Source: Bacteroidota bacterium (GTDB lineage: Bacteria; Bacteroidota; Bacteroidia; Bacteroidales; Prolixibacteraceae). Taken from it: a DNA stretch of 64,000 nucleotides. Shown here piece after piece: positions 1 through 64,000 of the stretch (positions within the stretch are counted from its first letter, which is position 1; each line of letters starts with the position of its first letter). Both the position numbers and the translations under genes were made by a program. The stretch covers positions 1 to 64,000 of the forward strand of contig JAHEYU010000009.1 in NCBI GenBank assembly GCA_023251435.1, given 5' to 3'. The notes beneath the pieces were generated by a model, which saw only the letters and a list, made by a program, of their open reading frames with translations, made no database searches and was not told where the DNA came from.

Positions 1-751
1 CAAAATTAATTTTATCCTCGGGTAAATCGCTTACCAATCAGTTACTTAAAGAACTTTTGCCCCCCTTTCTGCATCACTGCTTCCTCGTTGAGCGGCTGCA
101 AAGATAAAGAGCTTTTGATCCCACGCAAGCCCTGTCTGCATCTTTAAAGCAAATAACTTTGGAAGACTCATTATTCCGTTTGAATTTCAGCAAATTACAA
201 ATATTCTGATATGTAAAGTTAATGTTAACCCTGGTAAAATGACCATGAAGATTGTCGGTTACTGCATGATTAAGACATTCAGGATATAATATTCTGAATT
301 GTCATATCGGCTTGTTGCTCTAACAATTGTTGGGGATTACATAACTGCTCTTGGATTGCCGCTATATCTGGAACAAATATCTATTTACTTTCAGGAGTAA
401 TTATGACTTTGGGCGTTCGAGTTTTTGGAATGATACCAATCGCTGCCGGAAAACCATTATCAAAACTGGCCTTATATATGTATCCGACTACTATTCTCTT
501 TTATATTTACCCCGGGCTATTATATATTATAAAGTTTGCTTCCAGATTTTAAACTCATTGTATGGACAATTGTAGCATTGCTGCATTTTTCCCTTGCCAA
601 CAGACCGGCATTGTTCGTTTTCACACTTTTCAACTGCCGCCATTTATATTTATACTGAACAAATAGACTCCAATTTAAAAATTAAGATATTGTACAGACT
701 TATTCTCAAAAACATTTATTAGTTTAACGACCTCAAAAATTATCAGGCATT
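1..751. other. noncoding left edge with decayed ORF traces
   Basis: No convincing gene is seen. A TAnnTTTG-type box on the minus strand (99-106) suggests that a leftward gene starts beyond the left edge. Between about 300 and 660 several short hydrophobic reading frames follow one another in different frames. One, from an ATG at 403, gives a 49-residue hydrophobic peptide ending at 552, and the next frame continues with another hydrophobic stretch. This could be a decayed integral-membrane protein gene. Chance hydrophobicity in AT-rich DNA is equally possible. Confidence 0.4.
99..106 (-). promoter_or_regulatory. candidate Bacteroidota -7 promoter box (leftward)
   Basis: Read on the minus strand the sequence is TATCTTTG followed by C, which fits the Bacteroidota TAnnTTTG(C) box. 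A CTTG about 19 nt upstream (around 126-129 on the plus strand) could be the -33 element. Transcription would run out of the window to the left. The box is seen in the sequence; its use is inferred. Confidence 0.4.
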
Positions 752-3700
752 ATGATAAACCTAAAGATGGGAAGGATTGGGATTAACTTGATCAGAGCGA
801 TATTCCTGATATATTTTTCATTTCAGGTTTACTCTGCTTATAGCCAGCAACCAGAGCTCCAATTCCGCATTTTAGGCGTTTTCGAAAATATAACCAACAG
901 CAGAGTTTCCTCAATTACCCAGGATTCAATCGGATTTCTCTGGATTGGAACAGGTGAAGGCATCTTCAGGTTTGACGGAGCAACAGTTTATAAATACACA
1001 AACATCGATAACGATCCAAACTCACTTCCGGCAAGCAACACAAACAAACTACTGGTCGACAGCAAAAATAATATCTGGGCATGTACTTCGGATGGACTTT
1101 GCCTCTACAACCGGGAGTTTGATTACTTTACTCCTGTTATTACGACCAATGATCTTAAAGGTCTGCCGGGTGCCGACCTCAATGTTATAAACGAAGACAA
1201 AGCCGGAAATATTAATGTTGCCTTCGGAAAATCTCTTTTCAAATTTGACAAATCGCAAAACCTGTTCACAAAAGTTTTGGATTTGAAACAGGGCAAAATT
1301 AACGCCATCGCCTTCGATGAGCTGAATAATATCTGGATTGCTGCCTCCGAAGTAGGCGGACTTTTTTATTACAACCAGCAAAGCAATGAGATATCTGAAT
1401 TCCGGAACGACCCAAATAACAAAAATTCGTTATCGAGTAACGAGGTAACCGACGTTGCCCTAAACAATGATAAACTTTGGATTGCGACCAATGGCGGAGG
1501 AATTGACTGTCTGAACCTGAAAGATAGGTCTTTCAAAAATTACTTCTCGCCATTTTATTTCGAGAACTTTTCGTCCAACATATTTATTGACCGGAAGAAG
1601 AATGTCTGGGTTTGTACTCTGGGAAGTTTAAAACTATACGACCGTAAATCCGATGCCTTTTTCAATTATTATTATCAGGAAAATAATCCGAAATCGTTGG
1701 CAAGAGATTTGACCGGATTTTTCGAGGACAATCAGGGAAATTACTGGTCCATTCATGCATTGGGAGGCATTAAAACTGCTGAAACAGAAAACCGGTTCAA
1801 GCATTTCAGTACCAATCCTGAATGGTATTGGACTACCTCCGAGAAGCATATCACCGCTATTTCGAGCGACGGATCGGGAAATCTCTGGCTTGGCAATTTT
1901 TACAACGGGATTGACGTGTTTAAGTGGCAGGAACACCGAATCGACCGTTACCTGAACAAACAAGGTGATCCGAAAAGTTTGGGCAACGGAACCATATTCT
2001 CAATTTTCAGGGATTCAAAAAATCAAATGTGGGTTGGTTCTTATATAGGCGGTCTTCAGAAATTCAATCCTGCAACAAAAAATTTCGAATCGTTCCTGAA
2101 CAGGCCAGGCGACACGCTCTCCATTGCCGGAAACGATGTTCGTTCTATTACTGAAGATGACGACGGAAATCTCTGGGTTGCGGTACACGGAAAAGGCGTC
2201 GATCGCTTCGACACAAAGACCCGCACTTTTAAACATTATAATACCCGCAACGCTCAGCTTAGCAACGATTATTCATTTCAGGTACTGATCGATTCAAATG
2301 AAAATGTTTGGGTGGCAACCGCATACGGACTTAATAAACTGCCAAAAGGTGAACCCATTTTTAAAAGCTTTTTTAATGTCAAGAATGATTCTACCACAAT
2401 CAGCAGCAATACCATTCAAACAGTTTACGAAGATCAGCAAAAAAACATCTGGGTAGGAACTCCTTCCGGATTAAACAAGTACAATCCCGAAACACAATCT
2501 TTTATAAGGTACACTTCTATTCTGAAGAATAATAATATTTGTTCGATCGTAAGTGATTCGAAAGATAATTTATGGCTTGGCACCAATGCCGGAATATCGA
2601 AGTTCAATCCGACGACACAAAATGTGACCAATTTCGATCAAAGCGAAGGACTTTTGTCGAAAGCATATTTTCCGCTTGCGAGCTATACATCCGATTACAA
2701 AGAATTATTTTTTGGCGGTACAGATGGAATAGATTACTTTAATCCCGACAGCCTGATTCGCAGAACCAATCCTCCCACTGTAGTTTTCACCAATTTCCGG
2801 GTATTCAATAAAAACATCAGTTATAAAACCGACAACAAAATTATAAACAAACACATCGGAAGTGCCGACCGTATTGAACTTGATTATAAATCAAATTCGA
2901 TTGAAATATTTTTTCAGGCGGTAAAACTTAGTAAACCCGAGAAAGTAAATTACACTTATATACTCGAAGGATTTGACAAAGATTGGATCATTACTGAAAC
3001 AAAAACAGAAGCTAATTATAATAACCTGAAACCGGGCAAATATATATTCAGGGTAAAAGCTAAAAACGATGGCGGCAATTGGAATGCAACAGACACTTCG
3101 ATACAGATAATGATTGAACCTCCATGGTGGATGACTTTATGGTTCAGGATTTTAGCTGCAATAATTTTATTAATCTCCCCAATTTTATTTATAAAATGGA
3201 GAACAATACGATTGGTGAAGCAGCGTGAAAAACTTGAAGAAATAGTTGCCGAACGTACCCGTGAAATTCAGCAAAAAAATGAGCAGTTACAGCAGTTGAA
3301 TGCAACCAAAGTCAAGCTTTTCTCGATTATTTCGCACGATCTGCGAAGTCCTTTCAGCGCAATTCTGGGATTTCAGGAAATTCTTCTCGAAAACTACAAG
3401 AATTTTACCGATGCCGAGCGAATAGAAATGCTTGGCCAGGTAAATTCCGCTTCTAAACAGATATTTGTCCTGCTCGAAAATCTACTGAACTGGGCCAGAG
3501 TTCAAACAAGTAATATACAGTACAACCCGACAAGGATAAAGCTTAACAAATTATTCCAAGAAAAATTCGATTTGTATCGCAACATTGCGGAGTCCAAAGG
3601 AATTTCGCTCGACTACCAGATTCCTGAAACACTTATTGCCTTTGCAGATATAAATTTGCTTGAAACGATCCTTCGAAACCTCATAAATAACGCTATTAAG

Positions 3701-3991
3701 TTCACCCACGAAGGCGGCAACATTCAAATTAAGGCCAGCCTTCATGCTGATGTCATAAAAATCTCGGTAACCGATTCAGGAATTGGTATGACCGAAAAGC
3801 AGATGGAATCGTTGTTTATCTTCGAAAAAACTAAAACCACGCAAGGAACCAACGGAGAAAGTGGTTCGGGGCTCGGATTGCTGCTTTGCAAAGACTTTGT
3901 TGAGAGAAACAAGGGGACGATCTCTGTTGAAAGTCAGGAAGAGAAAGGAAGTACCTTTAGTTTTACACTGCCCTCTTTTACGCAGGAATAA
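752..3991 (+). CDS. two-component-regulator-propeller sensor histidine kinase
   Basis: Predicted inner-membrane sensor kinase. After an N-terminal signal/anchor (to about residue 32) comes a long periplasmic region of repeated W-[IV]-[GA]-[TS] style blades, typical of two Reg_prop beta-propellers (about 40-700). A Y_Y_Y domain follows (about 715-790), then one transmembrane helix (about 797-815), a coiled coil, a HisKA domain with phospho-acceptor His862 in an SHDLRSPF motif, and an HATPase domain with N box (NLINNAIKF), DSGIGM and GSGLGL boxes. The protein stops right after the ATPase domain, so it lacks the receiver and AraC-type domains of classical hybrid HTCS proteins and needs a separate response regulator. 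None is adjacent. The next gene is 49 nt downstream with its own promoter-like box. In Bacteroidota such sensors usually detect glycan fragments; the ligand here is unknown. Confidence 0.9.
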   Translation: MINLKMGRIGINLIRAIFLIYFSFQVYSAYSQQPELQFRILGVFENITNSRVSSITQDSIGFLWIGTGEGIFRFDGATVYKYTNIDNDPNSLPASNTNKLLVDSKNNIWACTSDGLCLYNREFDYFTPVITTNDLKGLPGADLNVINEDKAGNINVAFGKSLFKFDKSQNLFTKVLDLKQGKINAIAFDELNNIWIAASEVGGLFYYNQQSNEISEFRNDPNNKNSLSSNEVTDVALNNDKLWIATNGGGIDCLNLKDRSFKNYFSPFYFENFSSNIFIDRKKNVWVCTLGSLKLYDRKSDAFFNYYYQENNPKSLARDLTGFFEDNQGNYWSIHALGGIKTAETENRFKHFSTNPEWYWTTSEKHITAISSDGSGNLWLGNFYNGIDVFKWQEHRIDRYLNKQGDPKSLGNGTIFSIFRDSKNQMWVGSYIGGLQKFNPATKNFESFLNRPGDTLSIAGNDVRSITEDDDGNLWVAVHGKGVDRFDTKTRTFKHYNTRNAQLSNDYSFQVLIDSNENVWVATAYGLNKLPKGEPIFKSFFNVKNDSTTISSNTIQTVYEDQQKNIWVGTPSGLNKYNPETQSFIRYTSILKNNNICSIVSDSKDNLWLGTNAGISKFNPTTQNVTNFDQSEGLLSKAYFPLASYTSDYKELFFGGTDGIDYFNPDSLIRRTNPPTVVFTNFRVFNKNISYKTDNKIINKHIGSADRIELDYKSNSIEIFFQAVKLSKPEKVNYTYILEGFDKDWIITETKTEANYNNLKPGKYIFRVKAKNDGGNWNATDTSIQIMIEPPWWMTLWFRILAAIILLISPILFIKWRTIRLVKQREKLEEIVAERTREIQQKNEQLQQLNATKVKLFSIISHDLRSPFSAILGFQEILLENYKNFTDAERIEMLGQVNSASKQIFVLLENLLNWARVQTSNIQYNPTRIKLNKLFQEKFDLYRNIAESKGISLDYQIPETLIAFADINLLETILRNLINNAIKFTHEGGNIQIKASLHADVIKISVTDSGIGMTEKQMESLFIFEKTKTTQGTNGESGSGLGLLLCKDFVERNKGTISVESQEEKGSTFSFTLPSFTQE

Positions 3992-4011
3992 CAACAATCT
4001 GATAAATAAGA

Positions 4012-4019
4012 TATATTTG
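4012..4019 (+). promoter_or_regulatory. candidate -7 box for the DUF4056 gene
   Basis: TATATTTG followed by C matches the Bacteroidota TAnnTTTG(C) box and sits 21 nt before the ATG at 4041. It supports that ATG as the true start rather than an upstream in-frame start inside the kinase gene. No clear TTTG-like -33 box is seen at the right distance. Confidence 0.4.
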
Positions 4020-4040
4020 CAGAAATTTCTATGCTCAAGT

Positions 4041-5087
4041 ATGCAAGCTTTTAAAATATTCCTGACAATCTTTTTCTATTCCTGTGCACTGGCCATTCAG
4101 GCAAAAGCTCCTGAATTTACAGGCAATCAGCCCGACAATAAACCACATCGAATTATCCGAACCTGTTGTTCGTTTGGTACCGAAATGCAGCTTTTCGCCA
4201 TTCCGGGAGTTAAACTGACTGACATAACCAGCATCGAAAAAATTGGAAATCACCAGTATTTGGGCGATGCAAGCGAAAAAAACGGAATTGTTTACACGCG
4301 CCGGGGCGGATTTATTGATATGGGCCATTTGCGCGATCAGGCCGACTGGACCGCCTATCTTTATACAGAAATAATCAGGAACCGGCAGGCAGGAACATTG
4401 TCGATGGTTTTAGGGCGCGAAGGTGGCGAGAAAAACCTGCAAGTCACCATTCCTTCCAACATGAGCAATTCGGACCTGATTCTACTTTCCGGAAAAATTG
4501 CCTACGATTTGTCGGTGTGGCACGAAATAGCCACCTGGTTTGGCGCTTCAACAATTCCGTTTGTTCCTGAAAGATATTCAAGTTTTTCGGTAGAAGATGC
4601 CTACTCCAACTTACTGGGCGTAACAATCGGGATTCAGGCTTTACAGAGTGAACTGCCCTACGAAATGGCTGTAACAACCATTATTAACGAAACATTGAAA
4701 AGTCTCGATGCGGTTTCGAACGAGCTGGAAACTTTTATGGCGATGGAAGCTGTAAGAGATGTTTGGTGGACGCGCGAAAAAAAATTACCCTCCGGGAAAG
4801 TATTGCTTCAGCGACAACTTCAGGTTTACGACTGTTTACAACCCTGGCTGGTTCCGGGCTGGATGAATGCAGGCCAGGAAAAATCGGAGCTGAAAGTTCC
4901 TGAATACACCACTGACGGCCAAATGCTTACCGAATTCTACGAACTCGATTTCAGGCTAAATTATAAATTCCCTTTTCGAAAAATGTTTCCTGAACGGAAA
5001 GATAGAAATATTAATCAAAACGATTTCGACCGTTTGCTTGCTCAAATAGCTGACGAACTTGAAAAGAAAGACCGCAAATTAGATTAA
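4041..5087 (+). CDS. DUF4056-type exported protein
   Basis: 348-residue protein with a cleavable-looking signal peptide (hydrophobic core about residues 4-18). I assign DUF4056 from the motifs: an RTCCSFG segment just after the mature N-terminus, a GGFIDMGHLRDQADW block, a WHEIATWFG segment and an EDAYSNLLG segment. The His/Asp and His-Glu residues in these blocks look like a possible metal or catalytic centre, but the family has no established reaction and this is inference. The frame is open upstream to 3861, but that part overlaps the kinase gene. The ATG at 4041 gives a clean signal peptide and follows a promoter-like box. The gene converges on the next one with no gap: its stop ends at 5087 and the opposing stop begins at 5088. 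Confidence 0.72.
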   Translation: MQAFKIFLTIFFYSCALAIQAKAPEFTGNQPDNKPHRIIRTCCSFGTEMQLFAIPGVKLTDITSIEKIGNHQYLGDASEKNGIVYTRRGGFIDMGHLRDQADWTAYLYTEIIRNRQAGTLSMVLGREGGEKNLQVTIPSNMSNSDLILLSGKIAYDLSVWHEIATWFGASTIPFVPERYSSFSVEDAYSNLLGVTIGIQALQSELPYEMAVTTIINETLKSLDAVSNELETFMAMEAVRDVWWTREKKLPSGKVLLQRQLQVYDCLQPWLVPGWMNAGQEKSELKVPEYTTDGQMLTEFYELDFRLNYKFPFRKMFPERKDRNINQNDFDRLLAQIADELEKKDRKLD

Positions 5088-6572
5088 TCAGCCCTCATCC
5101 GACCAATCTTTTCCCGGATCAATCTGTTTATTTCGCTGTATTCGCGCCAGAATTTCGAAGGTACGAATGCGGTCTTTATATAGGTTGTTGGCATTTAGCT
5201 TTGCAATATCGAGCGATGCATCGGTATTGTCTTCCCAACGTCTGCACAAATACATCGGTTGGTAAACACGCCCGATTTTATATTTTCCTGAAATGGCCAA
5301 ACCCAGTGCATAATCTTCGCCGTAACTTACATTCGGAACACGGATTTCGCGCAATACAGGAGTGTAAAATGCACGTGGCGCACCAAGCCCATTGATTCGC
5401 AAAGCGTTATTCGGTCCGTTATCCTCGGTCCATTCGCGATGATCGATTACTCCGGCCGGAAGTTCTTTGAGATTAAAATCAGTCATCCGGTAGCTGCCAA
5501 TTACCATCGCACAATTGTCATCATAAAACGTATCGACAATTGTCTGAAGAGTATTTTCATTCACATACAAATCGTCGCTATCAAGCTGGACAGCAAATTT
5601 TCCACATTCAGGATGAAAAATCGCTTCATTCCAGCACCCTCCGATTCCGAGGTCTTTTCGTTCGGGAATGATGTGTATTAATTTATCTTGCTCTGCGTAC
5701 GATTGTATGATTTCAGTCGTCCCGTCTGTCGAATAATTATCAACAATTATCACGTTAAAACGAAAGGTTGTCTTCTGGATAAGTGCCGATACAATCGCAT
5801 CGCGAATGGTTTTTACGCGGTTACGAACAGGAATAATTACGGAAGCTTCAGTTTCGAAATGTTCTGTAAGATTGGTTTCGGGGAAAGGAGCCACCAGTAA
5901 TGCGCCAATATCGCGCAAGTGAGTGGTACAAACCTGTTCCATTTCGAGCTGAAGTTCGCGAGCCGCTGTTTTCACGTAATCAAACTGCTTTTCACCCGTA
6001 CTGCGGGAATCGGTCTCGTGTTTTGTGAATAAAAATTCAGGAATACGCACCAAATCTCCCATTCGGCTGGCACGCAAACGGAGCGCATAACGGCCAGCAT
6101 ATTTAAGCATTTCATAGTTTTCGTACCTGAAGGCTTTTAATACTTCGGCCCGGTAGAAACGAACCGGCCCAAAATTAAAATCGTCGCGCATGCTACCCAT
6201 CTGATAATCGTTTACCGGACAGGGCGTCAATTTTTCATCTTTAACTTCCACATAATCAGAGTACACCATTGGTGCATCAGTATACCCAGCCACCTGCACC
6301 AACCGCTCTATTGCTCCCTGCCCCATTTCAACTGCCGCCTCATCAAGTATCAGAAGTGCAAAATCTGCACTTAACAACTTGGCTATTTGCCTTGTCGCCG
6401 AACAGGACCCAAATTCTTCGACTTGTACAAACTCGCAATTATTAAGCTGAACCTGATTTTTGGACAGTACAAATACCTGATTGACCAACGGTGATGCCCT
6501 GAACTGGTCGACCAGCTTTTGGCCGGCAACCTGATCGGTATATGCAAAGAAACAATCGACTATTGGTTTCAT
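5088..6572 (-). CDS. two-domain family 2 glycosyltransferase
   Basis: 494-residue cytoplasmic protein. The C-terminal half (about 240-440) is a clear GT-A/GT2 domain: SVIIPVRNR start, VDNYSTDGT nucleotide-binding turn, GGCWNEA and the metal-binding [17 protein letters not shown] acidic motif follows and may contain the catalytic base. The N-terminal half (about 1-230) resembles a degenerate second GT-A fold (an [10 protein letters not shown] strand, a SDYVEV segment and an [12 protein letters not shown] segment) without a full DxD site. It probably transfers a sugar from a nucleotide donor to a surface glycan or glycolipid; donor and acceptor cannot be read from sequence. It starts 13 nt after the GHL10 gene on the same strand, so the two are likely co-transcribed. 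No transmembrane segment is seen. Confidence 0.85.
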
Positions 6573-6585
6573 GACCTTTTCTTTT

Positions 6586-8091
6586 TTAAAGTTTAATCAC
6601 TTTCACCTTGCTTATTTCGCTTTCGTTGTGAAGGCGATCAAGTGCCGAAATCCGGATTTCGTATTTTCTCCGTAATTTACGGGTATTTGGTTTAAAAATG
6701 ATGCTATTATCCGAGGTAATTGTAAAAATATTTTCAGGATTCCGGAAGTCAAACTTTTCACCAACGGCATTTAAATAAACGATATACCTTACCTGTTTGT
6801 CCAGTTCGTTTTCGGTTTTGGAAGTTTTCCACTTCAACTTATGTCCCTTTTTCCTGAAGCGTTCCGGACTTTGGGGCGCTTTGTTATCAATCCACGGCAT
6901 TTGGGGAACCAGAGCCTGATGGTTATAAATTTTATCCTGAATGGTTTGGGTAAATCCAAATAAATCGCGTTTGAAATGAACGCTGCTATAAAATGCGCTT
7001 CCACCAATTTGCTGAATTTGCCGAGTAATATCTATTTGTTTGATAAGCTGATTGGGATCTTTCCATTCGGGAATAGTGGCGTTGGCCTCCAGCTTGTAAA
7101 CCGCATGACCAATGTACATTGCACGATTGTACGAATGGTCGGCCCACCATTTTGCAAGCGTCAGGTAATCAACAGAAGTATGACCAATTTGCCAGTAAAG
7201 CTGGGGCAACGAATAATCAATCCATCCGCTTTTTTGCCATTTGAGGATATCTGCATATAAATGATCGTAGTTGGTAGTTCCGGCAGTGGTTTCAGAGCCC
7301 TGCGGATCGTCGGTTTTGTTGCGCCAGACACCAAACGGGCTGATACCAAATTTCACCCAGGGCTTTGTTTTTTTTATACTTTCCGAAAGCATCCGAATGG
7401 TCAAATCAACATTATCGCGTCGCCAGTCGGCTTTCTGCACCGCTAAAAAGCCACGGTTATACTGGGCAAACGAATTTTCATCAGGGAAACTATCCTTTAG
7501 CGGGTACGGATAAAAATAATCGTCAAAATGAATGGCATCCACATCGTACCTCGAAACGATATCGGTTACCACCTTTACAACAAAGTCACGTGTTTGCGGA
7601 ATCCCCGGATCGAAGTATAACTTGCCACCGTAATTTACAATCCAATCAGGATTCTTGAATGCAATATGACTGGCAGCCAAAGGATCGGCAGCATTTTGCG
7701 AAACACGGAAAGGATTCAGCCATGCATGAAATTCCATATTCCGGTTGTGGCATTCCTGAATCCAGAATTGCAGCGGATCGTAAAACGGGCTGGGCGCCTT
7801 ACCGGGAGTACCGGTCAGGTAGCGCGACCATGGTTCAAGTTCTGATGGGTAGAATGCATCCGAAGCCGGACGGATCTGCATTATGATGGCATTCATTCCG
7901 TTTTTACGGTGCATTTCCAGGAGATCGATCACTTCTTTTTTCTGTTGATCAGTCGAAAGTCCGGGTTTCGAAGGCCAGTCGATGTTGTTGACAGTAGCTA
8001 CCCAAACAGCCCGAAATTCGCGTTTGGGCGCAACTTGTGCCACTGCACTCAAGCACAATAAAAAAGAAAAAGCGAAAATTATGCGGTACAT
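6586..8091 (-). CDS. GHL10-family glycoside hydrolase-like exported protein
   Basis: 501 residues with a signal peptide (about 1-18). Immediately after it comes the family signature [17 protein letters not shown], then a TIM-barrel-like sequence with [37 protein letters not shown] and [10 protein letters not shown] segments. This matches the 'glycosyl hydrolase-like 10' (GHL10, formerly DUF187) family. The C-terminal about 100 residues look like a fibronectin-III-type beta domain. Related proteins are studied or proposed as peptidoglycan or polysaccharide glycosidases; the substrate here is not known. The conserved HFDDYF acidic pair is the best catalytic candidate. It is first in a two-gene unit with the GT2 gene. 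A TATCTTG-like box lies just upstream on the minus strand (around 8113-8119). Confidence 0.85.
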
Positions 8092-8474
8092 ATCATCTGA
8101 TTTAAAATTCGGACAAGATAAAGGGTTCCTGTTAAAATCAGGGCATGTTATTCAGGTATTTTATCAAGGCAGAATTGTTAAAAACCTTTACAGAAATATT
8201 CCTCTGAAATTTAATGATTTTCAGCAAACCGGTGTTTGTTTATTACTTTTTTTTTGACACCTTTGCCGCCATCGAAACACTAAAAGTTCCCGTTTAATTA
8301 TTTCTTAAAAATTTAATTCAATCGTCGAACCAAAGTACTACTTCGATGTTTATTAAAATGGCTACTCAAAGCTGGTTACTTTGGTAGTTCATGGTTTATT
8401 AGGTTTAGTTGGTTTAGGTTAGTTTCCCGTCTCAAACGGGTGAAAAGGCTGTCAGAGGACAGCCTTTTCTAATT
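8092..8474. other. intergenic region with 9-bp inverted repeat and terminator
   Basis: 383 bp without a gene. It holds the upstream region of the leftward GHL10 gene, a perfect 9-bp inverted repeat (ACCAAAGTA at 8329-8337, TACTTTGGT at 8377-8385, 39-nt spacer) and, at its right end, the terminator of the DUF1456 gene. The inverted repeat could be an operator or simply two promoter-like boxes facing each other. Confidence 0.45.
8443..8468 (-). terminator. Rho-independent terminator of the DUF1456 gene
   Basis: Perfect 11-bp stem AAAAGGCTGTC / GACAGCCTTTT with an AGAG loop, lying 6 nt past the DUF1456 stop codon; the stem ends in an A/T tract. Confidence 0.85.
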
Positions 8475-8732
8475 TTACTGAATTTTCTTCACCATATATG
8501 GTTTACGCACTTCACCAGCAGGGCCACGCATATAAATGATCAGCCCGTTCAGAAAATTCCGGAGTAACTGGTCGCCACATTCCTTGTAATTAGGATGGTC
8601 TTCTGTTCTAAACAAAGCATTCACTTCGCTTTTCGATACTTTAAATTCGGCAAGGGTCAGAATATCAACGATGTCTTCATCGCGCAGTTTCAGCGCCACA
8701 CGCAGCTTTTTAAGTATATCGTTATTGGTCAT
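8475..8732 (-). CDS. DUF1456 (YehS-like) family protein, single-repeat form
   Basis: 85-residue soluble protein carrying one DUF1456 unit: NNDILKKLRVALKLRDEDI at the N-terminus, VSKSEVNALFR in the middle and a conserved C-terminal LLRNFLNGLI helix. Known YehS-type proteins are about 150 residues with two such units; this one has a single unit and a short basic tail. The reading frame is open upstream to 8858, but those 42 extra residues are lysine-rich and unlike the family. The ATG at 8732 puts the conserved motif at the N-terminus. Function is unknown; the fold is expected to be a small helical, possibly nucleic-acid-binding module. It is divergent from plsC and followed by a strong terminator. 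Confidence 0.75.
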   Translation of the reverse strand: MTNNDILKKLRVALKLRDEDIVDILTLAEFKVSKSEVNALFRTEDHPNYKECGDQLLRNFLNGLIIYMRGPAGEVRKPYMVKKIQ

Positions 8733-8873
8733 CGCAGTTGATTTAAAAATTGTTTGGTCAAAGAAACGAAACTTCAGGACGACTTTCATGAATTTACCCT
8801 TACACTTGTCAAATTCTTTTTCCTGAAGCTTATTTTTTTTGGCTACTTTTCTGCCCACAAAAACCAGACAAAA

Positions 8874-9608
8874 ATGAAGACAATCCTCTCCTATTTACTG
8901 ACTCCCATTTATATGTTTGTTTTCGGGATGCTTCTGCTTATTTTTCATCCTGTTCAGATCGTAACCAGATGGATTTGGGGATATCCGGTCCGAAAAAAAA
9001 TGGTCGATATCATGAATTTCGGATTACTGTACAGCCTTTATATTTTGGGTGCCCGAATTACTTACAAGGGACTCGAAAAAATTCCGAAAAACCGTCCACT
9101 TATCATTGTGGCCAATCATACGAGTACACTCGACATCCCAGCCGTGATTGTCGGGTTCAGAAAAAACCACCCGAAATTCATTTCAAAAATTGAACTTGGC
9201 AAGGGAATCCCAAGTATTTCGTACAATCTCCGCCACGGAGGATCAGTATTGATCGACCGAAAAAACCCAAGGCAATCGGTCAAGGATATTTTGCTGTTGG
9301 GAAAACATATTGAGGAAAACAATTATGCAGCATGTATTTTTCCTGAAGGAACACGAACCAAAACAGGGCTTCTGAATCCTTTTATGCCTGCCGGAATTGC
9401 TTCGCTGATAAAAACTTCGCCATCGGCCATCATTGTTCCGTTTGCTATCGACGGACATTACAAATTGATGAAAAACAGAAATTTCCCGATGACTTTTGGC
9501 GTACACCTCAAATACACTGCGCTCGATCCCATTGAACCGAAAGGAATGGATAGCGCCCTTCTGGCTCAGACAATCGAAGATATGATCAGGAAAGAGCTGG
9601 TGAAATAA
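8874..9608 (+). CDS. plsC: 1-acyl-sn-glycerol-3-phosphate acyltransferase
   Basis: 244-residue membrane-associated acyltransferase that adds the second acyl chain to lysophosphatidic acid in phospholipid synthesis. The catalytic NHxxxxD motif is NHTSTLD (residues 81-87) and the substrate-binding motif is FPEGTRT (about 155-161). Two hydrophobic stretches (about 5-25 and 47-60) anchor it in the inner membrane. The start at 8874 removes a 40-residue extension that would overlap the divergent DUF1456 upstream region and has no family counterpart. The gene is monocistronic, followed by nested inverted repeats rather than a simple terminator. Confidence 0.88.
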   Translation: MKTILSYLLTPIYMFVFGMLLLIFHPVQIVTRWIWGYPVRKKMVDIMNFGLLYSLYILGARITYKGLEKIPKNRPLIIVANHTSTLDIPAVIVGFRKNHPKFISKIELGKGIPSISYNLRHGGSVLIDRKNPRQSVKDILLLGKHIEENNYAACIFPEGTRTKTGLLNPFMPAGIASLIKTSPSAIIVPFAIDGHYKLMKNRNFPMTFGVHLKYTALDPIEPKGMDSALLAQTIEDMIRKELVK

Positions 9609-9609
9609 T

Positions 9610-9726
9610 ACCGATTGAAGAAATGTATTAGTCAAATCTTCGCTCACTCGATTAGCCTTTACATTTCTATTCATCGGCATTATACCAGAATGGCTTTGGA
9701 CTATTTTATAATTGCATTTGGTATAA
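9610..9726. repeat. two consecutive imperfect hairpins after plsC
   Basis: Two long imperfect inverted repeats follow one another directly after the plsC stop. The first pairs about 9610-9627 with about 9661-9678 (one arm ACCGATTGAAGAAATGTA). The second pairs 9680-9692 (TTATACCAGAATG) with 9715-9726 (CATTTGGTATAA). They could be a transcript 3'-end structure or the remnant of a small palindromic element. Confidence 0.5.
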
Positions 9727-9776
9727 GAAGTTGGCAGTCGCAGAATTCAGTTGTCAGGATGTCGATTGCATGAATA

Positions 9777-9806
9777 GCTCCGGCGGAGCAAAATATTTGT
9801 AGTAAT
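9777..9806 (+). repeat. REP-like palindrome with ATATTTGTAG tail
   Basis: A short palindrome (GCTCC-GGC-GGAGC, 9777-9789) is followed by AAAATATTTGTAGTAATA. The same architecture, with a different palindrome but the same tail, recurs at 27278-27310 and several times at 28008-28169. This indicates an interspersed REP-type repeat family. Confidence 0.65.
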
Positions 9807-9823
9807 ATAACAAAACATAAAAG

Positions 9824-9878
9824 AAAATCCGTCCGTGAAAAATGTAATTCAAAAAGATAAAAACCTCCCGGACGGAAG
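9824..9878. repeat. hairpin repeat, copy 1 (pair at 23355-23408)
   Basis: An 8-bp perfect stem TCCGTCCG (9828-9835) / CGGACGGA (9869-9876) encloses a loop containing GAAAAATGTA-TTCAAA. The same stem and loop words occur at 23355-23408, 13.5 kb away and also between genes, so this is a dispersed repeat rather than a gene-specific terminator. Confidence 0.6.
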
Positions 9879-9909
9879 GGAAAGTTCCTAATGAAGAAAA
9901 TCCAAATTA

Positions 9910-9957
9910 AAAAGTCCGAAACATCTGCTATTGTTTAAGCAAATGTTTCGGACTTTT
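9910..9957. terminator. terminator of the Asp-box gene
   Basis: Perfect 15-bp stem AAAAGTCCGAAACAT (9910-9924) / ATGTTTCGGACTTTT (9943-9957) with an 18-nt loop, flanked by A/T tracts on both sides. It lies 28 nt past the stop of the leftward gene and could act in both directions. Confidence 0.85.
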
Positions 9958-9985
9958 GTATTCAGAAAATATCTTTCAAATACCG

Positions 9986-12900
9986 CTATTTCCAAACCGG
10001 CAATCTTCCCGGTGTCCAGGGAGCATTCACTTTGTTCAGTGCGGCCTCTAATTCAGGAATATCTTTTTCAACCAGTTGTTTTAGTTCTTCCAGAACCGGA
10101 GGAAATTCTTCTTCAAGAATAGCCAGATCAGCTTTTTCTGAACCAGTGATTGCTGAAGTTGAGCTGTAATGCCCGTAAGAAAGATTGCTTAAACGTTCCA
10201 TTATCGGAATCTGCGCTGGTGGGATTTCTTCCCAGCTTGCTTTTGCCTGAACGCCTTCCATTTTAAATTTCAGTTCTTCCAGTTTCACTGCAAGTTCGCG
10301 CGCCGAATTCATAAGTTTCTGATCGGCATCAGGAGCAGAATAAATGGCTTGTTTGATGACTTCCAGTTTAGAAATCAACTCGTTGGTTAACTGATTGGTG
10401 CCACTGATGGCTGCCGAAAGTTTCGTTACTTTTTTACCAAAAGCCACCACATCCTGATAATCTGAAGCCGGTAATGTTGAGATATTGAGTTTCTGACAAG
10501 TAAATTCAACCGGAGCTGCCAATTCTTTTTCCTGACCCTCGAACCACAAACTCATCCCAACTTTGTATTTGCCTGGCATGGCTAAAATACTGCCGCGAGT
10601 TTCTTTCACCGGATCGAACTTATTGCTTTGAGGCGCGCGGGTACCGGCGTAACGTAAATCCCAGTTGATACGGTTAATGCCTTTCGAAGGAGCTTTTGTC
10701 AAACGACGAACCACATTTCCGGCATCGTCGGTAATAGTAAAAATGAGGTGAGTAGGTTCTTCTTTGGCTTCCAGCTGTATTTCCCGCCAGGTGGGCTGCG
10801 GAATGGGTTTCCCCTCCTTGAACAATTTCTTTTCGGCTTCCTGCCTGATTTCCTTTTTCGTCTTCGGAACTTCTTTCAGGTAATATGTAAATGTGGCACC
10901 AAATTCAGGATTTTTAGTCAGAAAGTAGGTGCTTCCCTGGTTGTCTTTCGATGAAGTCGGAATAAACATGCTTGCGGTTTCAACCTTGAAAATATGGGCA
11001 TCGCGGGCAGCCAGTTCATGCGACAATTCGCGTAACGGACTGTAATTGTCGAGGATGTAAAATCCACGTCCAAAAGTAGCCAGTACCAAATCCGATTCGC
11101 GGGTTTGCAAAGCAATGTCGAAAACGGCAATTGTTGGCAATCCCGATTTTATCTGAACCCAGTTTTTACCTCCGTCGAGGGTGAAAAATGCACCAAATTC
11201 GGTACCCGCAAATAACAGGTTGGGTACGAGATAATCCTGCTCAATACAATGAACAGTTCCGTTAGCCGGTAGATTTGCCGCGATTGAAGCCCATGTTTTT
11301 CCTTTGTCAGAACTTTTCAGCAGGTATGGTTTAAAATCGTCGTTCTGTAAATTATTGAATGCAGCGTAAACTACATTCTCGTCAAAGCGGTCGGCTTTCA
11401 GGTCGCTTATGTATGTGTATTCAGGAATTCCGGAGAAAGTTTTTACCTGACGCCAGTTTTTTCCGGCATCGTCGGTTATCGAAATCACTCCGTCATCGGT
11501 TCCGGCATACAGCAGATCAGCTTTCACCGGCGATTCGTCGAGCGAAACAATGGTTCCCCACTGCGAAGTTGAAACATCTTTGGCGACAGCATCCGCGCTC
11601 CAGAATTTACCCATCACCGGGAACATATTCCGGTCGGTTTTGGTCGTCAGATCATCAGAAATGACTTGCCAAGAGTCGCCTCGGTCGTCGCTTTTGAAAA
11701 CTTTGTTGGCAGCAGTGTACAATCGTTTCGGAGCATGTTTGCTTACAAAAAGAGGTGCATTCCAATTCCATTTGTAGGCCAGCTCGCCTTTCCGTTCGCG
11801 TGGTTTTATGCTGATGTCCTCACCGCTTTTGCGGTCGAAACGCGCCATTCCGCCATATTGTGATTCGGTGTAAATAATATTCGGGTCGTTCGGGTCGGTA
11901 TCGATCCAGAAACCATCGCCACCAACGGTAACCTGCCATTCGTCGTTGCCCACGCCATCTCTTGAAGTGGTTTGCGATGGACCGTACATCGAATTATTGT
12001 CCTGAGTTCCGCCATATACATTGTAAAAAGGAAACGCGTTGTCAACATTAACGCGATAAAACTGGGTTACCGGAAGATTTTCCTTGAAATCATAATTTTT
12101 ACCGCTGTCGAACGATTCGTACAAACCACCATCGCCACCAATCAGAAAATGCTCCGGATCTTTCGGGTCAATCCACATTGCATGATCGTCGACATGGCGT
12201 TTGTTATTGCCCAAAGTTGTCCAGGTCTTTCCGCCGTCGATCGTGTATTTGGTTACGGTTTCGGTCGAATACACCTTGTCAGCATTCACCGGATCGCAAA
12301 CAATTTCGTTGTAATACTGGCCGCTTGCGTGGTAATCGCTCATCTTTTCCCAACTTTCGCCTTTGTTGCTCGAGCGAAAGAAACCACCTTTCTCAAGCTG
12401 TGCCTCAACAATCAGGTAAACCATGTTCGGATTCACAGGCGAAATATCGATGCCCATTCCACCAATATCAACTTTTGGAAGGCCGTCCATAATTTTGCGC
12501 CAGTTTTTGCCTCCATCGGTCGTTTTGTAAACAGCAGATTCAGGTCCTCCTCCAATTTTGCCAAAAATATGGCGGCGACGCTGTTCAGATGTGGCGTACA
12601 TGATGTCGGGATTCGAAGGATCCATCACCACATTGTTGATGCCAGTGTTTTCGCTCACATTCAGCACTTTTTCCCAGGTAGTTCCGCCATCTGCACTTTT
12701 GTAAAGTCCGCGCTCGCCACCGGGTCCCCAGGCCGAACCTTCGCAGGCAACAAACACGGTATTCGAATTTCGCGGATCAATTACAATTCCACCAATCTGG
12801 CGACTTTCTTTCAGACCCATGTTCTTAAATGATTTTCCGCCGTCGAGTGATTTGTAAACACCGTCGCCATATCCCAGCGCGCGCTGATGGTTGTTTTCGC

Positions 12901-13264
12901 CCGTTCCCACCCAAACCACATTCGGATTGGTTGGATCAAGTTTCACCACTCCAATTGAATAAGCGCCATACTTGTCGAAAACAGGGTCAAAGGTTGTTCC
13001 GCCATTCACCGTTTTCCACACATTCCCACTGGCAACAGCTACATAATACTCTTTCGGATTTTTCGGGTTAACGGCCAGGTCGCCAATTCTGCCGCTGCAC
13101 CAGGCCGGACCAATACTCCTGAATTTAAGGCCATCAACCAGCGAAGTGGTAATAATGGTGTCGCCTTTTACTTTGTCTTTAGCTTTGTCTTTGTCGTCGG
13201 TTTTGGCCGAAAGAGGTATGCTAAAGATTACCAGTGCGGCCAATAGAAAATAGGTTAGTTTCAT
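9986..13264 (-). CDS. secreted Asp-box/BNR beta-propeller protein (sortilin/VPS10-like, GH74-like)
   Basis: 1092 residues with a signal peptide (1-20). The first about 720 residues contain at least ten Asp-box motifs of the S-x-D-x-G-x-x-W type (for example SADGGTTW, TTDGGKNW, SDDRGDSW, SSDKGKTW). These mark tandem beta-propeller blades as in VPS10/sortilin proteins and GH74-like glycosidases. The C-terminal third contains a beta-sandwich-like region and a long helical segment without Asp boxes. Relatives are annotated as 'glycosyl hydrolase' or 'photosystem II stability factor-like', but no catalytic residues can be assigned, and a binding or scaffold role is as likely as hydrolysis. It is monocistronic, with a promoter-like box at 13332 and a strong terminator. 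It is probably periplasmic or exported. Confidence 0.82.
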   Translation of the reverse strand: MKLTYFLLAALVIFSIPLSAKTDDKDKAKDKVKGDTIITTSLVDGLKFRSIGPAWCSGRIGDLAVNPKNPKEYYVAVASGNVWKTVNGGTTFDPVFDKYGAYSIGVVKLDPTNPNVVWVGTGENNHQRALGYGDGVYKSLDGGKSFKNMGLKESRQIGGIVIDPRNSNTVFVACEGSAWGPGGERGLYKSADGGTTWEKVLNVSENTGINNVVMDPSNPDIMYATSEQRRRHIFGKIGGGPESAVYKTTDGGKNWRKIMDGLPKVDIGGMGIDISPVNPNMVYLIVEAQLEKGGFFRSSNKGESWEKMSDYHASGQYYNEIVCDPVNADKVYSTETVTKYTIDGGKTWTTLGNNKRHVDDHAMWIDPKDPEHFLIGGDGGLYESFDSGKNYDFKENLPVTQFYRVNVDNAFPFYNVYGGTQDNNSMYGPSQTTSRDGVGNDEWQVTVGGDGFWIDTDPNDPNIIYTESQYGGMARFDRKSGEDISIKPRERKGELAYKWNWNAPLFVSKHAPKRLYTAANKVFKSDDRGDSWQVISDDLTTKTDRNMFPVMGKFWSADAVAKDVSTSQWGTIVSLDESPVKADLLYAGTDDGVISITDDAGKNWRQVKTFSGIPEYTYISDLKADRFDENVVYAAFNNLQNDDFKPYLLKSSDKGKTWASIAANLPANGTVHCIEQDYLVPNLLFAGTEFGAFFTLDGGKNWVQIKSGLPTIAVFDIALQTRESDLVLATFGRGFYILDNYSPLRELSHELAARDAHIFKVETASMFIPTSSKDNQGSTYFLTKNPEFGATFTYYLKEVPKTKKEIRQEAEKKLFKEGKPIPQPTWREIQLEAKEEPTHLIFTITDDAGNVVRRLTKAPSKGINRINWDLRYAGTRAPQSNKFDPVKETRGSILAMPGKYKVGMSLWFEGQEKELAAPVEFTCQKLNISTLPASDYQDVVAFGKKVTKLSAAISGTNQLTNELISKLEVIKQAIYSAPDADQKLMNSARELAVKLEELKFKMEGVQAKASWEEIPPAQIPIMERLSNLSYGHYSSTSAITGSEKADLAILEEEFPPVLEELKQLVEKDIPELEAALNKVNAPWTPGRLPVWK

Positions 13265-13331
13265 TTTGTTGTTATTTATGGTTGAAATTGATCGTTTAAA
13301 TTTCAGTCTGAAAAGATATTCGTGTTTTTGC

Positions 13332-13339
13332 CAAATTTA
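13332..13339 (-). promoter_or_regulatory. candidate -7 box for the Asp-box gene
   Basis: Minus-strand TAAATTTG followed by G fits the TAnnTTTG box, 67 nt upstream of the start codon. No clear -33 box is seen. The rest of the 266-bp divergent intergenic region shows nothing else recognisable. Confidence 0.35.
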
Positions 13340-13530
13340 CATGATTAATGGCAGCGAAAACAGCTTTCTCCTGCAAAATAATATTTACCTGATTTGTGTC
13401 GTAAAAGTAAAAATCATTTCATTCAATCTATTGTTTAATAAAAAAAACACAGTATCTTGCTACACATAATTGCTGAATTTCTGCCATCCCTGTAAAAAGT
13501 AATCGCTTTTGAATATAAAACGACCTAACC

Positions 13531-14859
13531 ATGAAGACACCAGTGATAATCGGCCTTACTATCCTTTTTTTACTAATTGTACCTTTTAACACGAAAGCAC
13601 AATCGAGCACAGTCATTCCTTCTATCAGAATTTCAGGAGCAAAAAGTTATATCGATTACAAGGGAAAGGCAAAGGTGGAATACCATCCCGAAAGCCCCGA
13701 CCATTTGTTCATTTATGATTACGATCAAAATGGACAATTGCTGACCAAAACCTCATTTGTTTTCAAAGGGAAAGAGTTTTTGCTGAAAAAATTCAATCAA
13801 TACATCAATGAAAAACAACTTGTCCGAGACGGGAAACACTACAACTTCAGGAATAAAAACGAAGTAGCCAGCGAACTGACGTATAAAGAAGGCATTGTGT
13901 TAAGCGCTTTAACTTATTACGGGAATGGGAACAAAGAACTATATATGGAAGGAGATGCCGCCACGCTCAATGGCGAATATAAAATGTGGTATCCAAATGG
14001 TCAATTGCAGTTTTCGGGGCATTACCAAAACAATGTAAAGCACGGCGATTTTGAATCTTATGCTGAAGACGGAAATGTTTTGAGAAAAGGTACTTACGAA
14101 GCAGGGAAACTTGTTTCGGGCATATCGGTGGTGCAGGATTTGGTTTATGAGCAAACTGACACACCGGCTGAATTTCCGGGAGGCGAAGATGCCCTAAATG
14201 AATACCTTAACAAAAGAATATCGAATTTAAAGCAGTTTCATGATATAAGAGTAGATGAAGCAATAATTATTAAACTTAAACTAACCATCAATAATCTTGG
14301 AGACCTAAACAAGCTGGAATATATGGGATGGTATGCACAACGTGAGCATGAACTAGTCGATTATGCCTTTCAGGATTTTTCAGGGTTTAAACCTGCTCTT
14401 ATCCAGGATGCACCCGTAAGTAGCATCCTATTTAAAAGTTTGTTTCTCACAAAACGTGGATTCAGAAATTATTATAGACCCGAATATGTCGAAATAATTA
14501 ACGACAGTACCACTCATGCGGCTGAAAAAGATACGATTTCAAAAAATGCTTTCGTTATTCTTGAAGAGATGCCCGAATTTCCAGGAGGTCAACTGGCAAT
14601 GCGAAAACACCTCGCCCAAACAACACGATATCCCGTTTATGCGCAGGAACACGGAATTCAGGGAACCGTTTTCGTAAACTACATAGTGAATGAAACAGGA
14701 CATGTCACCAATGTTAAAATATTCAAAGGGGTTCATCCCACGCTTGATGCTGAGGCAATACGTGTTATAGAAAACATGCCCAGATGGAAACCTGGTCGAC
14801 AGAAAGGGCAGCCAGTTCGAGTAACCTATACGATTCCTGTAGGATTTATATTACAATAA
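13531..14859 (+). CDS. periplasmic MORN/YwqK-like protein with two TonB_C-type domains
   Basis: 442 residues with a signal sequence (1-23). A lysine-rich N-terminal domain is followed by MORN/YwqK-type repeats (about 145-195; GEYKMWYPNGQ and KHGDFESYAEDGN). A degenerate TonB C-terminal-like unit comes next (about 208-310; EFPGGEDALNEYL start) and then a canonical one (about 348-442; MPEFPGGQLAMRKHL, GTVFVNYIVNETGHVTNVKI, MPRWKPG). In TonB proteins the C-terminal domain contacts outer-membrane receptors, but this protein lacks the proline-rich spacer, and its N-terminus looks like a signal peptide rather than a TonB anchor. A periplasmic adaptor or sensor role is therefore inferred. A paralogue with the same domain order follows 35 nt downstream, probably in one operon. 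Confidence 0.75.
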   Translation: MKTPVIIGLTILFLLIVPFNTKAQSSTVIPSIRISGAKSYIDYKGKAKVEYHPESPDHLFIYDYDQNGQLLTKTSFVFKGKEFLLKKFNQYINEKQLVRDGKHYNFRNKNEVASELTYKEGIVLSALTYYGNGNKELYMEGDAATLNGEYKMWYPNGQLQFSGHYQNNVKHGDFESYAEDGNVLRKGTYEAGKLVSGISVVQDLVYEQTDTPAEFPGGEDALNEYLNKRISNLKQFHDIRVDEAIIIKLKLTINNLGDLNKLEYMGWYAQREHELVDYAFQDFSGFKPALIQDAPVSSILFKSLFLTKRGFRNYYRPEYVEIINDSTTHAAEKDTISKNAFVILEEMPEFPGGQLAMRKHLAQTTRYPVYAQEHGIQGTVFVNYIVNETGHVTNVKIFKGVHPTLDAEAIRVIENMPRWKPGRQKGQPVRVTYTIPVGFILQ

Positions 14860-14894
14860 TTCAATCTAATCAAGCAGCAGTAATTTTATTAACC

Positions 14895-16184
14895 ATGTAC
14901 AATTCCACATCTTCTCTGTCCATCCATAAACCAAAGTTAGCTCTCTTAATAATATTAGTTTTACTTGAAATACTTCCTTATACCGGGCTATCTCAGGAAA
15001 TAAAACATTCGTTCAAAATTGTTGGTAAAACCAGAATAGCATTAGTTGCAGGAGTTTCGCAAGATTGTGAGGTAAGCTATGATCCAGCCAGCCCTGATCA
15101 TCTATTCGTTGAAACGTTTTGTCCGGATGGTTCCCTTCAGACCAAAGATCGTTACATCTGTTTGGAGAAGAGATTTGATTTAAGCCAATTGACAAACAAC
15201 CTGTTAAATCGAAAAGTAGTATTGGACGGGGATCAGGTTTATTTCAGAAAAGACGGGACAACAGAAAAGACAAGTTCGTTCAAAGCAGGTATACTGATTC
15301 AGGAAATCACCTATTTCAGTAATGGAAAAGAACAACTTCTGGTATCGAGATACGGGAAAGCTATTGATGGAGAATATAAAATCTGGTATGAAAACGGCCA
15401 GCCATATTTTTTGGGAAACTATAAAGAAAACCTGAAAGATGGAGAATTCAAGACGTTTGATCTGAATGGAAATATAACCCAACAAGGTGTTTACACTGCC
15501 GGAAAACTGGTTTCGGGAGAAGCAGTAGTCCCGGATATTTACTTCGATAATCCTGATGAAAAGGCAAGCTACGCTGGCGGAAATGATGCTTTTAATGAAT
15601 ACCTGAAATCAAGGTCGGCAAAACTTGAAAAGCTGAATGAAATCACCACGCCACAAAGGATCGACCTCCGGCTTTCGATCAATAAGAACGGAAAAATCAC
15701 GCAAATCGAACCAATTTCAGAACTGTCGCCACTCTCCATCGAATTGCTCAATCAGGTTTTTGAAGAACCACCATTATTTAATCCGGCCAGGGTGGAGAAC
15801 AACCAGGTATTCAGTATTATGAACTTATATCTTGTGATTTCAAACCAAGGCTTCTGCTTGTATAATGAAGACAAGGTTTTTACAAAACCAACAAAAATGC
15901 CCGAATTCCCTGGAGGACCAGAAGCATTACGAAGGTATGTGGCATTTAATATCAGGTACCCGAGAGAGGCAGCGATTGGAAATATTCAGGGGAAAGTTAT
16001 TGTAATGTTTATTGTAGACGAAGAGGGTAAAGTGACCAATGTAAGGATAGGCAAAGGAGTTCATTATCTTTTGGATGAAGAAGCAATGAGGATTGTTAGA
16101 AATATGCCAAATTTTAAACCAGGCATAGAAGAAGGGAAACCGGTAAAAGTAAGTTATGGCATCCCCATCAATTTTTCGCTCTGA
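14895..16184 (+). CDS. paralogue: MORN/YwqK-like protein with two TonB_C-type domains
   Basis: 429 residues, the tandem paralogue of the gene before it. A hydrophobic signal/anchor (about 16-33) is followed by MORN-type repeats (GEYKIWYENGQ, KDGEFKTFDLNGN). Next come a degenerate TonB_C-like unit (about 220-325) and a canonical TonB_C domain (about 335-429; MPEFPGGPEALRRYV, GKVIVMFIVDEEGKVTNVRI, MPNFKPG). The frame is open 37 codons further upstream into the previous gene, but the ATG at 14895 puts the hydrophobic segment near the N-terminus. The pair has diverged strongly outside the motifs, so the duplication is not recent. Function is unknown. Confidence 0.75.
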   Translation: MYNSTSSLSIHKPKLALLIILVLLEILPYTGLSQEIKHSFKIVGKTRIALVAGVSQDCEVSYDPASPDHLFVETFCPDGSLQTKDRYICLEKRFDLSQLTNNLLNRKVVLDGDQVYFRKDGTTEKTSSFKAGILIQEITYFSNGKEQLLVSRYGKAIDGEYKIWYENGQPYFLGNYKENLKDGEFKTFDLNGNITQQGVYTAGKLVSGEAVVPDIYFDNPDEKASYAGGNDAFNEYLKSRSAKLEKLNEITTPQRIDLRLSINKNGKITQIEPISELSPLSIELLNQVFEEPPLFNPARVENNQVFSIMNLYLVISNQGFCLYNEDKVFTKPTKMPEFPGGPEALRRYVAFNIRYPREAAIGNIQGKVIVMFIVDEEGKVTNVRIGKGVHYLLDEEAMRIVRNMPNFKPGIEEGKPVKVSYGIPINFSL

Positions 16185-16214
16185 TAATGAAAGGTGAATC
16201 TTATGAGTTTCGAA

Positions 16215-16961
16215 TTATTTCCCATCAATCAGATTGGCGCCAACAAATTGCTCCACCCAGTTCATTGGGCCATAGTCTTTTTGCATCGATTCCCTGAAAG
16301 CTTTGGCTTCGGCCACCTGGTTGGTTTCGTACAAACTTTTCAGGATAAAGGCACGAAGCAGCATTTGCTGCCAGTTACATTGGTGGTCGCCTGATTTCTG
16401 CATCAGCTTCAAGGCTTTCCGGTAAAGAACAAGCGCCTCATTTTTGTCGCCACCAAATGCCGCCGGACGATAGAGCAACGAATTGCCTTTTTCGATATAA
16501 CCGCTTGGATTGGAAGCATCAAGCTCAATCGATTTTTCGATGTGCATCATACTTTTGGGCCCATAAAACGGAGCCTTGTAAAATGCCAAACTTATTTTGT
16601 AGCCGTAAAACGCACCTGTTAAACTGTGAAGCTGTGCATTTTGCGGATGTTGTTTCAGCAACTTCGTGAGATAAACATCGCCCTTGTTGATGTAGCCGCG
16701 GGCCAAATCCTTGTTTTTATTGCCCAGCTGATAACCCACGTAGCCGTATATCGCTTTCACAATCTCGGTTTGCCAGGCCAGATCGGTCGATTTTACTTTT
16801 TCCATTTCGGCGATCAGTCCGGGCCAGGTCGACATATCTCCGACACGGTAACTTTCAAAAAAAGTACATTGGTAATGCTTCAGATCTTTTGTCTGCGCAG
16901 GTGCTGTAAAAACAGGGAATAACAATAAACAAATCAGTAAGCTTTTGAATCCGGACCTCAT
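16215..16961 (-). CDS. exported TPR-like protein of unknown function
   Basis: 248 residues with a signal peptide (about 1-22, ending near APAQ). The rest is helical with TPR-like features: an alanine/leucine-rich helix with a YGYVGYQLGN segment, a segment on residues 140-165 (IELDASNPSGYIEKGNSL) that reads as a TPR helix-turn-helix, and FILKSLYETNQVAEAKAF. It resembles Bacteroidota tetratricopeptide proteins that have an FFESYRVGDM-type N-terminus. The start at 16961 is chosen because it puts the signal peptide at the N-terminus; the frame is open 17 codons further upstream. It converges on the TonB_C pair 30 nt away with no obvious terminator between them. It could be co-transcribed with the antitoxin-like gene upstream (60 nt gap). 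Confidence 0.65.
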   Translation of the reverse strand: MRSGFKSLLICLLLFPVFTAPAQTKDLKHYQCTFFESYRVGDMSTWPGLIAEMEKVKSTDLAWQTEIVKAIYGYVGYQLGNKNKDLARGYINKGDVYLTKLLKQHPQNAQLHSLTGAFYGYKISLAFYKAPFYGPKSMMHIEKSIELDASNPSGYIEKGNSLLYRPAAFGGDKNEALVLYRKALKLMQKSGDHQCNWQQMLLRAFILKSLYETNQVAEAKAFRESMQKDYGPMNWVEQFVGANLIDGK

Positions 16962-17021
16962 ATCAGAATTATTAATCATCCAGCTGCTAAAGTAATTAAT
17001 TCCCCAATACATGTACCATTG

Positions 17022-17240
17022 CTAATAGTTGTCGTAGATTGAATCTGAATCAGCATACCCATTCACAAACTGCTCAGCAGCAATTTTCTTAAAGTCAATA
17101 TCCACATTCACTCCCGAATCGTCAAAGAGAAGGATTACCTGAACATTTTTCTCGTCGGTAGCACGAAGTTCAGATTGTATCTTTTTAGGTATCAAAATCC
17201 TGTTTTTATCCAGTTTCGATTTAAATTCTATTGCTCTCAT
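17022..17240 (-). CDS. AbrB/MazE-like antitoxin-type protein (orphan)
   Basis: 72-residue protein. The N-terminal half (IEFKSKLDKNRILIPKKI) has the swapped-hairpin pattern of AbrB/MazE-type DNA-binding antitoxins. The acidic C-terminal half (DFKKIAAEQFVNGYADSDS) is suited to wrapping a toxin. Such genes normally sit directly before a PIN-domain or RelE-type toxin, but the next gene downstream (16961) is a TPR protein and no toxin frame is seen, so it is an orphan here. The start at 17240 is chosen because the upstream 22 residues do not fit the fold. It is divergent from the DUF4258/YgiT module. Confidence 0.55.
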   Translation of the reverse strand: MRAIEFKSKLDKNRILIPKKIQSELRATDEKNVQVILLFDDSGVNVDIDFKKIAAEQFVNGYADSDSIYDNY

Positions 17241-17304
17241 TGCTTTCAATTTTAAGCAAATATAAAGAATTTCAATCAGATGAACTGGTTGGAAATTGGA
17301 AGGC

Positions 17305-17350
17305 ATGTATCCAAAAACAGCAGCCCGAAACCCGTTCGAACTGCTATTTT
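17305..17350. repeat. 46-bp direct repeat (terminator-like), left copy
   Basis: Matches 17979-18024 at 43 of 46 positions, exactly 674 bp apart. The sequence is a hairpin (AAAACAGCAG ... CTGCTATTTT, with an inner CGAA/TTCG) of the kind used as a terminator. Here it lies in a divergent intergenic region, where no terminator is expected. The two copies bracket the DUF4258/YgiT module. Confidence 0.8.
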
Positions 17351-17443
17351 GGCTGGGCTAAAATGAAAAAATGTTCTCATTTCAACGTACAGAGAAACAT
17401 CAGGTTAAATTATTAGCTTTGTAATTCATGCTGATAAAAAATA

Positions 17444-17721
17444 ATGAATTACAAAAAATTGTATTTTAACGGACATGCAACCATTCAAATGTTTAAACGA
17501 AACATATTGGTTGAAGAAATTGAGATTGTAATAGCGAATGGTGCAATTATAAAGGATTATCCTGAAGACAAGCCATACCCTAGTTTTCTGATACTTGGAT
17601 TTATTAAAACAGACCAATTCATATTGTAGCATCAACCGATGAGAATGAAAATTGTTATATTATTACTGCGTATGAGCCAGATACGGATTTATGGAACCAA
17701 GATTTTACGACAAAAAAATAA
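17444..17721 (+). pseudogene. frameshifted DUF4258 (toxin-like) gene
   Basis: The first part (17444 to about 17610) encodes a typical DUF4258 N-terminus: FNGHATIQMFKRNI, EEIEIVIANGAII, YPEDKPYPSFLILGFIKT. The frame then ends at 17629, but the expected C-terminus (RPIHIVAST, YIITAYEPD, LWNQDF, KK) continues in another frame to a TAA at 17719-17721. Inserting one base after 17610 (AAA AC-) restores an intact protein of about 92 residues. DUF4258 proteins are RelE/MqsR-like and often sit next to a YgiT-type zinc-finger gene, as here (5-nt gap). So this is a toxin-like gene inactivated by a single-base deletion, unless the shift is a sequencing error or programmed frameshifting. Confidence 0.8.
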
Positions 17722-17726
17722 ACAAT

Positions 17727-17957
17727 ATGGAATGTGTAATTTGTAGAAATGGAAGCACAAGTCAGGGAGAAGTGACAGTAACCCTTGAACGTAACGGATC
17801 TATCATTGCAATTAAAGCGGTACCTGCCCAGATTTGCAATAATTGTGGCGAATATTATCTTGACGTAGAAATGACTAAAGAAGTACTCAATAGAGCAGAG
17901 CAAGCGATACAAAAAGGTGTTGAATTTGAAGTAATTAAAATGAATAAAGTTGCATAA
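17727..17957 (+). CDS. YgiT-type zinc-finger protein (MqsA-like antitoxin)
   Basis: 76 residues with two CxxC pairs (Cys3/Cys6 and Cys37/Cys40, MECVIC and ICNNC), the zinc-binding N-terminal domain of MqsA/YgiT antitoxins. The C-terminal helix-turn-helix of full-length MqsA (about 130 residues) is missing, as in many DUF4258-associated partners. The start at 17727 is chosen because the first CxxC then lies at the N-terminus; the frame is open 12 codons upstream into the DUF4258 gene. It probably neutralises the DUF4258 protein, whose gene is broken here, so the antitoxin may now be without a target. Confidence 0.8.
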   Translation: MECVICRNGSTSQGEVTVTLERNGSIIAIKAVPAQICNNCGEYYLDVEMTKEVLNRAEQAIQKGVEFEVIKMNKVA

Positions 17958-17978
17958 TTTAGACTTTGAAGATAATCA

Positions 17979-18024
17979 ATGTATACAAAAACAGCAGCCC
18001 GAAATCCGTTCGAACTGCTGTTTT
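17979..18024. repeat. 46-bp direct repeat (terminator), right copy
   Basis: Right-hand copy of the 17305-17350 repeat. An 11-bp stem AAAAACAGCAG / CTGCTGTTTTT plus an inner CGAA/TTCG, with T/A tracts on both sides, makes this a good bidirectional terminator. It lies between the convergent YgiT gene (+) and the MFS gene (-), its expected place. Confidence 0.82.
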
Positions 18025-18051
18025 TTACTGAGAACTGAGACTGAAAACTGC

Positions 18052-19260
18052 CTACTTGTTTACAGAAGGTGCTTTCATCATTCCGACCAAAATGGTAGCA
18101 ACAACTAAAAACACAGCTGCAACTATGTAACCATTGCTGTACGCTCCGGTTTTGTCGGCAACCATTCCGCCCAACATTGGGCCTATTACTCCGGCAACAC
18201 CCCATCCGGTAAAGATCATTCCATAATTAACTCCCAGGTTTTTCATGCCAAAGAATTCGGCAGTCGTGGTTGGGAACAACGAGAAAACGGCACCATAAGC
18301 CAAACCTGCAACCGCAGAACCAATCATGAGTGTCGGAATAGTAGTATAGAATGCAAAAAGGAACATATTTACGGCCTGAAGCATAAATACGATCATCATG
18401 GCACGGGTGCGTCCAACTTTATCGGATAAAACACCCGCTCCCAAACGCCCCAGTGCATTGAAAACCGAAAGAATAACTACTAGCATAAACCCTGCAGTCT
18501 TCCAGTCGGCCTGAACGACGGCTATACTTGGAAGGTGAGCAATCAGCATCAACCCGGCAGTTGCAGCCAGCAAATACATGATCCACAACAAATAAAACTG
18601 AGGTGTTTTCGATACTTCGTCCCAGGTAAAATTGTTCCCTTTTGGTGCCGGTGCTGACTGGCTATTTGCCGCTTGTGGCGCTACCACTTCTGGAGGATTT
18701 TTCAGGAACATAGCAAGCACAACCACTGCCACAATTGCAAAAACACCGAGAATTATGAAGGTATTACTGATTCCTTGTGATTTCAGTAAGCTGGCGGTAA
18801 TTGGTGTAATATAAACAGGAGAAAGTCCTACTCCGGCCACAACGATTCCTGCAATCATTCCTTTTTTCGACGAATCGAACCATTTCATGGCGCATGGCGT
18901 AGCAGCAGAATATCCGAGTCCAATTCCAATGGCGCCTACAACTCCGAAGGTGAAAACCATCATAGCCAGGCTGGTTGCAAAACCCGAGGCAATCAATCCG
19001 CCACCAAGCATTAATCCACTAAAAATGGTCACTGGCCGTGGCCCGAATTTATCTTGTGCCCTTCCGGCAAAAATCATGGTAACGGCAAAAACTGCTGCTG
19101 AAACAGTGAAGGGAAGTGCTGCATCAGTATTGGTCCAGCCCCAGTCGCTTACAAGTGCCTTTTTAATTACGCCCCACGAATAGAGCACTCCCATGACCAG
19201 GTTTATGCCCAATGCAGCAAAGGTGATAGTCCAACCTTGTTTGTTAGTCGATTTGTTCAT
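18052..19260 (-). CDS. MFS transporter, OFA (oxalate/formate antiporter-like) family
   Basis: 402-residue, 12-TM major facilitator. Family marks: an N-terminal GVLYSWGVI segment, the loop FAGRAQDKFGPRP between TM2 and TM3 (MFS motif A), GLGYSAATPCAMKWF in TM4-5 (typical of OFA/YhjX-type carriers) and LGAGVLSDKVGRTR in the second half. OFA members carry small carboxylates such as oxalate/formate, lactate or pyruvate. The substrate cannot be assigned and no oxalate-degrading enzyme is nearby. The gene is monocistronic and ends at the repeated terminator. Confidence 0.85.
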   Translation of the reverse strand: MNKSTNKQGWTITFAALGINLVMGVLYSWGVIKKALVSDWGWTNTDAALPFTVSAAVFAVTMIFAGRAQDKFGPRPVTIFSGLMLGGGLIASGFATSLAMMVFTFGVVGAIGIGLGYSAATPCAMKWFDSSKKGMIAGIVVAGVGLSPVYITPITASLLKSQGISNTFIILGVFAIVAVVVLAMFLKNPPEVVAPQAANSQSAPAPKGNNFTWDEVSKTPQFYLLWIMYLLAATAGLMLIAHLPSIAVVQADWKTAGFMLVVILSVFNALGRLGAGVLSDKVGRTRAMMIVFMLQAVNMFLFAFYTTIPTLMIGSAVAGLAYGAVFSLFPTTTAEFFGMKNLGVNYGMIFTGWGVAGVIGPMLGGMVADKTGAYSNGYIVAAVFLVVATILVGMMKAPSVNK

Positions 19261-19494
19261 TTTTTAAGAGATTTTTGGGCGTCCAAAATAATGCATAAAT
19301 ATTCGAATTTACTAATAAGGAAATCACAAATATTAAATTTGAAACAAAATGATCGATTTCAATTGCAATTTGAAAGCAAATGTTCCTTAATTGTTTTGTC
19401 GTGATTGATTTTGCTTTCCTGAAATTTGGGAAGAACTCTGATTGCTCCACGGTTTTTTATAAGTTTGTGCATTCACGAATCACTTCAGCTAATT

Positions 19495-21813
19495 TTGATC
19501 CGGATAAAAAAATCATATCAGCTTTTATTGATCCTGCTGCTATTCCGGTTCTCGGTTTTTGCACAGGCTGGAATAGTTCGTATCGCAGAACTTCCTGATT
19601 CGTTGAGAATTTCAATTCGACAAAAATCCCATCTGCTTATTCTGCCTGAACAGCTCACGCCAGGCCAGCTTGACTCGTTGTTTCAGGAAAACATCCCGCT
19701 TGCGTTCCTTTTTTCGGGAAGTTCGAACGATGAATTGGATCGTCTGATTGCAAAAATTCCCGCAAAGAATCTTCCAGTCATAATTATTTCTGAAGAAGAA
19801 AGTCTTAATCAAAGTCAAATCACTTCAGAAATATTTAAACTGAATAGCAGCAAAATAGATAAATTCATGACTTCAGAAATTCATGAATCGCAATTGAAAC
19901 AACTGACTTGTAATGAATTGCTATGGATGATTGCTGATTCTGATTCCTTTCCCGCAGCCAATTATTTTGTCAGTTTTTGGGAACATACAGGGAAACTGCC
20001 CAATTTTATTCAGGCTAATGCCCAGAATATCCGGAAAGCTGCCAGCATTGTTTCAAATCTGAACAGTCAACGAAAAATATTCGGGGTAATCCGGAATGGC
20101 AACGAATTGCTTGCCGATGTATCGTGGAAAGATTTTCCTCACCGAAGAACAAATGGCTACTTTAGTTTCCCAACCAGTTCATTCAGCACTTCGGCATTGG
20201 CTCCTTACAAAGCTGGTTATCAGTTTTCTCCGGATATTATTCTCCCCAGTCCTGAAAATATTGGGAACATAAAAATTTTCAATGCGGTTCCGCTCGATCC
20301 AGGTTTTGGTTTGACAGATCATTACGTTTTTTTGAAAAAGATGCAGAATCTGCAACGGAATAATGATACTGAAATAATCAACTACGGCCTTGATTTTGAA
20401 GGCGATGACACCTGGAAAAATTGTGCCTATTTCTCCGGAAATGTTTATGCCGACTGCGGTTTGATGAGCCGTTCGGCACTTAAACCCAATTTCAGTATTA
20501 CTGCGTGGATAAAACCTTTCAAACTCGGTGAAAACAATTGCATTGTTGGAAAAGGGAAAGATTTTGTGCTGAAGATACACAACGGTCTGCTCACTTTTAC
20601 CGTGCAGGGAATCAAAGATTACCATTCAGAAAAAACGAAAATACCTGTCAATCAGTGGACTTTCATCGCTTTGATACATTCTGTCGCTGAAAATCAAATC
20701 AGTTTTTACATGAACGGCGAACGAACTGAAACAATCAGTCTGTTAACTCCTTATGTCCAATCGGATTACACCATGTTGATCGGGAGCAACCTGTGGGAGG
20801 AATATTTTGCAGGTTACATTCACGAAATAAAAATATGGGACAGGGAATTGAATGAAGAGCAGATTTGGAGTGAATTTTTATCGGAAAACGATAGCAAATA
20901 TCCGGGTTCTATCGGATGGATATTAAGTATTGTAATTTTTCTGGGTGGTTTGGGTGTAATATTATTCAGGCAGATACGGGCAAAAAAAATATCCGGAACC
21001 ATTGTAAAAACACAGCCAGTTTCTTTGCCTGATAAAAAAACAACCAGCACGAACATAAATCCGGACAATCATGAAAAAATCAATTGCTTCGGTGGATTAA
21101 AAGTCATCAACAGCGATGGCAAGGATATCAGCTTAAAATTTTCGCCCAAAATAAAACAGCTGTTCGTACTCTTTTTACTGCACAGTGTGGGGACTGAAAA
21201 GGGAATCAGCTCAAAAAAACTGTCTGATTGTTTATGGCCTGGAATCAGTGCCCCCCGCGCAAAAAATATCCGGGGAACAAATATTCAGAACCTGAAAGCT
21301 TTGCTGGCTTCGTGTTCCCAAATGAAACTGGTTTTTCAAGATAAACTATGGAGGTTTGAATTTGCTGATGGGTACTTTGTTGATCTGGTTTATGTTGAAG
21401 CAAATCTGAATGAGATACTGATTTCTGATCCTGAAAATATTAAAAAGGAATTGCCTGAATTGCTGCTTATCCTGAAAAAAGGAACACTGTTTCCAAACAT
21501 GAGCGAATCGTGGGTCGATCCATACATCGACCGGATGAGTGACAAAATCATCGAGTTTGGGCTCAAAATATTCCATTTACTTCCGGAAGAAAATTTCGAT
21601 TCAATACTCTTGGATATGGCAGAAGTTATCAGTTTGAACGATCCGCTGAACGAAGCGGCTCTGAACAAAAAGATCAGCATTCTGATCAGGCAGGGCAAAT
21701 TAAGTCTGGCACATTCGGTTTTTGATAATTTCGTGAAATTGTACCTCGAAATTTACAAGGAAAAATACCCGCATGATTTTAGGTCATTGGTTGACAGTGA
21801 AAATATTTTTTAA
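19495..21813 (+). CDS. membrane-spanning regulator: periplasmic LamG domain, TM, cytoplasmic SARP-like domain
   Basis: About 772 residues. Positions below are counted from the longest open start at 19426 (also TTG; 795 aa). The start chosen here, TTG at 19495, gives a normal signal peptide (IRIKKSYQLLLILLLF, AQA cleavage); no ATG is available. A periplasmic N-domain (about 50-300) is followed by a LamG/concanavalin-like domain (about 320-485; YFSGN, FSITAWIKP, QWTFIALIHS, FAGYIHEIKIWDREL), one TM helix (about 497-516) and a linker. Then comes a cytoplasmic winged-helix domain (about 552-645; LSDCLWPG, RAKNIRGTNIQNLKALL) and a BTAD-like helical tail (about 690-785; INDP-like LNDPLNEAAL, LAHSVFDNF). 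This is the layout of a one-component transmembrane transcription factor. It directly precedes the Gfo/Idh/MocA and DUF1080 genes, which are its most likely targets. Confidence 0.72.
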   Translation: MIRIKKSYQLLLILLLFRFSVFAQAGIVRIAELPDSLRISIRQKSHLLILPEQLTPGQLDSLFQENIPLAFLFSGSSNDELDRLIAKIPAKNLPVIIISEEESLNQSQITSEIFKLNSSKIDKFMTSEIHESQLKQLTCNELLWMIADSDSFPAANYFVSFWEHTGKLPNFIQANAQNIRKAASIVSNLNSQRKIFGVIRNGNELLADVSWKDFPHRRTNGYFSFPTSSFSTSALAPYKAGYQFSPDIILPSPENIGNIKIFNAVPLDPGFGLTDHYVFLKKMQNLQRNNDTEIINYGLDFEGDDTWKNCAYFSGNVYADCGLMSRSALKPNFSITAWIKPFKLGENNCIVGKGKDFVLKIHNGLLTFTVQGIKDYHSEKTKIPVNQWTFIALIHSVAENQISFYMNGERTETISLLTPYVQSDYTMLIGSNLWEEYFAGYIHEIKIWDRELNEEQIWSEFLSENDSKYPGSIGWILSIVIFLGGLGVILFRQIRAKKISGTIVKTQPVSLPDKKTTSTNINPDNHEKINCFGGLKVINSDGKDISLKFSPKIKQLFVLFLLHSVGTEKGISSKKLSDCLWPGISAPRAKNIRGTNIQNLKALLASCSQMKLVFQDKLWRFEFADGYFVDLVYVEANLNEILISDPENIKKELPELLLILKKGTLFPNMSESWVDPYIDRMSDKIIEFGLKIFHLLPEENFDSILLDMAEVISLNDPLNEAALNKKISILIRQGKLSLAHSVFDNFVKLYLEIYKEKYPHDFRSLVDSENIF

Positions 21814-21966
21814 CCCGATAGTTGCATTTTTAATGGTTTTATGGTAAAAAACATACTGGAAACCGATTGTATTACCCCATTTATTACCCCTCTTTTTGCA
21901 CTTCGAAAGCTTAATTTGCAGTAAATTCAAGAGTTCAAAAACCGAACACTGCTAATTCAATTTAAT

Positions 21967-23235
21967 ATGACTGAAAAAATAAACAATCGCCGCGATTTCC
22001 TGAAGAAGTCGCTGGTTGCTGTTGCCGGGATAACCATTATTCCACGGCATGTTTTGGGCGGAAACGGATTTCTGGCCCCAAGTGATCAGTTAACCAAAGC
22101 CATCATTGGAGTTGGGGGGATGGGACAAGGCCACATCGTTTACGAAGGCACTCGCCTGCTCGCCATCTGCGATGTGGACAAAAACCACCTGAACAGCACT
22201 CTAAAAAAAGTTGGCCCGGAAGTAAAAGGTTATTCCGATTTTCGCGAGTTGCTGCTTCGCCCCGAAATCGACATTGTGCACATTGCCACCCCGCCTCACT
22301 GGCACGGAATTATGTCGGTAATGGCTGCGCAGGCAGGTAAAGATGTTTGGTGCGAAAAACCCATGACCCGCACCATTGGCGAGGGAAAACGAGTAGTTGA
22401 AGCCATCAATGCTACCGGAAAAATGTTCCGCCTGAATACCTGGTTCCGATTCAAAGACAATTTCTACGGACTGGGAACTCCCGTAAAACCATTGAAAAAA
22501 GTGATCGACAGTGGCGTTTTGGGTTGGCCGCTCAAAGTAACCATCAGCGGAGTAACCGGGTTTAACTGGAAATTCTACTGGGTGGGTAAATCCAACCTGA
22601 TGCCGGAAGCTGTTCCTGCCGAACTGGATTACAACTTATGGCTCGGGCCTGCTCCCGAAAAACCATACAATTCACACCGTGTTCACCAGACCTTCCGCGG
22701 ATACTGGGATTACGACGGCGGCGGTTTGGGTGACATGGGACAACACTACATCGATCCGGTTCAATATATGCTCGGAAAAGATACTACCAGTCCGGTAAAA
22801 GTGGAGGTGGACGCGCCACAACAGGATTATGATGCCATCGGAACATGGCGCAAAATAACCTACACATACTCCGACGGTTGCCAGATTATTCTGGACGGTG
22901 AAAACAAAGATCAGAGCGCAGCATACATCGAAGGACCAAAAGGCAAGATATTCCGTGGATTTAAATCCGACATCCCGAACCTGAAATCGTTGATCGACAC
23001 ATTGCCCGATCCGGAACCGCAAATAGGTTTGTTCAGCGAATCGGTTAAAACCCGCCAGAAATTTGCCCTGAACGAAATGAACGGTCATCGCTCGGCCACC
23101 ATTGTCAACATGGGTGTAATTGCCTTGCGATTGGGCCGGACACTGGAATTTGATCCGGTTTCACAAACTTTCATCAACGACGACGAAGCCAATAAGCTGA
23201 TCGATCAGCCAATGCGGGGAGAGTGGAAGATATAA
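21967..23235 (+). CDS. Gfo/Idh/MocA-family oxidoreductase with Tat-like signal
   Basis: 422 residues. The N-terminus NRRDFLKKS followed by a hydrophobic stretch is a twin-arginine signal, so the NAD(P)-binding enzyme is expected to be exported folded. The Rossmann motif is GVGGMGQGH (about 50-58), with an EKPMTRT motif (about 132-138; the EKP of the family) and the C-terminal substrate domain with GGGLGDMGQHYIDP (about 253-266). Family members oxidise or reduce sugars and inositols. Exported Bacteroidota members are implicated in making 3-keto sugars. The adjacent DUF1080 protein (214 bp downstream) would be the matching 3-keto-glycoside-cleaving partner. Confidence 0.85.
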   Translation: MTEKINNRRDFLKKSLVAVAGITIIPRHVLGGNGFLAPSDQLTKAIIGVGGMGQGHIVYEGTRLLAICDVDKNHLNSTLKKVGPEVKGYSDFRELLLRPEIDIVHIATPPHWHGIMSVMAAQAGKDVWCEKPMTRTIGEGKRVVEAINATGKMFRLNTWFRFKDNFYGLGTPVKPLKKVIDSGVLGWPLKVTISGVTGFNWKFYWVGKSNLMPEAVPAELDYNLWLGPAPEKPYNSHRVHQTFRGYWDYDGGGLGDMGQHYIDPVQYMLGKDTTSPVKVEVDAPQQDYDAIGTWRKITYTYSDGCQIILDGENKDQSAAYIEGPKGKIFRGFKSDIPNLKSLIDTLPDPEPQIGLFSESVKTRQKFALNEMNGHRSATIVNMGVIALRLGRTLEFDPVSQTFINDDEANKLIDQPMRGEWKI

Positions 23236-23238
23236 GAA

Positions 23239-23271
23239 AGTTCAAAGTTTCAGGTTCAAAGTTACAAGTTG
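23239..23271. repeat. AAGTTCAAAGTTTCAGG-type low-complexity intergenic repeat
   Basis: Built from AAGTTTCAGGTTC-like words. Related strings occur at 42436-42468 between genes and, in frame, inside the ABC transporter gene at 32001-32034. Confidence 0.6.
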
Positions 23272-23354
23272 GGTGCTGTCAATAAGATCCCATCTGATAA
23301 ACAAGATTATCCTTTGCCGTTCGGCTTTAGCCAACGGAAGAAAATGAAAAAAGC

Positions 23355-23408
23355 GTTATCCGTCCGCGGAAAAATGTACTTCAAAGAAAAAGCATTCTTA
23401 CGGACGAA
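23355..23408. repeat. hairpin repeat, copy 2 (pair at 9824-9878)
   Basis: CGTCCG (23361-23366) pairs with CGGACG (23401-23406) around a loop with the words GGAAAAATGTACTTCAAA, closely matching the copy at 9824-9878. It lies in the gap before the DUF1080 gene. Confidence 0.6.
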
Positions 23409-23449
23409 ATAGCAAATATGATTGACAATGAGAATTTAAAACAAACCAC

Positions 23450-26400
23450 ATGAGAAACATTACAAAGAATATATTGACCGTTTTATTGGCCCTTTTTCTG
23501 ATGGCACCTGCATTTGCGCAGGATAACCGCCGCCTGGAAACCAAAGTGGCCGATGTGCTGGCACAGTTTCCGGCACAAAATGGGGACCATACCTCGAAAC
23601 TGATGGCTCAGATGCTCGAAACCGGAGCCCCCGGGGTTGCAAAATTCTGCGACATGATCGTTCCTCCCGGAACAGGCAATGACGCGCAGGCTCGTATGGG
23701 CCTGGAAAGCCTGGCACAATATGCCGGAGCTCCAAACCGCGAAAAAGATCGCAAACTGGTTGAAGGTACTTTGCTGGCGGCCCTCGAAAAAGCATCAGAT
23801 AAAGAAGTAAAAGCATTTTTTATCCGCCGTCTGCAATATTGTGGCGGAGCCGAATCGGTTGCGAAACTGGAAAAATACCTTAATTCGGCTGATTTGTATG
23901 CACCAGCTTTGGCGGCATTAACCAGCATCGGATCTGCAGAAGCCGGGGCTTTAATCCTGAAAAATATTTCCAGCAATACCGGATTACAGCAACTGGCAAT
24001 GGTTAAAACACTCGGTCAGTTGAGATACCAACCGGCAGAAAATTCGCTGATTGAATTGAGCAAAACTGCTGAGGGCGAATTGTTGCAGCATACTTTTGCG
24101 GCATTGGCTAACATTGGAGGAAAAGCTTCGCTTTCTGCGTTCGAAGCCGCAGCAAAAGCAGCAAAATATCAGCCCGATGTTACCGAAACGATGGTTTCGT
24201 ATTTGCAATACGCCAAACGTTTGGCCGAAAAAGGCGAAACCAAACTGAGCAATCAACTGTGCTCGGTGGTGATGAAAAACTGTAAGCAGGCAAATCAACT
24301 GATTTATCGCTCTTCGGCGCTTGCAGTTCCTGGATTTGGCAACAACGACCTGTTCCTGAAAGAAATTAAAAACACGGATAAAGCATATCGGAATGCCGTG
24401 CTTAACAATGCTTCTGCTCAATTGAACAACCAGAACATCGGTTCCTGGATTGCCCTGTTGAAAAAAGCCCCTGCCGAAACACAGACTGAAATCATTCATT
24501 TTCTGGCTAACCGTACCGAATCTGATGTGCTTCAGAAAGCGATTCTGCCAGCTTTGGCATCGAAAGAGGAAACTGTCCGCCTGGAAGCAATCCGTTCGCT
24601 GGCCATCAATCAGAAGTCGAAAGCTGTGCCCGTTTTACTCGAACAGTTGAAAAAAGCCACCGGTACAGAGGCCACCGAAATTGAGCAGGCGCTAAAAATC
24701 ACTACATCAGTGAAGGAAACTAATTTGCTCGCCGCACAGCTCGAAGGCATGAACGATGCCGGGAAAGTGGTTCTGATAAATGTTTTGGGTGCCCGCCGTG
24801 CTACAGATTCGTATTCGCTGATTAAAAAACAGTGTTCGTCGGCAAACCCTGAAGTTAGTGTTGCTGCATTCGCTGCTCTCGAAATGGTTTCGAAAACCGA
24901 AAATGCTGCCGACTTGATTGCGATGCTGAAACAAACCGGCGATAAAAAAACGCAGGAAAACATACAAAAAGCGCTGATTGCCATTTATTCAGGAACTGCA
25001 AAACCCGATGCCAGTCTGGTACTGAAGGAAATTCAGAACGGAGGAATGACCGAAAAACTCATTCCGGTTTTATCGTCGCTGAATGATCAGAAAGCCTTGA
25101 AAACCGTTGTTGGTTTACTCAAAAGTGGTAGTCAGGCTGAACGGGAAGCTGCTTTTGTATCGCTTTCAAACTGGAAGGACGCTTCAGCTGCCCCGCATTT
25201 GTTTGCGGTTTTCGCCAATCCGGAGATGAAACCATTCCGGGCCGATGCGCTAAAATCGTACATCCGGACAACGCTCGACTCGAATCTCCCCGATGATAAG
25301 AAATTACTGATGATTCGTAAACTGATGCCCGAATGTACTTCAGTTCCGGAAAAAACACGTGTTATTCAGGCTTCCGAAAATGTGAAAACATTCCTTTCAT
25401 TGGTTTTTGTTTCCGAATTTCTTGACCATACTGAGCTGGGTGCCGTTGCATCTTCAACCGCCAAATCGCTTGCATTGCCTTCTTCAGGAAAAAAGAATGG
25501 ACTTACAGGCGAATTTGTTGCTGAAGTTTTGACCAAAGTGATGGGCAAAATGACTGGTCCAGATAGCCAGTACGACGTAATTGATGTGCGCGAATACCTC
25601 GAAAAAATGCCGAAAGAAAAAGGTTATGTGAGCATTTTTAACGGGAAAGACCTGACCGGCTGGCATGGATTGGTGAAAAATCCGATTGCGCGCGCCAAAA
25701 TGAAACCGGAAGAGCTGGCTAAAGCGCAGCTTGAAGCCAATACCAAAATGCTGACTAACTGGTCGGTAAAGGATGGTGCCATTTATTTCAGTGGCGAGGG
25801 CGACAATTTGTGTACAAAGAAAATGTACGGCGATTTCGAGATGATTGTTGACTGGAAAATCAGCAAACATGGCGACAGCGGAATTTACCTGCGTGGCACA
25901 CCACAGGTACAGATTTGGGATACTTCGCGCGTTGATGTGGGCGCTCAGGTAGGTTCAGGTGGTTTGTACAACAACCAGAAAAACCCAGGCAAACCATTGG
26001 TTTTAGCCGATAATGCGATTGGCGACTGGAATACTTTCCGTATAAAAATGGTGGGCGAACTTGTAACTGTTTACCTGAATGGCGTTTTGGTGGTTGACAA
26101 TGTGGTGATGGAAAATTACTGGGATCGTTCGATGCCGATTTTCAAAACCGAAGCCATTGAATTGCAGGCGCACGGAACTGATCTGGCTTTCAGAAATATT
26201 TTTGTAAAAGAACTGAATACTGAAGAAGTTAAACTGAGCGCTGAAGAAGAATCTGCCGGATTCAAACTGTTGTTCAACGGGAAAAACCTCGACAACTGGA
26301 TTGGCAACAAAGTTGATTATTCAGCTGAAGATGGGTTACTGGTTGTAAGTCCGAGGGAAGGCGCTCACGGAAACCTGTTTACCGAAAAGGAATATTCCGA

Positions 26401-26830
26401 TTTTATTTTCAGGTTCGAATTTCAGTTAACTCCCGGTGCCAATAACGGGTTGGGGATTCATGCTCCGCTAACGGGCGATCCCGCTTATGTTGGCAAAGAG
26501 CTGCAAATTCTGGACAACACTGCAGATATTTACAAGGACTTGGAAGACTATCAGTACCACGGTTCTGTATATGGAATCATTGCCGCCAAAAGGGGATTTC
26601 TAAAACCTGTTGGCGAATGGAATGTTCAGGAAGTGGTTGTGAAAGGCAATGACATAAAAATTACCCTGAACGAAACTGTGATTCTGGAAGGAAACATGAA
26701 AGAAGCCAGCAAAAACGGAACTGCCGACCACAAGGATCATCCGGGGTTGTTACGTAATAAAGGATACATCGGATTTCTGGGGCATGGCTCCGAACTGAAA
26801 TTCCGGAACATCAGGATAAAAGAATTGTAG
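23450..26830 (+). CDS. exported HEAT-repeat protein with two DUF1080 (3-keto-glycoside lyase/hydrolase-type) domains
   Basis: 1126 residues with a signal peptide (1-24, AFAQ). Residues about 30-680 are HEAT-like helical repeats (many LxALA/ALxxI helices). Two DUF1080 beta-sandwich domains follow: about 724-922 (SIFNGKDLTGWHG, GDSGIYLRGTPQVQIWD, SMPIFKTEAIELQAHG, FRNIFVKEL) and about 930-1126 (LLFNGKNLDNWIG, NNGLGIHAPL, ELQILDN, KFRNIRIKEL). DUF1080 proteins are now classed as 3-keto-disaccharide hydrolases or 3-keto-glucoside lyases, acting after a glycoside 3-oxidation. Most are 200-300 residues; the double domain on a HEAT scaffold is unusual. It likely works with the exported oxidoreductase just upstream. 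A terminator follows 18 nt after the stop. Confidence 0.85.
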   Translation: MRNITKNILTVLLALFLMAPAFAQDNRRLETKVADVLAQFPAQNGDHTSKLMAQMLETGAPGVAKFCDMIVPPGTGNDAQARMGLESLAQYAGAPNREKDRKLVEGTLLAALEKASDKEVKAFFIRRLQYCGGAESVAKLEKYLNSADLYAPALAALTSIGSAEAGALILKNISSNTGLQQLAMVKTLGQLRYQPAENSLIELSKTAEGELLQHTFAALANIGGKASLSAFEAAAKAAKYQPDVTETMVSYLQYAKRLAEKGETKLSNQLCSVVMKNCKQANQLIYRSSALAVPGFGNNDLFLKEIKNTDKAYRNAVLNNASAQLNNQNIGSWIALLKKAPAETQTEIIHFLANRTESDVLQKAILPALASKEETVRLEAIRSLAINQKSKAVPVLLEQLKKATGTEATEIEQALKITTSVKETNLLAAQLEGMNDAGKVVLINVLGARRATDSYSLIKKQCSSANPEVSVAAFAALEMVSKTENAADLIAMLKQTGDKKTQENIQKALIAIYSGTAKPDASLVLKEIQNGGMTEKLIPVLSSLNDQKALKTVVGLLKSGSQAEREAAFVSLSNWKDASAAPHLFAVFANPEMKPFRADALKSYIRTTLDSNLPDDKKLLMIRKLMPECTSVPEKTRVIQASENVKTFLSLVFVSEFLDHTELGAVASSTAKSLALPSSGKKNGLTGEFVAEVLTKVMGKMTGPDSQYDVIDVREYLEKMPKEKGYVSIFNGKDLTGWHGLVKNPIARAKMKPEELAKAQLEANTKMLTNWSVKDGAIYFSGEGDNLCTKKMYGDFEMIVDWKISKHGDSGIYLRGTPQVQIWDTSRVDVGAQVGSGGLYNNQKNPGKPLVLADNAIGDWNTFRIKMVGELVTVYLNGVLVVDNVVMENYWDRSMPIFKTEAIELQAHGTDLAFRNIFVKELNTEEVKLSAEEESAGFKLLFNGKNLDNWIGNKVDYSAEDGLLVVSPREGAHGNLFTEKEYSDFIFRFEFQLTPGANNGLGIHAPLTGDPAYVGKELQILDNTADIYKDLEDYQYHGSVYGIIAAKRGFLKPVGEWNVQEVVVKGNDIKITLNETVILEGNMKEASKNGTADHKDHPGLLRNKGYIGFLGHGSELKFRNIRIKEL

Positions 26831-26848
26831 AGATTACCCAAACTAAGT

Positions 26849-26880
26849 ACCTCCTGTTTGCAAAAGCAGGAGGTTTTTTT
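26849..26880 (+). terminator. terminator after the DUF1080 gene
   Basis: Stem ACCTCCTG (26849-26856) / CAGGAGGT (26867-26874) followed by a run of seven T. Confidence 0.88.
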
Positions 26881-26949
26881 GTTTATGAAAATTCTGCAAA
26901 CCCGATTATTGTGTAATTTAGCTGCAAATTCAAAAAAAAATAAAAGGTC

Positions 26950-27201
26950 ATGCTTGAAAAGGGATTTTTAAGAAATCAGGAGAATGAAAATAGCAAGCAT
27001 CAGAAACTTGCTTCAATTGTTAGTAAAACACTACTTTATTTGGGCGCATTTGTGCTGATTTCGGCTTTTGCCTATCTGCTTTTTAATTTCGAAAAGTCGG
27101 ATATGTTGATCGCAATGGTAATGCCTTTTTTATTTGCCGGACTAGGGCTCATCTTCGTGAGTTGGCTGATTAACAGGGCTTATTCTAAATTGCGAAGGTG
27201 A
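26950..27201 (+). CDS. small two-TM membrane protein, unknown
   Basis: 83 residues: a polar, charged N-terminus (about 1-25), two hydrophobic helices (about 28-47 and 53-73) and a basic RAYSKLRR tail, giving an N-in/C-in topology by the positive-inside rule. No family recognised. It stands alone between a terminator and the YdeI-like gene and has no visible promoter box. Confidence 0.55.
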   Translation: MLEKGFLRNQENENSKHQKLASIVSKTLLYLGAFVLISAFAYLLFNFEKSDMLIAMVMPFLFAGLGLIFVSWLINRAYSKLRR

Positions 27202-27277
27202 TTTTTGAGAGTCAACTTTAGAGTTTCTCGATACATAAAAACGATCAATTCGAGAACCAATCAACTGGCAGCTTTTG

Positions 27278-27310
27278 GCACCAGAGGTGCTAAATATTTG
27301 TAGATAAATA
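27278..27310 (+). repeat. REP-like palindrome with AAATATTTGTAG tail
   Basis: GCACC-AGA-GGTGC (27278-27290) followed by TAAATATTTGTAGATAAAT; same design as 9777-9806 and 28008-28169. Confidence 0.65.
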
Positions 27311-27375
27311 ACATGAAGGATAGCAATCGGCGGCGCTGTTTAGGCGAACAAAGATTTGACCTTCTTTCGGACGAA

Positions 27376-27954
27376 ATGGAAACAGACTCAAGAAAAATGG
27401 CTCCAACATTTTTTACCAATACCGGTGACTTCAGAAAATGGCTTGATGAAAACCATCAGACTGAAAAAGAATTGATTGTTGGCTACTACAAAGTGGGTAC
27501 AAAAAAGCCGAGCATGACCTGGTCTGACTCGGTGGATGAAGCGCTCTGTTTTGGGTGGATTGATGGCATAAGGAGAGCTTTTGATGATGAAAGTTATACT
27601 ATCCGGTTTACGCCTCGCAGCCCGAAAAGCAACTGGAGTGCGGTAAACATTGCAAAAATGGAACAACTGATTCGGTTGGGGAAAATGACTCCCGCAGGTT
27701 TGGCCGCTTTCGAAAAACGGTCGGAAGCACGGTCGGAAATATACAGCTACGAAAACCATCCGGAGAAATTAACAGCAGAAATGGAAACTACGTTTCGGGA
27801 AAACTGCGCAGCATGGAATTACTTTGAGGTTCAGGCGCCATCGTACAAAAAACCTATCATTTATTGGGTGATGAGTGCCAAACAGGAAGCCACGCGAATT
27901 TCGAGATTGAATAAACTGATTGAAGCCTGCAGCGAAGGGAAAAGACTTAGATAG
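27376..27954 (+). CDS. YdeI/OmpD-associated family protein
   Basis: 192 residues, soluble. Family marks: FRKWLDENHQTEKEL, VGYYKVGTKKPSMTWSDSVDEALCFGWIDG (the conserved ALCFGWIDG core), RFTPRSPKSNWS and KMEQLIRLGKMTPAGLAAF. YdeI-type proteins are linked to bacteriocin or antimicrobial-peptide tolerance in enterobacteria, but their biochemical role is not settled. The ATG at 27376 is preferred because the upstream extension (open to 27313) overlaps the tail of a REP-like repeat and has no family match. The gene is flanked by REP-like repeats on both sides. Confidence 0.82.
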   Translation: METDSRKMAPTFFTNTGDFRKWLDENHQTEKELIVGYYKVGTKKPSMTWSDSVDEALCFGWIDGIRRAFDDESYTIRFTPRSPKSNWSAVNIAKMEQLIRLGKMTPAGLAAFEKRSEARSEIYSYENHPEKLTAEMETTFRENCAAWNYFEVQAPSYKKPIIYWVMSAKQEATRISRLNKLIEACSEGKRLR

Positions 27955-28007
27955 AATTAATGGCTCTTTAATGTTTGGTGTGAGTAAAACGAACCATGCA
28001 TTTTTCA

Positions 28008-28169
28008 GGTGCAGCGCACCGTTGATATTTGTAGTATTCACGATGCAACACAAATCAGAGGTGCGGAGTACCGAAATGTAGACACATATTTATTTGTAGT
28101 ATTGCGGTGCGATGCACCTTACCAGCTTTTTCTACTTTTTTACTACAAATATCTTGCAGCTCTGCTGCC
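28008..28169. repeat. cluster of REP-like palindromes in a 328-bp intergenic region
   Basis: The gap 27955-28282 holds no gene but several REP-like units. GGTGC-AGC-GCACC plus ATATTTGTAGTATT starts at 28008, a degenerate GGTGC-GGA-GTACC unit lies near 28060, and GGTGC-GAT-GCACC follows an ATTTGTAGTATT string near 28105. An inverted unit ACTACAAATAT plus GCAGC-TCT-GCTGC occupies 28143-28169. Units in opposite orientation could fold into a larger cruciform or hairpin. Confidence 0.65.
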
Positions 28170-28282
28170 TTTGATTGCTAGCGACCCGACAGCTAACGGA
28201 TTTTTAATGACAATAAAATGACCACAATTGACTGCCATAAAATAAGAAAAGGTATTAAACGGTCAATCATATAAAATTATAA

Positions 28283-29404
28283 ATGGAAGATTTTCAGGTA
28301 TTTGTGAAACCGGTTGGGGCCAGTTGTAATTTGGCTTGCAGCTATTGCTATTACCTCGCAAAGAGTGAGTTGCTTGCCGATTCCGGTCTTCACCGGATGC
28401 CCGGTGATTTACTTGAAATGTACATCGTTCAGCACATTGAAGCTTCCACCGAACCTACCGTTTTCTTTTCGTGGCACGGTGGTGAACCCACTTTGGCCGG
28501 GCTGGATTATTTCCGGCAAATTACTGAAATTCAGAAAAAGCACCTTCCGCCCGATCGCTTCGCTTTAAACGGCATTCAAACCAACGGCACTTTGCTAAAC
28601 GACGAGTGGTGCCAATTCCTGAAAAAAGAGAATTTTATCGTCGGAATCAGCCTCGACGGACCGGAACGATTTCATGCTGTCAACCGATTCAGGAAAGATG
28701 GAAAATCAAGCTTTAATGAGGTTTTGCGCGGGTTTCAACTTCTGCAATCGTATCAGATTCCTTGCGAAATACTTTGCGTTGTTCATGCCCAAAATGTTGG
28801 ATTTCCGCTGGAAGTCTATCGCTTTTTCAAAAGCCTGAAAGCCGGATTCATCACATTTTTGCCATTGGTGGAAAAACAAACTTCAGGCGAAAAAATGGTT
28901 TCTGAACGGACAGTTCCAGCAAAAGCTTTTGGAGAATTTTTGTGTGCCATTTTCGACGAATGGAAAACTTCGGATATTGGAACTGTCAAAATACAGATTT
29001 TCGAAGAAGCGCTCCGCACTGCATTTGGGTTAGAACATTCGCTCTGCATCTTTAAACCTGCTTGTGGCCGCGTTCCGGTGATTGAGCGCAATGGCGATTT
29101 TTATTCGTGCGATCATTTTGTTGATCCGGCTCACAGGATTGGAAATATCCGCTATTCAACACTTTCAGAAATGCTGGAAAGCCCGGCACAGAAAGCATTC
29201 GGACTTGCCAAACTCAATACACTTCCGGAGTATTGCATGAAATGCGAAGTCCGGAACTTTTGCAACGGCGCCTGCCCGAAAGACCGCTTCGATGAAAATC
29301 CGGAAGGAGAGCCGGGCCTGAATTATTTGTGCGAAGGGTACAAATTGTTTTTCAACCACTGCAAACCATTTGTGGAGGTAGTTGCGGAAGTTTGGAGAAG
29401 GTAG
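28283..29404 (+). CDS. anaerobic sulfatase-maturating enzyme (radical SAM/SPASM)
   Basis: 373 residues. The radical-SAM cluster motif is Cys15-x3-Cys19-x2-Cys22 (CNLACSYC) followed by YYLAKSEL, typical of anSME. It also has FSWHGGEPTLAG and a C-terminal SPASM region with the cysteines CGRVPVIERNGDFYSCDHFVDP and CMKCEVRNFCNGAC, which hold two auxiliary Fe-S clusters. The Asp in SCDHFV fits the anSME catalytic acid. It converts the active-site Cys or Ser of sulfatases to formylglycine without oxygen. No sulfatase lies in this window, so it probably acts on enzymes encoded elsewhere. It converges on the dienelactone hydrolase gene with a shared terminator. Confidence 0.9.
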   Translation: MEDFQVFVKPVGASCNLACSYCYYLAKSELLADSGLHRMPGDLLEMYIVQHIEASTEPTVFFSWHGGEPTLAGLDYFRQITEIQKKHLPPDRFALNGIQTNGTLLNDEWCQFLKKENFIVGISLDGPERFHAVNRFRKDGKSSFNEVLRGFQLLQSYQIPCEILCVVHAQNVGFPLEVYRFFKSLKAGFITFLPLVEKQTSGEKMVSERTVPAKAFGEFLCAIFDEWKTSDIGTVKIQIFEEALRTAFGLEHSLCIFKPACGRVPVIERNGDFYSCDHFVDPAHRIGNIRYSTLSEMLESPAQKAFGLAKLNTLPEYCMKCEVRNFCNGACPKDRFDENPEGEPGLNYLCEGYKLFFNHCKPFVEVVAEVWRR

Positions 29405-29418
29405 CCTTTTTTATTTAA

Positions 29419-29463
29419 AACTCTGGGAAAGTTTTATACGCACTACAAAACTTTCCCAGAGTT
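29419..29463. terminator. bidirectional terminator between convergent genes
   Basis: Perfect 17-bp stem AACTCTGGGAAAGTTTT (29419-29435) / AAAACTTTCCCAGAGTT (29447-29463), 11-nt loop, between the anSME gene (+) and the hydrolase gene (-). Confidence 0.9.
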
Positions 29464-29470
29464 AATCCTC

Positions 29471-30298
29471 CTATTTTAATTCTTTCCTGAAGAATTCAAT
29501 CGTTCGCTTCCAGGCCAGATCGGCGGCTTCCTTGTTGTACCGCTGTGGGTTCGAATCGTTGTTAAAAGCATGTGCGGCACCTTCGTACATGTACAGCTGA
29601 TATTCAATTTTCGCTTCCTTCAAGGCTGCCTCAAAAGCTGGAATTCCGGCATTAATACGTTCGTCGTTTCCGGCGTAATGCAAAAGCAGCGGGGCTTTTA
29701 TTTTCGGCACATCCTCGGTTTTGGGCTGTCCGCCATAATACGGAACGGCTGCGTCCAGTTCAGGAGCGTTTACTGCAACATGGTTGGTCATGGCTCCACC
29801 CCAGCAAAAACCGGTACAGCCCACTTTGCTGGTTGTGAGCGGATTGGTTTTAAGGTAGGCCACGGCAGCCGAAAAATCTTTCTTGGTAACTTCGTAATCC
29901 AGTTTCTGGAACATTGGGCCGGCATCCTCGGGTTTTTCGGGAGTTCCGCCCTGTGGCGACAATGCATCGGGTGCAAGGGCAACAAAACCTTCGAGGGCCA
30001 TTCGCCGCGCAACATCTTTAATGTGCGGTTGAAGTCCGCGGTTTTCGTGAATCACAATTACTGCCGGAAGTTTTTTCTTCCCTTTCGGACGGGCAAGATA
30101 GGCTATCATCGGGCCACTGGCTCCGGCATAAGTAATGGTTTCGGTTACGAGCCTCGAATCGTTGGCTTTAATAATTTCAGCAAATAAATTTACAGGCGAA
30201 ATACTCAAAAGAACTGATGCACCAGCAAATGCGGCAGTTTTCTTTAGAAATTGACGGCGTCCGGTTTTGATGTTTGATGTTTTTGGATTGGGTTCCAT
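29471..30298 (-). CDS. dienelactone hydrolase family protein with Tat-like signal
   Basis: 275 residues. The N-terminus GRRQFLKKTAAFAGAS is a twin-arginine-type export signal. The alpha/beta hydrolase body has a nucleophile motif GFCWGGAM (Cys nucleophile, as in dienelactone hydrolase). HENRGL near residue 80 and the C-terminal GNDERI Asp and GAAHAF His complete a Cys-Asp-His triad. Exported Bacteroidota homologues are usually annotated only as hydrolases and the substrate is unknown. It is monocistronic, convergent with the anSME gene and divergent from the OB-fold lipoprotein gene. Confidence 0.88.
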   Translation of the reverse strand: MEPNPKTSNIKTGRRQFLKKTAAFAGASVLLSISPVNLFAEIIKANDSRLVTETITYAGASGPMIAYLARPKGKKKLPAVIVIHENRGLQPHIKDVARRMALEGFVALAPDALSPQGGTPEKPEDAGPMFQKLDYEVTKKDFSAAVAYLKTNPLTTSKVGCTGFCWGGAMTNHVAVNAPELDAAVPYYGGQPKTEDVPKIKAPLLLHYAGNDERINAGIPAFEAALKEAKIEYQLYMYEGAAHAFNNDSNPQRYNKEAADLAWKRTIEFFRKELK

Positions 30299-30467
30299 TT
30301 GGTTTTTTTTTAAGTTTCAATTGATTTAAATCATATTGTGGCTAAGTGATCGAAAAATCAACTAAAATTACAACTAATTGTTTTGAAATTTGTTTGAATG
30401 CTAATGTTTTTGAATTCAGCTATTTCAACAAAAGTTAAAAATCAGAAAATATTAAATTTTATAAATT

Positions 30468-31172
30468 ATGAGATCATTATTTGTTATTCTGTCTATTCTG
30501 GTGGTGTTTACAGGTTGTGTGAAAAAGAACAAGGTGCCTACAGTACAAACCCTTGCAAATGCTTCGATGCACGAAGTAAAAGTTGAAGAAGTTATTCAAA
30601 CCTCAGCATACACCTATTTGAAGGTTAGTGAAAACGGTGCTGAAAACTGGATTGCGGTTAACCGTCAGGAAGCGGCGATAGGTGAAACCTATTATTACGA
30701 AGAAGCCCTTGAAATGAATAATTTCCAAAGCAAGGAACTCAACCGGACTTTCGAAACCGTTTTTTTCGTTCAGGGACTTAGTAAAGAGCCCATTGCGGCA
30801 AAAACCGAAACTCCGGAGGAAATTAAACCTGTGCAGCCTACTCTTACCATGAATGAAGCGATATCGGTTGCTCCGGCTGAAAATGGCCTTTCAATTGCCG
30901 TGCTGTATGCAGATCGCGAAAAATATTCGGGCAAAAAAATAAAAATGAAGGGGCAGGTTGTGAAAGTGAACGATGAAGTGATGGGCAAAAACTGGATTCA
31001 TATTCAGGACGGAACCAAAGACGGAGAAAACTTCGACCTGACCATTACCACTCTTGATAAAGCCGCACTCGACGAAGTGGTGACTTTTGAAGGAACCATT
31101 ACCCTGAAAAAGGATTTTGGCTACGGCTATTTTTACGAACTGATTATGGAAGACGCCAAACTGGTGAAATAG
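30468..31172 (+). CDS. lipoprotein with C-terminal OB-fold (nucleic-acid-binding-like) domain
   Basis: 234 residues. Signal II peptide with lipobox ending at Cys17 (VFTGC). A beta-rich middle domain (about 35-110) follows, then an OB-fold-like domain (about 140-234; KYSGKKIKMKGQVVKV, WIHIQDGT, VTFEGTITLKKDFGYG). Such OB domains occur in Bacteroidota periplasmic proteins of unknown function; nucleic acid need not be the ligand. The last 190 bp of this gene are repeated at 36520-36709, on the far side of the secreted-peptide cluster, so the gene marks one border of that region. A strong terminator follows. Confidence 0.75.
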   Translation: MRSLFVILSILVVFTGCVKKNKVPTVQTLANASMHEVKVEEVIQTSAYTYLKVSENGAENWIAVNRQEAAIGETYYYEEALEMNNFQSKELNRTFETVFFVQGLSKEPIAAKTETPEEIKPVQPTLTMNEAISVAPAENGLSIAVLYADREKYSGKKIKMKGQVVKVNDEVMGKNWIHIQDGTKDGENFDLTITTLDKAALDEVVTFEGTITLKKDFGYGYFYELIMEDAKLVK

Positions 31173-31195
31173 CCGTTGTTTTCACTTTTAATTTT

Positions 31196-31240
31196 AAAGA
31201 CTCCGCTGAAACGAAATATTTCAGCGGAGTCTTTTTTTGC
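31196..31240. terminator. bidirectional terminator
   Basis: Perfect 16-bp stem AAAGACTCCGCTGAAA (31196-31211) / TTTCAGCGGAGTCTTT (31219-31234), 7-nt loop, then T-rich. It separates the lipoprotein gene (+) from the transporter gene (-). Confidence 0.9.
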
Positions 31241-31253
31241 GACAAAATTAAAA

Positions 31254-33455
31254 TCAGGCGCTTACAAGTTGAATTTCCTCAAAAGCGTCCCTGTAAAATT
31301 GGTTGGTTTGCTCCACCTCATCATGAGTTCCTGATGCCGCTATTTGTTTATTTTCAATCACATAAATAAAATCGGTGTGACGTGCCAACTGAACACGGTG
31401 GGTTACAAAAATAATCATCATTTCCTTCTTTTTTTGTTGCAGGAGTTTTAATACAAATTGCTCTGTCCGACGATCCATTGCGGCAGTGGCTTCGTCGAGC
31501 AAAAGCAGTTGTGGTTTTTGGTAAAGTGCACGAGCCAGAGCAATCAACTGCTGTTGCCCTCCCGAGAGGTTGGTACTATTTTCATTTACAATGGTGGCAT
31601 AGCCTTGTTGGAATTCGTTGATAAACATTTCGATACCAGTTTCTTTGCAAAAGGCAATAACTTCCTGAATGTTGGGTTTTTCTTCCAGACAAATATTATC
31701 GAGAATGGTACCGTTAAAAAGCTTCACATGTTGCGAAACAACACCAATTTTGTCGCGCCATTGAGGTATCGAAATTGTTGCCCAGTCTAAGTCATTTACT
31801 ATTATTTGTCCTGATTCGAAAGGATACAAGCGCTGCAGGACTGAAATCAGGGTGCTTTTTCCGCAGCCGATTTCACCAAAAATGGTTGCGATCTTTCCGC
31901 GCTCAAAGTGCATGGTAATATCTTTCAGTAATAAGCTTTTCCCCGGAAACCTGAAATTAAGGTTATTGATTTCAAGAGTCTTGATTTTTGGCTCGGTAGA
32001 ACCTGAAACTTGAAATTTTGAACTTGGAACTTCCATTTCGTATTCCGGTTCGGCGGCAGAAAATTCGTGCATACGTTCGAAAGCGGTTTTGGCCTCCTGA
32101 AACTGGATGTTGGCCATTGCCACGTTAATTACCGAAGTAACCAGAGTGCCTGCAATGGAAACAATGGCCATCATTTCGCCCAACTGAAGTTGTTTGTCGA
32201 TTACCAGAAAAGAAGACCATGCAATTATTGAGGAGATAATCAGGATACTACCTGCCTGTGCCCAAAGGTTGATCGTATTCCCTAAAATTCCCAATTCGAA
32301 AACCTTCTCCTGAAAGAAACTATAAATTGAATGTACAGCTTTTGTGACAAGTGATTCTTTGTTTCCTGTTTTGATCACTTTTATACCTTGAATAGTATCA
32401 ATGTATTTGCTTTGAGAGATAGCATGTGATTGCATAACTTCCCGCTGCTTTTCAATGATTTGTTGGTTGTATTTCCAGGCAAGCAAACCGAAAATTGGCA
32501 GCGACAACAAACCAATTGCCCCGGTTGATGCGGACAATAAAAAAATGTAAATTAATGAGGAAATTACAATCAGCGCATCGATTAGTACACTGCTGCTTAG
32601 GTTGATAACTACACGCTGAATACGTTGCGAGTCGTTCAATCGTCCGGTCATATCGCCGGTTGATGTACTATCGAAAAAATTTTGGGGCAAATACATGAGT
32701 TTCCCAAAAAACGACGACACCACCCTTACGTTCATGTCGCGGCTTTGTCGTATCAACACTATTCCCCTGATGTAGCCAACGAATGCCCTGGCGAATAAAA
32801 CTGCAACGAAAATAGCCAGACTTTTAAACAACAATTCGTAGTTGGCCGATGGTAAAATTTTATCGATCAGCTTTTGGGTATAAATGGCTGTTGCCAAACC
32901 GAGCGCTGCCAGAACAACTCCCATAAAAGCAGCAACGAGCAAAACAGGTACATCGTCTTTAATTAACTCTTTGAACCAAATCAGTTTCGCACTTTTCAGG
33001 TTTTCAACTTTTTTAAAATCGTTGCCGGGTTTCAGCCAAAGCAGAGCTTTCGATTTCCACACCACTTCCAGTTCTTCGTCGCAATATTCAACAATTCCCC
33101 ATGCAGGGTCGCCAATTATAAATTTATTGTTGCTGTACCCGTAACAAACCACAAAATGTTCCAAACTATTTTCGTTAAGAATGTGCAGAATAATCGGATG
33201 GTAAATTGTTTTAAGGTTTTCTAAATCGGCTTCATAGCCCTTCACCTCAAAACCCATTTTTTGAGCCGACTGGTACAATCCCAATAAACTGGTGCCATTT
33301 AAGGTGGTGCCGCTGCTATCGCGTAATTTTTCCTGTAGAGTTTCGCCTCCATAATATTTTACGATGGAAGTAAGGCAAGACAACCCGCAATAAAACTGAC
33401 TATATTGACGGGTGAAGGTTTTGTTTATGTGTTTCGAAGATTTCGACTCTTTCAT
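31254..33455 (-). CDS. C39-peptidase-containing ABC transporter (PCAT) for a double-glycine peptide
   Basis: 733 residues (an alternative ATG at 33500 adds 15). The N-terminal C39 domain (about 15-145) has the catalytic Cys23 in QFYCGLSCL, with the oxyanion Gln six residues before it, the His in LEHFVVCYG and the Asp in IGDPAWG. A six-TM exporter domain (about 165-460) and an ATPase domain follow, with Walker A GEIGCGKST, signature LSGGQQQL, Walker B LLLLDEATAAMD and H-loop VTHR. PCATs cut the leader of a double-glycine peptide and export the core; the only such precursor here is at 35706-35897, upstream in the same unit. No membrane-fusion (HlyD-like) gene is present. The linker before the ATPase domain contains a translated copy of a dispersed DNA repeat (32001-32034). 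Confidence 0.9.
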   Translation of the reverse strand: MKESKSSKHINKTFTRQYSQFYCGLSCLTSIVKYYGGETLQEKLRDSSGTTLNGTSLLGLYQSAQKMGFEVKGYEADLENLKTIYHPIILHILNENSLEHFVVCYGYSNNKFIIGDPAWGIVEYCDEELEVVWKSKALLWLKPGNDFKKVENLKSAKLIWFKELIKDDVPVLLVAAFMGVVLAALGLATAIYTQKLIDKILPSANYELLFKSLAIFVAVLFARAFVGYIRGIVLIRQSRDMNVRVVSSFFGKLMYLPQNFFDSTSTGDMTGRLNDSQRIQRVVINLSSSVLIDALIVISSLIYIFLLSASTGAIGLLSLPIFGLLAWKYNQQIIEKQREVMQSHAISQSKYIDTIQGIKVIKTGNKESLVTKAVHSIYSFFQEKVFELGILGNTINLWAQAGSILIISSIIAWSSFLVIDKQLQLGEMMAIVSIAGTLVTSVINVAMANIQFQEAKTAFERMHEFSAAEPEYEMEVPSSKFQVSGSTEPKIKTLEINNLNFRFPGKSLLLKDITMHFERGKIATIFGEIGCGKSTLISVLQRLYPFESGQIIVNDLDWATISIPQWRDKIGVVSQHVKLFNGTILDNICLEEKPNIQEVIAFCKETGIEMFINEFQQGYATIVNENSTNLSGGQQQLIALARALYQKPQLLLLDEATAAMDRRTEQFVLKLLQQKKKEMMIIFVTHRVQLARHTDFIYVIENKQIAASGTHDEVEQTNQFYRDAFEEIQLVSA
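32001..32034 (-). repeat. dispersed AAGTTTCAGG-type repeat translated in frame
   Basis: On the minus strand the words AAGTTCCAAGTTCAAAATT and TCAAGTTTCAGGTT encode SSKFQVSGS in the linker between the membrane and ATPase domains. Similar strings occur between genes at 23239-23271 and 42436-42468. The reading frame is kept. Confidence 0.6.
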
Positions 33456-33508
33456 AAGTATGTTAAAAAAGCCTGCAAAAGAGTGATCAATCGTAGGCAT
33501 TTTTTATT

Positions 33509-33949
33509 TTACATTCCTTTTTCGGTAAGATATTTATTTAACTTTCCTCCCAGCGATATTCCCCAGGTCTGTGCAATCTGCATCGACTCCTTGCTTACTT
33601 TGGTCGTCCCTTCAGTAAGTTTTTTGCCCAGTGGCGATTGGTAAAAGGCAATCAACTGCTTTATTTCTTCTTGGGTATAACACTTTTGGAAAATAGGGAC
33701 AAGCTTCTTGTTCAATTCAACAATTTCTTTGTCGAAAACATCGCGTTTAGCCGATTCCCAAAATACCTGGGGAACATTGGGTTTCATCATTTTGTACTGG
33801 GCAACTATTTGCTCGAATGCCAAATCGTAGGTAGCCGCGCTACCATTCACTTCTAGTAATTTCATGATGTCTTTTTCTGAATCGGTTTGTTGTGCATTAC
33901 ATACTAAAGCTGCAAGGCATAGACCGATGATAAATAGTATTTTATACAT
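33509..33949 (-). CDS. exported DUF2059 protein
   Basis: 146 residues with a signal peptide (1-19, VCNAQ). The mature part is helical and carries the DUF2059 signature near the C-terminus: YTQEEIKQLIAFYQSPLGKKL. The function of the family is unknown. Its position between the thioredoxin-like and transporter genes (8-53 nt gap to the transporter depending on start, 39 nt from the thioredoxin-like gene) suggests it belongs to the secreted-peptide unit, perhaps as a periplasmic chaperone or immunity factor. That role is inference. Confidence 0.78.
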   Translation of the reverse strand: MYKILFIIGLCLAALVCNAQQTDSEKDIMKLLEVNGSAATYDLAFEQIVAQYKMMKPNVPQVFWESAKRDVFDKEIVELNKKLVPIFQKCYTQEEIKQLIAFYQSPLGKKLTEGTTKVSKESMQIAQTWGISLGGKLNKYLTEKGM

Positions 33950-33988
33950 GTTTTTTAATTGTTAGATTATAAATACTCAAATCGCAAA

Positions 33989-34507
33989 TTATTCAAGGCT
34001 GTTAATTATTGCCTCAATTTTTGTTTCGCCTTTGTAAGTTTTTACCAGTTTCCGGTCGATACCGTAAATAAACACCGCTGGCGAAACGGCTGAACCAAAG
34101 CGCTTTTTAAATTCCCGTTTTCGGTCGATCAAAATAGCCAGATTGTCTACTTCCCAAAGGTGATAATTGGCAGCAAAGTCCTCTAGCCGTTTTATCGAGT
34201 CATCGGGCGTAACCATAATCATATTTACTTCTTCAAATTGTTGGGCATTCTTCCCAATTTCAGAAGCTTCGTATTGACAATGCTCACATTCTGGATGAAA
34301 ATAGATGATTACCGTTGGCTTCCGGTTATCAAACTCGTCGGTACAAATCGGCCTTCCGTTCAGAGATTCGAAACAGGCAGATGGCAGGTTTTGGATACTT
34401 TCTGTAACTTTCTTTTTCAACTGATAAGATTGATACGTGCGTATCAGCAACCAAGCTCCGGCTACCAGCAATAAAGCCAATATTAGATATCGTATGGTTT
34501 TTCTCAT
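33989..34507 (-). CDS. membrane-anchored thioredoxin-like (TlpA/redoxin) protein
   Basis: 172 residues with an N-terminal anchor helix (about 5-23). The thioredoxin fold contains a CEHC active-site motif (FHPECEHCQYEA) and the cis-Pro region GSAVSPAVFIYG. CxxC redoxins of this type in the periplasm form or isomerise disulfides. That fits the precursor peptide, whose core has four cysteines. The ATG at 34507 shares its A with the TGA of the upstream membrane-protein gene (TGATG), so the two are translationally coupled. Confidence 0.85.
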   Translation of the reverse strand: MRKTIRYLILALLLVAGAWLLIRTYQSYQLKKKVTESIQNLPSACFESLNGRPICTDEFDNRKPTVIIYFHPECEHCQYEASEIGKNAQQFEEVNMIMVTPDDSIKRLEDFAANYHLWEVDNLAILIDRKREFKKRFGSAVSPAVFIYGIDRKLVKTYKGETKIEAIINSLE

Positions 34508-35163
34508 CAGCTTAGGTTTACAGTTAAAAACATCACAAACAAAACCCAAAGCAATAAGCCAGTGCCATACGAACTGGCAACCGTTTTGAGGGTACTTCCA
34601 AAAGGTTTTTCAACAACATCCATTAGCAACCATGCCAATACCAGCCAGTATAGAGCTTCGAAAATGCTTATGAGCGACAATGGATAAAAGAACAGTTGAT
34701 CGACCGATTCACGATTGAACAACTCCATCAGGGATAAGGGCTGAAACTGTAAGTCATCCAGTGTATTTACTTCTTTGATGAAGATGAGTATAATCAACTT
34801 AACTACACCTGCCAAAACGAAAACAAAGTCGGCAATTAGTGCAACTTTAAACAGGTCTTGAAATCGTACTTTAATGTTGGCTATAAACATCCCAGTATAA
34901 AGGCAAGTGGACGAGAACCCGACTCGAATTAATATCACAAGTGGGATAAATAGGTAACCCAGCCATTGCCATTTTTTAAGTGATTCGATCATACTGGTAA
35001 TCTGGTCTGTGTTTAACCTCTCTCCAAGCGATTGATAATATATACTTTCAGGTAAAGACGAATAACTGATGCCCATTGATATTAAAAAAGTAAATCCAAC
35101 AAGCAATAAAAAATATTTTATACTTTTCACTTTTAATATGCTATCAATCATTGAGTAAGACAA
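34507..35163 (-). CDS. polytopic membrane protein of the peptide cluster, unknown
   Basis: 218 residues with four to five hydrophobic helices (about 15-33, 68-90, 105-127, 150-178, 190-214) and a polar loop carrying a QPLSLMELFN segment. I do not recognise a family; it resembles uncharacterised multi-pass proteins next to bacteriocin-type transporters in Bacteroidota. It could be an immunity protein or part of the maturation complex with the coupled thioredoxin-like protein. The gene is AT-rich and sits in the middle of the leftward unit, 51 nt after the preceding gene. Confidence 0.6.
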   Translation of the reverse strand: MSYSMIDSILKVKSIKYFLLLVGFTFLISMGISYSSLPESIYYQSLGERLNTDQITSMIESLKKWQWLGYLFIPLVILIRVGFSSTCLYTGMFIANIKVRFQDLFKVALIADFVFVLAGVVKLIILIFIKEVNTLDDLQFQPLSLMELFNRESVDQLFFYPLSLISIFEALYWLVLAWLLMDVVEKPFGSTLKTVASSYGTGLLLWVLFVMFLTVNLS

Positions 35164-35214
35164 TCAATGTTTTTAATATTTTCATATTATTTTGTGTGAT
35201 AAATTTATAGAATA

Positions 35215-35625
35215 TCACATATCACGATTAATCTTAGTCGTCTCAAATGAAAAATATGTATCATACTTAGCAAAGTAATAATAGATTTGAGGTATAATAA
35301 ATAATAAAACCCATGTTGATATATAAATCACTCCTATAAGGGAAAAAAAAGTTAATAAAGCTAAAATAGTTGAACCGGTAACACCTAATATATAGAATAA
35401 GTCAGGCAAATAATGCTTTATGTTAATGTTAATGCTTTCAGAGTTTATTGATATTTGATGTGATGACTGCCACCAATCCATTTTCATAATTAAACTATAA
35501 TTACCTTGAGGCAATTCAATCTCTTTATATTCATATCCTTTTAAGCAAAATGTAACATTATTAATGGTAATTTTCAACTTGCGAAATGGAAGTTTCCCTT
35601 TTCGAATTATCTTAAGTTTTGCCAT
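35215..35625 (-). CDS. small membrane protein of the peptide cluster, candidate immunity protein
   Basis: 136 residues. A basic, beta-rich N-terminal domain (about 1-72; KLKIIRKGKLPFRKLKI, LPQGNYSLIMKMDWWQSS) precedes two transmembrane helices (about 76-97 and 101-121) and a short polar tail. The N-terminal part looks like a small cytosolic beta-sandwich. No family recognised. Its very AT-rich DNA and its place directly after the precursor (80 nt) make it the best immunity-protein candidate. That is inference from gene order only. Confidence 0.55.
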   Translation of the reverse strand: MAKLKIIRKGKLPFRKLKITINNVTFCLKGYEYKEIELPQGNYSLIMKMDWWQSSHQISINSESININIKHYLPDLFYILGVTGSTILALLTFFSLIGVIYISTWVLLFIIPQIYYYFAKYDTYFSFETTKINRDM

Positions 35626-35705
35626 TGAAGTATAGTTTTTAAGTGACCCCGGTTTTGGACAACCGAGGTCTCAATGTAAAAATTCGTTGTATTTGAAAAT
35701 GTTTT

Positions 35706-35897
35706 TTAGTATGCACAATACATAGATAACAATCCCATACCTAATGCTGTAGGCCCACAAATTAACAACCCCACAAGGCCAAAACATGATCCAACCGAAG
35801 CAGCAAATCCAACTGTTGCGATAAATTTCTCAGCAGAATCACTACATTCACCACCACCATTTAGGCTTTCCATTTTTTCAAAACTCAATTCTTTCAT
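35706..35897 (-). CDS. double-glycine-leader peptide precursor (bacteriocin/RiPP-like)
   Basis: 63 residues. Leader of 15 residues, MKELSFEKMESLNGG, with hydrophobic residues at -12, -7 and -4 and GG at -2/-1, the layout recognised by C39 peptidases. The predicted core is 48 residues, starting GECSDSAEKF. It holds four cysteines (core 3, 23, 32, 46) and a Gly-rich hydrophobic stretch with GSCFG and ALGMG segments, ending MYCAY, which could insert into membranes. The ATG at 35897 is chosen because the leader then has the usual length; the frame stays open for 39 codons upstream through the structured element. It is first in a leftward unit that contains a C39 transporter and a CxxC redoxin. 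No modification enzyme (LanM, YcaO, radical SAM) is adjacent, so a disulfide-bonded class II-type peptide is most likely. Confidence 0.78.
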   Translation of the reverse strand: MKELSFEKMESLNGGGECSDSAEKFIATVGFAASVGSCFGLVGLLICGPTALGMGLLSMYCAY

Positions 35898-35982
35898 AAC
35901 GTAAAAATTTAAGATTTTAATTTTACCTTCACGAACCCAATTATACCTACATGTAGTATCGTGCATGTTTACCACATAAGGC

Positions 35983-36087
35983 CGACCCGTTCTTGAAAGA
36001 TGGAAAGGCTCCAACTCTTGGCCGCACCGGCGGGTCGTACCCGGCAGAATTTCGACTCTCGGCAGGGAAATGTAACCCGGTGCGGCC
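35983..36087 (-). other. GC-rich interlocking inverted repeats upstream of the precursor
   Basis: Two perfect stems interlock. CGACCCG (35983-35989) pairs with CGGGTCG (36031-36037), and GGCCGCACCGG (36020-36030) pairs with CCGGTGCGGCC (36077-36087). The left arm of the second stem lies inside the loop of the first, so together they would form a pseudoknot, or alternatively two exclusive folds. The block is far more GC-rich than its surroundings and lies 86-190 nt upstream of the precursor start, in its likely leader transcript. I do not recognise a known riboswitch, tRNA, attC site or intron domain. Confidence 0.55.
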
Positions 36088-36198
36088 TACTCCACGAATT
36101 TGTTAATGCTCATATTTTGGACATAATTTTGGCATGATTGAAAAATGTTGTTGCCGTTCTGATTTATAAATGTAAATGGGTAATCAATTCCGAAAGTT

Positions 36199-36512
36199 TC
36201 CTAATCCTTCACTGAACAAGCGTTCTTCATTCTTTTCTTTAGACTGGCTCGAAATCGAATATTATGTGTAGCTAATTTATGAAATAAACCCTTAATAACA
36301 AAATGTTTTTTATCCCCCCCCATTTAAATATTTGTATCTAATTGTGATACAGGGAATTGTAATATACATATTTAATAACATGCATAAAGTGATGAAAATA
36401 AATCAAAAACGAGGGTTACCTTATGCTTTTTTCAGGAATTAATCCGTCAGGGTTTGTTGCATTTCAGCCGAACATTCGTACCAGAAGTTGTTCTGTAAAC
36501 TGTTCTAAAATA
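36199..36512. repeat. decayed copy of the region 3' of the LytTR gene
   Basis: Patches match 41420-41790 in the same order: AATCCTTC(n4)GAACAAGCGTTCTTC, then CCCCCCATTTAAATA, then CGAGGGTTACC and GGAATTAATCCGT, then ATTTCAGC. Last comes TCTGTAAACTGTTCTAAAA, which resembles the last codons of the LytTR gene (minus strand). The first two blocks have the same 108-bp spacing in both places. No gene is present in 36088-36517 apart from this relic. Confidence 0.55.
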
Positions 36513-36517
36513 AGCTT

Positions 36518-36709
36518 TTGGGCAAAATCTGGATTCATATTCAGGACGGAACCAAAGATGGCGAAAACTTTGACCTGACCATTACCACTCTTGACAAAGC
36601 TGTTGTTGATGACGTGGTTACTTTTGAAGGAACCATTACCCTGAAAAAGGATTTCGGCTACGGTTATTTTTACGAACTGATTATGGAAGATGCCAAACTG
36701 GTGAAATAA
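36518..36709 (+). pseudogene. truncated 3' copy of the OB-fold lipoprotein gene
   Basis: From 36520 the sequence matches 30983-31172 (the end of the OB-fold lipoprotein gene) over 190 bp without gaps, differing at only about a tenth of positions and ending at the same stop codon position. The encoded 62 residues keep the OB-fold core (WIHIQDGT, VTFEGTITLKKDFGYG). The signal peptide, lipobox and N-terminal domain are missing and no proper start is present. Differences are mostly synonymous, so the copy may have been functional after duplication or been converted. A terminator follows, as for the intact copy. Confidence 0.8.
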
Positions 36710-36732
36710 AAATCAGTAAAAAGTCAATAGTA

Positions 36733-36773
36733 AAAATCCCCTGTAAGAATTGAACATTTCGACAGGGGATTTT
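36733..36773. terminator. bidirectional terminator
   Basis: 12-bp stem AAAATCCCCTGT (36733-36744) / ACAGGGGATTTT (36762-36773) between the truncated OB-fold copy (+) and the DUF4249 gene (-). Confidence 0.85.
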
Positions 36774-36814
36774 CTTATTTTGTCAATAATGAAAGCCATT
36801 CTGATATAACTTAC

Positions 36815-37705
36815 TCACGGAAGTTCTATTGGGAAACTGACTGTATTTGATCCATACAATAAGCCATATCCTCCTTTAATATTCGATTTCAGGATGGGTG
36901 GTTCTGCAAAACCGAATTCCATGCCATCTAGCTGGCTGTAACTTTTGGCATAGTCGTACACATCACGACTTACAGTACCAATCCTAATAATCAAAGGTTT
37001 ATAATAATGTGAAACCTGCCAATTTTCACGATACTTTAATCCAAAGCTATATTGGTGTACCTGATGGGTAAATCCACATTCGTTGCTGTAAATACTCATA
37101 CCACCTGCACCAGTTCCACAACTTTCAAAATAATTTCTGCCTTGAATAAAAGGGTAGCGCATAAAAAAAAGTGATTCATTGTTTTTTGTAACAACCTGAA
37201 TTGAAAAACAGGACTCTTTTTCATTGGGTTCAGAAATTGAAAATGAAAACAGACCATTTTCCGAACCTGATCCATACACATAACCAATTTCTTCAAATTT
37301 AAAGCTGCTTATTTCGGGTTTTGCAGGCAGGGTAATTTCTTCTGATTCCGCCTTGCCATATTGTTCAGATTGAATAATCAACTTATATTTATGCCCCGCC
37401 AAAAGCTCGACAGAGGGTGAAGCCGGAAGACCATAAAAGCCTTTCCCTGTATATTCTAAATCAATCAGTTTTACTCCGTTTTCATAAAGTGCGGCTGAAG
37501 CATCTTTTACAATCAGAGAATCAGACCGCAAATATTTTCCAACAGGATTAATTGAATGCGTTATCTTAATTTTCGCTCCTTCATTGGGGCTTAGATAACC
37601 GTTAATCACAATTTTATCTCCTTCGTAAGGTGGCGAGAATTCAATATACTTCGAACACGAAACGAGTAGAAAGGCAAACAACAGATGGATATATTTTCTG
37701 ATCAT
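36815..37705 (-). CDS. DUF4249 lipoprotein
   Basis: 296 residues, lipobox ending at Cys17 (LLVSC). The DUF4249 marks are present: IVINGYLSPNEGAKIKITHS, then a KDASAALYENG segment and LLAGHKYKLIIQ. DUF4249 lipoproteins are regularly encoded next to a TonB-dependent receptor, as here (1-nt gap), and are thought to be the surface-exposed partner of that receptor. The ligand is unknown. It is the last gene of the leftward unit and is followed by a terminator. Confidence 0.88.
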   Translation of the reverse strand: MIRKYIHLLFAFLLVSCSKYIEFSPPYEGDKIVINGYLSPNEGAKIKITHSINPVGKYLRSDSLIVKDASAALYENGVKLIDLEYTGKGFYGLPASPSVELLAGHKYKLIIQSEQYGKAESEEITLPAKPEISSFKFEEIGYVYGSGSENGLFSFSISEPNEKESCFSIQVVTKNNESLFFMRYPFIQGRNYFESCGTGAGGMSIYSNECGFTHQVHQYSFGLKYRENWQVSHYYKPLIIRIGTVSRDVYDYAKSYSQLDGMEFGFAEPPILKSNIKGGYGLLYGSNTVSFPIELP

Positions 37706-37706
37706 A

Positions 37707-40082
37707 CTAGAATTTTACAGAATAATTAATAAACGGCACGATGCCAAACAGGGTGCCCGATTTGTATTTCGATTCGTAGCCAATGGAATAGCCCAAATCA
37801 TCCTTCCCTCCAAAGCTTTTAAAGTTGTCTAAACTGACATAAAACGGGTTAATCCGGCTATATACATTAAAAGCTCCGAAGGAAATGGTTGCCGGATGTT
37901 TCTTCCTTCTGGTCAAAAATTCTTTTGAAAAGGAGATATCCATCCGGTGGTAGTCGGGCATCCGAAGGTTGTTCCGACTGGTATAAACCGGCATTGGGAT
38001 TCCGGACAGATCTTCATGAACGGTGGTTGCCAACGTTGCCGGTTGCCCGGTGTTATAAACAAAATTCATCGAGCATTTCCACTTTTTATTGATTTTATAT
38101 GCCATCGTGGTTTCAAAATCATGGGTCCGGTCGAATCGTGCGAAATACCAGTTCCCATCATTTATCTCATCAAATTTCCGGTAATTACGCGCCAGTGTAT
38201 AACCAAACCATGCATTCAGCCTTCCGGTGGTTTTGCTCACCAATAATTCAAAACCAACCGATTTCCCGATTCCGTTTTGAACGATGTTTTGTTCCCAACT
38301 TTTCGAAACATTGGTAACAAAAGATACTCCCTGGTTGTAATCGATTAATCCAGACAAACGTTTATAATACACTTCGGCCTGCACCGAAACCGGAAACGCC
38401 TTTAAATCTTTTTTTACGCCTGCCGACCATTGGTCAGCCTTCGAAGGCCGGAGGTTTTCAGTTACCGGAGCCCAAACATCTATCGGGAGGCCTTGTCCGG
38501 TATTGGTAAGCTGAAAAACCGGCTGGCTCATGTGACTGTAGGCCAGACTAAAGCTGATGTCGTCAGGCGTTCTTGCCACGGCTTCGATGCGTGGTTCAAG
38601 CGAATGATAAGTGATATCTTTTAAAAATTGGCCGGAATATCTTAAGCCGCCATTCAGGCCAAGCCATCCGGTTAACTGAAACTTGTCTTCGAGGTAGGCC
38701 GAAGCTGAAAAGAATTCGTAACGATTGTTCCTGCTGTCGGGAAGGTTTGTTCCGAGATTTAAATTTTTAAGCTCGTAATAATCGGGATGAAAAACCTGAT
38801 TGGCCAGATCGAAACCAAAAACAATTGAATTTCTCACACCTGTAGTCAATTCGAAGCGTTGTTTAACTGTAAAATCAGCCACTTTCGAACCGGTTGAGGC
38901 CGATGATGGTTCGTATTCGGCGGGTTTTGCGAGCGACTCATCAATTGTTTTGTAATTTAAGTTGAACCGGTTGTAGGTTAGTTGTGAAACTGAAAACAGC
39001 CGGTTGCGAAACTGCCTGGTATAGCGAAGACTTGCCGTTGTGTTTCCCCAATTCAACCCAACACCGGTTCGTTTTGTGTTTTCTTTATTTTTTATGTTCC
39101 AATAATCGTTTCCCGAATAGATACTCAAAAAAAGTCTTTCCTTTTCATTAAAGGTGTAATTCACTTTCGCGTTCAGATCGTACATCAGGTAACTTAACAT
39201 TCCTTCTTTCTCTCCAAGGATTAAATAAAGGGGTAAAGTGATCAACGAAGTGTAGGTCGCCCGCCCCGAAAGCAAATAGGTGGCTTTTCCTTTGATGAGC
39301 GGGCCCTGGTTGGTAATCTGCGAGCTGATGGGCCCAACAGTCATGCTGGTTTCGTTTTTTTGTGTATTTCCTTCCTTCGTGGTGATATTAAGTACCGACG
39401 ACAACCGCCCGCCGTAACGCGCCGGGAAATTTCCCTTGAACAACTCGGCATGTGAAACGGCTTCAGGGTTAAACACCGAAATAAAACCAAATAAGTGCGA
39501 ATTGCTGTAAATAGTCGCGCCATCCAACAAAATCAGGTTTTGATCGGATGAACCTCCCCGTACAAAAAGGCTTGAACTCCCATCTGTGCCGCTATTTACT
39601 CCGGGGGTAAATGCCAACGCTTTAATGATATCGTATTCGCCCAAAAATGGTGGCATTTCTTTGATGCGCGACATAGGGATGACGGTTCGGTTCAGCTCGT
39701 TGCCCAGAGTCGTAACTTTATTTGCCCGAACGGTAACTTCCTCAATAGATGGCGGTTTTAAATAAATGTTCAGCGTGGTGTCATTTTGCAGATTTAGTTT
39801 TACGATTTCGGATTTATAGCCTGAAAAAGAAACGACCATTTCGACATTCCCTTTATTGACAATCCCGCTAAAATGCCCGTATTGATTGCACGCGACTCCT
39901 GTTGACAATTGTACAAACCAGACATTTGAATACGGCAACGACTCGCCTGAAGAAGAATCTTTTACATAGCCGTTAATCGCAACTTTCTGAGAGAAACCGT
40001 TACCAACAATCATTGTAAAAAACAGGACTAAAAAATATTGCATCCTGAAATGGCTGATTTGCCTGTATCTTTTTATGTACAT
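37707..40082 (-). CDS. TonB-dependent outer-membrane receptor (DUF4249 partner)
   Basis: About 791 residues from the ATG at 40082; the ATG at 40043 would give a shorter signal peptide and the frame is open to 40151. After the signal (to GFSQ) comes a carboxypeptidase-regulatory-like domain (about 30-105; INGYVKDSSSGESLPYSNV). A plug follows (about 125-225; GVNSGTDGSSSLFVRGGSSDQNLILLDG), then a 22-strand-type barrel ending in a C-terminal aromatic (YSVKF). There is no SusD gene; the DUF4249 gene follows instead. It likely imports a small organic ligand, peptide or metal complex rather than a starch-like glycan. Confidence 0.92.
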   Translation of the reverse strand: MYIKRYRQISHFRMQYFLVLFFTMIVGNGFSQKVAINGYVKDSSSGESLPYSNVWFVQLSTGVACNQYGHFSGIVNKGNVEMVVSFSGYKSEIVKLNLQNDTTLNIYLKPPSIEEVTVRANKVTTLGNELNRTVIPMSRIKEMPPFLGEYDIIKALAFTPGVNSGTDGSSSLFVRGGSSDQNLILLDGATIYSNSHLFGFISVFNPEAVSHAELFKGNFPARYGGRLSSVLNITTKEGNTQKNETSMTVGPISSQITNQGPLIKGKATYLLSGRATYTSLITLPLYLILGEKEGMLSYLMYDLNAKVNYTFNEKERLFLSIYSGNDYWNIKNKENTKRTGVGLNWGNTTASLRYTRQFRNRLFSVSQLTYNRFNLNYKTIDESLAKPAEYEPSSASTGSKVADFTVKQRFELTTGVRNSIVFGFDLANQVFHPDYYELKNLNLGTNLPDSRNNRYEFFSASAYLEDKFQLTGWLGLNGGLRYSGQFLKDITYHSLEPRIEAVARTPDDISFSLAYSHMSQPVFQLTNTGQGLPIDVWAPVTENLRPSKADQWSAGVKKDLKAFPVSVQAEVYYKRLSGLIDYNQGVSFVTNVSKSWEQNIVQNGIGKSVGFELLVSKTTGRLNAWFGYTLARNYRKFDEINDGNWYFARFDRTHDFETTMAYKINKKWKCSMNFVYNTGQPATLATTVHEDLSGIPMPVYTSRNNLRMPDYHRMDISFSKEFLTRRKKHPATISFGAFNVYSRINPFYVSLDNFKSFGGKDDLGYSIGYESKYKSGTLFGIVPFINYSVKF

Positions 40083-40095
40083 TATCCAGGAAAGA

Positions 40096-40674
40096 TTAAA
40101 ATACATATCCGAATTTGATATCAAGACCGGGCTCAAACTGGGAAAAACCATGTCTTAATTTAATACCTCCGCCAATTTTAGCTTCGAATATGAAATGTTT
40201 GCCCATCGCTCTTCGGAAACCCCATTTGGGAACTATAAAGAAGTTCGGAGTATTGTTTCTAAAACTAAAACTGTCCAAACCAATCCCTGAACTAATACAG
40301 AAAAAGCTTGCCGAATTATTTAAGAAACTGTCATATTTATGTCTTGTTTTTACATTGTAATAGATCCGGGGTTCAAGCAGAATAATTGGGCTGAAGTTTA
40401 TCTCTGTGCTAATCTTGTTGTACTCCTTCGGTTGGTTGTTGTTTTGATCGAGGTCAAATGGAGCTATTCCTGTATTAATGCTGCTCTTTTGCCAGCTTAT
40501 ATTTATGCCAGCTTCTATATTTATGGAGAACTGTTTACCCAGTGCATGTTCGTAACTGTATCTGGCGCCAGGATACCCAATTTGGAGACTGTGAAGGCTT
40601 TCGACTTGCTGTGAGAATGCAGAAAATGCCGACAAAATGTTAATAAGAAGAACAATTTGTGTGATAATTTTCAT
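40096..40674 (-). CDS. small outer-membrane beta-barrel candidate
   Basis: 192 residues with a signal peptide (1-21, AFSQ). The mature part alternates hydrophobic and polar residues in about eight strands and ends in an aromatic (KFGYVF), as in small outer-membrane barrels. Segments such as SLQIGYPGARYSYEHALGK and FEAKIGGGIKLRHGF are typical of DUF3575/OmpX-like Bacteroidota proteins, but I cannot name the family with confidence. It sits 13 nt upstream of the receptor gene (from the 40082 start), so it is probably in the same unit. Confidence 0.6.
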   Translation of the reverse strand: MKIITQIVLLINILSAFSAFSQQVESLHSLQIGYPGARYSYEHALGKQFSINIEAGINISWQKSSINTGIAPFDLDQNNNQPKEYNKISTEINFSPIILLEPRIYYNVKTRHKYDSFLNNSASFFCISSGIGLDSFSFRNNTPNFFIVPKWGFRRAMGKHFIFEAKIGGGIKLRHGFSQFEPGLDIKFGYVF

Positions 40675-40809
40675 ACGTGAATAATTTGTTTTTAATTGTC
40701 GTATGGAACTCGCATGTTGCTAAAAATTATTATAATTCTCATGGGAGTTGTGAAGCAACATGTTCGTTTCATATTATTTCGGATAGTTTGTTGAGCAAGT
40801 ATAAACAGT

Positions 40810-41313
40810 TTATAATGTATATCCAACCAAAATACCAAGATATGCAGAACCATCACCATCATCACCATATAAAGTTGCTATTGCCCCAACCTTTACCTTA
40901 CTTTTAAAAGTATGGTCAAATTGCAATTTAAAATAGTTAAAGGATTTTTGAGTATATTCTTTTTCAAAGACCATGTTTTCATGATATCTTAAATACTTGC
41001 CATAATTAATGCCGGGTCCGACCAAAAGCCTGTTACCATTTCTATTATAGGGTATAAATGAAACAAAAACAGACATACTGTTGATCTCAACCTTATTTTC
41101 ATGTATACTGTTTGCACTACTTTGTCGATATGCAGCTGAAATATCAATTCGCTTAAATAGTTCGACTCCTAATCCCAATTCAGTATTTATACCATTTCTG
41201 CCCAAATGATTAAGGAAGCCACTTGACACAAATGGACTAATTTTTATTTGTGAATATGCAGGGAGATAGAAGACAAGGATTACAAGAATCCAAAATAACC
41301 GTAGTGCTTTCAT
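40810..41313 (-). CDS. outer-membrane beta-barrel-like protein, unknown
   Basis: 167 residues with a signal peptide (1-21, PAYSQ). The mature part has amphipathic strands (GINTELGLGVELFKRIDISAAY, LLVGPGINYGKYLRY, KVGAIATLYGDD) and an aromatic-rich C-terminus, consistent with an eight-stranded barrel. A short acidic GDDGDG loop precedes the last strand. It resembles the neighbour at 40096-40674 in design but not obviously in sequence. The 135-bp gap between them shows no terminator. Confidence 0.55.
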   Translation of the reverse strand: MKALRLFWILVILVFYLPAYSQIKISPFVSSGFLNHLGRNGINTELGLGVELFKRIDISAAYRQSSANSIHENKVEINSMSVFVSFIPYNRNGNRLLVGPGINYGKYLRYHENMVFEKEYTQKSFNYFKLQFDHTFKSKVKVGAIATLYGDDGDGSAYLGILVGYTL

Positions 41314-41728
41314 GTTATGTGTAATTTAATTGTTATAGTATCGCATTCTTAGCAGTTTTGTAAAAATGATTGTCGTGTTTAAACCTACACAACAATCAAT
41401 AGTATGCAATTCTGATTGATGCCAAATCCTTCCCCCGAACAAGCGTTCTTCCTGATTATATTTATTGGCAACCCCATCGAATAGTTTGTTGGGCAAATAT
41501 ATGATAAAAACTACGAATAAAAGTGAATTATTCGCCCCCCATTTACATAATCACATCAATTTAACATCCAGCAACTTAGCCATGTGTAAGTGTTATATGT
41601 TTATAAACACCTATACTTTTTTCATAATAAATGCGAAACAAGGGTTACCATTTTTCGGGATTAATTTGTTACGGCTGGCAACAATTTCAGCAAAAAACGA
41701 TTATAGTAAATTTGGATTTACAGAAGTG
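41314..41728. other. 415-bp noncoding region 3' of the LytTR gene
   Basis: No gene or terminator is apparent. The region contains the blocks AATCCTTCCCCCGAACAAGC, CCCCCCATTTACATA and AAGGGTTACCATTTTTCGGG, which recur in diverged form at 36199-36512. It is therefore one half of an old segmental duplication. Confidence 0.5.
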
Positions 41729-42427
41729 TCATCGTTTTAGAAGATTTCCGCTTCCCATTCTCTCCAGCAACTCTGTTTTAAACTGTTCTGAAACCGGTAA
41801 TTTGTGCGCACCAATCTGAATGAGGTTGCCTTCGATGTGGTCGATCTTTTGAAGATTGACGATTGTGGTACGGTGAACCTTCAGGAAAGACAAACCTTGT
41901 AACTTTTCTTCCCAGCTTTTCATGGTTCCGTGTACTACCAACTTTTTATCGGAACAGTAGATGGTAACATAATCACCACATGATTCGACGAACAGAATAT
42001 CGACGATACCAATCTGATAAATGCGACGATCGGATTTCACAGTGATTTTTCCTTGTGCAGATGGAGTGGATTTAGCGTTGAACCGGTCTTTGGCTTTGTT
42101 TACAGCCTTGCAGAACCGTTCAAACGAGAATGGTTTCAGCAGAAAATCAACAATTTCGAGGTCGAAGCCATCAATTGCATATTGCGGATAGGCGGTGGTA
42201 AAAATAACCAATGGTGGTCGAACCATTGAGCGGAGAAAACTAACTCCGGACATTTCAGGCAGATTGATATCCAGAAACATCAGATCGATGGGGTTATTGT
42301 CGATAAATTCCTGGGCAGAAAATGCATCCTGAAAAGTTCCCAGCCTGTTTAGTCCCGGACAAAGTGCAATGTTGCGTTCTAAAATCGATTGGGCAGCAGG
42401 TTCGTCTTCAATAATGATGCAATTCAT
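41729..42427 (-). CDS. LytTR-type response regulator
   Basis: 232 residues. The receiver domain (1-118) has acidic residues at 7-9, phospho-acceptor Asp53 (FLDINLPEMSG), TTAYPQYA with the conserved Thr, and LLKPFSFERF with the conserved Lys. The LytTR DNA-binding domain (about 130-230) has the QIGIVDILFVESCGDYVTIYC and FLKVHRTTIVNLQKID motifs. It is activated by the histidine kinase encoded 99 bp upstream on the same strand. LytTR regulators bind direct repeats near promoters; targets are unknown. Confidence 0.92.
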   Translation of the reverse strand: MNCIIIEDEPAAQSILERNIALCPGLNRLGTFQDAFSAQEFIDNNPIDLMFLDINLPEMSGVSFLRSMVRPPLVIFTTAYPQYAIDGFDLEIVDFLLKPFSFERFCKAVNKAKDRFNAKSTPSAQGKITVKSDRRIYQIGIVDILFVESCGDYVTIYCSDKKLVVHGTMKSWEEKLQGLSFLKVHRTTIVNLQKIDHIEGNLIQIGAHKLPVSEQFKTELLERMGSGNLLKR

Positions 42428-42435
42428 TTTTTTAT

Positions 42436-42468
42436 AGTTCCAGGTTTAAAGTTTCAAGTTCCAGGTTA
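42436..42468. repeat. AAGTTTCAAGTTCCAGG-type repeat between kinase and regulator genes
   Basis: Low-complexity string of AAGTTCCAGGTTT-like words, in the 99-bp gap between the kinase and regulator genes. Related to 23239-23271 and to the translated copy at 32001-32034. Confidence 0.6.
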
Positions 42469-42526
42469 TCGAAGAAATTTGGGTATTCGATATTGGATAT
42501 TGATGATTGGACATTCTTTTTCCTAA

Positions 42527-43780
42527 TTATTCAGCCATTAATTTCAGCTCTATCCTCAATTCCAGCCTGAATATTCCTTCTTTTTCCTGATATTCAATAG
42601 AATGACAATCAGGGTATATCAAATTTAATCTTTTTTCCACGTTTTTTATGCCAATTCCTCCATTCTTTTCAGCAAAACTTGCTTCACGTCGTGCAACCTT
42701 GTTTTCTGTTTTTAGCAACAACTCATTGCCGTCGAATGCAATGTGCAGTTTTATCTCTGCGGCGTCTTTCCCAACTCCATGTTTGAAACAGTTTTCGGCC
42801 AGTGGAAGCAAAAGCAGCGGAGCAATATCTACTACTGAAAAATTTCCTTCAGTCGTAAAAAGGACCTTTGTAATTTCAGGATTCACCCTTTCTTTCTGAA
42901 GACCAACATAAGTCCGGATGATTTCCACTTCTTTTTCGAGCGGAATGGTCTCGCTGGAAGTGTCGTACAAAACATAGCGCAGAAAATCTGAAAGTTGCAG
43001 GATTACTTCCGGGGTTCGTTCATCTTTTTGCGATGCCATTGAATAAATGGTGTTCAGGTTATTGAACAGAAAGTGCGGATTAATCTGCGATTTCAGTGCC
43101 GAAAGTTCATTCTGGGCAGCTTCACGCTTTTCAATGAGCATTTGCGCGTATTGCCAGATCAGGAATAAACTACCTGTAAAAACCAGGTAAGCAGCAACAA
43201 TCAGCATCAGTTCCCAAATCCGGAAATAAGAAATGTAATACAAGCTGGGAAACAGTTGGTCGATAACGAAATTGAACAAAGCATAATTTAAAAAAGCAGT
43301 CAGCAAAACCAAACCTCCGGCGTATAGCAGATAAACAGCGAAACGGCTTCGGTTAAGAAAACGGACAATTAAAACTTTCAGGTTATAATAAACAGCGACA
43401 AAAATAGTCAGGTGAAAGACTACGACGTAAAGAAAATTCTTTACAAAGTATTCTAAAAAAACCTGAACATCCTCTTTATTCCCGTCGGGTTTAATTCCTT
43501 GAATGACTACATATCCCAAGGGTAACAGAAATAGTACTGAAACTGAAATTTTAATCCAAAGCCATTTTTTCCTTATCAGCCAGATAAACGGAAGGGAACA
43601 ATACAGCAAAAAGAGAAAGTTAACCAAAAGGATAAAATCCCATTCCACGTAAAAACCTTGAATAACGCTGGTTGATTCAACTCCGGGATTTAGAATGACA
43701 TTCCAGAAATTGAAGGAAATAAACCAGAAAAGCAAATGCAGACTGTTTAAAAGTTGGTTTTTTAAGTGTTTGATTTTCAT
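42527..43780 (-). CDS. LytS/YehU-type sensor histidine kinase
   Basis: 417 residues. The N-terminal half is a membrane domain of about six hydrophobic helices (LLFWFISFNFW, FILLVNFLFLLYCSLPFIWLI and others). The kinase core starts with the His_kinase signature LKSQINPHFLFNNLN, where the His is phosphorylated, and ends with an HATPase domain (LLLLPLAENCFKHGV, GGIGIKNVEKRL). It pairs with the LytTR regulator downstream. Its ATG overlaps the stop of the lipoprotein gene by 4 nt (ATGA), so they are translationally coupled. The frame is open 17 codons upstream, but the overlap supports 43780. Confidence 0.9.
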   Translation of the reverse strand: MKIKHLKNQLLNSLHLLFWFISFNFWNVILNPGVESTSVIQGFYVEWDFILLVNFLFLLYCSLPFIWLIRKKWLWIKISVSVLFLLPLGYVVIQGIKPDGNKEDVQVFLEYFVKNFLYVVVFHLTIFVAVYYNLKVLIVRFLNRSRFAVYLLYAGGLVLLTAFLNYALFNFVIDQLFPSLYYISYFRIWELMLIVAAYLVFTGSLFLIWQYAQMLIEKREAAQNELSALKSQINPHFLFNNLNTIYSMASQKDERTPEVILQLSDFLRYVLYDTSSETIPLEKEVEIIRTYVGLQKERVNPEITKVLFTTEGNFSVVDIAPLLLLPLAENCFKHGVGKDAAEIKLHIAFDGNELLLKTENKVARREASFAEKNGGIGIKNVEKRLNLIYPDCHSIEYQEKEGIFRLELRIELKLMAE

Positions 43781-44502
43781 GGCAGTTGGTTTATTCGGGT
43801 TAATTTTAGCATGGCTGCTTGATCCTCCCAATCAATAAATCTTTTTTGATGGGCATACCGCTCAATCATTTTGGTTAGTTCTTCCGATGAAGCAGTGAGT
43901 AGCAGCCGCCCGGCATCTTCCACCCATCGGTATTTAATCCTGACACGTTTGTCTTCAATCATACTTTTCATGTATTCGGCGCCGAGCCACGACACTTTTA
44001 ACTGTTTGTTCTGAAAAGTTATTCGGGCCAGCGTATGAACAGTGAAGTAATTTTCTCTTGCCATTCGGCTTTTCTGAATAGCCGATATTTCGCGGGGGCT
44101 AAAATCACCGTACAAGTCACCGTTTATCCTGAAAAGAACCAACCGAAACTGGTATTGTGCCGAATCCGGATTATTGCCAATAAGTTTTACAACGTAATGG
44201 TTTTGAGGTTTGAAAACCGTTGAATCTTTGCCCTGTTTGGTCTTGATTTTCTCTTCAGAAATGAATTGTTTGATTTGCCAGACAGAGGTGGTGTCAGTCA
44301 ATTCCCAATGACTACTGCTTTTTTCAATCGAATCCTTTTTTGATTGAATCGGTTGTACCGACCAGTTCCCTTCAATTTCGGGAGCAATCGCAACATTCTT
44401 TTCGAGGTAAAAAGGGTTCAGCGAGCAAATCATTATAAAATCGGTGCATCCTGAAATGAACAGGAAGATTCCGGAGACGATTAGTAGTTTTCTAAGTTTC
44501 AT
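43777..44502 (-). CDS. lipoprotein of the LytTR/kinase operon, unknown
   Basis: 241 residues with a lipobox ending at Cys19 (LFISGC). The mature part begins with a beta-rich segment (EIEGNWSVQPIQ, SSSHWELTDTT, HYVVKLIG, YQFRLVLFRINGDLYGDF) and ends in a helical region. No domain recognised. Since its stop overlaps the kinase start, it is probably an accessory or ligand-binding part of that sensory system. The upstream 186 bp, divergent from the AlbA_2 gene, show no clear promoter box. Confidence 0.65.
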   Translation of the reverse strand: MKLRKLLIVSGIFLFISGCTDFIMICSLNPFYLEKNVAIAPEIEGNWSVQPIQSKKDSIEKSSSHWELTDTTSVWQIKQFISEEKIKTKQGKDSTVFKPQNHYVVKLIGNNPDSAQYQFRLVLFRINGDLYGDFSPREISAIQKSRMARENYFTVHTLARITFQNKQLKVSWLGAEYMKSMIEDKRVRIKYRWVEDAGRLLLTASSEELTKMIERYAHQKRFIDWEDQAAMLKLTRINQLP

Positions 44503-44688
44503 AATCGTTGATTTTAAATTCTGAACCGAAGATAGAGTGAATAAAACCGACCGGAAACTTTTTTCGACGAAACTCCCCGTTTTTTCGATGGGGAAGGAAA
44601 TTCCACACTATTTTCCTGATAGTTGATTATATTTGGGATTAATAATGATAAATTGCCTACATAAAAGTCACCAAAAACTAATAAAAAA

Positions 44689-46062
44689 ATGTTAGCGGAA
44701 GAGGAACTGAAAAGCATAATTGAAAGTGGTGAAGGCTATAATGCCGAGTTTAAAGTTCGGGTTCCAAATAAAGTTAAGGAACTTACGGAGGAAGTTTGCG
44801 CCTTTGCCAATGCAGCCGGCGGGGTGCTGGTAATTGGGGTTGATGATGCCAATATAATTCATGGCGTAAATATTGATAACTCGAAAAGGTCTGCCATTCA
44901 AAATTCTTTGAATGATATTAATCCTCACATATACTGCCCTATTTACAGCCTTGTTATTGAAGATAACGAGATTTGGATTATTGAAGTTATATCTGGACCT
45001 CAAAAACCATATACACTTTCCGGTGCGATTTATGTTCGTCAGGGGCCTAATTCACAAAAAATTACATCAGTCGAGCAAATGCGAGATTTCTTTCAGCAAA
45101 CCGACCGTATTTATTTTGATGAAGGAACGTGCAAGGAATTTGATGCTGAAAAAGACATGGATGAAGCCAATTTTGATGAATTCAGAATTGCAGCTGGGTT
45201 GTCACGAACTGTTAGCCGGGAGCAAATTATCCGTAATTTGAAATTGACACTTCCTGATGGAACTTTTAAAAATGGAGCTGTCCTTTTTTTCGGTTCTTCT
45301 CCTGAAAACTTTTTTGAAAAGGCAGTTATCCGATGTGTGGCATTTGAAAGAACCAATAAAACCCAAATCGTTGACGATAAGGTTTATGGTGGCCCATTAA
45401 TGCAACAGTATCATCAAGCCATGCAATGGTTAAAAGGGAAACTGAACGTTCGTTACGAAATAGAAGGTTCAGGGCCGCGAAATGAAATTTGGGAAATTCC
45501 TGAAACTGCCTTTAAGGAAACCATCATTAATGCTTTGTCGCATCGCGATTATTACGATAAAGGTGCACGAATTACGATTGAATTATTTTCAGACCGGGTG
45601 GAGATTTCAAATCCCGGCGGCTTAGTGAGCGCCATTAGCCAGAAAGATTTTGGGACAAAGAGCCATAGTCGGAATCCGTTGATTTTTGGATTATTTGAGC
45701 GCATAGATATGGTTGAACAAATTGGTTCGGGAATAAGTCGGATACGGGATGAAATTGAGAAAAGCGGCCTTCCTTTGCCTGAATTTAAAACAGAAGGGAT
45801 GTTTACAGTTAGTTTTAAACGGCCAGAGAAAGATTTTCATAAAGAAACTAGGGAAGAAACTAGGGAAGAAACTAGGGAAGAAACTAGGGAGAAGATTATT
45901 CGCTTAATTAAAGAGAACAATAAAATTACCACTATTGAATTAGCATCTGAAATAGGAATAAGTGAAAAGGGAATAGAATACCATCTGAAAAAATTAAAAT
46001 CGGGAAACATACTTAAACGAATTGGTTCAACGAAAGATGGCCAGTGGAAAATTATTGAATAG
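44689..46062 (+). CDS. AlbA_2/divergent-AAA regulator with ATP-binding and winged-helix domains
   Basis: 457 residues. The N-terminal AlbA_2 domain (about 8-125; IESGEGYNAEFKV, VCAFANAAGGVLVIGVDD) is followed by a middle region and an ATP-binding HATPase-like domain (about 265-385; ETAFKETIINALSHRDY, VEISNPGGL, DMVEQIGSGISRI). A charged linker made of four ETRE repeats comes next (about 386-401). The protein ends in a winged helix (about 400-457; TTIELASEIGISEKGIEYHLKKL). Such proteins are stand-alone regulators, some linked to phage defence or toxin regulation; the role here is unknown. The linker repeat is a 12-bp DNA tandem repeat that can change length without breaking the frame. Confidence 0.85.
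   Translation: MLAEEELKSIIESGEGYNAEFKVRVPNKVKELTEEVCAFANAAGGVLVIGVDDANIIHGVNIDNSKRSAIQNSLNDINPHIYCPIYSLVIEDNEIWIIEVISGPQKPYTLSGAIYVRQGPNSQKITSVEQMRDFFQQTDRIYFDEGTCKEFDAEKDMDEANFDEFRIAAGLSRTVSREQIIRNLKLTLPDGTFKNGAVLFFGSSPENFFEKAVIRCVAFERTNKTQIVDDKVYGGPLMQQYHQAMQWLKGKLNVRYEIEGSGPRNEIWEIPETAFKETIINALSHRDYYDKGARITIELFSDRVEISNPGGLVSAISQKDFGTKSHSRNPLIFGLFERIDMVEQIGSGISRIRDEIEKSGLPLPEFKTEGMFTVSFKRPEKDFHKETREETREETREETREKIIRLIKENNKITTIELASEIGISEKGIEYHLKKLKSGNILKRIGSTKDGQWKIIE
45844..45891 (+). repeat. 12-bp tandem repeat, four units, in frame
   Basis: GAAACTAGGGAA repeated four times, the last unit ending GAG, within the AlbA_2-type gene; each unit encodes Glu-Thr-Arg-Glu in the hinge before the winged helix. 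Confidence 0.92.
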
Positions 46063-46104
46063 AATTACATTTATCTTATTTTAAACCATACAAAAACTGA
46101 TCTA

Positions 46105-47334
46105 ATGATAAAAAAAATGTTGAGTTTCTGCCTGATTTCAGGCATGTTGATGAGCTTTTCAGGAGAGAAAAACAAGCAGAATACCGAAAAGAAAGTACAA
46201 CGTATTCACGATAAATGCCTGACTGTTGATACGCATTGCGATACTCCGATGCAAATGATCAAACCAGGGTTCAACATTCGCGACGAACATCAGTCGCCCA
46301 ATAGCCGTGTTGATTTTCCCCGCATGAAAACCGGCGGACTGGATGCCATGTTTTTTGCCGCGTTCACCGGGCAGAAACCGCGCACCGACGAAAACTACTC
46401 GAAAGCCTATTCCATTGCCAATCAAATGATCGATTCGCTCCATTCGGCCGTTAGTCACAATAACGAGTTTGCTACGCTGGCGCTGAAAGCCGACGATTTG
46501 GCCGATATCGAAAAAACCGGGAAACGTGCGGTTTACATCGGTATGGAAAACGGATTTCCGCTGGCAAAAGATATCACGCGCGTAGAAGAATATTATAAAA
46601 AGGGAGTTCGATACATTACGTTTTGCCATTCGTACCACAACGATATTTGCGACTCGTCGAGCGATGCGAAGCCTGCAGAGCACAATGGAGTGAGCGATTT
46701 CGGAAAACAGGTTATTGCCGAAATGAACCGGCTTGGAATGATGGTCGATATTTCTCATGCTTCTGATAAGTCGTTTTTCGATGCTGTTGAGCTGAGCAAA
46801 GCTCCGGTAATTGCGTCGCATAGCTCGGTTCGCGCTGTAGCAAAACATAACCGTAACATGACCGATGAAATGATTAAAAAACTGGCCGAAAAAGGCGGGG
46901 TGATTCAGATTTGCCTGTTAGACGACTACATCAAAGAACCCGACACTACTTCTGTCAAATTCAGGAGAATGAAACAGGTTATGAAAAAGTACCGTGAAGG
47001 AGCAGGAAAAATGACCGAAGCCGAACGCGAAGCTTTATCGAAGGAATGGAATGAGGTGGAAGCAATGAACCCGGAACTACTTCCAACAGTAAAAGATATG
47101 GTTGACCATATTGATCACGTTAAAAACCTGGTGGGCGCCGATTACGTTGGCATTGGCAGCGATTTTGATGGTGGCGGCGGTTTGCGCGATTGTGCCGATG
47201 TAAGTCAGTTTCCGAACATTACCCGCGAACTGCTCCAAAGAGGTTACTCTGAAAAGGAAATCAGGAAAATATGGGGTGGTAATTTGCTTAGAGTGTTTAG
47301 AGAAGTTGAGAAAGTGGCCGCAAAACTGAACTGA
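46105..47334 (+). CDS. membrane dipeptidase (peptidase family M19)
   Basis: 409 residues with a signal sequence (1-20). Zinc ligands and motifs of renal-dipeptidase-type enzymes are seen: TVDTHCDTP (His-x-Asp), GMENGFPLA (metal-bridging Glu), YITFCHS, MVDISHASDKSF and IASHSSVRAV (the two further His sites), and IGSDFDGGG (Asp). M19 enzymes cleave dipeptides, including D-amino-acid-containing ones from peptidoglycan. It is exported or periplasmic. An insertion of about 35 residues rich in Lys, Arg and Glu (KYREGAGKMTEAEREAL) lies before the last motif, as in other Bacteroidota members. It converges on the TPR lipoprotein gene. Confidence 0.9.
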   Translation: MIKKMLSFCLISGMLMSFSGEKNKQNTEKKVQRIHDKCLTVDTHCDTPMQMIKPGFNIRDEHQSPNSRVDFPRMKTGGLDAMFFAAFTGQKPRTDENYSKAYSIANQMIDSLHSAVSHNNEFATLALKADDLADIEKTGKRAVYIGMENGFPLAKDITRVEEYYKKGVRYITFCHSYHNDICDSSSDAKPAEHNGVSDFGKQVIAEMNRLGMMVDISHASDKSFFDAVELSKAPVIASHSSVRAVAKHNRNMTDEMIKKLAEKGGVIQICLLDDYIKEPDTTSVKFRRMKQVMKKYREGAGKMTEAEREALSKEWNEVEAMNPELLPTVKDMVDHIDHVKNLVGADYVGIGSDFDGGGGLRDCADVSQFPNITRELLQRGYSEKEIRKIWGGNLLRVFREVEKVAAKLN

Positions 47335-47339
47335 TAATA

Positions 47340-47375
47340 AAAGAAAGAGCGACCCTTTCGGACCGCTCTTTCTTT
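47340..47375. terminator. bidirectional terminator
   Basis: 12-bp stem AAAGAAAGAGCG (47340-47351) / CGCTCTTTCTTT (47364-47375) between the dipeptidase gene (+) and the TPR lipoprotein gene (-). Confidence 0.88.
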
Positions 47376-47392
47376 TATCTGTTTGAATTCGA

Positions 47393-49147
47393 TTATTTTA
47401 CGATTTCTTTGAATTTTGCTTCGTTGAAATATTTTGCAAACTCCATATCGGTAGCTGCTGTCTTTTTCAATTCCGGTTTCATTTTAATAGCTGCTGCAAG
47501 GCTTTCGTACATCAGGTTTTCTTTTGCTGTACGTGCTCCAACCACTGCTTTAAAATATTCTTTCCAGTAGCAACCTTCCCATGTGCAACCTTCCAACGAT
47601 TTTAATGCACCGTTGTTGTCGCCTGCAAGAATTTTAGCCAAACCTGTATTTGGTGAATCAGAGTCGTTGAAATATTTAACGGCTTTTGCATAGTCGCCTT
47701 TAATGATGCTTAAAATACCAAGGTTGTTGTTTACAGCATCGCCGGCACCCGAAGCAGCTCCGAATAAAACTTCAGCTTTTGCCAGATCACCTTCTTTTAA
47801 AGCGCATACACCCAGATTGTTTTTAATAATTGGCTCATTGTTGTTCAGCTTTTCAGCTTTTTCGAACAAGCTTTTTGCATCGGCAGATTTTTGTTGTTTT
47901 ACCAAAACCATTCCGGCGTTGTTGAAACCTCTCCAGTCGTTCGGATATTGTTTCATGGCCGAATTATAGATAGCCAGTTTTTTGTTCAGGTCTTTGGTTA
48001 AAGTTGCAGCATAAAGCAATTCGGCAGGATTCAGTTTCGAAGGATCAGAATCGGCCAAAGCAGCAATTTCTTCGTCAGTTTTACCAATCAGGTCGATGCT
48101 GGTGGTGAATTTTGAACGACGTAATTGTGGTAAAATTTCGCTTGCAACTCCGGTGAAAGCAGCCGAAAGATTTTTGATTTCGCGTTCACGAACTTCAGGA
48201 TCGGTGTACATTGAAAGCACACGAAGGATCAATTCTTTGTCCTGGATGTTCGATTTAGCCATCATTTCTTTGAACCCTTCCCAATCTTCAGGAGTGAATT
48301 TAGTTTTGAATTCGGCTTCAACTTCAGCTTTTTTCAATTCACTGGTCAGGAATTTCGAAGAAGCGTCCATACGTTTTTCGGCCAGTTTAGTATTTAAATC
48401 CAAAGCTCCGTCTGGAGAGGCATAAGAAGAAACTTCCATGCTTCTAAGTTTTTTTCTTGGATCTTTTGCAATAGCCTGATTGTATTCGTTCAGTTTTGCA
48501 ATTTCGTCTTTGGTCAATTCTTCTTTCCGGATATCTGCTTTGTTGATCAGATATTTAATGTCAGCAGTATATTCATCAGGCACAACACGTTGGAAAGCGT
48601 CGATGTTTGGATCGTATTTTCCGGTGGTGTTTTTTCCGCGCTGAACGCCAATAATTGGAGTTGGGTAGTTAACAACCAATGTTGGAGTTGCAATTACACC
48701 CTTAGCAAGCTGAATTGGAGCAAAATCAACACTTTTAGCGCCTTGTGAAGCGGTAATCCGAAGTTCGAGGTTGGATAAACGCATCGCTTCGGCATAAGGA
48801 ACAGCATCTTTGTAAGCAAAGCTTCCGCCGCCTGATAAACTGATTACTTTGTTGTTAGCTTTTACTTTTTCGCCCTGAAGTGTTACAGGTTCAAAAGTTT
48901 TTTCGCCACCGTCGTATTTCAAAACGGGAGTAGCCACCAGAGTTACTTTTTTAGCAAAATACTTAGCAGGGAATTTTCCGTCGATTGCAAGGTCAACATT
49001 TCCGGCATGTGTTTCAAGAATTTCAGGAGTGGTTTTGAAGTCAATCAAGTTTGCATTCTTCTTCATTTTCTGCAAACTTGCACAGCTGCTAAACAAAACA
49101 GCAGCCAAAACAAAAAGAGCAAGTGGTTTTAAGTTAATGCGTCTCAT
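47393..49147 (-). CDS. TPR lipoprotein with Bacteroidota surface-protein-like N-terminus
   Basis: 584 residues with lipobox Cys22 (LFSSC). The N-terminal half is beta-rich (HAGNVDLAIDGKFPAKYF, VTLVATPVLKYDGGEKTF) and is followed by a region with a VSSYASPDGALDLN segment, reminiscent of an OmpA-like peptidoglycan-associated core. The C-terminal third has TPR units (about 395-500; WRGFNNAGMVLVKQQKSADAKSLFEKAEKLN, NNLGVCALKEGDLAKAEVLF). It probably scaffolds an envelope complex; this N-terminus is common in Bacteroidota but functionally uncharacterised. A TATTTTTG box lies 52 nt upstream. Confidence 0.75.
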   Translation of the reverse strand: MRRINLKPLALFVLAAVLFSSCASLQKMKKNANLIDFKTTPEILETHAGNVDLAIDGKFPAKYFAKKVTLVATPVLKYDGGEKTFEPVTLQGEKVKANNKVISLSGGGSFAYKDAVPYAEAMRLSNLELRITASQGAKSVDFAPIQLAKGVIATPTLVVNYPTPIIGVQRGKNTTGKYDPNIDAFQRVVPDEYTADIKYLINKADIRKEELTKDEIAKLNEYNQAIAKDPRKKLRSMEVSSYASPDGALDLNTKLAEKRMDASSKFLTSELKKAEVEAEFKTKFTPEDWEGFKEMMAKSNIQDKELILRVLSMYTDPEVREREIKNLSAAFTGVASEILPQLRRSKFTTSIDLIGKTDEEIAALADSDPSKLNPAELLYAATLTKDLNKKLAIYNSAMKQYPNDWRGFNNAGMVLVKQQKSADAKSLFEKAEKLNNNEPIIKNNLGVCALKEGDLAKAEVLFGAASGAGDAVNNNLGILSIIKGDYAKAVKYFNDSDSPNTGLAKILAGDNNGALKSLEGCTWEGCYWKEYFKAVVGARTAKENLMYESLAAAIKMKPELKKTAATDMEFAKYFNEAKFKEIVK

Positions 49148-49198
49148 AATGTATCAATATTAAAATTTGAAATTGTATTAAATTCGGTTGATGTGCCC

Positions 49199-49206
49199 CA
49201 AAAATA
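49199..49206 (-). promoter_or_regulatory. candidate -7 box for the TPR lipoprotein gene
   Basis: Minus-strand TATTTTTG fits TAnnTTTG, 52 nt upstream of the start; no good -33 box at the expected distance. Confidence 0.35.
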
Positions 49207-49258
49207 GTATTATTTTTCAATGTCTCATAACCGAAAGTCGCTTTTCGGATACGATTTC

Positions 49259-49894
49259 TCACAAAAACAATCTTGTTATCCCTTTATTATATTGCTTGTT
49301 AAATATTAAATTGTCAATTTTTTCAAAATCTTCGGGCTCGTTTACAAAATCTATACCATTTGTGTCGATTATCAGAATTGGAATGTCATTTTGCTGTTTA
49401 AAATAGCCAAAATATCCCTGTGTGATTTTTTCGAGGTACTCTTTCGTAATATATGTTTCGTAATTCCTGCCACGAAGTGCAATATTTTTAAGAAGCAGAT
49501 CGGTATCCTTGTGAAGGTAAACATACAAATCGGGCTTTGGCATTTTGTCGTAAATAATGGTAAAAAACTGTCGGTACAAATTATACTCGTCTGGCTGTAA
49601 AGTGTTTTGAGCAAAAATAAGCGACTTCATAAAATAGTAGTCCGAAATGGTGAACTTACTGAACAGATCGAAATGGCTTAGTTCGCGGTTCAGCTGATTA
49701 TAACGCTCGGCAAGAAAAGCCATTTCGAGAGGAAATGAATACTGGTCCTGATTGGCATAGAATTTTGGCAGGAACGGATTGTCGGCAAATTGCTCCAAAA
49801 CGAGTTTTGCCTGGTATTTTTTACTAATCATTTGCGCAAGAGTTGTTTTCCCTGCGCCTATATTTCCTTCAATCACCAAATAGTTTAAGCTCAT
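49259..49894 (-). CDS. deoxynucleoside kinase (dNK family)
   Basis: 211 residues, cytosolic. P-loop GNIGAGKTT (residues 10-18), substrate-site LEQFADNPFL, a lid-type segment LRGRNYE with the catalytic arginines, and a DERS-like region near FLAERYNQ. The family phosphorylates deoxyadenosine, deoxycytidine or deoxyguanosine in nucleoside salvage; which one cannot be told. It lies between two terminators and is followed by the TPR lipoprotein gene on the same strand after 111 bp. Confidence 0.88.
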   Translation of the reverse strand: MSLNYLVIEGNIGAGKTTLAQMISKKYQAKLVLEQFADNPFLPKFYANQDQYSFPLEMAFLAERYNQLNRELSHFDLFSKFTISDYYFMKSLIFAQNTLQPDEYNLYRQFFTIIYDKMPKPDLYVYLHKDTDLLLKNIALRGRNYETYITKEYLEKITQGYFGYFKQQNDIPILIIDTNGIDFVNEPEDFEKIDNLIFNKQYNKGITRLFL

Positions 49895-49908
49895 AATCAG
49901 GACATAAA

Positions 49909-49938
49909 AAAATCCCGGAGATTGTTTTCCGGGATTTT
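49909..49938 (-). terminator. terminator of the prolyl oligopeptidase gene
   Basis: 11-bp stem AAAATCCCGGA (49909-49919) / TCCGGGATTTT (49928-49938), 8-nt loop, between the peptidase gene end and the dNK start. Confidence 0.85.
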
Positions 49939-49975
49939 AAAAGTACTATATTTTGTGCTAATTGAAATGACTTTT

Positions 49976-52084
49976 TTACATCTTCATACCTAAATGATAG
50001 AATACAAACGACCACACGTCGGTATATTCTTCAATCACCTTGGCAGTCGGTTTTCCGGCGCCATGACCAGCTTTTGCGTCGATGCGCACCAAAAGCGGCA
50101 GTTTATTTTTGGCATTTAATTCCTGTAATCGGGCCATGTATTTAAATGTGTGCGCCGGAACTACCCGATCGTCGTGATCGGCAGTAGTTGCCAGTACTGC
50201 CGGATAGTTTCCATTTTCCTTAATGGTGTGATAAGGCGAATAATTATGCAGGTATTTAAACATTTCTTCGCTCTCTTCGCTCGATCCGTAATCGCCTGCC
50301 CAGGCCCAGCCAATGGTGAATTTATGAAACCGAAGCATGTCCATAACCCCAACGGCTGGCAAAGCAACTTTAAACAATTCGGGCCGCTGATTGGCAACAG
50401 CACCAACCAGTAATCCGCCATTTGACCCTCCCTGAATGGCCAGTTTTTCGCTTGAAGTGTATTTCTGGCTGATAAGGTATTCGGCTGCTGCAATAAAATC
50501 ATCGAACACATTTTGCTTTTGCAATTTGGTACCGGCTTTATGCCATTCTTCGCCATACTCGCCTCCACCGCGAAGGTTAGCCACTACCAGCACTCCCCCT
50601 TTTTCGATAAATGCCATGCGCGAAGCCGAGAATGTCGGTTTCTGGCTGACATTGAATCCGCCGTAAGCATACAAAAGAGTTGGATTATTGCCATTCAATT
50701 CAATCCCCATTTTATGAACGATAAACATCGGAATCTTCGTTCCATCTTTGCTGGCATAAAATTCCTGTTTCACCTCAAAATCTTCAGGATTGAATTTTAT
50801 TTCGGGTCTGAAGTGCAGTGCAGATTGTTTGGTTTCGAAATCGTATTTGTAAACTTCGCCCGGTGTATTGAACGAAGTATAACTGAAGAAAGCAGTGGTT
50901 TCGTCCTTTTTTCCGGAGAAGGCAGCCACTGTGCCAATTCCCGGAAGCTGAACTTCGTGATCTAAAACACCATCGTACGAATAAACTTCTACTTTGCTGC
51001 GTGCATCGGTCATGTAATTAACAACCAATTTGCCTGCAATCAGACGAACTGATTCCAATACATCATTTTTCTCCGGAATAATATCCACCCAGTTTGCTTC
51101 TTCCGGTTTGCTTGTATTGATTCTGATTAAACGGTATTTAGGCGCTTTGTAATTGGTAAGTACATAAAGTTCGTCGCCAATGTTTTCAACGGCATTAAAT
51201 TCGAACTCGTAACTATCCATCAGGCTTGTAAATCCACTGTTGGGTTTACTAAGGTCTTTAATGTCAAGCGCATTGCCGTGAGTTCCCTTGCTTTTGGTAA
51301 CCAAAAGAAAACGTTTGTCGTCGGTTAATCCTGCTCCAAACATCTGTTTCGGATTGGTCAGATCGCTTGCAATCAATTGGTCAGATGACTGTTCGGTTCC
51401 CAATTTGTGGAAATATACTTTTTGATATTCGTTTGCTTTCGAAAGTTCACTTCCTGCTTCAGGCTGGTCGTATGCGCTGTAGAAAAATCCGTCGCGGTAC
51501 CAGCTCACTCCTGAAAATTTAACCCACTGAATGTGATCGGGAAGCATTTCACCAGTTTCGATATTCTTTACAAAAATTTCGTTCCAGTCGGAGCCAGATT
51601 TGGCAACCTGGTACATCAGATATTTACCGTCATTCGATATTTCGATATTGGTGAGCGCCGCAGTTCCGTCAGCCGACAAAGTATTCGGATCGAGCAAAAC
51701 CTTTGGTTCTGCAGCAAAATCGGTCGTTGTGTAAAGTACACTCTGATTCTGCAATCCGTTATTCTTGTAGAAGAAGTACTGTCCTGCTTCCTTGAAAGGT
51801 GTTCCGTATTTAGGATAATCCCATAATTCGGTCAGCCGTGTTTTAATCTGCTCGCGATTGGGCAGTTTTTCCAGATAACCAAAAGTGAGCTGGTTCTGGG
51901 TTTTAACCCAGTCGGCGGTTTCTTCCGAATTGTCGTCTTCGAGCCATCTGTAAGGGTCTTCTACTTCGGTTCCAAAATAGTTGTCTTTAACATCCACCTT
52001 TTTTGTTGGGGTGTACTGAATTGTTTTTTGGGTGCAAGACATCATAAATGAAAGTGCTAATAAAGAAAGAATGGTTTTTTTCAT
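49976..52084 (-). CDS. prolyl oligopeptidase family serine peptidase (S9A), lipoprotein
   Basis: 702 residues with lipobox Cys17 (SFMMSC). An N-terminal linker (VEDPYRWLEDDNSEETADWV, typical of S9A) and a seven-bladed propeller (about 90-420) gate the C-terminal alpha/beta-hydrolase domain. The catalytic triad is Ser554 (GGSNGG), Asp in DHDDRV (about 638) and His674 (KAGHGAGKP). It cleaves short proline-containing peptides after Pro. The lipoprotein signal places it on the periplasmic or surface side, unlike the cytosolic eukaryotic enzyme. It is monocistronic with its own terminator. Confidence 0.92.
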   Translation of the reverse strand: MKKTILSLLALSFMMSCTQKTIQYTPTKKVDVKDNYFGTEVEDPYRWLEDDNSEETADWVKTQNQLTFGYLEKLPNREQIKTRLTELWDYPKYGTPFKEAGQYFFYKNNGLQNQSVLYTTTDFAAEPKVLLDPNTLSADGTAALTNIEISNDGKYLMYQVAKSGSDWNEIFVKNIETGEMLPDHIQWVKFSGVSWYRDGFFYSAYDQPEAGSELSKANEYQKVYFHKLGTEQSSDQLIASDLTNPKQMFGAGLTDDKRFLLVTKSKGTHGNALDIKDLSKPNSGFTSLMDSYEFEFNAVENIGDELYVLTNYKAPKYRLIRINTSKPEEANWVDIIPEKNDVLESVRLIAGKLVVNYMTDARSKVEVYSYDGVLDHEVQLPGIGTVAAFSGKKDETTAFFSYTSFNTPGEVYKYDFETKQSALHFRPEIKFNPEDFEVKQEFYASKDGTKIPMFIVHKMGIELNGNNPTLLYAYGGFNVSQKPTFSASRMAFIEKGGVLVVANLRGGGEYGEEWHKAGTKLQKQNVFDDFIAAAEYLISQKYTSSEKLAIQGGSNGGLLVGAVANQRPELFKVALPAVGVMDMLRFHKFTIGWAWAGDYGSSEESEEMFKYLHNYSPYHTIKENGNYPAVLATTADHDDRVVPAHTFKYMARLQELNAKNKLPLLVRIDAKAGHGAGKPTAKVIEEYTDVWSFVFYHLGMKM

Positions 52085-52205
52085 TTTCCTGATATTTGGT
52101 TTAATTTTTTCGGATTCAAATACCTGAAGTATCTGTATTAATCGTCAATGTTCTGCTATTATACAAAACGATAGCGGGAGCAAGATAGCAATTCATATTT
52201 AAACA

Positions 52206-52232
52206 AAAAATGCCCGACTGGCGGGCATTTTT
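52206..52232 (-). terminator. terminator of pnp
   Basis: 11-bp stem AAAAATGCCCG (52206-52216) / CGGGCATTTTT (52222-52232), 5-nt loop, just past the pnp stop on the minus strand. Confidence 0.88.
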
Positions 52233-52260
52233 ACATTATCTAATGAATTAAATTGTCCGG

Positions 52261-54528
52261 TTAACGACGGTCGCGGTTATCGCGACGATCTCCGCCACGG
52301 TTGTCACGACGATCTCCGCCACGATCACCACCTCCGCGATTGTCATCACGACGTGGAGGTCTGTCATCGTTGCTGCGTTCTGGTCTGTCGGGCATACCTT
52401 CAGGTTTTGGAAGCAATACGCGACGCGACAATTTCATTTTTCCATCGCGGTCCATATCCAGTAATTTCACTTCAATTTCCTGTCCTTCCTGAAGTGCTTC
52501 TTCCACTGTATTCAGGCGAGTCCAGCTTATTTCAGAAATGTGCAGCAATCCTTCTTTGCCGGGCATAATTTCAACAAAGGCACCAAACGAGGTGATTGAT
52601 TTAACTTTACCCTTGTAGATTTCGCCTTTTTCAGGAACAGCAACAATCAATTTGATACGGCGAATGGCAGCATCAAGCGATTCGCGGTTGGTACTCGAAA
52701 TCTGTACAAAACCGATATCATCTTTTTCTTCGATCGAGATAACGGTCTTAGTTTCTTCCTGAAGTTTCTGGATATTTTTTCCACCCGGCCCAATAATTGG
52801 CCCGATAAATTCTTTAGGAACCTGAATGATTTCAACGCGTGGAACGTTTGGTTTGTAATCTTCGCGAGGTTCTGAAATAACCTTCAGGATTTCACCAAGA
52901 ATATGCTCGCGGCCCTGTTTTGCCTGAAGCAAAGCCTGTGTAAGAATTTCGTAAGAAAGACCGCCAACTTTGATGTCCATCTGTGTGGCAGTGATACCTT
53001 TTTCTGTTCCGGTTACTTTGAAGTCCATGTCGCCAAGGTGATCTTCGTCGCCCAAAATATCAGAAAGTACAGCAAATTTATTGTTTGCAGGGTCGGTAAT
53101 CAAACCCATTGCGATACCCGAAACCGGACGTTTCATTTTAACACCAGCATCCAACATACACATTGTTCCGGCGCAAACAGTAGCCATCGACGACGATCCG
53201 TTTGATTCCAGAATATCTGAAACCACACGAACAACATAAGGAAAATCATCCGGAATCATTTTTTTCAATGCACGCAAAGCGAGGTTTCCGTGACCAATTT
53301 CGCGACGCCCAACTCCACGTGGCACTTTGGCTTCACCAACCGAAAATGGCGGAAAGTTATAATGCAACAGGAATTTTTCGACACCCTGATAAGTTACGCT
53401 GTCGATTTTCTTTTCGTCCATTTTGGTTCCCAAAGTGATGGAAGAAAGCGACTGTGTTTCGCCACGGGTAAAAATTGCTGATCCGTGTGATCCCGGCAAA
53501 TAATCAACTTCGCCCCAAATCGGACGAATCTGTGTGGTTGTGCGGCCATCCAAACGGATACCTTCGTCAAGAATCATGCGGCGCATGGCTTCTTTTTCCA
53601 CATCGTGGTAATATTTTTTAATCAGCTTAACGTTGGTACCCAGATCGATCTCGGTATTTTCTGCATTGGCTGTTTTGTATGCAGTTACATATTCTTCAAC
53701 GATGGCGTGAAATCCTTCGATGCGAAGCGCTTTATCGTTAAGACGTTGCGTTGCCAAAGCATAACAGGCAGGATACAAATCTTCGAAAACTTTCGCTTTC
53801 AGATCGGCATCGTTTATTTCGTGGCAATAAGTACGTTTGGTTTTTCCAACAATGGCAGCCAGTTCTTCCTGTGCTTTACACTGTATTTTAATGGCTTCGT
53901 GGGCAATTTTAATGGCTTCGAGCATTTCTTCTTCAGAAACCTCGTCCATTTCGCCTTCAACCATCATGATATTGTCATAAGAAGCACCAACCATGATGTC
54001 GAGATCAGCTTTTTTAAGCTGCGAAAAAGTTGGGTTCACAATAAATTTGCCATCGATACGGGCAACGCGAACTTCAGAAATAGGAGTTTCGAAAGGAACA
54101 TCTGAAACTGCAATGGCAGCAGATGCAGCCAATCCGGCCAATGAATCGGCCATTACTTCAGAATCTGAAGAAATAAGAGAGATCATCATGGCTGTTTCAG
54201 CATGAAAATCGGCAGGGAACAAAGGACGTAAAGCACGGTCAACCAATCGGCCAATCAATACTTCGTCATCCGACGGACGTGATTCGCGTTTCAGGAAACC
54301 ACCCGGGAAACGGCCTGCTGCTGCGAATTTTTCGCGGTAGTCAACAGAAAGTGGCATAAAATCCACATCATCTTTTGCATCTTTTGCAGCCACTACGGTA
54401 GCCATCAACATTGTGTCGCCCATTCTAACAACCACCGCACCATCGGCTTGCTTGGCCAACCGGCCGGTTTCAATGGTAATGGTACGTCCATCGCCAAGGT
54501 CAATTGTTTTAATAATTGCTTGATTCAT
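52261..54528 (-). CDS. pnp: polyribonucleotide nucleotidyltransferase
   Basis: 755 residues. Phosphorolytic 3'-5' exoribonuclease of RNA decay. Two RNase PH domains flank an all-helical domain (first half with [18 protein letters not shown]; second with [25 protein letters not shown] and the active-site stretch [14 protein letters not shown]). A KH domain (about 560-620; [18 protein letters not shown]) and an S1 domain (about 625-695; [28 protein letters not shown]) follow. The last about 45 residues are an Arg/Gly/Asp-rich tail (DRGGDRR-type repeats), beyond the usual S1 end. The start at 54528 gives the conserved MNQAII N-terminus; the frame is open 14 codons upstream. rpsO precedes it on the same strand, the usual rpsO-pnp order. 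Confidence 0.95.
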
Positions 54529-54668
54529 AATTCTTTTTGAATAATTTAATTTTTTAAAGGTACTATACAAATGGCGTGGTGGGGTATTTTATTCAGAAAA
54601 AATAGTTTTACTGAAGTTTTGCGTTTAAAAAGCTGGTACCATCAATTTTTTAAACGGGTATAAAAATA

Positions 54669-54698
54669 AGAAAAGGCAATAAAAATATTGCCTTTTCT
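54669..54698 (-). terminator. attenuator/terminator between rpsO and pnp
   Basis: 12-bp stem AGAAAAGGCAAT (54669-54680) / ATTGCCTTTTCT (54687-54698), 6-nt loop, 8 nt past the rpsO stop. It separates rpsO from pnp on the minus strand; in other bacteria the rpsO-pnp junction is an RNase-processed read-through site. Confidence 0.82.
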
Positions 54699-54706
54699 GT
54701 GATAAA

Positions 54707-54976
54707 TTATCGACGTAAATTAAGGTCTTTGATAATTGCACGGTAACGATTGATGTCTTTTTTCTTTAAATAGTCCAGAAGACTTCTGCGTTTACCTACC
54801 AGGGTGATCAATGCCCGTTGTGTACTGAAATCTTTTTTGTTGCTTTTCAGGTGATCAGTCAAGTGACTGATACGAAATGAAAACAATGCAATTTGTGCTT
54901 CAGTAGATCCTGTGTTTTGTGCTGATTCTCCATATTTTTCGAAGAATTCAACTTTCTTTTCCGATGTTAAATACAT
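54707..54976 (-). CDS. rpsO: 30S ribosomal protein S15
   Basis: 89 residues, full length for S15. It binds the central domain of 16S rRNA early in small-subunit assembly. Conserved motifs are present: DTGSTEAQ-like NTGSTEAQIALFS, RISHLTDHLKSNKKDFSTQRAL, VGKRRSLLDYLKKKDINRYRAII. It is upstream of pnp with a hairpin between them and has a two-box promoter at 55064-55094. The 87-nt leader might hold an S15 autoregulatory structure, but none is obvious by eye. Confidence 0.97.
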   Translation of the reverse strand: MYLTSEKKVEFFEKYGESAQNTGSTEAQIALFSFRISHLTDHLKSNKKDFSTQRALITLVGKRRSLLDYLKKKDINRYRAIIKDLNLRR

Positions 54977-55063
54977 TTTAATGTAATTATTTGGTTATAC
55001 AATGTTTAAGCCGCAGCATCGCTTTCAATAACAACAGCTTAAAATTAATTTTTAAAAGCAGCG

Positions 55064-55094
55064 CAAAAGTAAACAAATATCTTTGAAATTCAAG
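55064..55094 (-). promoter_or_regulatory. two-box Bacteroidota promoter for rpsO
   Basis: On the minus strand: CTTG (55091-55094), a 19-nt spacer, then TACTTTTG (55064-55071), matching TTTG-n19-TAnnTTTG apart from one base in the -33 box. It lies 88 nt upstream of the start codon. Confidence 0.6.
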
Positions 55095-55173
55095 TTGCTA
55101 GGTGATTTTTTTAATTATCGGCAACCTGATTGCCTTAAGCGAATGATGTGAGGTTGTTTAGTTCGGGTACGAG

Positions 55174-55638
55174 CTATACAACTTTATCTTTAAAAATTTT
55201 AACCTGCACAGCAGTAAGACCTTTCATCCCTTTTTCAACCTCGAAGTTTACGAGATTACCTTCTTTGATCGGTTCAAGTACATTGTTTATATGTACAAAG
55301 ATACTTTCCTGCGTTTCCGCATCTCTAATAAAACCGTAACCTTTTGAATCGTTGAAGAATGAAACAGTTCCTTTTCTTACCGGATCGTAAGGAATATCTT
55401 CCTGCTTACGGATGCTGATTTCGATATCTTCTGAATTAATGACCGCTTTCTTTTTGTTGGGATCAGGAGGGGTAGAAGTGATCATTCCATTTTCATCAAC
55501 ATAAGCCATCATATCCTCGAGGCTACTTGGCCTGTCGTTATCTTTTCGTTCTAATCTCTTCTTTTCTTTGTCTTTTCTTTTTTTGTCTTTTTTATTCTTT
55601 ACTTCTTTTTTATTAAATGTTTCCTGCGATCTACCCAT
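55174..55638 (-). CDS. cold-shock-domain protein with basic N-terminal extension
   Basis: 154 residues. The C-terminal cold-shock domain (about 88-152) has RNP1 KGYGFIRD and RNP2 IFVHINN, which bind single-stranded RNA or DNA. The N-terminal about 35 residues are almost all Lys, Arg, Glu and Asp (KKDKKRKDKEKKRLERKD). A linker with SSLEDMMAYVDENGM follows. This form, about twice the length of CspA, is common in Bacteroidota and probably acts as an RNA chaperone. A strong TACCTTTG box at 55677-55684 drives it; it runs leftward towards rpsO. Confidence 0.9.
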   Translation of the reverse strand: MGRSQETFNKKEVKNKKDKKRKDKEKKRLERKDNDRPSSLEDMMAYVDENGMITSTPPDPNKKKAVINSEDIEISIRKQEDIPYDPVRKGTVSFFNDSKGYGFIRDAETQESIFVHINNVLEPIKEGNLVNFEVEKGMKGLTAVQVKIFKDKVV

Positions 55639-55676
55639 GGTGTATTCTTTTTTTTACGTTGATAATATAACTTGTG

Positions 55677-55684
55677 CAAAGGTA
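55677..55684 (-). promoter_or_regulatory. candidate -7 box for the cold-shock gene
   Basis: Minus-strand TACCTTTG followed by C, a textbook TAnnTTTG(C) box, 39 nt upstream of the ATG at 55638. The -33 position shows no clear TTTG. Confidence 0.5.
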
Positions 55685-55902
55685 AGTTTTTACATTGAAA
55701 TTTGACCCTATATATTAAGCATTTGTATAAAACCACCTACAGGGGATTTTGTGGCTGCATAAAAAGGTGGCTGCGATAGCCCAATTGATGAATATTTCCC
55801 AATTTTTATCAACAACACTCTATTCAGGTATCGAAAATGGTAACTTTACCTTTCTGAAGTTTTAACTTCAGGAGAACCGGAAATTTGATATAAAATACTG
55901 AT

Positions 55903-58900
55903 ATGATTCCTTTTACACATTTACATGTTCACTCGCAATACTCAATTTTGGATGGGGCTGCCAGTGTGCGCGGACTAATCGCCAAAGCGAAAGGCGATGG
56001 AATGACCGCGCTGGCATTAACCGACCATGGCAACATGTTTGGCGCCAAAGAGTTCTACGATGTCTGTAAAAAGGAAGGAATCAAACCCATTTTGGGTTGC
56101 GAAACTTATGTAGCCGAAACCTCTCGCCACAGCAAAAAAGACGCGAAAGTCGACCGATCGGGCTATCACCTTATTTTGCTGGCCAAAAATCTGGTGGGTT
56201 ACCGTAATCTGCTTAAACTGGTTTCGGCAGCTTACACCGAAGGTTTTTACTACAAGCCACGTATCGACAAAGAGTTGCTCGAAAAGCACCACGAAGGCCT
56301 GATTGTTTCCTCTGCCTGTTTGGGAGGAGAAGTGCCACAGCACATCATGGCCGGTCATCTGGAAGATGCGGACGAAACCATTCAGTGGTTCAAGTCGATT
56401 TTTGGCGACGATTTTTACCTTGAATTGCAGCGCCATCCTTCGCAAATGCAGGAAATGCGCCAGAACGTGTATGATAATCAGGTGCTGGTGAACAAAGAAA
56501 TGCTGGAGCTGGCAAAAAAGCACGAGGTAAAATTGATTTGCACCAACGACATTCACTTCATCAACGAGGAAGATGCCGATGCGCACGATTTGCTGATTTG
56601 CCTGAATACCGGCAAGGATTTGGACGATCCAACCCGAATGCGCTATACGAAACAGGAGTGGTTTAAAACCACTGCCGAAATGAACGCTTTGTTTGCCGAT
56701 GTGCCTGAAGCATTGACCAATACACAGGAAATAAACGATAAGATTGAATCGTACAATCTGAATTCTTCGCCGATCATGCCTGTTTTTCCTATTCCTGAAG
56801 AATTTGGGAAAGAGGAAGAATACCGGGCGCGCTTTACCGAAGAAATGCTGCTTGAAGAGTTTACCGAAGAATGGTTCACATCGATTGGCGGATACGATAA
56901 AGTTCTAAGGGTGAAGCTTGAAGCCGATTACCTTGCACACCTGACATGGGAAGGTGCAAAACCGCGCTACGGAGAACCATTTTCGGAAGAAGTGAGGGAG
57001 CGTATAGAATTTGAATTGGCGACCATCAAAAAGATGGGTTTCCCAGGGTATTTCCTTATCACCCAGGATTTCATCAACGAAGCCCGCCGGATGGAAGTTT
57101 TAGTAGGGCCGGGCCGTGGTTCTGCAGCCGGATCGGTAGTTTCGTACTGTGTTGGAATTACCAACATCGATCCGATGAAGTATGATTTGCTTTTCGAACG
57201 TTTCCTGAATCCCGACCGTATTTCGATGCCCGACGTGGATATCGACTTTGACGATGATGGCCGCCAGAAAGTACTCGACTATGTAACCAAAAAATACGGC
57301 AACGACAAGGTGGCACATATATGTACTTTCGGTACAATGGCCACAAAATCGGCGATCAAAGATGTGGCGCGGGTACTGAAACTTCCGCTTTCTGAAGCCG
57401 ACCGCCTTACAAAGCTGGTTCCTGAAGCGCCAAAAATGAATTTCAACATTGCGTTTAAAGAAAGCCCTGAGCTGAAGCAGGAGTTGTTGTCGCCCAACGA
57501 GTTGGTTCGAACTACCCTGAAATTTGCCCAAACGCTCGAAGGTTCGGTGCGCCAGACCGGTGTTCATGCCTGCGGAATCCTGATCAGCCGCGATCCGCTC
57601 ATCGAACATATTCCGGTAATGTTTTCAAAGGATGATGAAAACCTGCTTACCACTCAATACGACGGTAAATATGTGGAAGACATAGGTTTGCTAAAAATGG
57701 ACTTTTTGGGTCTGAAAACGCTTTCTGTTATCAAGGAGACAATTGAGAATGTAAAACTTTCGCGAGGGATTACAGTTGATATGGATGATCTGCCCGAGAG
57801 CGATCCGCATACACTGGAACTTTTTGCAAATGGCGATACCACCGGCATTTTCCAGTTCGAGTCGCCCGGAATGAAAAAACATTTGCGCAACCTGAAACCC
57901 AACCGATTTGAAGATTTGGTGGCCATGAACGCCCTTTACCGCCCGGGCCCAATGGAATATATTCCAGCATTTATCAGGCGTAAACATGGTCAGGAAAAAA
58001 TAGAATACGACCACCCGTTAATGGAACCTTACCTGAAAGATACCTACGGAATTACGGTTTATCAGGAACAGGTGATGTTGCAGTCGAGAGCGTTGGCAGG
58101 TTTTACCCGTGGTGATTCTGATTCGTTGCGTAAGGCGATGGGTAAAAAGCTCATTTACATGATGGACAAGCTGAAAGTAAAATTCAAGGAAGGCTGTCTG
58201 GCCAATCCGAAGTTTATGGAAGGCTGTGAAGAGAATAACAAGGATGCTGCGAAACTGATCGAGAAAATATGGAAAGACTGGGAAGCATTTGCCAGTTATG
58301 CGTTCAACAAATCGCATTCGGTGTGCTATGCCTGGGTTGCCTATCAAACGGGTTATTTAAAAGCAAATTATCCGGCAGAATTTATGGCCGCCAACATGAG
58401 CCGGAACCTCAGCAATATCACTGAAATTTCGAAGCTGATGGAAGAGTGCAAGCGCATGAAAATGAATGTTCTTGGACCTGATGTGAGCGAAAGTTACGCC
58501 AAGTTTACCGTAAACAAAGAGGGAAACATACGTTTTGGAATGGCTGCCATAAAAGGTGTGGGCGAAGGAGCTGTTCTCGACATTATTAAAGCGCGGCAAG
58601 GCGGCGAATTTAAAGATATTTACGATTTTGTTGAACGGGTAAGCCTTCAGTCGGTCAACAAAAAAAACATTGAAGCGCTTGCAATGGCCGGAGCATTCGA
58701 TGGTTTTAAAAAGCATACGCGCAGTCAGTTTTTTGCTCCCGACGAGAGCGACCAGACTTTTATCGAAAAACTGACCCGGTATGGAAACAAAATGCAATTC
58801 GAGAGTAACAATATGCAGCCTTCACTTTTTGGTGAAATCATGTCAACCCAATCGGTTCAACGGCCCGAACCACCGATTGTGCCCGAATGGCCAAACCTTG

Positions 58901-59544
58901 TGCTGCTGGAGAAAGAAAAGGCGCTGATCGGAATTTATCTCACATCTCACCCACTCGACAAATATAAAATTGAAATTCAGACACTCGCGTCAAAAGATGT
59001 TTCCATTCAGGATTTAAACAGCAACATTGACGCGCTTAAAGGCCGAGAACTGACATTTATCGGGATGGTTACCGAAGCCCGCGAAGCGTTCGGCAAAACC
59101 GGAAAACCATACAGCCACCTCATTCTGACCGATTATACCGATTCCTACAAAATGTTCTTCTTCGCAAAAGACTACGTGGAGTATGGAAAATACTGTAAAA
59201 TGGGTCTTTACCTTTTGGTAAAAGGAGTAGTTCAGAATCGTTTTGGCGGTGACCAAATCGAATTTAAAGTAAGCAAAATTGAACTGATGGACGAGGTTCG
59301 CGAGAAATACTTTAAAAGTATTACCCTGAAAATTCCGCTACCTTCTATCAATGCCGAAATGGTTAATGAATTGGAGCGCCTTACGCAAAACAGCAAGGGC
59401 AAATCGCTGGTGAAATTTGATGTTTGGGATCCCGAAACAAAATTGATGGTTAATCTGTTTTCAAGGAACACCCGTATTGAAATTACCAACGAATTACTCG
59501 CCTATTTTGAAAAGCACGACGATCTTGTTTTTAAAATTAATTAG
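55903..59544 (+). CDS. dnaE: DNA polymerase III alpha subunit
   Basis: 1213 residues, replicative polymerase. The N-terminal PHP domain (1-about 210) keeps its metal-site residues (HLHVHSQYS, TDHGNM, CLGGEVP). The polymerase palm has the catalytic Asp motif PDVDIDFDDDGR with the preceding VGPGRGSAAGS, and RPGPMEYIPAF and SYAFNKSHSVCYA further on. A tandem HhH region (GVGEGAVLDII) and a C-terminal OB domain (about 990-1090; LTFIGMVTEAREAFGKTGKPYSHLILTD) complete it. No exonuclease domain, so proofreading needs a separate epsilon subunit. The upstream 264 bp contain a TACCTTTC box about 50 nt before the ATG. Confidence 0.96.
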   Translation: MIPFTHLHVHSQYSILDGAASVRGLIAKAKGDGMTALALTDHGNMFGAKEFYDVCKKEGIKPILGCETYVAETSRHSKKDAKVDRSGYHLILLAKNLVGYRNLLKLVSAAYTEGFYYKPRIDKELLEKHHEGLIVSSACLGGEVPQHIMAGHLEDADETIQWFKSIFGDDFYLELQRHPSQMQEMRQNVYDNQVLVNKEMLELAKKHEVKLICTNDIHFINEEDADAHDLLICLNTGKDLDDPTRMRYTKQEWFKTTAEMNALFADVPEALTNTQEINDKIESYNLNSSPIMPVFPIPEEFGKEEEYRARFTEEMLLEEFTEEWFTSIGGYDKVLRVKLEADYLAHLTWEGAKPRYGEPFSEEVRERIEFELATIKKMGFPGYFLITQDFINEARRMEVLVGPGRGSAAGSVVSYCVGITNIDPMKYDLLFERFLNPDRISMPDVDIDFDDDGRQKVLDYVTKKYGNDKVAHICTFGTMATKSAIKDVARVLKLPLSEADRLTKLVPEAPKMNFNIAFKESPELKQELLSPNELVRTTLKFAQTLEGSVRQTGVHACGILISRDPLIEHIPVMFSKDDENLLTTQYDGKYVEDIGLLKMDFLGLKTLSVIKETIENVKLSRGITVDMDDLPESDPHTLELFANGDTTGIFQFESPGMKKHLRNLKPNRFEDLVAMNALYRPGPMEYIPAFIRRKHGQEKIEYDHPLMEPYLKDTYGITVYQEQVMLQSRALAGFTRGDSDSLRKAMGKKLIYMMDKLKVKFKEGCLANPKFMEGCEENNKDAAKLIEKIWKDWEAFASYAFNKSHSVCYAWVAYQTGYLKANYPAEFMAANMSRNLSNITEISKLMEECKRMKMNVLGPDVSESYAKFTVNKEGNIRFGMAAIKGVGEGAVLDIIKARQGGEFKDIYDFVERVSLQSVNKKNIEALAMAGAFDGFKKHTRSQFFAPDESDQTFIEKLTRYGNKMQFESNNMQPSLFGEIMSTQSVQRPEPPIVPEWPNLVLLEKEKALIGIYLTSHPLDKYKIEIQTLASKDVSIQDLNSNIDALKGRELTFIGMVTEAREAFGKTGKPYSHLILTDYTDSYKMFFFAKDYVEYGKYCKMGLYLLVKGVVQNRFGGDQIEFKVSKIELMDEVREKYFKSITLKIPLPSINAEMVNELERLTQNSKGKSLVKFDVWDPETKLMVNLFSRNTRIEITNELLAYFEKHDDLVFKIN

Positions 59545-59554
59545 GCTAATTTTG
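59524..59554 (+). promoter_or_regulatory. two-box promoter for trxA, inside the end of dnaE
   Basis: CTTG (59524-59527), 19-nt spacer, then TAATTTTG (59547-59554), 46 nt before the trxA ATG. It overlaps the last codons of dnaE, so trxA can be transcribed on its own. Confidence 0.55.
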
Positions 59555-59600
59555 TGATGGTTTTAGGGTTAGTTACTATTCACACATAAAATATTATACT

Positions 59601-59918
59601 ATGGCTTTAGAAATTAATGATGCAAATTTTGAAGAATTGGTTCTTCAGGCTGGGATGCCGGTTCTGGTTGATTTTTGGGCTGAATGGTGTGGTCCTTGCC
59701 GTATGGTAGGTCCAATTGTTCAGGAACTTTCGGAAGATTATGCCGGAAGATTGGTGGTTGGGAAAGTTGATGTTGACAGCAATCCGGGAATTGCTTCTAA
59801 ATACGGCATCCGCAATATTCCTACAATCCTGTTCTTTAAAGATGGTGTTGTGGTTGACAAGCACGTTGGCGCCGCTCCAAAAACCACCCTATCGTCAAAA
59901 GTTGACAGTATTCTTTAA
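59601..59918 (+). CDS. trxA: thioredoxin
   Basis: 105 residues, full length. Active site Trp29-Cys30-Gly31-Pro32-Cys33 (WCGPC), buried Asp in VLVDFWAEWC and cis-Pro in IRNIPTILFF. General dithiol reductant of the cytoplasm. It has its own promoter boxes inside the end of dnaE and a terminator after it. Confidence 0.96.
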   Translation: MALEINDANFEELVLQAGMPVLVDFWAEWCGPCRMVGPIVQELSEDYAGRLVVGKVDVDSNPGIASKYGIRNIPTILFFKDGVVVDKHVGAAPKTTLSSKVDSIL

Positions 59919-59936
59919 AACGATATTTTCATTCTG

Positions 59937-59971
59937 AAAAGGCATAGGAATAGTTATTTCTTATGCCTTTT
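59937..59971 (+). terminator. terminator of trxA
   Basis: 10-bp stem AAAAGGCATA (59937-59946) / TATGCCTTTT (59962-59971) followed by T-rich sequence. Confidence 0.85.
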
Positions 59972-59984
59972 TTATTTTATTGAT

Positions 59985-60914
59985 ATGAACAATCTTCTCG
60001 ACATACAACAGTTTCAGCAGTTCGATAACCTCGAGTTCATCTCGAAAGAGGTGGTTGAAGGGTTTATTACGGGTTTGCATCGTAGTCCGTTTCATGGTTT
60101 TTCGGTCGAATTTGCCGAGCACCGCCTCTACAATACCGGAGAATCAACCAAGCATCTCGACTGGAAATTGTTTGCCCGAACCGATCGTTTGTTTGTGAAA
60201 CAATACGAAGAAGAGACCAACCTTCGTTGCCAGCTGGTAATCGATACTTCTTCGTCGATGCTTTTCCCCTTCGAAAAAGGGAAACCTTCAAAAATAAACA
60301 AGCTCGCTTTTTCGGTTTATTCTGCTGCCGCAATCATCTATCTGCTCCGGAAACAGCGTGATGCTGTGGGTCTTTCACTTTTTTCCGACGATATCGAATT
60401 TCATGCTGAAGCCCGTTTGTCATCCGTTCATATTGATCTGCTGTACAATCAGCTGGGAGCATTGCTCCGTCAGGAACAGGCACAGCTACACAAAAAAACC
60501 AACACAGTCGATGCCCTGCACATGATTGCCGAAAACATTCACAAACGATCACTGGTAATTCTTTTCAGCGATTTGATTGAACAGGAGAATACCGACGACT
60601 TGTTTGAAGCGCTGCAGCACCTGAAATACAACAAACACGAAGTATTGCTCTTTCACGTAACCGACCACCGTCAGGAACGGGATTTCGATTTCAGGAACCA
60701 GCCTTACCGTTTTGTGGATCTCGAAACAGGCGAACATCTGCGGTTCTCGCCTCACGATCTGAAGAAAAACTATGAAAAAGCTATGTTGGATTACTTCGAA
60801 GAAATGCGTGTCCGTTGCGGTCAGTACCAGATTGATCTGGCCGAAGCCGACATCAACGAAGATTTCAAGCACGTGCTTTATACCTATTTGCTGAAACGGA
60901 AGCGGTTGTTTTAG
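59985..60914 (+). CDS. DUF58 family protein
   Basis: 309 residues, soluble. The N-terminal part has the DUF58 block FHGFSVEFAEHRLYNTGESTKHLDWKLFAR, followed by a von Willebrand A-like domain with a MIDAS-type DTSSS motif (VIDTSSSM), AFSVYSAAAIIYLL and VILFSDLIEQ. DUF58 proteins usually act with a MoxR-type AAA ATPase, and often with VWA membrane proteins; no MoxR gene is in this window. The role is probably chaperone-like assembly or metal insertion, not established. It follows the trxA terminator by 13 nt, so it needs its own promoter or read-through. Confidence 0.88.
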   Translation: MNNLLDIQQFQQFDNLEFISKEVVEGFITGLHRSPFHGFSVEFAEHRLYNTGESTKHLDWKLFARTDRLFVKQYEEETNLRCQLVIDTSSSMLFPFEKGKPSKINKLAFSVYSAAAIIYLLRKQRDAVGLSLFSDDIEFHAEARLSSVHIDLLYNQLGALLRQEQAQLHKKTNTVDALHMIAENIHKRSLVILFSDLIEQENTDDLFEALQHLKYNKHEVLLFHVTDHRQERDFDFRNQPYRFVDLETGEHLRFSPHDLKKNYEKAMLDYFEEMRVRCGQYQIDLAEADINEDFKHVLYTYLLKRKRLF

Positions 60915-60925
60915 AAGCCCAATCC

Positions 60926-60958
60926 CCAGCCCTTTCCCGAAATAGGGAAGGGAGCTGG
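60926..60958. repeat. GGGAAGGG-type interspersed hairpin repeat
   Basis: CCAGCCCTTTCCC (60926-60938) pairs with GGGAAGGGAGCTGG (60945-60958), with one bulge. A related GGGGAAAGGTTGGAGAGGGG string lies at about 61064-61083. Such pairs look like fragments of an intergenic repeat. The rest of the 172-bp gap before 61087 holds nothing else recognisable. Confidence 0.5.
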
Positions 60959-61086
60959 TCATTGAAAATCATTAGCAATACCACTTTTGTAGAGAATTAG
61001 GTTTTGAATTGTTCTTTGATGGATAGCTTTTCAGAATTTGCAATTGCGAGGCCTCGCCATTTTGGGGAAAGGTTGGAGAGGGGCTT

Positions 61087-62154
61087 CTATTCTTTCTCTG
61101 CCGGAAACAAATCGCAGCTAATCGGAAAATGATCGGAATGTTCAAGCACTGAAACTTCAAAATTATAGCTTGTAAATTGCGGACTGTACAAAATGTAGTC
61201 GATCCGGAAGGAGGGCAATTTGCCATTGTAAGTATTGGCAGTTCCTTTCCCCGACCGAGTAAACGAATCTTCCAGATCGCCTTTTACAGTTCGGTAAGTA
61301 AAAGAAACTGGTGTGTCGTTAAAGTCGCCGCAAACAATTACCGGGAAGTGACAATTATTAATATGCGCCCGAAGAGTTGCAGCTTGTTCAGCTCTTTTAA
61401 TAAGTGCTTCCTTAAATTTCAGGCCTAATACCTTCAACTTTTCTTTTGTTTTTGGCTCATTATTAAAATCGAGCGAATCGATGGTGTTGATCTCGGCTTC
61501 ACGCAGCCGGTACGATTGCAGATGGCAGTTGTAAACCCTGACAGTATCTTCATTCATCAGTATGTCAGTATAAATGATCATGTTACCCGAATTTTTAAAC
61601 CTTATTTCGCCCATGTTAAGTATCGGAAAACTGGTCATTGTGAGCAGTCCGCCGGCATAGCTGTTGTGTGCCAATTGTAAGTGTTTTACCTGCGGAAGCC
61701 TTGTGTTTTTTATGTCAAAAATTTGTCGCTTGTTTAGTCTTACTTCCTGTAAACAAATAATATCAGCATTGTCCTGTCGTAAAAAATTAAGGATGTGATC
61801 GGCATTTTCCTTGTTCGGGAATTGAGTACTCCCCATGAAATATTTCACATTGTAGCTGGTTACCCGAACTCCAATTTCAGGGGATTTTTCTCCTGAAAAC
61901 TGAAGATAATTACCAATGTTATTGAATCCGGCGAGAATGATTAAAAGCGAAAAAAAGGCAAATTTTGGTTTGATAACGATCCACAAAACCATGAAAACCA
62001 TATTCACAACCAGCAAATAAGGATAAGACATTCCAAACAAAGCTGGGATCCAAAACTGCGCTGGACTGATGTAAACAGACAAGGACGCCATACCTATTGC
62101 AAAAACAGCAACGATATTAAAAAGCAAAAGTGTATATACAAAAATATGTTTCAA
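61087..62154 (-). CDS. membrane-anchored endonuclease/exonuclease/phosphatase-family protein
   Basis: 355 residues. Three N-terminal transmembrane helices (about 4-27, 33-60, 64-82) are followed by an EEP catalytic domain. Its motifs are SYNVKYF, QEVRLNKRQ with the metal-binding Glu, YNCHLQSY, CGDFNDTP and a C-terminal HSDHFP, all residues of the Mg-dependent phosphodiesterase active site. The catalytic domain probably faces the periplasm. Members act on DNA, RNA, sphingomyelin or phospholipids; the substrate is unknown. It is leftward, downstream of prmC, with a TATATTTG box in the 95-bp gap. Confidence 0.88.
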   Translation of the reverse strand: MKHIFVYTLLLFNIVAVFAIGMASLSVYISPAQFWIPALFGMSYPYLLVVNMVFMVLWIVIKPKFAFFSLLIILAGFNNIGNYLQFSGEKSPEIGVRVTSYNVKYFMGSTQFPNKENADHILNFLRQDNADIICLQEVRLNKRQIFDIKNTRLPQVKHLQLAHNSYAGGLLTMTSFPILNMGEIRFKNSGNMIIYTDILMNEDTVRVYNCHLQSYRLREAEINTIDSLDFNNEPKTKEKLKVLGLKFKEALIKRAEQAATLRAHINNCHFPVIVCGDFNDTPVSFTYRTVKGDLEDSFTRSGKGTANTYNGKLPSFRIDYILYSPQFTSYNFEVSVLEHSDHFPISCDLFPAEKE

Positions 62155-62205
62155 ATGGTTCGTGGTTTATGTTCCATCCTCGCTTTCGTTCGCCTGCGTT
62201 TAATA

Positions 62206-62213
62206 CAAATATA
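62206..62213 (-). promoter_or_regulatory. candidate -7 box for the EEP gene
   Basis: Minus-strand TATATTTG fits TAnnTTTG, 52 nt upstream of the ATG at 62154; the -33 box is unclear. Confidence 0.4.
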
Positions 62214-62249
62214 TGATTTTATTATATTGGTTTCTGGAGATTTCCCATT

Positions 62250-63095
62250 TCATAAAAGCGCAGCCCGAATCATTCTGTTTTTTCCGTTGATGTCCTTTTT
62301 TAGATCAATGCCAACAAAACCTTTTTGCCGAAGCATTTCAGAGCATTCATTCCCGAATGCTTCATTGATTTCGAAATACAGGCATCCCGGTTTCTTTAAA
62401 TGAATAAGTGCGAAATCGGCGATTCGTTCGTAGAAAATCAAAGGATTATCATCCTCAACAAAAAGCGCAATTTTCGGCTCAAAATCAAGCACGTTCTTAC
62501 CCATCAAAGTTTTCTCTGCTTTCCTGATGTATGGCGGATTACTAACAATGATATTCAATTGCGGAAACCGGTATTCAGGAATATTACTCAATATATCAAA
62601 CTCAATTACAGTAACATCTGCCGAATTCAATTTCGCGTTACGCCGTGCAGTTTCGATACAAACGGGTGAAACATCGCAGGCAAGAACGGTAGAATTTGGA
62701 ATGTTTTTGCCCAGCGAAATGGCAATACAACCAGTTCCGGTTCCAATGTCAAGAATCGCAAGGTTCAATTGCTGGTTTTCCTGAATTATCCACTGCACCA
62801 GTTCTTCGGTTTCAGGCCGGGGGATTAAAACTTCAGGAACAGTATAAAAAGGCAATCCATAGAATTCAGTTTCTCCCAAAATATACTGAATGGGTTCATG
62901 ATTTTTCAGACGGGCAACAATTTTGCCAATTTCAAGCAACTCGTCTTTGGTAAGTAACTCGTCTTTGGCGAGCAGAAATTGGGTGCGCGAGTATCCTTTC
63001 AGCTTCTCAAAAATCAGGAAAACGAGGCTTTCGATTTCACCTTTGGAGTAGATTCCTGCCAATTCTTTTCGGATAGATGCAATACCTGCCTTCAT
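62250..63095 (-). CDS. prmC: peptide chain release factor N5-glutamine methyltransferase
   Basis: 281 residues, cytosolic. It methylates the Gln of the GGQ motif in release factors. SAM-binding motif DIGTGTGCIAI (from Asp116), catalytic NPPY motif in VSNPPYI (about 185), and the N-terminal helical substrate domain with the family motif YILGETEFYGLPF. A short 18-bp tandem duplication (62938-62973) encodes the DELLTKDELL stretch in the N-terminal domain. It is divergent from ribD with only 36 bp between the starts. Confidence 0.93.
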   Translation of the reverse strand: MKAGIASIRKELAGIYSKGEIESLVFLIFEKLKGYSRTQFLLAKDELLTKDELLEIGKIVARLKNHEPIQYILGETEFYGLPFYTVPEVLIPRPETEELVQWIIQENQQLNLAILDIGTGTGCIAISLGKNIPNSTVLACDVSPVCIETARRNAKLNSADVTVIEFDILSNIPEYRFPQLNIIVSNPPYIRKAEKTLMGKNVLDFEPKIALFVEDDNPLIFYERIADFALIHLKKPGCLYFEINEAFGNECSEMLRQKGFVGIDLKKDINGKNRMIRAALL

Positions 63096-63131
63096 TATTT
63101 AGTATTTTTGGCAAAGTTAATTTTTTCGCTG

Positions 63132-64000
63132 ATGAGTACTCCGAATATCTTTATGCAACGCTGTCTCGATCTGGCACTCCTCGGAATGGGCGATGTAGCT
63201 CCCAATCCGATGGTTGGCTGCGTGATTGTTCACGAGGGAATCATCATTGGCGAGGGCTATCACGAAAAATACGGACAGGCACATGCCGAAGTCAACGCGA
63301 TCCGGTCAGTCAAAAATCCGGAATTATTGTTAACGTCAACCTTATATGTTTCGCTTGAACCCTGTTCCCATTTCGGGAAAACACCACCTTGCTCCGATCT
63401 GATCATCGAAAACCGTATCCCGCATGTTGTAATCGGCACCATCGATCCGTTTGCAAGTGTTGCAGGCAAAGGAATTGAGCGGATGCAACATTCAGGAGTT
63501 AAAGTAGAGGTTGGTGTACTTGAAAATGAATGCCGGGAACTAAACCGCAGATTTTTTACTTTTCATGAGAAGAAGCGCCCATATATTTTGCTGAAATGGG
63601 CACAAACCCTCGATGGTTTTATCGATACCGACCGCACCGAAACTCAACATCCGAGCTGGATTACCAATGCACTTTCGAAAAGGCTGGTACACAAACAGCG
63701 CTCCGAAGAATCGGCCATCTTAATTGGAACCAATACGGCCAAATACGACAATCCGGCTCTCACAGTGCGCGAATGGACTGGAAATCAACCCATCAGAATG
63801 GCAATTGACCGAACCGGAAGATTGGATACCGGCTTACATCTTTTCGACCGGAAAGCACCAAGCTGGATTTTCTCTAGTCAGGAAACACCGGAGACTGAAA
63901 ATCTGAAATTTATCAAACTCGATTTTAATGAAAATATTCTTCCGCAACTGCTTTCGGAACTCCACAAACAGGGCGTTCTATCTGTGATTGTTGAAGGCGG
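63132..64000 (+). CDS. ribD: bifunctional riboflavin deaminase/reductase RibD (3' end outside window)
   Basis: Partial; at least 289 codons are in the window and the frame is still open at 64000. The N-terminal deaminase domain has zinc ligands His51 (HAEVNA), Cys78 and Cys87 (PCSHFGKTPPC). The C-terminal reductase domain starts near LKWAQTLDGFIDTD and continues through ILIGTNTAKYDNPALTVR to VIVEGG at the edge. It converts 2,5-diamino-6-ribosylamino-pyrimidinone phosphate by deamination and NADPH-dependent side-chain reduction in riboflavin synthesis. The ATG at 63132 fits the family N-terminus (FMQRCLDLALLGMGDVAPNPMVG). Confidence 0.94.
   Translation, partial: MSTPNIFMQRCLDLALLGMGDVAPNPMVGCVIVHEGIIIGEGYHEKYGQAHAEVNAIRSVKNPELLLTSTLYVSLEPCSHFGKTPPCSDLIIENRIPHVVIGTIDPFASVAGKGIERMQHSGVKVEVGVLENECRELNRRFFTFHEKKRPYILLKWAQTLDGFIDTDRTETQHPSWITNALSKRLVHKQRSEESAILIGTNTAKYDNPALTVREWTGNQPIRMAIDRTGRLDTGLHLFDRKAPSWIFSSQETPETENLKFIKLDFNENILPQLLSELHKQGVLSVIVEG

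Follow-up and report, generated by a model that had tools for sequence, protein, structure and literature searches.

The closest described counterparts of the locus reported here are the bacteroidetocins. Bacteroidetocins A–D, proposed as class IIf by Coyne et al. (2019; PMC6671954), act on Bacteroidales via BamA (PMC8546649), and their locus is described in the former account as comprising a multi-transmembrane (multi-TM) protein, a double-glycine (GG) peptide, a thiol oxidoreductase and a C39-ABC exporter, arranged TM–peptide–oxidoreductase–exporter at loci A and B (gene prefixes EH214 and EH213). The 64-kb window, meaning the whole stretch of DNA analyzed here, contains six closely packed ORFs, all leftward (31254–35897), among which all four of these parts are present. 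An earlier note on this DNA had listed these six close genes and a TGATG coupling, all of which were found where it had placed them, and had called the combination a system that it could not name; since the four-part core matches the published bacteroidetocin gene set (PMC6671954), a name is available, and the locus is a variant of the bacteroidetocin-type locus. Compared with the bacteroidetocins as described there, the gene order differs (precursor, 136-aa slot gene, multi-TM, redox, DUF2059, exporter), the core peptide is hydrophobic and acidic where the bacteroidetocin core is somewhat basic, and a candidate immunity gene, a DUF2059 gene and a leader mini-ORF with a hairpin are added. Taken as a whole, the locus is likely to encode a class II bacteriocin on a bacteroidetocin production module under leader control.

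The GG precursor (35706–35897, minus strand) is 63 aa long and consists of a 15-aa leader (MKELSFEKMESLNGG) followed by a 48-aa core containing four Cys and eight Gly residues, with a mean hydropathy of +1.05 and a net charge of −2. It has the features by which bacteroidetocin precursors are recognized, namely a leader of 15–16 aa ending in GG, a small core and at least two Cys, and the best-studied bacteroidetocins likewise have a 15-aa leader and a four-Cys core of 42–48 aa (PMC6671954). The hydrophobic, acidic core is unlike the KFWG-type core of one bacteroidetocin-like locus. A Bacteroidaceae-like genome carries a locus (L044, itself no named published locus) with the published gene order, a 15-aa leader, a K after the GG and four Cys, and its core has a charge of +4 and a hydropathy of −1.21. 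The earlier proposal, a secreted GG peptide whose cluster also supplies export and probably disulfide formation, is upheld, and its RiPP-like label is not, because family scans of the six cluster genes found no peptide-modifying enzyme; the radical SAM protein encoded at 28283 belongs to the sulfatase maturases (TIGR03942, 3.3e-130).

Peptide pheromones, too, can have GG leaders and leave the cell through C39 exporters, and the product might accordingly be a signal or another non-killing exported peptide, with the small TM protein acting as its sensor or partner rather than in immunity. In 10 loci, related clusters have small HTH genes nearby, and the leader element described below also stands before other secreted-protein genes, both of which would suit a signal. 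Related cluster loci, however, encode hydrophobic Gly-rich cores of ~45–55 aa, mostly with 2–4 Cys and several per locus, and the cores of neighboring precursors diverge strongly, a pattern more in keeping with an arms race than with a conserved signal. The module is also common to proven killers (PMC6671954), and a pheromone or other non-killing role is considered unlikely; killing of related bacteria is the function inferred for the peptide.

The gene following the precursor (35215–35625, minus strand; 27% GC) occupies a variable slot and encodes a 136-aa protein with a C-terminal two-TM hairpin. In the Prolixibacteraceae cluster loci, a small TM ORF follows 19 of the 25 hydrophobic-core precursors and ABC exporter genes follow two, by a hand count made without a random-gene control and omitting spurious-looking leader-rule matches in L095, L097, L098 and L116; because of this pattern, which is less pronounced beyond Prolixibacteraceae (L034, L046), the 136-aa protein is a candidate for the producer's immunity protein. 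Neither it nor the 218-aa multi-TM protein reaches any Pfam cut-off. Among ten slot proteins scanned, only that of L084 passed one (DUF5687). A PHROGs search gave two weak matches, both to families of unknown function. Confirmed immunity proteins of the Enterobacterales class II microcins, as surveyed in PMC9746304, measure 51–216 aa, a range that includes this nearby protein, which is a candidate by position. An immunity gene in the slot would be without precedent among the bacteroidetocins, as Coyne et al. report finding none and describe producers as self-inhibited (PMC6671954).

The earlier note had assigned immunity to one of the two membrane proteins. Its expectation can stand for the 136-aa protein and is unlikely to hold for the multi-TM protein, which was rejected as the immunity gene because deletion of its counterpart in a bacteroidetocin locus attenuated toxin activity and its expression was not protective (PMC6671954). 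The converse arrangement, with the 218-aa protein conferring immunity and the 136-aa gene unrelated, draws on the fact that in cluster loci this membrane protein is encoded near the precursor, and on a weak match to the YknW family (E = 0.002, well short of the cut-off of that model). Besides the published deletion and expression results, it is opposed by the presence of one multi-TM copy per cluster locus even where several different peptides are encoded, unlike cognate immunity genes, and is judged very improbable.

The multi-TM helper, MP218, is probably the counterpart of the five-TM protein of the bacteroidetocin locus. Its gene (34507–35151, minus strand) has homologs in the same position elsewhere, and the product is 214 aa from the preferred ATG at 35151 or, with a TTG start at 35163, 218 aa. 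It is homologous to the corresponding L044 protein (E = 4.4e-9); its predicted model (pLDDT 85.3, pTM 0.76) found no match in a fold search against the PDB at E ≤ 0.001. A plasmid search with MP218 returned one distant match, in a Flammeovirga plasmid record, and the same search with the L044 protein returned none. The family also occurs without the redox gene or transporter, at 7 of 14 places outside the window's own genome (L035, L038–L043) and, in Prolixibacteraceae, at L096, L101, L103 and L107. Overlapping the MP218 gene by TGATG is that for a TlpA/AhpC-TSA-like thiol oxidoreductase (33989–34507, minus strand; PF00578, 2.2e-10) with a hydrophobic N-terminal anchor and a CEHC motif, both Cys of which are invariant in all eight aligned sequences.

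The DUF2059 protein (33509–33949, minus strand; PF09832, 1.3e-17) has a signal-peptide-like N terminus. The domain is rare in Prolixibacteraceae (15 of 100 genomes), and half of its 20 copies lie within ~3 kb of a cluster block; the proposed link to the cluster is real in this family, though the gene, present in 10 of 26 cluster loci, is an optional accessory. The C39 peptidase–ABC exporter (31254–33500, minus strand; Peptidase_C39 4.5e-30, ABC_membrane 1.8e-27, ABC_tran 1.6e-30) carries its C/H/D regions as CGLSCL, EHFVVC and GDPAWG, starting at residues 38, 114 and 130 (triad assigned by eye); a scan with the L044 exporter gave no named relative. A GG leader and a C39 exporter with C/H/D are shared with the class II microcins (PMC9746304), from which the cluster differs in its dedicated redox and multi-TM pair, in its phylum, and in having no membrane fusion protein among the six cluster genes and four neighbors scanned.

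The block recurs across many genomes, and its assembly therefore exceeds chance. In 20 of 23 loci picked by the transporter alone (25 such loci less L122 and L129, which lie at contig edges), the multi-TM and redox genes both adjoin the transporter, so the co-occurrence with C39 transporters on which the earlier note had staked its reading was found. Their presence throughout the 26-locus table is by construction, since seven loci that are fragments or have no redox gene and transporter were left out of it (L096, L101, L103, L104, L106, L107 and L109, all from the 26 own-family loci fetched by multi-TM match). The window transporter is 84–88% identical to those of L030 and L110, whose multi-TM and redox proteins are only 24–27% identical to their window counterparts; in L111 the values are 73% for the transporter and 62–68% for the pair. 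This suggests that the redox and multi-TM pair may track the class of cargo while the exporter is shared across classes.

Some relatives of the cluster are incomplete. Transporters are interrupted in 8 of 43 loci (48 were checked, five without a usable exporter match), the second cluster of the window's own genome has a stop within its transporter gene, and the relative L083/L145 has neither DUF2059 nor transporter. The cluster is moreover flanked by a 190-nt direct repeat, with a left copy (30982–31171, plus strand) at the 3' end of a lipoprotein-like gene (30468–31172) and a right copy (36519–36708, plus strand; 92% identity) in a gene fragment. A decaying remnant with no product could be read from the repeat with its gene fragment, the interrupted transporters and the shortened relative; as none of the six window genes is interrupted and the leader element is intact, there is little probability of this.

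Upstream of the precursor lies a mini-ORF (36087–36113, minus strand; ATG AGC ATT AAC AAA TTC GTG GAG TAG, encoding MSINKFVE-stop), and a hairpin (36020–36087, minus strand) begins at its stop, with arms at 36087–36077 (GGCCGCACCGG) and 36030–36020 (CCGGTGCGGCC). A conserved leader segment of 122 nt (35898–36019, minus strand), defined by nhmmer and alignments, connects the hairpin to the precursor ATG. Neither the mini-ORF and hairpin (36113–36020) nor the flanking repeat had figured in the earlier note. The motif AANAAATT, considered as a promoter box, was rejected when flanking sequence showed it to be coding. An in-frame ATG and near stop are present in 49 of 53 element copies, and 45 of the peptides so encoded end N-K/R-F-V/I(-x)-stop. 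Codon variation is mainly third-position (AAC/AAT, AAA/AAG, TTC/TTT, GTN/ATT); a hand count of departures from the majority N-K-F codons, in copies that are partly related, gave 60 at third against 7 at first or second positions, and in three copies the K is replaced by R (CGT). In the hairpin, 7 of 15 pairs show double changes (22 cells), a level reached in 0 of 500 shuffles, in an alignment fitted to the RNA model and so leaning towards structure. RNAalifold did not show the stem on the free mixed alignment A6, because MAFFT misplaced the 3' arm; model-guided alignment recovered it, and on alignment A11 RNAalifold showed the stem with two double-change pairs. Rfam had no match at the site.

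A family-wide search located 46 copies of the element in 27 of 100 Prolixibacteraceae genomes, upstream of 20 GG precursors and 20 signal-peptide-like ORFs, with the start codon 105–123 nt past the stem in 30 of 40 classified copies. (Alignment A10 drew on 21 sources; its cut-off excluded L049, reverse-strand and chance matches and also a true copy in L089, and L092 and L117 were not caught.) Scans limited to the loci had made the element appear peptide-specific, a reading rejected once copies were found before other secreted-protein genes, so the leader is not specific to bacteriocins. An operator, an alternative-sigma promoter or a small mobile repeat, acting as DNA rather than as a translated leader, would account for the palindromic GC arms and the occurrence before unrelated genes, and the conservation is not all independent, many copies being close relatives. 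The third-position variation, the K-to-R change via CGT, the frequency of in-frame ATG and stop and the regular distance to the start codon all argue against such an element, as does the presence of only two copies in the 5.7-Mb genome of the window, both 5' of GG precursors; a DNA-level element is thought rather unlikely. Leaders of the ErmCL and CatA86 type are leader-peptide attenuators or arrest peptides. With that class, to which TnaC (PMC8429421) also belongs, the element shares a short ORF, a conserved C-terminal motif, a stop beside a hairpin and a location 5' of the presumably regulated gene, and the mini-ORF and hairpin probably act as an attenuator of this leader-peptide type. In literature searched by general terms, no account of an NKF[VI]-stop leader was met.

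In the proposed mechanism, the precursor would be transcribed behind the mini-ORF and hairpin, and ribosome behavior on the NKF[VI]-stop mini-ORF would decide whether the hairpin forms and hence the precursor output. The anchored thiol oxidoreductase, paired with MP218, may oxidize and fold the four-cysteine core, and the exporter would remove the 15-aa leader and export the 48-aa core. The released hydrophobic peptide is expected to target the membranes or envelope of related Bacteroidota, the 136-aa protein would shield the producer, and the DUF2059 protein may assist in the envelope, perhaps as a chaperone of the periplasm or as a second factor in immunity.

The bacteroidetocin module would thereby reach environmental Bacteroidota, where it carries a different cargo that resembles microcins, pointing to immunity genes that appear to be missing in gut bacteroidetocins and suggesting that the multi-TM and redox proteins form the cargo-reading pair and the exporter the generic part. 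With the mini-ORF and hairpin conserved, the regulation of such toxins can be tested directly in cultured strains, among them Draconibacterium orientale FH5T, in which mini-ORF, hairpin and cluster all occur (L117). More tentatively, the element could represent a new family of leader-peptide switches, mostly ORFs of 7–15 codons ending N-K/R-F-V/I-stop and abutting a hairpin, in which ribosome behavior at the stop (e.g., termination slowed by ribosome-targeting antibiotics or by starvation) controls a Prolixibacteraceae regulon of exported products in which bacteriocins are the main member known so far. If so, the mRNA itself would sense competition and feed a bacteroidetocin-type module whose peptide–immunity cassettes are interchangeable.

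All six ORFs that the earlier note had claimed were found on the minus strand at 31254-35897, in the order precursor, 136-aa gene, multi-TM gene, redox gene, DUF2059 gene and exporter. Pfam bore out the domains that it had assigned: the 748-aa exporter carries Peptidase_C39, ABC_membrane and ABC_tran, the 146-aa protein DUF2059, and the 172-aa thioredoxin-like protein AhpC-TSA; nothing above the Pfam cut-off was obtained for the 218-aa multi-TM and 136-aa proteins. The proposed coupling of the multi-pass and redox genes through a TGATG overlap also held, and the same one-base overlap occurs in six relatives (loci L084-L088 and L097, L-numbers denoting individual loci fetched from genomes). The 136-aa gene, which occupies the slot directly after the precursor, has a GC content of 27% versus 41% for the whole window. 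The source genome comprises 5.73 Mb in 148 contigs, and the closest named relative of its transporter belongs to a Prolixibacteraceae MAG (92%). A direct repeat of 190 nt (92%) brackets the cluster at 30982-31171 and 36519-36708 and represents the duplicated 3' end of a lipoprotein-like gene. In sister genomes different versions adjoin this same gene: L102 is a cluster, and L101 and L103 have only a CarboxypepD-family gene and a multi-TM gene. The radical SAM gene at 28283-29404 was ruled out as a peptide maturase, as it encodes a sulfatase maturase (TIGR03942) and is a mere neighbor.

The block around the double-glycine (GG) precursor is found again in other genomes. The multi-TM protein as query gave a match in 13 of 295 genomes of the class, and its alignment A1 in 23 of 100 genomes of the family Prolixibacteraceae, the source genome being counted in both. 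At 14 class-search places fetched outside the source genome, the block was whole or mostly so in seven (L032, L033, L034, L036, L044, L045 and L037, the last lacking the redox gene), and the multi-TM gene stood alone in seven (L035, L038-L043). The transporter alone as query yielded 25 named loci; with two cut at contig edges left out, the multi-TM and redox genes both adjoined the transporter in 20/23 (including L120, where the multi-TM gene is truncated at a contig edge), a GG precursor was found by a simple rule in 19/23, and DUF2059 in 6/23. The exceptions were L131, with only the redox gene beside the transporter, and L123 and L125, which encode a precursor, a 368-386-aa protein, a glycosyltransferase-like protein and the transporter. 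In the 26-locus family table, picked for containing the block (a further seven family loci that were fetched either do not contain it or are fragmentary), the transporter is present in 25 loci and DUF2059 in 10. An AlphaFold model of the multi-TM protein, built from 18 sequences (the window and named loci), is mainly helical (pLDDT 85.3, pTM 0.76) and matched no PDB chain at E≤0.001.

Several variations on this arrangement were observed. The exporter gene is interrupted in 8/43 loci (L030, L034, L045, L048, L102, L116, L130 and L134), six times by in-frame stops without a frameshift, and in two of these loci that come from different families, L030 and L045, the break lies near the peptidase/TM junction; in some assemblies sequencing errors may be responsible. 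L083/L145 (genome G712) has precursors, multi-TM and redox genes, but unlike L111 it has neither DUF2059 nor an exporter between the redox gene and the gene that follows, and the Bacteroidaceae-like L108 (6112-8018) encodes four similar GG peptides with a common DVCLNCYRAL motif, a diverged multi-TM protein, a redox protein and an exporter. EryCIII-like glycosyltransferases of one family (430-456 aa; Pfam assignment from L088 only) lie inside related clusters L088, L123, L125, L130 and L133, a possible glycosylated-peptide variant; L123 and L125 are without multi-TM and redox genes. HTH-like regulators of 68-109 aa, also one family (HTH_11 at 5.2e-10 in L091, weak in L047), occur near ten clusters (L037, L047, L086, L091, L109, L130, L133, L139, L141 and L142).

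The gene in the slot varies with the peptide. After the 25 hydrophobic-core precursors of the family table, the window's included, 19 have as their next gene a small ORF (51-158 aa) in which TM segments are predicted, a raw hand count in which a few of the shortest ORFs are perhaps not genes; the others are followed by ABC exporter genes (L084, L095), a 107-aa ORF without TM (two cases) or another precursor (two cases). Four of five polar cores (L030, L102, L110, L118) precede a 435-447-aa protein of one family, with the CarboxypepD domain assignment taken from L030, and the fifth (L085) an ABC gene. Beyond the family the pattern is less regular (L034, L046), and ten slot proteins scanned had no common Pfam family. 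The pattern would be in keeping with exchangeable peptide-immunity cassettes. The second cluster of the source genome (C106, L030) encodes a polar GG precursor, the 435-aa CarboxypepD-domain protein, multi-TM and redox proteins, and a transporter with one internal stop. The window transporter has 84-88% identity with its counterparts in L030 and L110, yet for the multi-TM and redox proteins of these two loci identity to the window's is only 24-27%; in L111 the multi-TM (68%) and redox (62%) proteins are much closer but the transporter is 73% identical. The multi-TM/redox pair therefore follows cargo class, and the exporter seems to be a generic part. The pair would presumably handle the core, and the exporter would read the leader peptide.

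A stretch of ~230 nt like the region upstream of the window precursor precedes precursors in many loci by nhmmer. The source genome has two copies, one ahead of each precursor, and the stretch is repeated within L083, L086, L110 and L111. This leader element gave 46 matches in 27/100 family genomes, the next gene by a simple rule being a GG precursor in 20, a signal-peptide-like ORF in 20, another ORF in four and none in two; the start codon lies 105-123 nt downstream in 30 of the 40 cases in the first two groups. Under stricter filters, by which weak matches are lost, it was found in 3/295 class genomes (the source genome strongly, two marginally) and 2/295 order genomes, both Prolixibacteraceae. 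In L188, L189 and L202 it is followed by a small secreted-looking protein (67-77 aa) and a ~276-aa protein, which may form another conserved pair that shares this leader. Its core is an 11-bp GC stem plus a second short helix. In the alignment fitted to the model, double changes occur at 7/15 pairs and none of 500 shuffles reached the observed values; RNAalifold did not recover the stem on the free alignment A6, and on alignment A11 recovered it with two double-change pairs. Taken by itself, the window leader has a fold that is just moderately more stable than those of its shuffles (z −1.85). No counterpart was found in Rfam, where two scans returned nothing better than chance-level matches (E ≥ 0.08) and none at the window element, or in the portion of the literature reached by general-term searches.

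The conserved AAYAARTTYRTT ahead of the stem is coding sequence. An in-frame ATG and near stop are present in 49/53 copies (the family-search matches, with a named duplicate standing in for one of them, and seven further copies; several of the 53 are closely related), the ATG being absent from L116, L118 and L201 and the near stop from L192. These mini-ORFs have 7-8 or 12-15 codons in 47/49 cases, with one of 10 and one of 27, and 45/49 end in N-K/R-F-V/I with at most one further residue, L186, L193, L200 and L204 departing from this. Codon counts are AAC 27/AAT 25, AAA 37/AAG 11/CGT 3 and TTC 34/TTT 19. The window mini-ORF, MSINKFVE (36113-36087), has one base of its stop in common with the stem. 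A ribosome at this stop would cover the 5' arm of the stem, so that a regulatory leader of the attenuator type is the natural, though inferred, reading.

DUF2059 (PF09832) gave 20 matches in 15/100 family genomes; by coordinates, ten of them have a multi-TM match no more than about 3 kb away on their contig. The multi-TM protein is present in 10/15 DUF2059 genomes versus 13/85 others (Fisher p = 9.7e-5, kinship ignored). Among the remaining regions, L142 lies near a GG peptide, L139 has an exporter remnant and L135 a small two-TM ORF; L137 and L141 end close to the gene, and DUF2059 stands alone in L136, L138 and L140. In the literature searched, a single paper, on Methylobacterium and Xylella, contains both the terms DUF2059 and bacteriocin.

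In the bacteroidetocin loci described by Coyne et al. (2019; PMC6671954), a GG peptide (15-aa leader, four Cys) is encoded together with a five-TM protein, a thiol oxidoreductase and a C39-ABC exporter. In that study, deletion of the TM or redox gene weakened activity, neither gene gave protection, and the four genes were enough in E. coli; relatives whose peptides were weakly similar were admitted on condition of a 15-16-aa leader, two or more Cys and the neighbors expected. PMC8546649 names BamA as the target. L044, from a Bacteroidaceae-like genome, has the published order and a four-Cys core that begins KFWG after GG, and may be an already published locus. The window core differs from that of L044 (hydropathy −1.21, net charge +4) in its hydrophobic (+1.05) and acidic (−2) character. 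The core of the window locus is an ordinary, known module, and in its cargo, slot gene and DUF2059 the locus is an unusual variant.
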